From IMG/VR virus record IMGVR_UViG_3300031774_000203, positions 1 through 20,579 of that record: a DNA stretch of 20,579 nt. The stretch is one strand, 5' to 3'. Origin of the DNA: a virus. Below are positions 1-20,579 of this stretch, one piece after another (positions within the stretch are counted from its first letter, which is position 1; each line of letters begins with the position of its first letter). The position numbers were made by a program, and so were the translations under genes. The notes under the pieces are model-generated. The model was not told the origin of the DNA. It saw only the letters and a list, made by a program, of their open reading frames with translations, and did not search any database.

Positions 1-362
1 ATGATAGGTTTCCCTTGTGTATACCAGTAGAACCTGCTAAAGGTGGATTTTATGGATTGAATCTACACTATCTACCACACTCATTAAGAGCACAATTTTT
101 AGATAGTTTGTACGATAGAACAACTAATGATAAGTATGATGATACTACAAGGTTTAAATTAACCTATCAATTACTGAAAGGAATTAGTGGTAAACCATAC
201 TATAAAGCATGTTATAAACATTACCTATCTGCAAATGTGAGAAGTCAATTTGCAAAAGTAGATAGTGCAGACTGGGAAATAGCAATATTTTTACCAATAG
301 AGTCATTCAAGAAATCAAGTATGGATGCAGTTTGGAAAGAAAGTAGGAAGAAAATGGCATGA
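1..362 (+). CDS. Conserved T4-like marine phage structural/morphogenesis protein, 5' partial
   Basis: The reading frame is open from the first bases of the window (in-frame codons from position 3 give DRFPLCIPVEPAKGGFYGLN), so the true start lies upstream and the internal TTG at 15 is not a start. About 119 residues are visible, with the phrases KGGFYGLNLHYLP, YKHYLSANVRSQF and WEIAIFLPIESFKK. I recall this pattern from a protein common in T4-like marine myoviruses, but its exact role is not known to me. It is the first gene of the + strand tail block, and its stop overlaps the next start as ATGA (359-362), which suggests coupled translation. The tail neighbours point to a virion or assembly role. 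I could not match it to a numbered T4 protein. Confidence 0.75.
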   Translation, partial: DRFPLCIPVEPAKGGFYGLNLHYLPHSLRAQFLDSLYDRTTNDKYDDTTRFKLTYQLLKGISGKPYYKACYKHYLSANVRSQFAKVDSADWEIAIFLPIESFKKSSMDAVWKESRKKMA

Positions 363-982
363 AGATAGACAGATTTAAAGCACAAATGCAAACTGGTGTT
401 CAATTTGCAAACAGATTTAATGTTGCAATGTTTGGTACTGGTGCAAAGAATACTGGTCTTGCAATAAAAGGAATTAAATGTACTAGTGCTGGAATTCCAG
501 GCCGAGGATTCTTTACAACAGAAGATTCAGAGTATGGGCCTAAAAGAGCAATACCACATAAACCACAATATGACCAATTTGATTGTGAGTTCTTAGTAAC
601 AAATGATTTTGAAGAAAGACAATTAGTTGAAATGTGGCAAGGCACTATGAATAGTTATCAATCAAATGGAACATCTGGAGCATTTCATTCAAGATTTCAT
701 GATGATTACACTGGTGTAATATATGTAGAAGCATTAAATAAAGCTGGTAGAGTAAACTATCGTTGTATAATGACTGATGCATTTCCAGTTCAAATAGGTG
801 TTTCTGCATTATCACAAGAATCAGCAGATGTATTAAAATTCAATACACAATTCAGATATAGATATTATCATACTGAATTTATGAATACTAAACCAGACAA
901 CCTTATGATGGGATTCTTAGATAAACATATAAATAAGTTTGGAAATAAGATTAGAGGTAAGATTGAAGACGCAATCTTTTAA
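359..982 (+). CDS. Tail-tube-fold protein (T4 gp19/gp54-like)
   Basis: A 207-aa protein of the phage tail tube/tube initiator type. The body (about residues 35-175) has the arrangement seen in T4 gp19 and the C-terminal part of gp54: an alternating beta region ending in IKCTSAGIPGRGF, a central FDCEFLVTNDFEERQLVEMW segment and a late strand pair FNTQFRYRYYH. The region before the last strands (CIMTDAFPVQIGVSALS) resembles gp54, where GCIPISVSAPEL occupies the same place. T4 gp19 is 163 aa and gp54 320 aa, so length does not decide between tube and initiator. The gene overlaps its predecessor by ATGA and is followed after 16 bp by the gp26-like gene, consistent with a baseplate/tail cluster. 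Assignment is from remembered family pattern. Confidence 0.65.
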   Translation: MKIDRFKAQMQTGVQFANRFNVAMFGTGAKNTGLAIKGIKCTSAGIPGRGFFTTEDSEYGPKRAIPHKPQYDQFDCEFLVTNDFEERQLVEMWQGTMNSYQSNGTSGAFHSRFHDDYTGVIYVEALNKAGRVNYRCIMTDAFPVQIGVSALSQESADVLKFNTQFRYRYYHTEFMNTKPDNLMMGFLDKHINKFGNKIRGKIEDAIF

Positions 983-998
983 GATATAGGAGTATATT

Positions 999-1721
999 AT
1001 GGCATTACCTAAATTAAATACCATTGAGTATTTTTGTAAACTCCCTGTTTCTGGAATTGAAGCAAAATACAGACCATTCACTGTAGGTGAACAGAAAGTA
1101 TTACTTCAAGCACTAGAAGATGGAGATACTAAAACAGTATCACATACTGTTATTAATCTAGTGGACTCGTGTAGTACTTTAGAAGAAAACTACACTATAA
1201 AAGACCTAGCAAACACAGACTTGGAGTATTTGTTTTTACAAACTCGTATAAAGTCTGTTGGAGAAAAAACTAAAGTGATTCTTGGTTGTGAGAATCAACC
1301 AGAGTGCGATGGAACAACAGAAGTAGAAGTTGACATCAATGAAATTGAAGTTACTGGTAAAATTGGAGACCCTAAAGTTATGATAACTGATACTGTAGGT
1401 GTTAACTTACGAGTACCTAGTTTCCGAGATGTTACAGATATTATGGGTAAAAAAGCAGAGATAGGTACAGCAGAAATCTTCACCATATTAACTCGTTCAA
1501 TCGAGTCTATATTTGATGAGAACGATGTACATCAGAGAGCAGATTTTACTGACAAAGAGTTACAAGATTTTATTGATGAATTGTCTATAGAACAGTTTAA
1601 TCATATGATGGAATGGTTTCAAGACCTTCCTAAGTTAACAAAGACTGTAGATTATGGATGTAGTAAGTGTGGTCATCCGAATAAGATGCTATTAGAAGGA
1701 ATCCAGAATTTTTTCGCATAG
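999..1721 (+). CDS. 26: gp26-like baseplate hub protein (T4_baseplate family), zero-frame product
   Basis: A 240-aa protein with the hallmarks of the T4 gp26 baseplate family: N-terminal MALPKLNTIEYFCKLPVSG, then YRPFTVGEQKVLLQALE, a helical middle, and a C-terminal part with LSIEQFNHMMEWFQDLP. T4 gp26 is 208 aa. Four cysteines in two pairs (C97 with C103, C221 with C224 in CSKCGH) could bind one zinc. The ATG at 999 has AGGAG about 8 bases upstream. The zero frame stops (TAG 1719-1721) one codon after a T TTT TTC heptamer, and the -1 frame continues 62 codons, so this is probably the short form of a pair made by programmed frameshifting. It precedes a membrane protein and the tape-measure candidate. 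Confidence 0.8.
   Translation: MALPKLNTIEYFCKLPVSGIEAKYRPFTVGEQKVLLQALEDGDTKTVSHTVINLVDSCSTLEENYTIKDLANTDLEYLFLQTRIKSVGEKTKVILGCENQPECDGTTEVEVDINEIEVTGKIGDPKVMITDTVGVNLRVPSFRDVTDIMGKKAEIGTAEIFTILTRSIESIFDENDVHQRADFTDKELQDFIDELSIEQFNHMMEWFQDLPKLTKTVDYGCSKCGHPNKMLLEGIQNFFA
1694..1715 (+). promoter_or_regulatory. Programmed -1 frameshift signal: internal SD plus slippery heptamer
   Basis: The heptamer T TTT TTC (1709-1715) has the X XXY YYZ form in the reading frame of the gp26-like gene. An SD-like AGAAGGA sits at 1694-1700, 8 bases upstream, an arrangement known to stimulate -1 slippage in bacterial dnaX. The zero-frame stop follows at 1719. CCCTTTC at 1722-1728 can pair with GAAAGGG at 1823-1829, a possible long-range stimulatory structure; this last element is less certain. 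Confidence 0.7.
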
Positions 1722-1903
1722 CCCTTTCTCATGAGACACTTGCAAATTACATAAACACAAACTTTGGACTAATCCAACATCATGGATGGTCGTTAACTGA
1801 GTTAGATGATATGCATCAATGGGAAAGGGAAATATATGTTTCCCTTCTCGTTCAACACCTTGAAGAAGAGGAGTTGAAGATGAAACAACAACAGAATAAA
1901 TAA
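1709..1903 (+). CDS. -1 frameshift extension of the gp26-like protein (tail assembly chaperone-like)
   Basis: After slippage at 1709-1715 the -1 frame reads CGC at 1715 and continues to TAA at 1901-1903, adding about 62 residues (RIALSHETLANYINTNFG, then WSLTELDDMHQWEREIY, then a charged tail). The fused product would be join(999..1715,1715..1903), about 301 aa. The extension has no usable start of its own: the frame opens at 1685 after TAA, contains no ATG, GTG or TTG until ATG at 1811, and has no ribosome site before it. The helical sequence with paired aromatic and acidic residues looks coded, not random. The position between a tail gene and the tape-measure candidate matches lambda G/GT and similar tail chaperone pairs. 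Function is inferred from that analogy. Confidence 0.7.
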   Translation, partial: FFRIALSHETLANYINTNFGLIQHHGWSLTELDDMHQWEREIYVSLLVQHLEEEELKMKQQQNK

Positions 1904-1927
1904 TCACATATTTAATAGGAGAGTATT

Positions 1928-2311
1928 ATGAGTGATAACAGAGATAGATTTGGTGGAGACATGAGTCGAAACGAAGTCGAAATGGACTTATCGAAGTTTA
2001 TGGAGATGATTCAAGAGAATGGTGCCCTTAAAGATGAGATAAGAGATTTAAAAGCAAACGACACAGTAAATCCATGGCAGAAGTGGGTTCACCTTGCAAG
2101 AACAGTTGATGCATGGAGAATCTGGCCTCGTGCATTCTTAAGTGTTTACATATTCTTAGTGTATTATGCAGCCATCTGGTTCATGGAATTACCAGAACCT
2201 TCAATGGAACAATCTGGTCTTATCAGTATTCTGGTAGGTGCTGGAGCTGCATGGTTTGGACTATATGTTAACTCCGCTGCAAAAGAACATTCGACTAACA
2301 ACGAAAAATAG
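1928..2311 (+). CDS. Two-helix membrane protein, holin candidate
   Basis: A 127-aa protein with a hydrophilic, partly coiled N-terminal half (residues 1-60) and two membrane helices: about 67-87 (AFLSVYIFLVYYAAIWF) and about 96-114 (GLISILVGAGAAWFGLYV), joined by a short acidic turn, with a charged tail. The architecture of a short hairpin of helices with a Trp/Arg-rich entry (DAWRIWPRAF) recalls phage holins of the gene-transfer-agent type, but holins are too diverse to call by eye. The ATG at 1928 has AGGAG 7-11 bases upstream. It sits between the frameshifted tail gene and the tape-measure candidate, an unusual place for a holin in T4-like phages, so a structural membrane role is also possible. 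Confidence 0.5.
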   Translation: MSDNRDRFGGDMSRNEVEMDLSKFMEMIQENGALKDEIRDLKANDTVNPWQKWVHLARTVDAWRIWPRAFLSVYIFLVYYAAIWFMELPEPSMEQSGLISILVGAGAAWFGLYVNSAAKEHSTNNEK

Positions 2312-2318
2312 ATAAATA
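2311..2318 (+). promoter_or_regulatory. Weak late-promoter-like box before the tape-measure candidate
   Basis: GATAAATA is one mismatch from the T4 late box TATAAATA. It lies exactly 5 bases before ATG 2324, the same geometry as the perfect box before ATG 14646, and the gene lacks an SD. On its own this is weak. Confidence 0.3.
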
Positions 2319-2323
2319 GTATT

Positions 2324-4294
2324 ATGGCAGATGAAGATAAAGGTTTAAGCGAAAAGGAAGCTCAGAATCAGATAAACAAACTCATCACTTCTCTAAGGAA
2401 GTCTACAGCACAGACTACCAAAGGACAAGTTGATGCATTTAAAAGTTTTGAAGAGAGATTAAAAGATGTAGGTGATAAACTTACTGATGAGCAAACTGTT
2501 CGTGCAAAAAGAGCTGCACTATTGGAATCAAGTCTTGGTTTCGATAAAGTATCTGCCATGCAAATTGCAAAAACTACTGAAAAACTAGAAATGGTTAGAG
2601 AAAGATTGTCTGACCTTAAAGAATTAGCAAAAGAAACCAATCAAGAAAATGATGCAGTTTTCAAACAAGAAACAGAAGCACTTATCTTACAAGAAAGACA
2701 ATTAGAAGAACAACAAAAGTTTGGTAGAAATTTAAACAATTTTGAACGAACTGTTGGTAAAACAGCTGGTGGATTGTTCAAGAAAATAGGTGACACTATT
2801 AAAGAAAATGGTTCTTTAACTGCTGGTCAAATTGGTGGTGCATTGAAAGATGATTTAAAAGGTGATTTAGACAAGGTAATGAATCTCTTTGGCCCTCTAG
2901 CTGGTATACTACAACAAATTCCTTTCTTAGGAACTATCTTTAATTTACTTAAGAGAAGTTTTGCATCGATACTTCTTAGGATGACGATGGGTATTAAAAA
3001 CTTTATCACCGAATCCAAAAGAAGGAAAAAGGTAGACCGAACCAACCTTAACGAACAGAAAAAAACAAACAAAAAACTTGAACAAGGGTCTAGAGACAAA
3101 AAGAAAACTGGAGCCAGTACAACTACTGGTCAGCCAGGACAAGAACCAGAATCCCAGATGGAAGGTGATTCTGGAGAAGGTGGATTTGTATTCCAAAAAG
3201 CATCTCTATTCTTAGTAACTGCAGCTGCACTTGGAGCTCCTGCTGGAGCTGCACTTATGACTGTTGCATCTGGTATGACTGCATTTGGTAAGTCTGCATT
3301 TGCAATGGGTAAAGCATTAGTTGTAGGTGGAGCTGCATTTGGTATTGGTCTTACTGGTGTCTTTGGTGCATTTGCATTAGGTCAAAAGATGGGTGCATTC
3401 GAAGGAATGCAAGAGTTTGGTAAGGTTAACATGCTTAAAGTTCTTGGTAGTATGTTAGGTCTTGCAACTCTAATGGGTGTACTAGGTATGATTATGACCA
3501 GTGGTGTTGGTGCATTAATCATGGGTGTTGGTGCATTAGCAGTTATGGGATTAATTGGTGTCTTAGTTGTAGTTGGTAAAGGATTAGGTAACTTTGCAGA
3601 AAGTATTATACCTTTCGAGACTCTCAACATACCAAGAATTAAACAGAACATACAACAGCTTGGTACTATAACTGGTGACATTAGAGAAATATTGTCATCA
3701 ACAAAAGGGTTCTCAATGTCTCAAATTATTGGACAACACCCATTAGAAGACCTTGCAGCTGCAGTTAACATGTATGACCAAGACATGGCAGTTTCTATTG
3801 ATAACCTTACAAAACTTAAAGATTCATTAGCAGGATTTGAATTCCCAGAACTTCCAGAAGGTGAAAAAGGATTTGGTGGATGGATGAGAGGTCTTATTGG
3901 AGAAGATTTCTCTGGTGAACTTAAAAAGTTATCTAAAATAACTCTTACATCAGCACTGGGTGATAATTTACAGAAATTAGGTGATGGATTAGCTGCAATA
4001 GGTGATGGACTAGCTAAGATAACAGACACAAAAGTTAAACACCTTGAAGCAATTGCTGAGGCATTAGAAGATATGGAAGATGTTACAATAAACATTGGTT
4101 CTGTAACACCTAATATTTCTCAACCCATTTCACCAGCAGTAAATGCTATGTTTGGTAATCAACCACAACTGACTCAGATAAATGCACCAACAAATCAAAG
4201 TCAAGTAAATAATATGTCCCAGAAGAGATTTGTTGCATCTGGGTCTAACATGGGTCAACATTCTGCATTGTCATATGCAGGGCAACTTAATTAA
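2324..4294 (+). CDS. Tail tape-measure-like structural protein
   Basis: A 656-aa protein, the longest in the window. Residues about 1-140 are charged and predicted coiled coil (repeated K/E/L pattern, EERLKDVGDKLTDEQTV). Residues about 170-220 are amphipathic. A Lys-rich linker follows (SKRRKKVDRTNLNEQKKTNK). Residues about 290-425 are a long Ala/Gly/Met-rich hydrophobic stretch, and the C-terminal part ends in an Asn/Gln/Ser-rich tail. Coiled coil plus a large hydrophobic centre, straight after a frameshifted chaperone-like gene, is the tape-measure signature. T4 gp29 has 590 aa. A 15-bp direct repeat (3503-3517 and 3524-3538) encodes a repeated GVGAL phrase. No SD precedes the ATG, but GATAAATA lies 5 bases upstream. 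Role is inferred from architecture and position. Confidence 0.6.
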   Translation: MADEDKGLSEKEAQNQINKLITSLRKSTAQTTKGQVDAFKSFEERLKDVGDKLTDEQTVRAKRAALLESSLGFDKVSAMQIAKTTEKLEMVRERLSDLKELAKETNQENDAVFKQETEALILQERQLEEQQKFGRNLNNFERTVGKTAGGLFKKIGDTIKENGSLTAGQIGGALKDDLKGDLDKVMNLFGPLAGILQQIPFLGTIFNLLKRSFASILLRMTMGIKNFITESKRRKKVDRTNLNEQKKTNKKLEQGSRDKKKTGASTTTGQPGQEPESQMEGDSGEGGFVFQKASLFLVTAAALGAPAGAALMTVASGMTAFGKSAFAMGKALVVGGAAFGIGLTGVFGAFALGQKMGAFEGMQEFGKVNMLKVLGSMLGLATLMGVLGMIMTSGVGALIMGVGALAVMGLIGVLVVVGKGLGNFAESIIPFETLNIPRIKQNIQQLGTITGDIREILSSTKGFSMSQIIGQHPLEDLAAAVNMYDQDMAVSIDNLTKLKDSLAGFEFPELPEGEKGFGGWMRGLIGEDFSGELKKLSKITLTSALGDNLQKLGDGLAAIGDGLAKITDTKVKHLEAIAEALEDMEDVTINIGSVTPNISQPISPAVNAMFGNQPQLTQINAPTNQSQVNNMSQKRFVASGSNMGQHSALSYAGQLN

Positions 4295-4497
4295 ACTACA
4301 TCAACCTTAGTAAAAGTTACCATATCATCCTTAACCTCAACTAGAAGGTGGTCACCTTCTTTCCAATTACCTTGTGTTAAGTTATCAAGAGTTATCTCTT
4401 TATCTAATTGTATCCTACAATCTTCTGTCCTGTACATGTCATAATCCATAAATGTAGTTTTACCTACCGATGGGGTATTATACTTGGAATAACTCAT
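4291..4497 (-). CDS. Small hypothetical protein (68 aa)
   Basis: A 68-aa acidic protein of unknown function. The N-terminal part (KYNTPSVGKTTFMDYDMYR) is followed by a short segment rich in beta-formers (GDHLLVEVKDDMVTFTKVDV) that could form a small barrel or AbrB-like strand pair. The start has GGAGAAT upstream (in the gap to 4509). It is the last gene of the - strand block and meets the tape-measure candidate tail to tail, with stops overlapping in TTAA (4291-4294). It is probably transcribed with the two small genes upstream of it. No family recognised. Confidence 0.7.
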   Translation of the reverse strand: MSYSKYNTPSVGKTTFMDYDMYRTEDCRIQLDKEITLDNLTQGNWKEGDHLLVEVKDDMVTFTKVDVV

Positions 4498-4508
4498 GTG
4501 TTATTCTC

Positions 4509-4709
4509 CTATTCTGATTTGTATTTTTGGTGTCTTGGAATGACTTTGGTTCTGTCCTTATGGACTTGAGTTACACTATGGTCTGGTTGATGTTTGCGTG
4601 ACTTTATCTCTGGTTTCTTCTTACCGAAGATTTTTTCCCAGTTATCACCATATAGTTCTTCATTAGAATTTCTTCTCTTAGAACCTTTGCCACCATGCCA
4701 GTTACTCAT
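4509..4709 (-). CDS. Small basic phage protein with WHGGKGS motif
   Basis: A 66-aa, Lys/Arg-rich protein. Its N-terminus SNWHGGKGSKRR and the following YGDNWEKIFGKK match a short protein I recall as common in phages (pattern S-x-WHGGKGS then NWxxIF); no function is known to me. The charged tail suggests nucleic acid or ribosome binding, which is inference. The start codon overlaps the stop of the 42-codon frame upstream as TAATG (4707-4711), the same coupling used by many genes in this genome. Confidence 0.75.
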   Translation of the reverse strand: MSNWHGGKGSKRRNSNEELYGDNWEKIFGKKKPEIKSRKHQPDHSVTQVHKDRTKVIPRHQKYKSE

Positions 4710-4837
4710 TATCTTATCTCTTGGAAAAATTGGGTGTTAAACCTGCCCCTCAGTTGATGTTGTTCATCCCCGCAGTTTAACCGATATCCTCTGCCGCACG
4801 ATACCTTACCTCGATTGTATACCCAAACCTCGACCAT
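4709..4837 (-). CDS. Possible 42-aa Cys-containing small protein of unusual composition
   Basis: An open frame from ATG 4837 to TAA 4709-4711, ending in a TAATG overlap with the next gene. It reads MVEVWVYNRGKVSCGRGYRL, then NCGDEQHQLRGRFNTQFF, then a short end. The TAATG overlap, used repeatedly here, and the protein-like composition argue that it is real. Against it, there is no good SD at the right distance, and codons such as CGG, GGG, TCG and GGC are rare in the neighbours. A TTG at 4864 could extend it by nine residues. The DNA also has several inverted repeats, so a structured RNA is an alternative. No family recognised. Confidence 0.45.
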   Translation of the reverse strand: MVEVWVYNRGKVSCGRGYRLNCGDEQHQLRGRFNTQFFQEIR

Positions 4838-4855
4838 CCTACTTGGTATAACTCT

Positions 4856-4876
4856 CTGGGTCAATTAGAAACCCAG
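4856..4876 (-). other. Perfect hairpin in the leader of the 42-codon frame
   Basis: CTGGGT (4856-4861) and ACCCAG (4871-4876) form a 6-bp stem with a 9-base loop, in the RNA between the late box at 4906 and the ATG at 4837. It has no U-run, so it is not a terminator. It may be part of a folded leader. Confidence 0.4.
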
Positions 4877-4905
4877 TCCCCTAGCAATCCTATTAGTGCA
4901 TAGTA

Positions 4906-4913
4906 TATTTATA
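4906..4913 (-). promoter_or_regulatory. T4-type late promoter box TATAAATA
   Basis: A perfect TATAAATA on the - strand in the 103-bp gap downstream of gene 32. Transcription would start near 4900 and run through the three small genes at 4837-4291. The gp33 homologue in this window shows that the phage uses gp33/gp55-type late transcription. The octamer is expected several times by chance in DNA this AT-rich; the intergenic location is what supports it. Confidence 0.5.
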
Positions 4914-4926
4914 ATTCAAATAACTT

Positions 4927-4940
4927 AGGATTGCAATCCT
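4927..4940 (-). terminator. 14-bp palindrome after gene 32, possible terminator or protein site
   Basis: AGGATTGCAATCCT is a perfect palindrome directly after the stop of gene 32. As RNA it folds to a 5-bp stem with a 4-base loop. The following T-content is weak, so termination is uncertain. Half of it (GGATTGC) recurs at 4884-4890 on the same strand. Confidence 0.35.
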
Positions 4941-5834
4941 TTACACATCATTTGCAAGTTTTTGGAAGTATGACATTGTGTCATCTTCTTCTACATCTGC
5001 ACTTGCAGTTGTAGGTTCTACAATTGATGGTTCTGGACTTGGAAATGCAACATCATCCATATCTGATGCAACCGAAGCTGCAGTTGCAGTGGATGCTGTC
5101 ATTCCTAAAACTCTATCGAGTTTTTGTTTGAGTTCATCATAAGATTTAAACTCACTTGGTGCAATCACATCCTTTAATGAATGTTGACTATTCCAAATTG
5201 CTTCCAATCTCTCATCATCTTCTGATAATGGTTTTGGAGTTGCAAACTCAGACTTATCATAGTTCCAGTAACCATCTACTTTACGAACTTTGATTTTAAA
5301 GTCTGCACCTTCCCATAAATCAAATGGATTTACTGGTGTTTCATCTTGAAACTGTGGTTGCATTTTGTCTTTCAACATTTCAAAGATTTTCTTTCCATAT
5401 CTGAAAAGCATAACCTTTCCTTCATTTTCTGGATGAGTTGGGTCAGAAACTACAAGAATGTTTGACACATAGTGCAACCTTCTTTTTTGTTTCCTTGCAA
5501 TATCCTTGTTGGACTCAATACCAGAGTTCCACAATTCAGTATTGTGTTCTGACACTGGGTCTTTATCATTAAGAGTCGTTAGAGACTTCTCAATGTACCA
5601 TCCACCTGGCCCTTGGAAGCCATGGTCAAAATATTGAATCCAAGGCATATCCTCGTTTTGAGGTGCTGGTAGGAATCTTACAACTGCATAACCATTACCA
5701 GTCTTATCTAAGTCGATTTTCCAGTATCGTTCATCGTTGTATGATTTAGTTTCACCACCACTAGAAGTTTTTTCTAATGATGCTTGTAAGGTGTCGAATC
5801 CACCTCTAGATTTTTTTAAGTCTTGAAATGACAT
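4941..5834 (-). CDS. 32: T4 gp32-like single-stranded DNA-binding protein, lacking the zinc ligands
   Basis: Coats single-stranded DNA in replication, recombination and repair. The core matches T4 gp32: GNGYAVVRFLPAP, the HGFQGPGGWYIE strand, SNILVVSDPTHPENEGKV, FRYGKKIFEML, a DLWEGADFKIKV segment and the C-terminal FKSYDELKQKLDRVLG, then an Ala/Ser/Thr linker and an acidic tail. The start chosen is ATG 5834 (MSFQDLKKSRGG), because GAGG lies 8-11 bases before it; the ATG seven codons upstream would put that SD inside the gene. This gives 297 aa (T4: 301). The protein has no cysteine at all, so the T4 zinc ligands (His64, Cys77, Cys87, Cys90) are not conserved; NTELWNSGIESNKDIARKQK occupies that place. 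It closes the 33-59-32 cluster. Confidence 0.95.
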   Translation of the reverse strand: MSFQDLKKSRGGFDTLQASLEKTSSGGETKSYNDERYWKIDLDKTGNGYAVVRFLPAPQNEDMPWIQYFDHGFQGPGGWYIEKSLTTLNDKDPVSEHNTELWNSGIESNKDIARKQKRRLHYVSNILVVSDPTHPENEGKVMLFRYGKKIFEMLKDKMQPQFQDETPVNPFDLWEGADFKIKVRKVDGYWNYDKSEFATPKPLSEDDERLEAIWNSQHSLKDVIAPSEFKSYDELKQKLDRVLGMTASTATAASVASDMDDVAFPSPEPSIVEPTTASADVEEDDTMSYFQKLANDV

Positions 5835-5880
5835 ATATTTATCCTCGTATTGCATTGTATTTGCATTTTATTTTATTGTA
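5835..5880 (-). promoter_or_regulatory. A-rich leader of gene 32, candidate autogenous operator
   Basis: The RNA just before ATG 5834 is almost free of structure and A/T-rich, with repeats of the type ATGCAAATACAATGCAATAC, and holds the SD GAGG. In T4, gp32 represses its own mRNA by coating an unstructured leader next to a pseudoknot. The unstructured part is visible here; I did not find a convincing pseudoknot. Confidence 0.4.
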
Positions 5881-5881
5881 T

Positions 5882-6688
5882 TTAAACTAAGTATTGTTCC
5901 AAAGGTTCAACACTTAATTCATCCTTCATTATATAATAGTCTATGTTTTGGAATTTGTCAACTAAAATTTTCAGTTGGTCTGTCTGGGATATCCAACCTT
6001 GATTACCAGTTTCAACAAGTCTGTTGTTCTCTGGGTCTTGGTCTGTTCCATAACATTCAGTTCCAGCATAGATGTTATTATATTTAGTCGAATCATAATT
6101 CCAAATAGAATCAAATCCAACAAAAACTACATTATCGTAGTCATGGTTCATAGATGCCATTGCAGCTGCAGTAGTACCTGCGAACCAATTCTCAAATAGA
6201 TGGTAATCCTCTGGAGGGCCACCAACTTTTGAAATCTTATAGTCATCCTCTATTCCTATTGCTTGCATTTCTAGGATACCTACATTCCCATTACCCTTTC
6301 CATGCATAGTCACTTTAGTATGACTTGGGTTTATCCATTCTTTTACTGGTACACCCATTGTTCCTTTAATCACATTGTATTCTTCAAATCCTAATGGGTC
6401 ATCCCATTCTCCAGAGAAGTAACATTTTCCAAATTTTGGATATCTAAAATCACAACACTCACCCATGATACTGACATCTATAATAGTCAAATAGTCTGGT
6501 GTATAGTCACGATATAGTGCATTACACCCCCATACATCCCCATTAAGCAACTCTAAGTCTAATCCTATCCTAGACATCCCATTACCTACAATATATGCAG
6601 TAGAATCTGTTTCTAGGGTCAGATGAGAATACATTGAGGGTGTTAGTTCCTCTGCAATCTCTGGGTCTAATGTTATATCAAGATTCAT
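5882..6688 (-). CDS. Conserved phage protein with nucleotide-binding-like N-terminus, function unknown
   Basis: A 268-aa protein. Residues about 30-75 contain AYIVGNGMSRIGLDLELL, GDVWGCNALYRDYTPDYL and TIIDVSIM. A glycine-rich turn, then a helix, then GCNALYRD is a pattern I recall from phage proteins distantly like the MptE/DUF115 type, but I cannot name an activity. A second strand-helix part lies at VVFVGFDSIWNYD (about residues 185-200), followed by an acidic stretch. The start overlaps the end of gene 59 by 11 bases, so it is inserted between 59 and 32, which are close neighbours in T4. It probably shares their transcript. Expression with replication genes does not prove a replication role. 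Confidence 0.7.
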   Translation of the reverse strand: MNLDITLDPEIAEELTPSMYSHLTLETDSTAYIVGNGMSRIGLDLELLNGDVWGCNALYRDYTPDYLTIIDVSIMGECCDFRYPKFGKCYFSGEWDDPLGFEEYNVIKGTMGVPVKEWINPSHTKVTMHGKGNGNVGILEMQAIGIEDDYKISKVGGPPEDYHLFENWFAGTTAAAMASMNHDYDNVVFVGFDSIWNYDSTKYNNIYAGTECYGTDQDPENNRLVETGNQGWISQTDQLKILVDKFQNIDYYIMKDELSVEPLEQYLV

Positions 6689-7265
6689 ATATTTCTAATA
6701 CCTTTTGTTTCAACTTGTCTTGGTTATATCCAATGAAACCTTTAGTCTTTTGTAATCGTTGTTTCAACTCTGGCCATACATATTGTTCTGTTATGTTTAT
6801 GCTGGAACTCCATCGTATGAGGGAGTCCAATAATACTCCTGTTCCAAATGATATGGATTTGGATAACAAAGACTGAACAATGATAGGATGACTAGAACCA
6901 TTATTAGTAAATAGGCTGTCCAGAACTCCTTCAAGTGAATGTAGATATCTGATATCTTTTTCGAAAGAGTAGAGAAGAGACTGGTTGTACTTCTTCCATT
7001 CTGTATAGTTTTGTTTTGCTTCTTCACCGAATAAATCTCCTACCCAAAAATCCTTGTACATGAAGTTTGCAATATAGAAATCCTTAAGTTGTCCATTGTG
7101 TTGTTTCCTAAGTTTTGCAAACTGGAACTTATCATTCCTTTTGAGATAACTCTCAAATGATGCACTAACTTTTCCATTGTACTTATTGAAATCATAATCT
7201 GAATTATAATGTAGTTTAATCCCTAGATATAATTTATATGACTCATATCCAAATCTTGCATCCAC
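6678..7265 (-). CDS. 59: gp59-like DNA helicase loader
   Basis: Loads the gp41 helicase onto gp32-coated fork DNA in T4. The 195-aa sequence follows T4 gp59 (217 aa) throughout: SYKLYLGIKLHYNSDYDFNK corresponds to the T4 VYKLYLMIKQHMNGKYD segment, then YLKRNDKFQFAKL, a DFYIANFMYKDFWVGDL block, FEKDIRYLHSL, and SLLSKSISFGTGVLLDSL in the C-terminal domain. The start is GTG at 7265 with AGGA about 9-12 bases upstream; no in-frame ATG precedes it. It starts 3 bases after the stop of the bS21 gene and overlaps the following unknown gene by 11 bases. The gene 33, 59, 32 grouping is as in T4. Confidence 0.9.
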   Translation of the reverse strand: MDARFGYESYKLYLGIKLHYNSDYDFNKYNGKVSASFESYLKRNDKFQFAKLRKQHNGQLKDFYIANFMYKDFWVGDLFGEEAKQNYTEWKKYNQSLLYSFEKDIRYLHSLEGVLDSLFTNNGSSHPIIVQSLLSKSISFGTGVLLDSLIRWSSSINITEQYVWPELKQRLQKTKGFIGYNQDKLKQKVLEIYES

Positions 7266-7268
7266 CTA

Positions 7269-7544
7269 CTAGTTCCTATGAGTTCGTTTATAGTGTTCAA
7301 GTGCAGCTTCTTCTCTCCATTTCTCAATCTTGATTCTTCTTTTCCAATCATTGATTCTCTTCTGTCTCTTTGCAGAAGGTTTCTCATAGTATTGTCTCTT
7401 ACGAACCTCTGCAACGATTCCATCTCGTTCACACTTCTTCTTGAATCTTCTCATCAAGACATCAAAAGGTGGTGGCCCAGATGGTTTATTAGGTTTTCTT
7501 CCCCATTCCTTTTGTCTTTGTGGTGTACGATTAAATTTCTTCAT
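7269..7544 (-). CDS. rpsU: Phage-encoded ribosomal protein bS21
   Basis: A 91-aa protein whose central part (about residues 27-71) is bS21: FDVLMRRFKKKCERDGIVAE, VRKRQYYEKPSAKRQKR and further basic residues, matching E. coli S21 [20 protein letters not shown]. bS21 binds the 30S platform near the 16S 3' end and takes part in translation initiation. Here it carries a basic, Pro-rich N-terminal extension of about 26 residues and a C-terminal extension of about 18 (EKWREEAALEHYKRTH). bS21 genes are known in marine phages, including pelagiphage HTVC008M. It overlaps the gene 33 stop as ATGA (7541-7544) and precedes gene 59, so it is embedded in the core transcription/replication cluster. A role in steering host ribosomes to phage mRNA is inference. 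Confidence 0.92.
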   Translation of the reverse strand: MKKFNRTPQRQKEWGRKPNKPSGPPPFDVLMRRFKKKCERDGIVAEVRKRQYYEKPSAKRQKRINDWKRRIKIEKWREEAALEHYKRTHRN

Positions 7545-7771
7545 ATTGGTAACTTACCTTTTCCTTTCTTTGCATTTGGTTTTAATAGATTGTAAGATAA
7601 AGCATCACTCTCAATCTTCTGTTTAAGAGGTGGAGTAATTAAGTTCTTTACTGATTCTGGGTCTAGGTGTTGTGTTTCACAAAAGTGAACAATTGCATCG
7701 ATGTAGTTCAATCTCTTTGTCAATACTATATTCTCAATTTGTTCTGCAAACCTTTTCTTGGTTAAAATCAT
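7541..7771 (-). CDS. 33: gp33-like late transcription co-activator
   Basis: In T4, gp33 binds the RNA polymerase beta flap and the sliding clamp to couple late transcription to replication. This 76-aa protein matches the T4 core: YIDAIVHFCETQHLDPESV aligns with T4 YLEATTAFLEENSIPETQ, and IESDALSYNLLKPN with T4 IQSEAIDENLLRPS. T4 gp33 is 112 aa; the N-terminal ~30 residues are absent and the C-terminus is basic (KKGKGKLPI), where T4 has the clamp-binding LDFLL end. The start ATG 7771 has no strong SD. A consensus-like sigma70 promoter lies upstream (7801-7828). The stop overlaps the bS21 start. Confidence 0.85.
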   Translation of the reverse strand: MILTKKRFAEQIENIVLTKRLNYIDAIVHFCETQHLDPESVKNLITPPLKQKIESDALSYNLLKPNAKKGKGKLPI

Positions 7772-7800
7772 ATAATCACTTTTATTTTCATTACTATATT

Positions 7801-7828
7801 AGTATACTACAGAACTGATATCTGTCAA
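7801..7828 (-). promoter_or_regulatory. Early sigma70-type promoter for 33-bS21-59-32
   Basis: TTGACA (7823-7828) and TATACT (7801-7806) are separated by 16 bp on the - strand. The expected start near 7794 leaves a short leader before gene 33 at 7771. It lacks the GTAC-containing spacer of the other four early promoters here. Confidence 0.6.
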
Positions 7829-7831
7829 GTA

Positions 7832-8254
7832 TTAATTTGGTGGGTTGTTATGTTTTCTATGAGTTAATTTCTCTTCCCAGTTTTCTATTGCTTTTTTGAT
7901 TCCTTCTTCTGCAAGAACTGAGCAATGTAATTTGATTGGTGGTAGTTCAAGAGCCTCTGCAATATCTTTATCTTTAATTTGTTTTGCTTGTTCAATTGTT
8001 CTACCTTTGAGCATTTCAACAAACATGGTTGATGATGCGATAGCAGAACCACATCCATAAGTTTTGAATTTGACATCTTCTATAGTGTCTCCATCCATCT
8101 TGAGGTCTAGTTTCATAACATCACCACATGCAGGGGCTCCAACCATACCTGTTGCAACATTAGGGTCTTTGGGGTCAAACCTTCCAACAGAATGCTTCTG
8201 TGGATTCTCTAACACATCATTGAATCTATCTACTACTTTTTTTGAATATGCCAT
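7832..8254 (-). CDS. iscU: IscU/NifU-N type Fe-S cluster scaffold protein
   Basis: IscU is the scaffold on which [2Fe-2S] clusters are built by IscS and then passed on by HscA/HscB. The 140-aa protein is close to E. coli IscU (128 aa): GMVGAPACGDVMKLDLKM, FKTYGCGSAIASST, and ELPPIKLHCSVLAEEGIKKA. All ligand residues are present: C43, D45, C68, H110 and C111, and the HscA recognition motif LPPVK appears as LPPIK. A short insert near residues 12-24 and a C-terminal His/Asn tail are the main differences. It lies between the nuclease gene and gene 33. A TATAAATA box at 8336-8343 could give late expression. No other Fe-S genes are seen here, so it would have to work with host IscS or a phage client. 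Confidence 0.95.
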   Translation of the reverse strand: MAYSKKVVDRFNDVLENPQKHSVGRFDPKDPNVATGMVGAPACGDVMKLDLKMDGDTIEDVKFKTYGCGSAIASSTMFVEMLKGRTIEQAKQIKDKDIAEALELPPIKLHCSVLAEEGIKKAIENWEEKLTHRKHNNPPN

Positions 8255-8273
8255 AAACTGAATTAATTAGTCT

Positions 8274-8281
8274 TATAAATA
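8274..8281 (+). promoter_or_regulatory. Late promoter box TATAAATA facing the 47-aa + strand gene
   Basis: A perfect TATAAATA on the + strand, about 80 bases before ATG 8361. CTTATAAATA (8272-8281) is repeated inverted as TATTTATAAG (8336-8345), so two late boxes face each other. Confidence 0.5.
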
Positions 8282-8335
8282 TAGGTGATAATTTATTATA
8301 ACTCGTTGTATATTATCAACTTTACTAACTACTAT

Positions 8336-8343
8336 TATTTATA
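8336..8343 (-). promoter_or_regulatory. Late promoter box TATAAATA upstream of iscU
   Basis: A perfect TATAAATA on the - strand, with an expected start near 8330 and a leader of about 75 bases to ATG 8254. It is the mirror half of the 10-bp inverted repeat with the + strand box at 8272-8281. Confidence 0.5.
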
Positions 8344-8360
8344 AGGAGAACGAACCTAAA

Positions 8361-8504
8361 ATGAGTCGTGCTATTACCTATATCTATGAACACCGATGCG
8401 AAATCTGTAAGAATATCAGAGAACTTCTTGAGTTCTCATTCTATATGTTAGCACCCATTGCTCTACCATTTTTGATAATGTGGATGTCAATGGCACAGTA
8501 CTAG
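8361..8504 (+). CDS. 47-aa membrane peptide, the only + strand gene in the - strand block
   Basis: ATG 8361 to TAG 8502-8504. The N-terminal part has a C-x2-C pair (HRCEICKNIRELLE); residues about 25-45 form one membrane helix (FYMLAPIALPFLIMWMSM). An AAGGAG at 8343-8348 stands 12 bases before the ATG, a little far but clear. A TATAAATA box lies 80 bases upstream on the same strand. It fills an otherwise empty 246-bp gap, and its stop overlaps the stop of the convergent nuclease gene in CTAG (8501-8504). A small late hydrophobic protein could act in lysis or at the host membrane; this is speculation, and no family is recognised. Confidence 0.6.
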   Translation: MSRAITYIYEHRCEICKNIRELLEFSFYMLAPIALPFLIMWMSMAQY

Positions 8505-9178
8505 ATTCCATATTCAGTTTTATACTGACCACGAAGTTCCAGTAACTTCCCTGTATACTTTTCACTTGGTTCTTCATAGAATATCTGACTAGTCCCATTA
8601 CTTACTGCAATCATTGTAATCAGTGAATGGACTTTTTTACCTGTAAGCTCTTCAAACATTTTTGCATATGCAGTTTCCTGTACAAAATAATTTTCTATCC
8701 ATTTTCTTTCTTTAGGTTTTGCACTGGTTTTGAAATCTATGATTGAAATGTTATCACCAAAATACTCTGCAATACAATCTACCCTACCTGCCATTTGTAG
8801 TTCATGAGAATAAAGTGGTGCCTCTAGTGCATGAACAATTCCAATCTTGTTGAGTTCTTCTTCTAGTGAGATGAATGCCTGTTGTGTTGTGGGCATTGCA
8901 GACTTAAACTTCTCTTCAAAGTTATCATTCTTGATGTAGTCTTCGAATAGTTGATGGGCAGATGTTCCATGTCTTGCAGCTTGAGTTGATATCTTATTTG
9001 CTTTCTCAGCACCAACTCTCTTTCTCCATTCTTGAATACCTTTCCTATTCATTAGTCCAGTAACCGATGTAACCGATGGATACTTTTCACCTGTTGGTGT
9101 CACATAGTATCTTTTACCATCAATGTTTTCTGTGGGTAAAGACTCAAACCCATAATCTAAAATATCAAATGTTTTCAT
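8501..9178 (-). CDS. PD-(D/E)XK exonuclease (RecB/MGME1/Cas4-like)
   Basis: A 225-aa nuclease of the RecB-like branch of the PD-(D/E)XK superfamily, which degrades DNA ends. The motifs appear in order: GTSAHQLFEDY with His75, E119 in ALEAPLYS, D134 in AGRVDCIAEYF, the D148-F-K150 core in IIDFKTS, and Q167-x3-Y171 (QETAY). The N-terminal YPSVTSVTGLM resembles MGME1-like phage exonucleases. Only one cysteine is near the core, so the Cas4-type Fe-S cluster is not expected. Its start overlaps the upstream 57-aa gene as ATGA (9175-9178), placing it at the end of the long operon that begins at 11977. It might process recombination or packaging intermediates, or degrade host DNA. Confidence 0.85.
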   Translation of the reverse strand: MKTFDILDYGFESLPTENIDGKRYYVTPTGEKYPSVTSVTGLMNRKGIQEWRKRVGAEKANKISTQAARHGTSAHQLFEDYIKNDNFEEKFKSAMPTTQQAFISLEEELNKIGIVHALEAPLYSHELQMAGRVDCIAEYFGDNISIIDFKTSAKPKERKWIENYFVQETAYAKMFEELTGKKVHSLITMIAVSNGTSQIFYEEPSEKYTGKLLELRGQYKTEYGI

Positions 9179-9348
9179 GATGTCATCATATCTAAGTCAT
9201 CCATGTTATGCTTACCATGAATTGTGACCTTGAACATATTCTTTTCAATGTATTCTACTTCATGTGGTAAGTCATATCCTTTACCAGTGAGTACATTAAC
9301 CTTGTCGTTAAATTCTCTATATTCATCTTCTGTTAGTATTGCATTCAT
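9175..9348 (-). CDS. 57-aa hypothetical protein
   Basis: ATG 9348 to TGA 9175-9177, with AAGGAT about 8 bases before the start. The acidic peptide (MNAILTEDEYREFNDKVN, later VEYIEKNMFKVTIHGKHN) has the look of a small alpha/beta protein. It is joined to the nuclease gene by an ATGA overlap and follows the oxygenase-like gene by 8 bases, so it is part of the operon. No family recognised; pairing with the nuclease could mean a modulator, which is guesswork. Confidence 0.75.
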   Translation of the reverse strand: MNAILTEDEYREFNDKVNVLTGKGYDLPHEVEYIEKNMFKVTIHGKHNMDDLDMMTS

Positions 9349-9356
9349 AATTATCC

Positions 9357-9875
9357 TTATTGAACTGGGTGATAATATTCCATATCTCCATGCATATCCC
9401 AGTTAAAGTTAATAGTTATTTTACGAGCATGAACTGGGTCACACTTGTGAGGTTGCATGGAAGGAAACAATACTACTTCACCCTCTTTAATAGGTGTTTC
9501 ATATCCTTCTATGTTTGTATAATCTCTTTCATCTTCAAGTAGTAGATGTACTACTCCTGCCATGTTTGCAAGGGAATGAGTATGATGTATGTATTCACCA
9601 CCATCATTATATTGATGACACCAGATAGTTTGTATTTCATAAGCATTACAATTCCATGATTCAACATATGATTGAATAGGATGATGTATCATTCTCATTA
9701 CGATATCAAAATACTCTTTGGATTTTGGTGAGTTTGTTCTTCCAGTAAATGATGGGTCTTTTACATTGTAATCCCCATATAACATTTTTTCTTTATGACC
9801 ATTACCAAATTTGGTAATAAAATCATCACGAAGTTTTGGAAAATCAATTATAGGGTATGATTGTACATATTCCAT
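9357..9875 (-). CDS. 2OG-Fe(II) oxygenase-like protein (type with HxH)
   Basis: A 172-aa double-stranded beta-helix protein resembling the 2OG-FeII_Oxy_5 group common in marine phages. Likely metal and cofactor residues are H98 and H100 in YIHHTHSLANMAGVVHLL, H143 in GEVVLFPSMQPHKC, and R151 in ARKITINFNWD. The first motif is H-x-H where classical enzymes have H-x-D, as I recall for this subgroup. The substrate is unknown; related phage proteins have been suggested to modify nucleic acid or protein. It starts within TAATG shared with the stop of the upstream gene. A second, classical oxygenase lies in the same operon (10986-11510). Confidence 0.75.
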   Translation of the reverse strand: MEYVQSYPIIDFPKLRDDFITKFGNGHKEKMLYGDYNVKDPSFTGRTNSPKSKEYFDIVMRMIHHPIQSYVESWNCNAYEIQTIWCHQYNDGGEYIHHTHSLANMAGVVHLLLEDERDYTNIEGYETPIKEGEVVLFPSMQPHKCDPVHARKITINFNWDMHGDMEYYHPVQ

Positions 9876-10219
9876 TATTTTTTATTAAGTTTTTGACCAG
9901 CTTTCTTTTGTGCAGTTTGCATCTTTACATGTTTCTCAACGATTGCATCTGTCTTGACTTCTTTTGCACTTCTTCTTCTTAGACTCTTACCAAGTTCACT
10001 TCTTGGATGTGCATCTGCAACCTTAGATAACATTTCATTGAATCCACCACTACCACCTAAGTTAGTTCTACTACCAACTCCAGATGTTATTGCAGGGCCT
10101 CCTGTAATGACTTGTTTGAGATGTGGATTACCTTTCTTATATTCCTGTAAGTCATTCCACGACATTAATACATCGTGTTGTTCACCTGTCTCTTTGTCTT
10201 CTAAAGTATATGTTGGCAT
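9875..10219 (-). CDS. FmdB-like conserved phage protein without the zinc ribbon
   Basis: A 114-aa protein beginning MPTYTLEDKETGEQHDVLMS, the typical opening of FmdB-family regulatory proteins and of a conserved cyanophage protein. FmdB proteins carry four cysteines in a zinc ribbon; this one has none. A middle segment GPAITSGVGSRTNL and FNEMLSKVADAHPRSELG match the phage version as I recall it. The C-terminus is Lys-rich. The function is unknown. It is coupled by TAATG to genes on both sides. Confidence 0.7.
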   Translation of the reverse strand: MPTYTLEDKETGEQHDVLMSWNDLQEYKKGNPHLKQVITGGPAITSGVGSRTNLGGSGGFNEMLSKVADAHPRSELGKSLRRRSAKEVKTDAIVEKHVKMQTAQKKAGQKLNKK

Positions 10220-10314
10220 TATAGTATCTTCTCAAGTATAAAAACTAATGGAATGAATATGTATAATCCTATTAATAGTTTTTCTACTCTATCAAATTGT
10301 TCATCTGTTGGCAT
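10219..10314 (-). CDS. 31-aa membrane peptide
   Basis: ATG 10314 to TAA 10219-10221. After the polar start MPTDEQFDRVEKLL comes one membrane helix (IGLYIFIPLVFILEKIL). Both ends are TAATG overlaps with neighbours, which is strong evidence for translation despite the tiny size. The function is unknown. Confidence 0.65.
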   Translation of the reverse strand: MPTDEQFDRVEKLLIGLYIFIPLVFILEKIL

Positions 10315-10439
10315 TATCTATCTCTCAATTCTGTTATCTTGTCATAGACTACTACTCCAAGAACCCACCAAACCCCAATATTAAATGCTATTAAGAATAT
10401 GGATTGTGGTATTTGAAATATGTTAATTAATATATCCAT
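10314..10439 (-). CDS. 41-aa membrane peptide
   Basis: ATG 10439 to TAA 10314-10316. One membrane helix spans about residues 11-32 (SIFLIAFNIGVWWVLGVVV), followed by a short charged tail (YDKITELRDR). It is joined by TAATG to the 31-aa peptide below and to the conserved gene above. The two adjacent single-helix peptides could form a pair in the membrane; this is inference. Confidence 0.65.
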   Translation of the reverse strand: MDILINIFQIPQSIFLIAFNIGVWWVLGVVVYDKITELRDR

Positions 10440-10978
10440 TATGCTTCCATGAATTGTGGAGTCTCTTGGTTAGTCCACTTTGCAAAATCTTTCTTGTACT
10501 TTATGTAGTAATCTTGATATGCATTAACTACATTCTCTTGTTTGACATCATCTGGCATTGCAAGATAAGGGTCAACAAAAGGTTCTACTGGTATTTGCAT
10601 AGGTGATTGTGCAAGTATACCTCTGAGTTTTAAATCAGTTAGATGTACTCTACCATAACGATGTGTATATTCATAACACAATTGTTCCCACATCTTGTAC
10701 AACCAGTTGTAGTGATTTTGTGAGTCTCTTACCCACTTACCACTTGGATGATTTACATGGGATGCTTTGTATAAAAGTTTCTCATGATTCTCCAGAGGAT
10801 GTTTCCATCGTTGGATTCTACGACCATTTGCAGTTCTATCTGTATATGGGTCACCATCCAAAACACGATGTGCAGTAGACATCAACTGAGCATACTCAAT
10901 AATCATTTTGACCACATGTTTATCACAATGCATTCTTGCACATGTTTTTGGGTCTTTGTCTAAATAAAAAATGTTCAT
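10439..10978 (-). CDS. Conserved phage protein with HCDKHVVKM motif, function unknown
   Basis: A 179-aa protein starting MNIFYLDKDPKTCARMHCDK, with HVVKMIIEYAQLMSTAHR next, and later HPSGKWVRDSQNHYNWLYKM and YTHRYGRVHL. I recall this family as widespread in marine T4-like phages and always unnamed. The His, Cys and Asp in HCDKH and later His residues could bind a metal or act in catalysis, but no reaction is known to me. It lies in the middle of the 11977-8501 operon, joined by TAATG to the 41-aa membrane peptide, and starts 7 bases after the oxygenase stop. Confidence 0.75.
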   Translation of the reverse strand: MNIFYLDKDPKTCARMHCDKHVVKMIIEYAQLMSTAHRVLDGDPYTDRTANGRRIQRWKHPLENHEKLLYKASHVNHPSGKWVRDSQNHYNWLYKMWEQLCYEYTHRYGRVHLTDLKLRGILAQSPMQIPVEPFVDPYLAMPDDVKQENVVNAYQDYYIKYKKDFAKWTNQETPQFMEA

Positions 10979-10985
10979 ACTATAA

Positions 10986-11510
10986 TTATACCTCGTTAAA
11001 CATATATGTCAACCCCATTCTTGGGTAAGGTGCATTAGAACTGACAAGTCCAGCACGATGTTCTATTCGACCATCAAATATAACCATGCTTCCACCTTTA
11101 GGTAATTGACAATGTATTACCTCATCTTTATCATAGAAGAATGTTTCACCACCCCAATTCCAATTCCAATCTGGATTTAGATAACATATTACAGTGTAAT
11201 CTGCTCTATCAGTATGGATGCATGAATTATCTCCATGTTGAAATAGATTGATATATGCAACCTCTGGAAATAAATTGATTGTGGTGCAATCTAACTTTTC
11301 TATGATTTGTGGTCTGATAATGTCCCATATAGGTTTCCATCCTAATCTAACATCTATGTGTTCATCTGGAAACCACAATGGTTTACCCCAAGTTTGTACT
11401 TCTGTATTGTCATCATCAACTGACTGCATCTTTTTTACATATTCATATTCAAGGAATTGTTTGTAAAAAGGAACACAATCAAATGCGTTGTTTTCAATTC
11501 GAATCTTCAA
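10986..11510 (-). CDS. 2OG-Fe(II) oxygenase (prolyl 4-hydroxylase-like)
   Basis: A 174-aa oxygenase that should use 2-oxoglutarate, O2 and Fe(II). The canonical triad is visible: H99-T-D101 in SCIHTDRADYTVICYL, and H151 in IFDGRIEHRAG. R164 in PRMGLTYMF is placed to bind 2-oxoglutarate. The WGGETFFYD strand between them is typical of P4H-like enzymes. The length suits a single domain. The substrate is unknown; phage relatives may hydroxylate protein or modify DNA. Its start lies 17 bases inside the upstream coiled-coil gene. It is clearer than the H-x-H homologue at 9357-9875. Confidence 0.88.
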   Translation of the reverse strand: MKIRIENNAFDCVPFYKQFLEYEYVKKMQSVDDDNTEVQTWGKPLWFPDEHIDVRLGWKPIWDIIRPQIIEKLDCTTINLFPEVAYINLFQHGDNSCIHTDRADYTVICYLNPDWNWNWGGETFFYDKDEVIHCQLPKGGSMVIFDGRIEHRAGLVSSNAPYPRMGLTYMFNEV

Positions 11511-11676
11511 CCTGTTTCTTTACCTCTGACCATTTTGTTATTACTGGATTATCATGTTGACTGTTTTGCAACTCTGCAATTTTCTTATATGCCCATGCAA
11601 GTTGCATTTGTAAGTCTTTAACATTATCCTCAAGTACTTTGATTGTTGTTTCTAGCTTCTTGTCTTTTTCTTGCAT
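11494..11676 (-). CDS. Small coiled-coil protein (60 aa)
   Basis: A 60-aa protein with continuous heptads over most of its length (KLETTIKVLEDNVKDLQMQ, then AWAYKKIAELQ), so it should form a coiled coil. ATG 11676 has AGGA about 9-12 bases upstream, inside the preceding gene, which it overlaps by 47 bases. It overlaps the oxygenase start by 17 bases. No family is recognised, and the role is unknown. Confidence 0.65.
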   Translation of the reverse strand: MQEKDKKLETTIKVLEDNVKDLQMQLAWAYKKIAELQNSQHDNPVITKWSEVKKQVEDSN

Positions 11677-11977
11677 TTTCTCTCTTCCTTAGTTGTGCTC
11701 TGACAATTACTTTTTCTTTTTCACTAAGACACGATGTATCTTGTGGCCCCCATAGAGTACCAATCCGAGTAAGTTTATCTGATGCAGATAACATATGATT
11801 CCAGACATCATCCTCTGGACATCCTTTTCTATCTGTTTCGAATAATTTTCTACTGAATCGTAGGGACTTTGTTTTGTGATTATCTGCATAATCTGATATC
11901 TCACGACCTAACTCTGCATAGAATAATTCCTGTGGAGTCATATCATAAGGGCTTGCTTTCTTACCATGTTGGTTCAT
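11630..11977 (-). CDS. Hypothetical protein, first gene of the early operon (115 aa)
   Basis: A 115-aa protein with a polar N-terminus (MTPQELFYAELGREISDYAD), a basic middle, the phrase IGTLWGPQDTSCLSEKEK and a very basic helical end (RAQLRKRENARKRQEARNNN). The C-terminus could bind nucleic acid. The start ATG 11977 has AAGGAT about 8 bases upstream. An early promoter of the GTAC class (12014-12043) lies just before it, making this the leading gene of the operon that runs to 8501. No family recognised. Confidence 0.75.
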   Translation of the reverse strand: MNQHGKKASPYDMTPQELFYAELGREISDYADNHKTKSLRFSRKLFETDRKGCPEDDVWNHMLSASDKLTRIGTLWGPQDTSCLSEKEKVIVRAQLRKRENARKRQEARNNNQST

Positions 11978-12013
11978 TATATATCCTTGTTATAATTACA
12001 AATTATTACACAC

Positions 12014-12043
12014 ATTATACCAAAAAGTGTACTTATGAATCAA
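12014..12043 (-). promoter_or_regulatory. Early promoter, GTAC-spacer class
   Basis: TTGATT (12038-12043), an 18-bp spacer CATAAGTACACTTTTTGG, and TATAAT (12014-12019). The expected start is near 12007, about 30 bases before ATG 11977. It overlaps the 3' end of the upstream gene. Confidence 0.75.
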
Positions 12044-12458
12044 GTGTTTTTTTAGGAAATTGTATAACATTACCCATGCTTTTCTTTTCCTCTTCTTTCT
12101 CCGATTCAAATGCGTCTACTTCTTTTTGAAGTTCTGGTGGAGTAGAATAACCTAAATCTGTTAAATAGTCCTTTAACACATAAGGGTCTAACATATCTGC
12201 ATTCCACTCTTGTTCTGATAAAATGTCTGACCCATCTTCCTGTAGAAGATTTTGTCGACTTCTTAAATATGTGTCACATATCATTGATAGATGTGTAACT
12301 GCTTTATATAATGATATCCACTCTTGTTCTATCTGGACTGGATGTTCATGGTCATCTGCAAATGCAATTGCCATTTTCTGATACCATCCATTGTCATTGT
12401 TAACAATAAGAGCAATATCTCCTCTCTGGAGTTTTAAAATGTGTTCTTTGTCTGACAT
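12033..12458 (-). CDS. Acidic hypothetical protein (141 aa)
   Basis: A 141-aa acidic protein. The N-terminal part (HILKLQRGDIALIVNNDNG) looks beta-rich, the middle is helical, and the end is charged with KSMGNVIQFPKK. I do not recognise a family. The start is shared in TAATG with the stop of the 371-aa gene, so it is expressed with it. It is the last gene of the block that starts at 14646, before the early promoter at 12014. Confidence 0.7.
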   Translation of the reverse strand: MSDKEHILKLQRGDIALIVNNDNGWYQKMAIAFADDHEHPVQIEQEWISLYKAVTHLSMICDTYLRSRQNLLQEDGSDILSEQEWNADMLDPYVLKDYLTDLGYSTPPELQKEVDAFESEKEEEKKSMGNVIQFPKKTLDS

Positions 12459-13573
12459 TAACCTTGTAACTTAAGTTGTTTACTATTTGTCACTATCTGA
12501 CTACCAGCATAACCATTAAGTTCTACTGAGTAATCTATCTCACCTTGTTTCCAAGAGTTTGATTCTATGTTTGGATGTCCTGTTGGTAATCCGAATACAC
12601 CACTATTGATGTCTTGTAGAGTCGTTGCAACTCTAGAACTACCTGTAAAATTATAACAATCTTTAAAGAGTCTCATACTTCCAGTCACTTTAGGTGTATG
12701 AGTAACATCTACACCTGCTTTGGAAACTCTTCCCAGACCATTTGCTATTAACCATTTTTCAGATGATACTACATCTGCGTTAGATGAACCTTTTACAAAT
12801 TGCATTTTGTATTTCATCCCAGCACCAGAAACTACAAAGTCATTTGCACCTGCTACTGTTATCGAATATGTTTCTCCTCTACCAAATACTGGTAGGAAAG
12901 TATGTTGTTCTGTTGGTGAAACTTTACTTGAGTCTTGAGATACAGTTGCACCAGTTCCAGTGATTTGTTTTGCTACATCATCTTCACTACCATCAGTTCT
13001 ACTTTCTGAATCAAGTACAATATCAAATGATGTTGCATCTGGATTTACTTCATTACAAACTGCTTTCCTGTAATCAGATGCAAGTTTCCATGAAGTAATT
13101 TTTTCTACAGTATCAAAGGCATCTGTTGATGCAACTACTGTACTTCCAGTTTTAAATACAAATGGATGTGAGTATACATCAAGACCAGAATTACCAACCC
13201 AACATACACCATCCCAATCTATTGTCACTGTATCATCTGATTCACCACTAGTCATGCATGGTAAAACTACCATTTCATTACCATCAACATTCTTTTCACC
13301 TGTAATGTTTAATGTTGCAGAGAAGTTTGCTTCTCCATTGTGTCCTCTTTGATTATCTACAAGATACTTACCATTCATATGTGTATTATCTTGTATCTTA
13401 CCAGTTCTGACTACAACATTATCATACAATCCTTTCCAGAAAGTTCTGAACTGAGTTGCAGAACATGGTGAAGGGTGACCACTGTTTATTGTATAAGTGA
13501 CTTTAGTTTGTACTTCGAATGAGTCATCTTCTACCCAAGAAGGTATAGTCTGTGATTGAGCATCGTTTGCCAT
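12458..13573 (-). CDS. Probable virion structural protein (371 aa)
   Basis: A 371-aa protein rich in Ser, Thr, Gly, Val and Asp, with short beta-like segments throughout (FEVQTKVTYTINSGH, GDNFVVSG-type turns, GSMRLFKDCYNFTGSS, IDYSVELNGYAGSQIV). It has no signal peptide or membrane helix. Such composition is common in phage decoration, fibre or tail proteins, but no specific family is recognised. An SD-like GAGG precedes ATG 13573. It follows the 139-aa gene by one base and continues into the 141-aa gene through TAATG. A late promoter box at 14652-14659 heads the block, which supports a virion role. Confidence 0.65.
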   Translation of the reverse strand: MANDAQSQTIPSWVEDDSFEVQTKVTYTINSGHPSPCSATQFRTFWKGLYDNVVVRTGKIQDNTHMNGKYLVDNQRGHNGEANFSATLNITGEKNVDGNEMVVLPCMTSGESDDTVTIDWDGVCWVGNSGLDVYSHPFVFKTGSTVVASTDAFDTVEKITSWKLASDYRKAVCNEVNPDATSFDIVLDSESRTDGSEDDVAKQITGTGATVSQDSSKVSPTEQHTFLPVFGRGETYSITVAGANDFVVSGAGMKYKMQFVKGSSNADVVSSEKWLIANGLGRVSKAGVDVTHTPKVTGSMRLFKDCYNFTGSSRVATTLQDINSGVFGLPTGHPNIESNSWKQGEIDYSVELNGYAGSQIVTNSKQLKLQG

Positions 13574-13574
13574 G

Positions 13575-13994
13575 TTATCCTCTTGTTACTTTTTTGACTC
13601 TTTCGATTTGTTGAGTAATGATTGCTTTTCTATTAGGCCAATAGATATATTCTTTGTCCTCATTCTCCATAAGTTTATGAAGAAGAGGTAAGATAAGTTC
13701 TTCTGCATCAGCAAGATTTGATTTCAATTTTGATACTGCAACATCTGTAGAACTTCCTACATTTGTTTTTGCTTCATCTAGTTCATCTAGTGCATTGGAT
13801 ACTAATTTGTTTAGTACATCAACCTTTGCATCCAAATTCTCTATCTGTTCTGAATTAACTGCACCCTTAGATGACTCTGCAACTTTCTTGAGGTCTTCTG
13901 CAATCTTCTCATTGAGAGCTGCAGCTTCCCCAGTCTTTGTTGTGAGTTCATCTTGGTCTACAGCAGTGAAACCAAAATCGAAACTATCTGCCAT
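13575..13994 (-). CDS. Conserved T4-like marine phage protein with EYIYWPNR motif
   Basis: A 139-aa, mostly helical and acidic protein. The central part is heptad-like (DAKVDVLNKLVSNALDELDE), and the C-terminal phrase LPLLHKLMENEDKEYIYWPN, followed by RKAIITQQIERV, matches a conserved cyanophage protein of unknown function as I recall it. TAATG couples it to the 104-aa gene upstream. The context (block 14646-12033) suggests a structural or assembly role. Confidence 0.7.
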   Translation of the reverse strand: MADSFDFGFTAVDQDELTTKTGEAAALNEKIAEDLKKVAESSKGAVNSEQIENLDAKVDVLNKLVSNALDELDEAKTNVGSSTDVAVSKLKSNLADAEELILPLLHKLMENEDKEYIYWPNRKAIITQQIERVKKVTRG

Positions 13995-14308
13995 TACTTC
14001 TTACCTTTACTTCTCTTAAGTTTTTCTCTTGCATCAACAACTGGTTCTACAGATTCATTACCTTCTGTTTTACCACCATCAAGATTCATTTCTTCTTGAA
14101 CTGGTTGTTGTGCAGCCTGTTGTCTGAGTTGTGCTTGAGTTTGACTTTCTGCAATAATGATTTCTCTTAATCTTCCGATTGTTGAGAACTCTTCTGCTTT
14201 AAAAGTTCCTCGACTGGCAGCTGTATCAATAACTGCAACCATTTGTGCCAACTCTTTCAAACCCAAAATTTGAGTTTGCATCAAATCAACTGATTCTACA
14301 TTTTCCAT
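13994..14308 (-). CDS. Conserved small phage protein (104 aa)
   Basis: A 104-aa protein. The helical N-terminal half (LKELAQMVAVIDTAASRGTF, then KAEEFSTIGRLREII) fits a pattern I recall from T4-like marine phages: 'ID-A-RGxFxAxExxxVG'. The C-terminal half is Gln/Glu/Lys-rich and probably disordered. An SD (GGAG) stands about 7 bases before ATG 14308. The function is unknown. It is coupled to the 139-aa gene by TAATG. Confidence 0.7.
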   Translation of the reverse strand: MENVESVDLMQTQILGLKELAQMVAVIDTAASRGTFKAEEFSTIGRLREIIIAESQTQAQLRQQAAQQPVQEEMNLDGGKTEGNESVEPVVDAREKLKRSKGKK

Positions 14309-14334
14309 AATATCTCCATAATAATATTGTACAT

Positions 14335-14646
14335 CTAGTCCAAAGGATTAGATGGGAATCTTTTGACTGTTGTTGGAATAGAACCACTCCATGCATCAGT
14401 CTGTTTAACTACTGGTTCTTCTGCATTATAGTCACAAGTAATACTTGTGCCTGGCACGAACCAATTCTTAGATGTTGAACTATAAATCATTTCATGTGTA
14501 ATATTATTCATAGGGTCAACAATTTTTAACAATCCCATTACTGGGTCATAATGTCTGATTTCTGCAATCCTAACTGCACCATTATCAGTGTAGTTAATTG
14601 CTCTTTCAGAATCAGTAAGTCCTAGTTTGTTGATTGTTTTTTCCAT
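14335..14646 (-). CDS. Hypothetical protein with a late promoter at its start codon (103 aa)
   Basis: A 103-aa protein with beta-rich segments (AVRIAEIRHYDPVMGLLKIV, then NWFVPGTSITCDY). No family recognised. ATG 14646 has no SD. Instead TATAAATA (14652-14659) lies 5 bases before the ATG, so by T4 late-promoter geometry transcription would start at or next to the A of the ATG and give a leaderless message. It heads the probable structural block. The upstream gene ends within the hairpin that surrounds the promoter. Confidence 0.7.
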   Translation of the reverse strand: MEKTINKLGLTDSERAINYTDNGAVRIAEIRHYDPVMGLLKIVDPMNNITHEMIYSSTSKNWFVPGTSITCDYNAEEPVVKQTDAWSGSIPTTVKRFPSNPLD

Positions 14647-14670
14647 AGTAGTATTTATATCAATACTACT
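14647..14670 (-). promoter_or_regulatory. Late promoter box inside a perfect 9-bp inverted repeat
   Basis: AGTAGTATT and AATACTACT (14647-14655 and 14662-14670) flank a 6-base loop. TATAAATA on the - strand (14652-14659) spans the loop and one arm. The repeat ends directly before ATG 14646 and covers the TAG stop of the upstream gene (14666-14668). Confidence 0.55.
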
Positions 14671-15391
14671 TAGGAGTTAGGTCAAAACCTGCCAATTCAC
14701 AAATTTCTTTTGTGACTGACTTGAAAGGCATTTTCTTGTCTTTTATTTCCATTAAGAATTCTGCTTCAGATTTCTCAAGAGACCTTAAAGTATTCAAAAA
14801 GATTTCTTCCTGTTTTGATTGTTTACTTGTACTATTTGCAAGACCACCTTTTACCCAATACTGCATTCTTTTATAAATACGAATGAATCTTTCTGGAGCC
14901 ATATCCATTGCACCTACTGGTGTATCTGGGTCTCCAATAACTACATTGTCTGGTAATCCATCTGGTAAAGTAAACTCGACTCTAGGGTCAAATGCAGCCT
15001 TAAGTGCATACTTAACATCTGCTCTTTCTACATATTCTTTTAGGATATCAACCTTCGATTGTTTACCTTTAGTTTCTTCTACTAGTGCAAGTATCTCTAC
15101 AACACTTGGATTTCTTGGAAGTTTCTTTGGTGTCCATTTAGGTTTTTCAACCTTGATAGTCCCTGTAGTTTCAGACTGAGACATAACTGCATCTGCAATC
15201 TTATGTGCCTCTTCCATATCAGGCCCTTTCAGAACTGTCTTTTGTGTTTCACCTAGAGATTCAACTACTGGTGAACCATTTGCATCTACACCAATATCTT
15301 CTTCTTTGATTCCATTAGAACTTGTATCTAACTTCTCTAGAGTTTTTTTATTGAGTGACCCTTTAGGTCTTCCTCTTCCTCGTTTTGCCAT
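14666..15391 (-). CDS. AT-hook protein with a conserved T4-like marine phage domain
   Basis: A 241-aa protein. The N-terminus KRGRGRPKGSLNKK holds an AT-hook core (RGRP, residues 6-9), which binds the minor groove of AT-rich DNA. After an acidic linker, residues about 85-240 match a conserved marine myovirus protein that I remember as DUF6433-like: NPSVVEILALVEETKGKQSK, YALKAAFDPRVEFTLPDGLP, the MQYWVKGGL segment, and a C-terminal IKDKKMPFKSVTKEICELAG. The function of that domain is unknown. It starts just after the rnh stop, with GGAG inside the end of rnh. The family name is from memory; the AT-hook is directly visible. Confidence 0.7.
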   Translation of the reverse strand: MAKRGRGRPKGSLNKKTLEKLDTSSNGIKEEDIGVDANGSPVVESLGETQKTVLKGPDMEEAHKIADAVMSQSETTGTIKVEKPKWTPKKLPRNPSVVEILALVEETKGKQSKVDILKEYVERADVKYALKAAFDPRVEFTLPDGLPDNVVIGDPDTPVGAMDMAPERFIRIYKRMQYWVKGGLANSTSKQSKQEEIFLNTLRSLEKSEAEFLMEIKDKKMPFKSVTKEICELAGFDLTPK

Positions 15392-15393
15392 AA

Positions 15394-16239
15394 TTAAAAG
15401 TCTCCAATACTTTCTTCTAAATCCATTAATCTGTTATTGATAAAGTAAGTAAGTAATCCAGCTCTGGATGCAACTTCTACAGTATCATATTCATGTAGGA
15501 TTTTTTCTTTATACTCATTAGGTATATAGGTCAAGTCTATAAGACTCCTATTCCTTTGTAAGTTTCTATCTACCTCATCATCATTTGCAACCAATGGGTC
15601 TTTGATTGAGTCCCTCTTCTTCTTTGAGAGAGGTCTTTGTCTAATACCCTCGACCAAACAATCATCTTGAGATAGAACATTAGGAACACCATCACCAGTA
15701 TCACCACTTATTACATGGTCAACAAGATACTCTTCTGCTTGTTCCTTTGTTAGTTTTATATTCTTCTTAGTTATAGGTGAGTATTGTTTTACTTTACTAT
15801 ATCTTTGAAGTTGTTGAAAGTCTTTATCTCCACTAACAATCATGATGTTTTCAATATCACCATACTTTTCACAAAGTACTCCAATGATATCATCTGCTTC
15901 ACATCTTGATATGTTTATATATTTATAAGGGAAATTTTCTTTTAATTCTTGTCTAATGATTGTTATGCAATCAAAGATAAGACCCCAGTCTGTTGAGCCT
16001 GAGTCTCTACTCTTCTTACGATTTGCTTTATAGAAGGGATATATATCCTTTCTCCATACATTATGAGAGTCATCTGCAAGGACTAACTCTCCATATGTTT
16101 TATGGTATTTCTTACGATACATTGAGAGACTTCTCAATGCAATATGTCTTACTAGGGGTTCATCAATGGGTTCACTTCCACCTCTGGTCTGTGCCATGAG
16201 AGATGCAATTAGAACCTGTGTTAGGTCAATTAAAATCAT
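15394..16239 (-). CDS. rnh: T4 RNase H-like 5'-3' exonuclease (FEN family)
   Basis: In T4 this enzyme removes RNA primers and some adjacent DNA from lagging-strand fragments. The 281-aa protein (T4: 305) shows the family acidic residues in order: D5 (ILIDLTQV), D56/D57 with KDIYPFYKANRKK, E114-A-D116-D117 (CEADDIIGVL), D138 and D140 (VSGDKDFQQLQ), and D180/D183 in VISGDTGDGVPNVLS. Its start overlaps the end of the upstream conserved gene as ATGA. In T4, rnh sits next to the 33-59-32 cluster; here it is about 7.6 kb upstream of gene 33, so the cluster has been split by the early operon and the structural-like block. Confidence 0.92.
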   Translation of the reverse strand: MILIDLTQVLIASLMAQTRGGSEPIDEPLVRHIALRSLSMYRKKYHKTYGELVLADDSHNVWRKDIYPFYKANRKKSRDSGSTDWGLIFDCITIIRQELKENFPYKYINISRCEADDIIGVLCEKYGDIENIMIVSGDKDFQQLQRYSKVKQYSPITKKNIKLTKEQAEEYLVDHVISGDTGDGVPNVLSQDDCLVEGIRQRPLSKKKRDSIKDPLVANDDEVDRNLQRNRSLIDLTYIPNEYKEKILHEYDTVEVASRAGLLTYFINNRLMDLEESIGDF

Positions 16240-17354
16240 TCAGTTCTCAATAATATAGTGTGTTCGTTTATTCTTCCTGTAGGTTTAGATGATTTTGTGT
16301 TTATTTCATCTAATACTTTACTTAATACTATTTTACCACCTTCTTGGATTCTGTCAAGGAAATATTCTGTCTTATTTCCTATTTTCTTCATAGCACTAAG
16401 ATTGTTAAACTTTTGAATTGTTGTACCTTTCACTCCAAGTCCACCTCTATCCTCTGCAACAAACTTTGTGACTTCTTTGGTCTTAGTGTTGAATGTCCAT
16501 AGTTGCATTGCACCCACGATTAACTCTGGGTTAAGTGATGTAAGATGATACTCTGTATCAGTTATTTTGTAGTTTATCTTCTTTGTTTGTTCAGTTGCAG
16601 TATAAACTTTTTTCCTTCTAGTCTTTCTTTGTTTCTTTTTACCATCTGCATACTTGTCACAACCTGTTGTAATACTAGCAACAAACTTGTAATAGTCTTT
16701 CAACCCCTTCTTTGATAAGTATGAATATGCTTCTTTGAGTTGGTCACATGTACCTTCTAATGCTTCTTGTAATTCTTTTTCTAAATTGTGAAAATTGTCA
16801 CCCACTTTTACTGCAACTGGGCCTGATACTTGTTCTTCTGTTAAGTAAGTAAACACATCAAATGTATTCTTTTTAGGATTGTCAAGATAACAGTCTAGTT
16901 TATACTCAATCTCACCAGCATATTCATCTGCTTTGTTTTGAATTCTGTCTTGGATTGATAACTTTGGTTTACTTTTCTTAGTTTTGTAAAAGTCTTCTTT
17001 GATTGACTTTGCAGATTTGATATCATTAATACATTTCTTAACATGTTCTTTAATGAATGCAGTTGATTGTGGATTTAATAAGTTATCCTTAAACATACAA
17101 GGTACTGCTATACTTTGCATTCTTGCAAGTGCAGCTGCAGTTCTAGGAACATAGGATAGTCTTTTGACACCCATATAATGTTCTTTTTCGTACCCTCTTT
17201 CTTTCATCCATTCTGACAACCATTCACCACATGATTTATTATCACTCATGTAATTATACCAATTCAAACATGCATGTTCGTTTCTGGTATCTTCTGCATG
17301 AGGTTCTGGGCCATAATGTATTTCATCCAGAGATTTTTGTTTTCTCCTTTTCAT
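16236..17354 (-). CDS. Conserved T4-like marine phage protein, function unknown (372 aa)
   Basis: A 372-aa, Lys-rich protein. Blocks include RGYEKEHYMGVKRLSYVPRT, a helical middle with LSIQDRIQNKADEYAGEIEY, a very basic KKKQRKTRRKKV, and the C-terminal SLNPELIVGAMQLWTFNTKT, then VAEDRGGLGVKGTTIQKF. The 'ivGaqelWtFN' block followed by 'DRGGL' is one I recall from a cyanophage protein that is conserved but unnamed. The basic centre suggests DNA or RNA binding. It overlaps rnh by ATGA, so it may serve in replication or nucleic acid processing, which is inference. No clear SD stands before ATG 17354. Confidence 0.7.
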   Translation of the reverse strand: MKRRKQKSLDEIHYGPEPHAEDTRNEHACLNWYNYMSDNKSCGEWLSEWMKERGYEKEHYMGVKRLSYVPRTAAALARMQSIAVPCMFKDNLLNPQSTAFIKEHVKKCINDIKSAKSIKEDFYKTKKSKPKLSIQDRIQNKADEYAGEIEYKLDCYLDNPKKNTFDVFTYLTEEQVSGPVAVKVGDNFHNLEKELQEALEGTCDQLKEAYSYLSKKGLKDYYKFVASITTGCDKYADGKKKQRKTRRKKVYTATEQTKKINYKITDTEYHLTSLNPELIVGAMQLWTFNTKTKEVTKFVAEDRGGLGVKGTTIQKFNNLSAMKKIGNKTEYFLDRIQEGGKIVLSKVLDEINTKSSKPTGRINEHTILLRTE

Positions 17355-17380
17355 ATTAATTACTTATAATTTTATAACTT

Positions 17381-17536
17381 TTAAGTATTATCTTTGTCAC
17401 TATATTTTACATCATATTTATCATATGGTCTTCTTTTTTTCTGTTCAGCAACTATTTTAGTTGATTCCCATGCAAAAATACCCATAGCAATTGTAATGAC
17501 TAATGCAAAGATATGGTTTACTATTTCCCAATCCAT
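17381..17536 (-). CDS. 51-aa single-helix membrane protein
   Basis: ATG 17536 to TAA 17381-17383. One membrane helix at about residues 5-24 (VNHIFALVITIAMGIFAW) is followed by a basic, then acidic tail (AEQKKRRPYDKYDVKYSD). It overlaps the upstream gene by 16 bases. The arrangement N-out, basic tail in is expected. The function is unknown. Confidence 0.65.
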   Translation of the reverse strand: MDWEIVNHIFALVITIAMGIFAWESTKIVAEQKKRRPYDKYDVKYSDKDNT

Positions 17537-17844
17537 TTTACATCCTTTCTTGGTATTACTTGATATGCACCCTTGTTATATGCTGGTGCAACTGTGAACT
17601 TCTTAGACTCTTCTTGTTTCCACGACTTGTCTTCTTGAGGTGAATATCCTGTACCTGTTCCATACGATGGATATTTCTTCCTATGTTCTTCTATTTCTTT
17701 TTGTCTATCCAAAACATGTTGTGGTGTTTTGAGGGATGAGTATGACATAGTATGACACTTCTTCTTAGTTTTTAAACTCTTAGTCTTCCTTTTACGACCT
17801 GTCATGTCATACCTAAGACTATTCCCTAAATTTATTGTACCCAT
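17521..17844 (-). CDS. Basic hypothetical protein (107 aa)
   Basis: A 107-aa basic protein: Lys/Arg-rich start (MTGRKRKTKSLKTKKK), a helical part (TPQHVLDRQKEIEEHRKKYP), then a low-complexity Gly/Tyr stretch and APAYNKGAYQVIPRKDVKWI. An internal ATG at residue 14 or 33 could be the real start; the ATG at 17844 is kept because it overlaps the upstream gene by 13 bases in a way typical here. No family recognised. Confidence 0.6.
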   Translation of the reverse strand: MGTINLGNSLRYDMTGRKRKTKSLKTKKKCHTMSYSSLKTPQHVLDRQKEIEEHRKKYPSYGTGTGYSPQEDKSWKQEESKKFTVAPAYNKGAYQVIPRKDVKWIGK

Positions 17845-18167
17845 GCTATTGCAAGATTCCTTATTAAAAATAAAAGACCAACACCATTCAATAGAATTAA
17901 TGCTCTATCCTTCCATATAATTGCAACCCATAACCAAAGAGTCACTCCAATAGTAGAAAGCATTAAGTCCCACATCTGAAACTCTGGAACTCCTCTTAAT
18001 GCCATTGCAGCTAATACAAATACAGATGCAACCCACTTAAGATACCAGTCAAAGGTATACTTTGGTGTTGCAGATTTAAATATCCTTGTAGAGTTTTCTA
18101 ACTCTTGTTTAGAAAAAGTTGTATCAAGTGCTTTCTTATACAATCTTTTAAATGGATTCAAACTCAT
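17832..18167 (-). CDS. Three-helix membrane protein (111 aa)
   Basis: A 111-aa membrane protein with a basic, polar N-terminal 35 residues and three hydrophobic helices: about 42-58 (YLKWVASVFVLAAMAL), 66-85 (WDLMLSTIGVTLWLWVAIIW) and 88-109. The charged turn WKDRAL lies between the last two. I recall similar sequences in marine phages but no function. A holin-like or host-membrane role is possible. Its start overlaps the 53-aa gene stop as ATGA (18164-18167). Confidence 0.7.
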   Translation of the reverse strand: MSLNPFKRLYKKALDTTFSKQELENSTRIFKSATPKYTFDWYLKWVASVFVLAAMALRGVPEFQMWDLMLSTIGVTLWLWVAIIWKDRALILLNGVGLLFLIRNLAIAWVQ

Positions 18168-18325
18168 CTACCTTGTCCTCTGTACTTTTTATATGAACGC
18201 TTCTTCGATTTATTCATCGTAGACATACCTATTTTAACTCTACGACCTCTACCACCTTGTCCTTGTGATGAAGTCTTTCGTGACCCAACATGTGATGTTG
18301 AAAATGCTTTACTTCTTATTGCCAT
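18164..18325 (-). CDS. 53-aa very basic phage peptide ending KKYRGQGR
   Basis: ATG 18325 to TGA 18164-18166, with GGAG about 6-9 bases before the start. The peptide is dominated by Arg, Lys, Gly and Ser (GQGGRGRRVKIG, KKRSYKKYRGQGR). The ending is one I recall from a short protein found in many marine T4-like phages. It is likely to bind nucleic acid. An ATGA overlap couples it to the membrane protein. The leader contains the candidate structured RNA at 18358-18453. Confidence 0.75.
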   Translation of the reverse strand: MAIRSKAFSTSHVGSRKTSSQGQGGRGRRVKIGMSTMNKSKKRSYKKYRGQGR

Positions 18326-18357
18326 TATTCTCCTGTTCTATCTCTCTTTAAAAAGGT

Positions 18358-18453
18358 GAAGAGACTACGATGATGGGAAAGGAGAGAGTAAACCCTATCA
18401 TCAGCACCTTTAGGAATTAATCCAATATACAACTGCTATGTTGTAGTCTCTTC
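18358..18453 (-). ncRNA. Candidate structured RNA with a four-way junction
   Basis: In the 135-bp gap, GAAGAGACTAC (5' arm) and GTAGTCTCTTC (3' arm) close an 11-bp stem. Inside, on the - strand, are TACAAC/GTTGTA, TTGGA/TCC(T)AA and GATGAT(A)GGG/CCCATCATC, making a cloverleaf-like fold. The outer stem is followed by ACCTTTTT. The inner AAAGGTG (18405-18411) can instead pair with CACCTTT just after the closing stem (18352-18358), an alternative fold of riboswitch or attenuator type. It stands between two genes of the early operon. It is not a tRNA: no T-arm or anticodon fits. No known RNA family is recognised. Confidence 0.5.
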
Positions 18454-18460
18454 GTAACTG

Positions 18461-18625
18461 TTATATGCCTTGTGTCATGTGAGAATAACACTCACTGGTA
18501 GAACCCATTGGTTCTCCACAAACACATAAACCCTCATCTGATTGTGAATCAAGAGCTGCATCTACATGAGCTTGTTGTTCCTCAGTCAAGGTTTTGTAAT
18601 TGTTTATCATTTCTTGTAATGTCAT
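18461..18625 (-). CDS. Small Cys-rich protein with a promoter at its start codon (54 aa)
   Basis: ATG 18625 to TAA 18461-18463. The helical N-terminus (MTLQEMINNYKTLTEEQQAH) is followed by a possible zinc-binding end: C-x-C in GLCVCGEP and one more Cys in SECYSH, with a His. A TTG at 18661 could start a 66-aa version, but that TTG is part of a consensus -35 box. The promoter predicts transcription beginning at the A of ATG 18625, which would give a leaderless message. No family recognised. Confidence 0.65.
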   Translation of the reverse strand: MTLQEMINNYKTLTEEQQAHVDAALDSQSDEGLCVCGEPMGSTSECYSHMTQGI

Positions 18626-18631
18626 AATTCT

Positions 18632-18661
18632 ATTATACTTTAACTTGTACTCATCTGTCAA
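18632..18661 (-). promoter_or_regulatory. Perfect-consensus early promoter, GTAC-spacer class
   Basis: TTGACA (18656-18661), an 18-bp spacer GATGAGTACAAGTTAAAG, and TATAAT (18632-18637). The expected start is about 7 bases after the -10 box, at the ATG at 18625. It overlaps the end of the upstream gene. Confidence 0.75.
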
Positions 18662-18845
18662 GTTTTATAAATCTCCTTCTTGATTTAGAAAACAACTTAG
18701 AAGGTTTCTTGTAAAAGATTTCTTCCTTTGTTCCTGTTTTAATGTAACCTACATTCAGATTCTTTTCATTGAATATGTAAGTATGATTTGGGACATTGCA
18801 ACTGGAATCACTCCAGTCTGTTATCTCTTTTAAATATGTGTACAT
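18651..18845 (-). CDS. Hypothetical protein (64 aa)
   Basis: A 64-aa protein with a polar N-terminal half (MYTYLKEITDWSDSSCNV), a possible beta hairpin (HTYIFNEKNLNVGYIKTG) and a basic end (KLFSKSRRRFIKLDR). No family recognised. The start overlaps the zincin gene by 16 bases and the end overlaps the -35 box of the next promoter. Overlaps on both sides support it as a gene. Confidence 0.65.
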   Translation of the reverse strand: MYTYLKEITDWSDSSCNVPNHTYIFNEKNLNVGYIKTGTKEEIFYKKPSKLFSKSRRRFIKLDR

Positions 18846-19189
18846 AGTTTACTCACCTTTTCGTGTAATTCAAATTCTAATTTCTTTGCTTCTCGTTCTG
18901 ATGGATATTCACCATTAAGGAATTGTTTAACATGAATCATTTCATGTGCAAGGGTCTGATACATATCTTCTTGATTTCTTGTAAGTTCAATTACAATCCC
19001 ATCATCCAAGTTTCCATAACAACACCCTAACCAATCATGATAATCACTAGGGAACTTATTATAAACAACAACATCAATCAACCCATGCGTTATCTTTAGT
19101 TCATTACATGCAATATCAACATACTCTATAATTTGTTCTTCATCCTTGAGTCGACCACCACGAGGGCCTTCACAATAAATCACAATCAT
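18830..19189 (-). CDS. Zincin-type metallopeptidase-like protein (HExxH)
   Basis: A 119-aa protein with H82-E-M-I-H86 in YQTLAHEMIHVKQFLNGEYP, the zinc-binding helix of zincins, and a downstream acidic SEREAKKLEFEL helix that could supply the third ligand (E98 or E100). The strand before it (GIVIELTRNQ) fits the edge strand of a minimal zincin fold. Such short phage zincins have unknown targets. It starts just after the stop of the 123-aa gene (19191). It might process a host or phage protein early in infection, as it is downstream of an early promoter. Confidence 0.75.
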   Translation of the reverse strand: MIVIYCEGPRGGRLKDEEQIIEYVDIACNELKITHGLIDVVVYNKFPSDYHDWLGCCYGNLDDGIVIELTRNQEDMYQTLAHEMIHVKQFLNGEYPSEREAKKLEFELHEKVSKLCTHI

Positions 19190-19190
19190 A

Positions 19191-19562
19191 TTAATCTACC
19201 CAGTTATATTCTGCTTTGATTTCGTTGTTAACTATTGCATCAATAAGTTCTACTGACTCATAAGAGTCACCACCTATATGCCAACCATATTCACCCAAAG
19301 GGACTGAACCTGTTTTCCAGTTGTAGACTGTTGCTTTTACATAGTCCCAATCTTCATAACCATCTTCATCAGTGAAATGAACTTTACCTTCAATGACCCA
19401 CTCCATGTTAACCTTTTCAGTTGGAGTTGCATCACTGAGAGTTGGTTTACCAAACAATTCGTTTAGTTTACCATAAGTTGTAAAGACTGTTCCTTTTAAT
19501 GAACCACCTATGAAGCTATCTGTGACTTCATAACTTATATTATCTTTATTGAATTCTAGCAT
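19191..19562 (-). CDS. Conserved phage protein, function unknown (123 aa)
   Basis: A 123-aa acidic protein. A central part has GSLKGTVFTTYGKLNELFGK, later NMEWVIEGKVHFTDEDG, then YVKATVYNWKTG and EYGWHIGGDSYESVELIDAI. The pattern 'LxxxFGxP...W...V.TIYDWK...WHIGG' is one I recall from small proteins in many phages and mobile elements, with no known activity. AAAGGAG lies about 7-12 bases before ATG 19562. The early promoter at 19591-19620 makes it the first gene of an early operon with the zincin, typical of host-takeover or anti-defence genes; that role is inference. Confidence 0.75.
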   Translation of the reverse strand: MLEFNKDNISYEVTDSFIGGSLKGTVFTTYGKLNELFGKPTLSDATPTEKVNMEWVIEGKVHFTDEDGYEDWDYVKATVYNWKTGSVPLGEYGWHIGGDSYESVELIDAIVNNEIKAEYNWVD

Positions 19563-19590
19563 AATTTACTCCTTTTTTTACTATATTACT

Positions 19591-19620
19591 AGTATATCAA
19601 AAAGTGTACCTATGTGTCAA
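19591..19620 (-). promoter_or_regulatory. Early promoter, GTAC-spacer class
   Basis: TTGACA (19615-19620), an 18-bp spacer CATAGGTACACTTTTTGA, and TATACT (19591-19596). The expected start near 19584 gives a leader of about 22 bases to ATG 19562. Confidence 0.78.
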
Positions 19621-19624
19621 TAGC

Positions 19625-19669
19625 AAAACCCCTCTCCATTCAATACTCTTCAGCAGTGTCGAGGGGTTT
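19625..19669 (-). terminator. Intrinsic terminator-like hairpin
   Basis: AAACCCCTC and GAGGGGTTT form a 9-bp stem with a 26-base loop; on the - strand the stem ends in TTTT. Five bases separate the U-run from the -35 box of the next promoter, so it would isolate the two transcription units. The T-run is short, so efficiency is uncertain. Confidence 0.6.
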
Positions 19670-19760
19670 CTAGTTGTTGGACTTCTGACTCACTATCGTT
19701 ATTAGTTCTTGTAGCAACTCTAGTTGAAAGGTAACGAACCTCTATTCCAAATCAACCTAC
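19625..19760 (-). ncRNA. Candidate early small RNA (about 135 nt)
   Basis: The 236-bp gap between genes (19563-19798) contains a complete unit on the - strand: a strong promoter (19767-19796), about 135 bases without any credible open frame, and the terminator-like hairpin at 19625-19669. Within it CAACT-AG-AGTTG and a 7-base loop TTCGTTA closed by AGAGG/CCTTT can form hairpins. The strong promoter and the immediate second promoter after the hairpin suggest that the RNA is the product. No known RNA family is recognised. Confidence 0.5.
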
Positions 19761-19766
19761 TATGTA

Positions 19767-19796
19767 AGTATATCAAAATAAGTACCTATGTGTCAA
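19767..19796 (-). promoter_or_regulatory. Early promoter, GTAC-spacer class
   Basis: TTGACA (19791-19796), an 18-bp spacer CATAGGTACTTATTTTGA, and TATACT (19767-19772). The expected start is near 19760. No gene follows before the terminator-like hairpin. Confidence 0.75.
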
Positions 19797-19798
19797 AT

Positions 19799-20131
19799 TT
19801 AATTTTTGTGGAGTTTCATGAAATACTCTGCATCTAGAACGACCAGAGGTTTTTGTCTATTTCTTTTAATGACTACGAGGGGTTCGTAGTTTCCAGAATT
19901 GGATTCTGCTTGGTCATATGCTGACCAAATGTTTAGTTTTTCTTGGTTTTTACACTCGATTGAATATGGGAATTTCTCTCGTGCAGCTCTTGCCATAATG
20001 ACATCTTCACCACCTGCTCCCATAGAAGTAGATTTGATATCCTCTGGATGGATATCTAATTCTTCTATCAGTCTTTCTCTAGTCCACTTTTGTAGATTAC
20101 GACCTTTTGCTTTAGCTGACTGTGGTTTCAC
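19799..20131 (-). CDS. PD-(D/E)XK endonuclease, Holliday-junction-resolvase-like
   Basis: A 110-aa protein with a minimal nuclease core: the N-terminal helix SAKAKGRNLQKWTRERLIEE, the GAGGEDVIM strand with E42/D43, then E59-C-K61 in YSIECKNQEKLNIW, and QAESNSG in the following helix, with a last strand PLVVIKRNRQKPLVVL. The order acidic residue, then E-x-K, then Q resembles Hjc-type resolvases and VRR-NUC-like phage endonucleases. It could resolve recombination intermediates or trim DNA branches before packaging. It overlaps the upstream gene by 20 or so bases; the next downstream element is the small RNA unit. Confidence 0.75.
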   Translation of the reverse strand: MKPQSAKAKGRNLQKWTRERLIEELDIHPEDIKSTSMGAGGEDVIMARAAREKFPYSIECKNQEKLNIWSAYDQAESNSGNYEPLVVIKRNRQKPLVVLDAEYFMKLHKN

Positions 20132-20342
20132 TCACTCGTTCCCATGATATAATTGTTTCCCATTCAATGTCATCCCATTTCTTATTAACAACATCCCAAA
20201 CTACAACCTTATTGCTATGTGTATGTTGTTTTGCTTGATGACCTTCATAAATCCCTGTGATATTTCTACCAGAGGTTAGAGACCTAAAGTCTATCTTAAC
20301 TTTAGATGTCTTTAATGCATCCATAATTACTTGTCTATTCAT
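20112..20342 (-). CDS. Small hypothetical protein with SH3-like beta pattern (76 aa)
   Basis: A 76-aa protein. ATG 20342 is preferred over the TTG one codon earlier. Segments KVKIDFRSLTSGRNITGIYE and KVVVWDVVNKKWDDIEWETI alternate hydrophobic residues as in a small barrel; the VVWDV...W phrase recalls a short DUF2693-like phage protein, at low confidence. It overlaps the zinc-ribbon gene by 8 bases and the endonuclease gene by 20 bases, so it belongs to the same operon. Confidence 0.65.
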   Translation of the reverse strand: MNRQVIMDALKTSKVKIDFRSLTSGRNITGIYEGHQAKQHTHSNKVVVWDVVNKKWDDIEWETIISWERVSETTVS

Positions 20343-20508
20343 CAAAATCTAACTCTTCTTGGATATCAAAATCATCTTCAATGTCTAAATCTGAACCACA
20401 AAATGGACAAAATTTAACTTCATATCCATCACCCAATTCATGTTCAACATCACCTTCTGCACCACACTCCATACAATAAAAAGACCTTACATTTTCTGGG
20501 TCTTGCAT
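20335..20508 (-). CDS. 57-aa zinc-ribbon protein
   Basis: ATG 20508 to TAG 20335-20337, with AAGGAG about 7-12 bases before the start. Two C-x2-C pairs, FYCMECGAEG and KFCPFCGSDL, form a zinc ribbon spanning residues about 12-37; the C-terminus is very acidic (LDIEDDFDIQEELDFDE). Such small ribbons bind nucleic acid or protein. The partner is unknown. It overlaps the next gene by 8 bases. Confidence 0.8.
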   Translation of the reverse strand: MQDPENVRSFYCMECGAEGDVEHELGDGYEVKFCPFCGSDLDIEDDFDIQEELDFDE

Positions 20509-20520
20509 GATTGTTTCTCC

Positions 20521-20579
20521 TTACTTATCGTTCCAATCAGTTTTATGCCACTCTTCTAGTTGTTGGTAACCACCAATGT
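20521..20579 (-). CDS. C-terminal end of a gene cut by the window edge
   Basis: The - strand frame ends at TAA 20521-20523 and is open to the edge, reading IGGYQQLEEWHKTDWNDK. It stops 12 bases before the zinc-ribbon start, whose SD (AAGGAG) overlaps its stop. Too little is visible to name it. Confidence 0.55.
   Translation of the reverse strand, partial: IGGYQQLEEWHKTDWNDK

Follow-up and report, generated by a model that had tools for sequence, protein, structure and literature searches.

In a 20,579-nucleotide stretch of DNA from a marine T4-like virus, the whole of which (IMG/VR record IMGVR_UViG_3300031774_000203) we refer to as the window, a homologue of T4 gp26 and a gp51 domain lying in the overlapping −1 frame very probably constitute a tail assembly chaperone pair of the lambda G/GT type, gp26 and gp26-gp51, with the longer partner made by a −1 frameshift predicted from the nucleotide sequence. 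By direct reading, the gp26 ORF occupies positions 999-1721 of the plus strand (240 aa, ATG to TAG), and its zero-frame 3′ end is AAT TTT TTC GCA TAG. T TTT TTC at 1709-1715 is an X XXY YYZ heptamer in phase, with Phe codons at the P and A sites. Eight nucleotides 5′ of it is the Shine-Dalgarno (SD)-like sequence AGAAGGA (1694-1700), a likely frameshift stimulator, and the gp26 stop TAG (1719-1721) follows one codon 3′ of the heptamer. The −1 frame extends over 1715-1900 and ends with TAA at 1901-1903, giving the 62 residues RIALSHETLANYINTNFGLIQHHGWSLTELDDMHQWEREIYVSLLVQHLEEEELKMKQQQNK. Its earliest ATG is codon 33 and is preceded by neither GTG nor TTG, so that the gp51 domain (1715-1903) is predicted to be reached by frameshifting only. 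The resulting gp26-gp51 fusion (999-1903) would comprise 239 + 62 = 301 aa, with GIQNFFRIALSH... spanning the junction. The 240-aa product would be the short form (TAC-N, the lambda gpG equivalent) and the fusion the long form (TAC-NC, the lambda gpGT equivalent), the latter also on account of its T4 gp51-like architecture. An earlier note on this DNA had described the heptamer, the SD-like element, the stop, the 62-codon frame, its start codons and a product of ~301 aa, and all of these details proved correct on re-reading.

Both halves of the predicted fusion belong to known T4-like families. The window gp26 matches Pfam family PF12322 (T4_baseplate) with an E-value of 4.9e-51 and 173.9 bits (Pfam curated cut-off: 24.5) over profile positions 3-219 of 219, and it matches phrog_150 with an E-value of 1.2e-53; the assignment of the upstream protein to the gp26 family in the earlier note is thus confirmed. 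Using hmmscan, we found that the 62-residue −1 product matches phrog_634, annotated as 'baseplate hub assembly catalyst', which is gp51 (E 1.5e-24), and it aligns with the C-terminus of T4 gp51. We conclude that the heptamer joins gp26 to gp51. The extension had been described as tail-chaperone-like, but it is not anonymous, since it is the product of a known T4-like gene. The profile match together with the coding pattern described below rules out a chance ORF. A search of NCBIfam gave no match, and neither gp26 nor gp51 matched a lambda-type family in the libraries searched.

The site and the frame are conserved far beyond the window. Searching phage genomes by tblastn returned 705 records with gp26 and, at E-values up to 1, 508 with the extension. 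In the records common to both lists, gp51 similarity sets in ~3 bases before gp26 similarity ends, which puts it in the −1 frame, as in the window. Loss of the heptamer or of the −1 frame in close relatives was the outcome that the earlier note had named as counting against a frameshift. We looked for it in the 11 IMG/VR relatives nearest to the window, the most distant at 67% gp26 identity, and all of them retained the TTTTTTC heptamer together with AGAAGGA, the stop and the open −1 frame. After dereplication of 278 loci to 183 by shared 5-mers, an in-frame T TTT TTN within the last 12 gp26 codons, accompanied by an open −1 gp51 frame, was present in 179 homologues, a rate of 98% that applies to the group from which the locus queries came and not to all T4-like phages. 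With clustering at 70% identity, 122 of 126 clusters had the heptamer and the −1 frame. Far from being particular to this phage, the arrangement is the rule in cyanophages and their relatives. Among the 179 heptamers, TTTTTTC occurred 124 times, TTTTTTT 43 times, TTTTTTA 11 times and TTTTTTG once; the gap between heptamer and stop was 3 nt in 130 and 0 nt in 27 of these relatives.

The slippery site is under selection beyond the protein sequence, as judged from codon usage. Over the rest of the gp26 genes, TTTTTT in heptamer phase was found only 26 times in 39,707 codon positions, and its presence near the gene end in 179 of 183 homologues is thus far from chance. The codon before the Phe pair encodes Ser, Asn, Asp, Ala, Gly or Thr, and its third base was T in 179 of 179 loci, compared with 107.6 (s.d. 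6.1) expected from each gene's own codon use; on the same basis, the first Phe codon was TTT in 179 of 179 loci against 125.6 (s.d. 5.6) expected, both tests being conditional on the presence of the heptamer, which only four loci are without. As second Phe codon, TTC was used in 124 of 167 cases (~50 expected). Downstream, the −1 frame had no stop codon in the 50 codons past the gp26 stop across the 179 loci, compared with 886 and 951 stops in the other two frames, and differences between close pairs fell mostly on the third codon position of the −1 frame (4478, against 1690 and 848 on the other two). The earlier proposal of a programmed −1 frameshift thus gains support, at the level of sequence, from the conserved site, the selection acting on it and the open −1 frame.

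We also analysed the surroundings of the heptamer for stimulatory elements. In the 179 relatives, the 21 nt 5′ of the heptamer paired with the anti-SD sequence at a mean of −6.59 kcal/mol, versus −5.05 kcal/mol after synonymous randomisation (paired difference: −1.54 kcal/mol, s.e. 0.14; control stretches elsewhere: −2.01). The SD-like element is therefore stronger than the protein sequence demands. RNA 3′ of the heptamer was on average more stably folded in the relatives than dinucleotide shuffles (mean z ~−1.1; controls −0.04 to −0.30), with the stems in differing registers. In the window itself no strong downstream structure was detected (z −0.88), and we rejected a conserved downstream stem-loop as a required element there on the basis of this value and the varying stem positions among relatives. 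Strong hairpins are predicted ~5 nt past the slippery site in loci such as L132, L103, L172 and L257, again in registers that differ by lineage. Such lineage-specific hairpins may stimulate frameshifting; in the lineage of the window they are weak or missing.

Phage T4 provides another view of the same pair. T4 genes 26 and 51 are separate, divergent neighbours. T4 gp51 (249 aa) matches PF12322 over residues 1-201 (E 3.9e-52) and phrog_634 over residues 147-246 (E 1.2e-23), and in the alignment T4 gp26 ends, and T4 gp51 runs on, at the position of the slip site. T4 gp51 is thus a gp26-like domain with an in-frame gp51 tail, and T4 encodes the short form (gene 26) and the long form (gene 51) separately, whereas the window has a single locus with a −1 site predicted to yield both. 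Alignment of the locus over all 14 divergent sequences revealed no conserved stretch, and closer subsets were used instead. T4 gp26 (positions 2306-2929 of locus L028) also has a weak match to phrog_1140, the baseplate hub distal subunit gp28 (E 9e-4), and gp28 might, judging from this profile match, be a distant relative of gp26.

T4 gp26 and gp51 have been classed as hub assembly chaperones, and gp51 is not found in the virion (PMC3004832). The earlier note held that T4-like gp26 is not usually described as a frameshifted chaperone. Papers citing Vladimirov, Gautam & Davidson (2022, Virology 566:9-15) indicate that it already has been: according to PMC10885494, that study identified T4-like tail assembly chaperones, some T4-like phages encoding the short form and a fused long form in two genes in place of frameshifting, and PMC12846349 credits it with poly-T slippery sequences in T4-like TAC-N genes. 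As cited there, these chaperones have a short form and a long form composed of the short domain and a downstream tail, as in the window, and the description fits genes 26 and 51, in agreement with the T4 architecture found here. With T4-like chaperones and poly-T sites already published according to these papers, the window pair is a further, well-supported case and not new in kind.

A structure model of gp26 points in the same direction. AlphaFold2, supplied with 64 gp26 sequences, gave a model with a mean pLDDT of 92. Foldseek found no PDB match with E < 0.001; its third match was the HK97 tail assembly chaperone 2OB9 (gp13), with an E-value of 0.46 and a probability of 0.90. In a second structure comparison only three PDB entries reached Z ≥ 2, namely 2OB9 (Z 7.2, in the range that the comparison tool calls common), 3FGX (Z 6.7) and YqbN, 3KLU (Z 6.4), all matching the N-terminal domain of the model within residues 1-97, 2OB9 over residues 1-87. 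YqbN and 3FGX are of the Bacillus XkdN-like tail chaperone type. A Z-score of ~7 is weak alone but becomes meaningful support, if not proof, when all listed entries are of one kind. The N-terminal domain of gp26 thus appears to resemble the tail assembly chaperone fold, the match being moderate: gp26 is about twice as long as these three proteins, its second half is not covered by them, and identity is 5-9%. At the sequence level, the gp26 profile had no match in the PDB. Together with the gp51 tail and the T4 architecture, this resemblance supports the earlier suggestion that the T4_baseplate-family protein acts in a chaperone pair.

Could gp51 instead be a separate small protein, translated by re-initiation past the gp26 stop, with the heptamer being incidental? 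GenBank gives cyanophage gp51 its own short ORF, T4 genes 26 and 51 are separate, and in Vibrio phage D509 (L023, 2133-2330) and Dickeya phage Ds25CZ (L027, 2295-2453) the heptamer is missing and the gp26 stop overlaps the gp51 start in TAATG. Moreover, 46 of 179 relatives have an ATG within 10 codons in or before the gp51 frame, nine of them with a stop/ATG overlap, which would allow gp51 to be made separately there as well. However, in the window and its closest relatives codon 33 is the first ATG, GTG or TTG and lies deep in the conserved domain, the conserved part of which begins upstream of the gp26 stop. Re-initiation also has no need of a heptamer, yet the heptamer is kept against codon bias in all 179 loci, and the separate T4 gene 51 encodes a complete fusion of a gp26-like part and gp51. 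We therefore regard re-initiation as the source of gp51 in the window as very unlikely.

Slippage of the transcribing polymerase on the T run, rather than of the ribosome, could in principle produce the same long form, the run being homopolymeric and reaching TTTTTTT in 43 of 179 relatives. A run of six T is short for transcriptional slippage. In the window, as in 124 of 179 relatives, a C ends the run after only six T, and the bias towards TTC at the second Phe codon (124 of 167, the remainder TTT) indicates that the run is kept short. The selected SD-like element upstream acts on ribosomes. Transcriptional slippage is thus even less probable than re-initiation. A frame error in sequencing or assembly that split one gp26-gp51 gene is the least credible explanation and practically negligible: a continuous form does exist in the in-frame T4 gp51, but several hundred contigs and isolate genomes independently show the identical phase, mostly with the stop 0-3 nt past the heptamer, and this repetition in relatives rules out an assembly error. 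Ribosomal frameshifting remains the preferred reading.

Outside the group with the heptamer, other arrangements occur. Erwinia phage Cronus is similar to T4. In D509 and Ds25CZ, the missing heptamer and the TAATG overlap suggest that the chaperone tail may be made on its own. It is conceivable, though we hold this with some doubt, that there are three or more routes to the short/long pair: −1 frameshifting in most marine and related phages, duplication and in-frame fusion in T4 and Cronus, and, in some vibriophages and Ackermannviridae that have lost the slippery site, a gp51 started at TAATG. If true, the last route would provide a free tail domain and be an exception to the required linkage of tail and short domains.

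The neighbouring genes are consistent with a role in tail assembly. Directly upstream of gp26, a tail tube-like protein is encoded at 359-982 on the plus strand (phrog_45, tail tube, E 1.4e-25). The 656-aa protein encoded at 2324-4294 (plus strand) is probably the tape measure protein and the expected client of the chaperones, on the basis of its position, which is that of the 'putative tail tape measure' of HTVC008M, and of its hydrophobic profile with a long hydrophobic stretch at about residues 290-425; BLAST found no real similarity between it and the HTVC008M protein. Between gp51 and this gene, 1928-2311 (plus strand) encodes a 127-aa protein that matches phrog_10198 (unknown function) and has two hydrophobic segments, the second of them marginal and the other clear. 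BLAST against HTVC008M detected no similarity for it, though a protein of similar size occupies the same place there. Further along, the minus strand encodes an IscU/NifU-type iron-sulfur cluster scaffold at 7832-8254 (PF01592, E 2.3e-39) and two 2OG-Fe(II) oxygenase-like proteins at 9357-9875 and 10986-11510, the second of which exceeds the Pfam cut-off.

The conservation of site and frame, the identity of both halves, the T4 architecture and the fold resemblance were computed, and from them we infer the slippage itself, its rate and the binding partners of each product. The majority of ribosomes would terminate at TAG (1719), yielding the short chaperone. The others, a minority held up at the internal AGAAGGA, would slip by −1 on T TTT TTC, both Phe-tRNAs re-pairing on TTT, and continue in the gp51 frame to produce the 301-aa gp26-gp51. 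In this model, both forms would coat the tape measure protein and depart before completion of the tail, and the gp51 part would recruit components of the tail tube or the baseplate.

A short/long chaperone pair is used by lambda and most long-tailed phages. The lambda G and GT genes sit between the tail tube and tape measure genes, and lambda slips on a different heptamer. Like the pair proposed here, lambda gpG/gpGT consist of a short product and a C-terminal extension in the −1 frame, generated by low-level slippage near the gene end, and they serve as tape measure chaperones (PMC5009743); both bind the tape measure protein, and the T part recruits the tail tube protein (PMC5009743). By analogy, the gp26/gp26-gp51 pair should act as a tail assembly chaperone.

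In cyanophages and marine vibriophages, gp51 is without the N-terminal ~200 residues found in other T4-like gp51s (Sullivan et al. 2010, PMC3037559), and our sequence comparisons suggest that frameshifting provides exactly this part from gp26. The gp26-gp51 loci of cyanophages and pelagiphages (S-SM1, S-T4, HTVC008M and others) are like the window in heptamer type, phase and gene order; their records annotate gp51 as an independent short ORF, whereas the lineage of the window is without even that internal ATG. In GenBank records such as those of S-MbCM6 (L001) and S-T4 (L015), gp51 is either unannotated or begins at an internal ATG, and records of this type look like annotation errors due to the frameshift.

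What our findings add to the earlier work on T4-like chaperones is how widely the arrangement is conserved, numerical evidence that the site is under selection, and an interpretation of the short cyanophage gp51. They correct the annotation of ocean viruses that are very abundant as a group: in some 500 phage records, the short gp51 genes shown as 'separate' would mostly be the tail of a frameshifted gp26.

Follow-up and report, generated by a model that had tools for sequence, protein, structure and literature searches.

The virus record studied here (20,579 bases; this whole stretch is called the window below) contains, between two minus-strand genes, an interval that raises the question of whether it encodes a regulatory RNA and, if so, how such an RNA would act. 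The folded part spans positions 18358-18453 and forms a 5′ leader when the minus strand is read. It is preceded by a 54-aa ORF and followed by a 53-aa basic ORF and then a DUF6552 membrane protein gene. The first-pass annotation had placed it in the leader of a basic peptide gene, and the 53-aa gene at 18164-18325 (minus strand) does lie downstream. The single-stranded DNA-binding protein of the record is nearest to the versions from Melnitz (57.7%) and HTVC008M (54.9%), two T4-like phages whose hosts are OM43 and SAR11 bacteria. The source phage is T4-like and related to SAR11 and OM43 phages. The features of the locus, all on the minus strand, are listed in the direction of transcription, each with the evidence for it.

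18632..18661, minus strand: early promoter TTGACA-18-TATAAT (12/12 consensus positions)
18461..18625, minus strand: upstream short ORF (uORF), 54 aa, CxCG...SHMTQG type (ATG 6 nt past the −10 box; stop 10 nt before P1)
18443..18453, minus strand: P1 5′ strand GAAGAGACUAC (two-sided changes in 9/11 pairs, 24 sequences)
18434..18437, minus strand: P2 5′ strand AGCA (C-G to U-A in 3/21)
18424..18433, minus strand: conserved internal-loop strand GUUGUAUAUU (columns mostly invariant)
18413..18423, minus strand: P2b hairpin GGA-UUAAU-UCC (alignment; long-type members add an extra covarying hairpin)
18407..18412, minus strand: conserved internal-loop strand UAAAGG (alignment)
18403..18406, minus strand: P2 3′ strand UGCU (covariation)
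18393..18402, minus strand: P3 5′ strand GAUGAU-A-GGG, bulged (alignments)
18378..18392, minus strand: near-invariant P3 loop UUUACUCUCUCCUUU (alignment; kept in 22 family members from a loop-free pattern)
18369..18377, minus strand: P3 3′ strand CCCAUCAUC (alignments)
18358..18368, minus strand: P1 3′ strand GUAGUCUCUUC (covariation)
18342..18346, minus strand: GAGAG, complementary to the P3 loop, proposed pseudoknot (18/18 distinct tails; 22/24 members)
18330..18334, minus strand: Shine-Dalgarno (SD) sequence AGGAG (sequence)
18164..18325, minus strand: 53-aa basic protein gene, PHROG 17967 (directly downstream in 25/28 records)
17832..18167, minus strand: DUF6552 three-helix membrane protein gene (constant downstream partner, 28/28 records)

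Distribution and fold of the leader

The element is present in 31 IMG/VR contigs beyond the window and in one MAG contig. Pattern scans yielded 27 of these contigs and the MAG contig, and uORF-led and relaxed scans added four further contigs with divergent copies. A pattern without the P3 loop gave 41 matches, 22 of them family members and 19 (L109-L127) chance matches within genes. A search with the basic protein retrieved 80 loci, 17 of which carry the element (one locus, L015, has only 66 nt of upstream sequence). All seven records scanned as a whole, one of them 146 kb long, contain a single copy. The MAG contig (L128), with the element at its end, belongs to the Synechococcus sp. CPC35 MAG and is probably a phage contig binned with it; together with L086 it carries a truncated copy, and both were excluded from the alignments. 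The element was absent from 50,697 phage records, and neither DNA search nor basic-protein search of the phage collection brought up a relative. The Melnitz locus and the loci of DUF6552 homologues in HTVC008M, Mosig and C48C1 gave no significant match to the model (best E 0.23).

Folded on its own, the minus strand of the interval is only marginally better than its shuffles (z −1.99; 7/200 shuffles as good), and the plus strand behaves similarly (z −1.86; 9/200). It is the comparative evidence that is decisive for the reality of the structure. Among 24 distinct sequences, aligned by fitting to the fold model and with P1 of one member (L187) slipped by one base, 99.6% of the pair cells are paired and 14 of 29 pairs show two-sided changes; none of 500 shuffles scored as high, and slid controls pair at 37-60%. 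When 21 distinct sequences were aligned with MAFFT, unfitted to the model, 98.6% of the cells were paired and 7 of 32 pairs had two-sided changes, with slid controls at 39-63%. Compensating changes occur in four of the five helices of the 24 sequences. Two members, L187 and L220, retain the fold with a wholly different P1 of 14 bp, in which GAGAAUUGCAUGUC/GACAUGCAAUUCUC and GAGGAUUGCAUGUC/GACAUGCAAUCCUC, differing from each other by an A-U to G-C change, replace GAAGAGACUAC/GUAGUCUCUUC. On the sense (minus) strand the alignment holds 28 G-U cells versus no A-C cells, and thus the RNA of this strand is the selected one.

According to these alignments, the predicted architecture is a three-way junction closed by P1. 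Its other arms are P2, with a small hairpin and an internal loop that is large and conserved, and P3, with a conserved loop of 15 nt. The 11-bp closing stem of the first-pass annotation (GAAGAGACUAC at 18453-18443 with GUAGUCUCUUC at 18368-18358, minus strand) is borne out by covariation. Of the three inner hairpins described there, the long P3 hairpin and the small GGA/UCC hairpin stand. The first, ACAAC/GUUGU, has to be given up: it shows zero covariation, loses a pair in 7 of 21 relatives and is superseded by P2 (AGCA/UGCU), in which C-G changes to U-A in 3 of 21.

Mean identity in the core reaches 89.5% (20 sequences); by comparison, the following ORF has 61.3% at its third codon positions, the tail 66.4% and the 158 nt upstream 57.8% (19 sequences). 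Coding does not explain this conservation, as the three frames are open through the core in 0, 2 and 8 of the 20 sequences and indels occur. ARAGORN detects no tRNA or tmRNA, and Rfam searches gave no match to known ribozyme models. The whole window has no match above gathering thresholds in Rfam 15, and relaxed searches with the window, L103 and L093 returned chance-level matches only. By comparative analysis, then, the structured leader is real, phage-specific and unmatched in the RNA family library. It has the conserved, covarying structured domain in a 5′ leader by which riboswitches are recognized; its predicted anatomy is riboswitch-like, that of a candidate.

The P3 loop and the downstream ribosome-binding site

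The P3 loop (UUUACUCUCUCCUU) is almost invariant. This statement rests on the 22/22 members obtained with the loop-free pattern and on the protein-led search, which brought in three members with altered loops (L186-L188); the other search patterns included the loop. Its segment CUCUCUCC is complementary to a GAGAG located just 5′ of the downstream ribosome-binding site. GAGAG occurs at −27 to −11 from the ATG in 18/18 distinct tails, within the otherwise fast-changing sequence 3′ of P1, whereas 121 SD-bearing control leaders taken from these contigs all lack it. Family-wide, 22 of 24 members have it. The two most divergent members lack it and carry GGAGU(A)AGAG, which pairs with the loop at −11.2 and −10.2 kcal/mol. 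Over positions −30 to −11, where most of the SD is left out, the loop-tail duplex has a mean energy of −9.6 kcal/mol compared with −4.4 kcal/mol in the control. The excess is smaller when the SD is included (−10.2 versus −7.3 kcal/mol, 103 control leaders), and four members (L082, L091, L093 and L101) are then unremarkable. Both sides of the pairing are nearly invariant and show no covariation; the tails of two of 24 members have changed and can still pair. Nested folding of single sequences does not show the pseudoknot, as by its nature it cannot. Pairing of the P3 loop with AAAGG of the P2 internal loop was also considered and rejected, as it has no covariation and is 84.8% paired, like its shuffles.

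Our main reading, with a probability of roughly 0.55, is that the leader represents a new phage cis-regulatory element that would control translation through a loop-tail pseudoknot. Such a translational pseudoknot is the best supported mechanism among those considered. The comparisons demonstrate conservation and covariation of the leader, its strand and position, and an invariant complementarity between loop and tail; the formation of the pseudoknot and its effect on translation are what we infer. A strong early promoter would produce an mRNA starting at or beside the ATG of the short uORF. 3′ of the uORF stop codon the RNA would fold into the three-way junction of P1, P2 and P3, and CUCUCUCC in the P3 loop would pair with the GAGAG that stands a few bases 5′ of the SD of the next cistron. 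By making the site where ribosomes land accessible or inaccessible, the pseudoknot could set translation of the basic protein/DUF6552 operon. The trigger could be a protein, a metabolite within the internal loop of P2, or the ribosome that ends translation of the uORF.

Gene context and competing readings

An early promoter with TTGACA and a TA...T −10 box lies upstream of the element in all 19 contigs with enough sequence (scores 10-12 of 12). Its near-perfect form is TTGACA-18-TAGAAT; the window has TATAAT. The recurrent promoter TTGACA(C/G)ATRGGTAC with an 18-nt spacer is seen in the window at 18632-18661, 19591-19620 and 19767-19796 (minus strand), and among such copies an ATG follows the −10 box by 6 nt only at the element operon. 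This exact spacing of the uORF ATG is found there in 19/19 contigs. The 25 matches that the promoter pattern has elsewhere in the same contigs all lack it; 15 of them have an ATG ORF at a distance of at least 22 nt and 10 none within 120 nt. With the usual spacing of the transcription start from the −10 box, the uORF mRNA would be leaderless. Judged by the promoter-ATG spacing, the uORF is thus probably leaderless. It belongs to either of two unrelated families, in both of which the stop codon lies 9-11 nt before P1 (19/19 tested contigs). The L187/L220 lineage has no leaderless uORF; its uORF has an ordinary SD, the gene order differs, and 8 nt separate the stop from P1 in L220.

Downstream, the basic gene is missing from one lineage (L094, L097 and L099) that has kept the leader, and in L187 and L220 the leader precedes a different small hydrophobic ORF. 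The structure model of the DUF6552 protein (pLDDT 82) gave no significant match in the PDB, where SemiSWEET chains recur at E values of about 1-4, and the match of the protein to Pfam MtN3_slv scores below the cut-off. This weak, non-significant resemblance to SemiSWEET transporters is suggestive only. A literature search on DUF6552 found no paper.

These arrangements bear on two other explanations. RNA binding is common among small, very basic proteins, and the basic gene comes first after the leader in 25/28 records. The leader might thus be a protein operator, at which the 53-aa protein or another phage protein represses its own operon in the manner of T4 gp32. We consider this unlikely: the leader persists without the basic gene and before a different ORF, and only 17 of the 80 relatives of the basic gene have it (with the 66 nt of L015 as above). 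Autoregulation that depends on the basic gene was rejected on these grounds. The leader could also serve as a bridge for ribosome coupling, whose fold would join the uORF stop to the next start for re-initiation or whose P1 would be opened by the terminating ribosome. The near-constant stop position despite two unrelated uORF families would fit, as would the leaderless start (19/19 here, 0/25 elsewhere) and the presence of the element in 12/12 loci of close relatives of the second uORF family. Dense gene packing alone, however, could set the stop position, the L187/L220 lineage departs from the pattern in both its SD and, in L220, its stop, and the element accompanies just 10 of the 34 relatives found for the first uORF family, so that this bridge, too, appears improbable.

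As the P3 loop resembles an anti-SD sequence and recurs on different stems in unrelated phages, some of them without a local GAGAG, it might bind other mRNAs through CUCUCUCC as part of a trans-acting anti-SD RNA or a processed sRNA. The matching local GAGAG kept in 22/24 members, the lack of a conserved terminator and the single copy, in one operon, in each of the seven scanned records make this very unlikely.

A further proposal came from the first-pass annotation, in which AAAGGUG pairs with CACCUUU, breaks the closing stem and thereby creates a riboswitch- or attenuator-like switch. Here, P1 followed by a U-run would terminate transcription and the alternative helix would prevent termination. 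The window indeed has ACCUUUUU after the closing stem, and the 7-bp complementarity exists in its sequence. The helix itself is not conserved: without any two-sided change, it is paired in 88.4% of cells compared with 88.9% in shuffles, and three individual pairs are lost, in 8, 6 and 3 of the 21 sequences. In 3 of 21, the C-G to U-A change that keeps P2 breaks the alternative pairing. Moreover, it overlaps P1 by one base and would hardly break it. A U-run of at least five follows P1 in 15 of 24 members and is absent from nine, and a scan of the window, L103 and L101, limited to short loops, gave no terminator. Neither a conserved U-run nor a conserved, mutually exclusive antiterminator pairing, as expected of an attenuator with an intrinsic terminator, was found. 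Because the alternative helix is not conserved and the U-run is missing in 9/24, a terminator/antiterminator switch is unsupported, and we regard attenuation as highly doubtful. A 3-bp remnant of the pairing, AGG with CYU, is kept in all 21 sequences and could coexist with P1 and P2; it may be a small tertiary contact.

Least probable of all is a conserved island at the DNA level, i.e. a recombination joint between shuffled genes, for although the element is where two unrelated families of upstream ORFs come together with several gene arrangements downstream, the excess of G-U over A-C cells points to the RNA of one strand and four of five helices show compensating changes.

Related loops and known regulatory RNAs

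A relaxed loop pattern matched 57 stretches, including unrelated phage contigs. De-duplication, in which the L194 coding group dropped out, left 14 distinct matches, three of them from the element family. The closing stem scores at least 6 in 7 of the 11 non-family matches compared with 0.5% of 182 cross-matched flank pairs. Several of these hairpins precede Cas4-like nuclease genes with an SD (AAGGAGAGC) complementary to the loop; the nearest named relatives of the nucleases are found in phages of Actinobacteria. A relative, L223, has a different loop (CCUCCUGUCC) and a different SD (GACAGGAG), which match each other as judged by eye. At the level of sequence, these cases support loop-to-SD pairing as a general phage device. 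DNA searches of the phage collection found no copy of the shared hairpin, with weak matches only.

Eight loci (L200, L201, L208, L211, L212, L215, L217 and L222) have a hairpin with the loop GGUUU(U)NNCUCUCUCCUUNCC before the Cas4-like gene, and in each the loop is complementary to the SD or to a preceding purine tract. In five others (L193, L195, L213, L207 and L221) the same loop sits on long GC-rich stems, with no GAGAG nearby by eye.

A wider reading, which we offer tentatively, would combine these observations into a riboswitch-like class that is new and confined to SAR11-type myophages. Three parts would act together in it: a leaderless uORF on which the ribosome terminates shortly 5′ of P1, a sensor formed by the three-way junction, and a P3 loop by which the ribosome-binding site is locked. 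The GGUUU..CUCUCUCCUU.CC hairpin loop would be a portable regulatory module that unrelated phages use as well.

The Cas4-like hairpins of the actinophage-like contigs resemble the leader in having the GGUUU..CUCUCUCCUU.CC loop and, ahead of the gene, a purine tract complementary to it; they differ in lacking such a three-way junction and in their stems, genes and probably hosts. In the preQ1-II and SAM-II translational riboswitches, a pseudoknot engages the ribosome-binding site. The leader proposed here would likewise have its pseudoknot at this site but has no covariance-model match. In the leader of T4 gene 32, a pseudoknot 67 nt upstream nucleates gp32 binding over the start site (PMC3014915). 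In both cases a pseudoknot in the 5′ leader would set how a T4-like phage mRNA is translated. Here the proposed pseudoknot strand lies 11-18 nt upstream of the ATG, the leader folds as a three-way junction, and the two genes are unrelated. The wcaG and manA motifs are described as riboswitch-like leader candidates of cyanophages with no known ligand there (PMC2864571). They are comparable as riboswitch-like leaders of marine T4-like phages; our element matches no Rfam model and the genes differ. A glutamine riboswitch, together with tmRNA, is reported for Melnitz/Mosig phages (PMC9004378). It, too, is a regulatory RNA, found in the nearest cultured relatives, but the element has no Rfam match and lies elsewhere in the genome.

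Among the papers retrieved by literature searches on pelagiphage riboswitches, leaders or small RNAs and phage structured RNAs, none describes the element by its title or abstract opening. Streamlined bacteria of the ocean rely on regulation by RNA. One pelagimyophage survey that used a scanner of known classes reported no riboswitches (PMC7029224). A covarying leader without a library match shows that scans for known classes can overlook regulatory RNAs specific to phages. With a size of about 130 nt, the compact element offers a handle on what such phages sense early in infection, and it lets one ask if leaderless uORF translation is wired to a downstream RNA switch.

Two minor observations concern neighbouring genes. 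In all eight Cas4-like loci the ORF is only 62 aa long, perhaps reflecting a frameshift site. In the window, positions 18830-19189 (minus strand) encode a small predicted metallopeptidase with the motif HEMIHVKQ and a SprT-like match below the Pfam cut-off.
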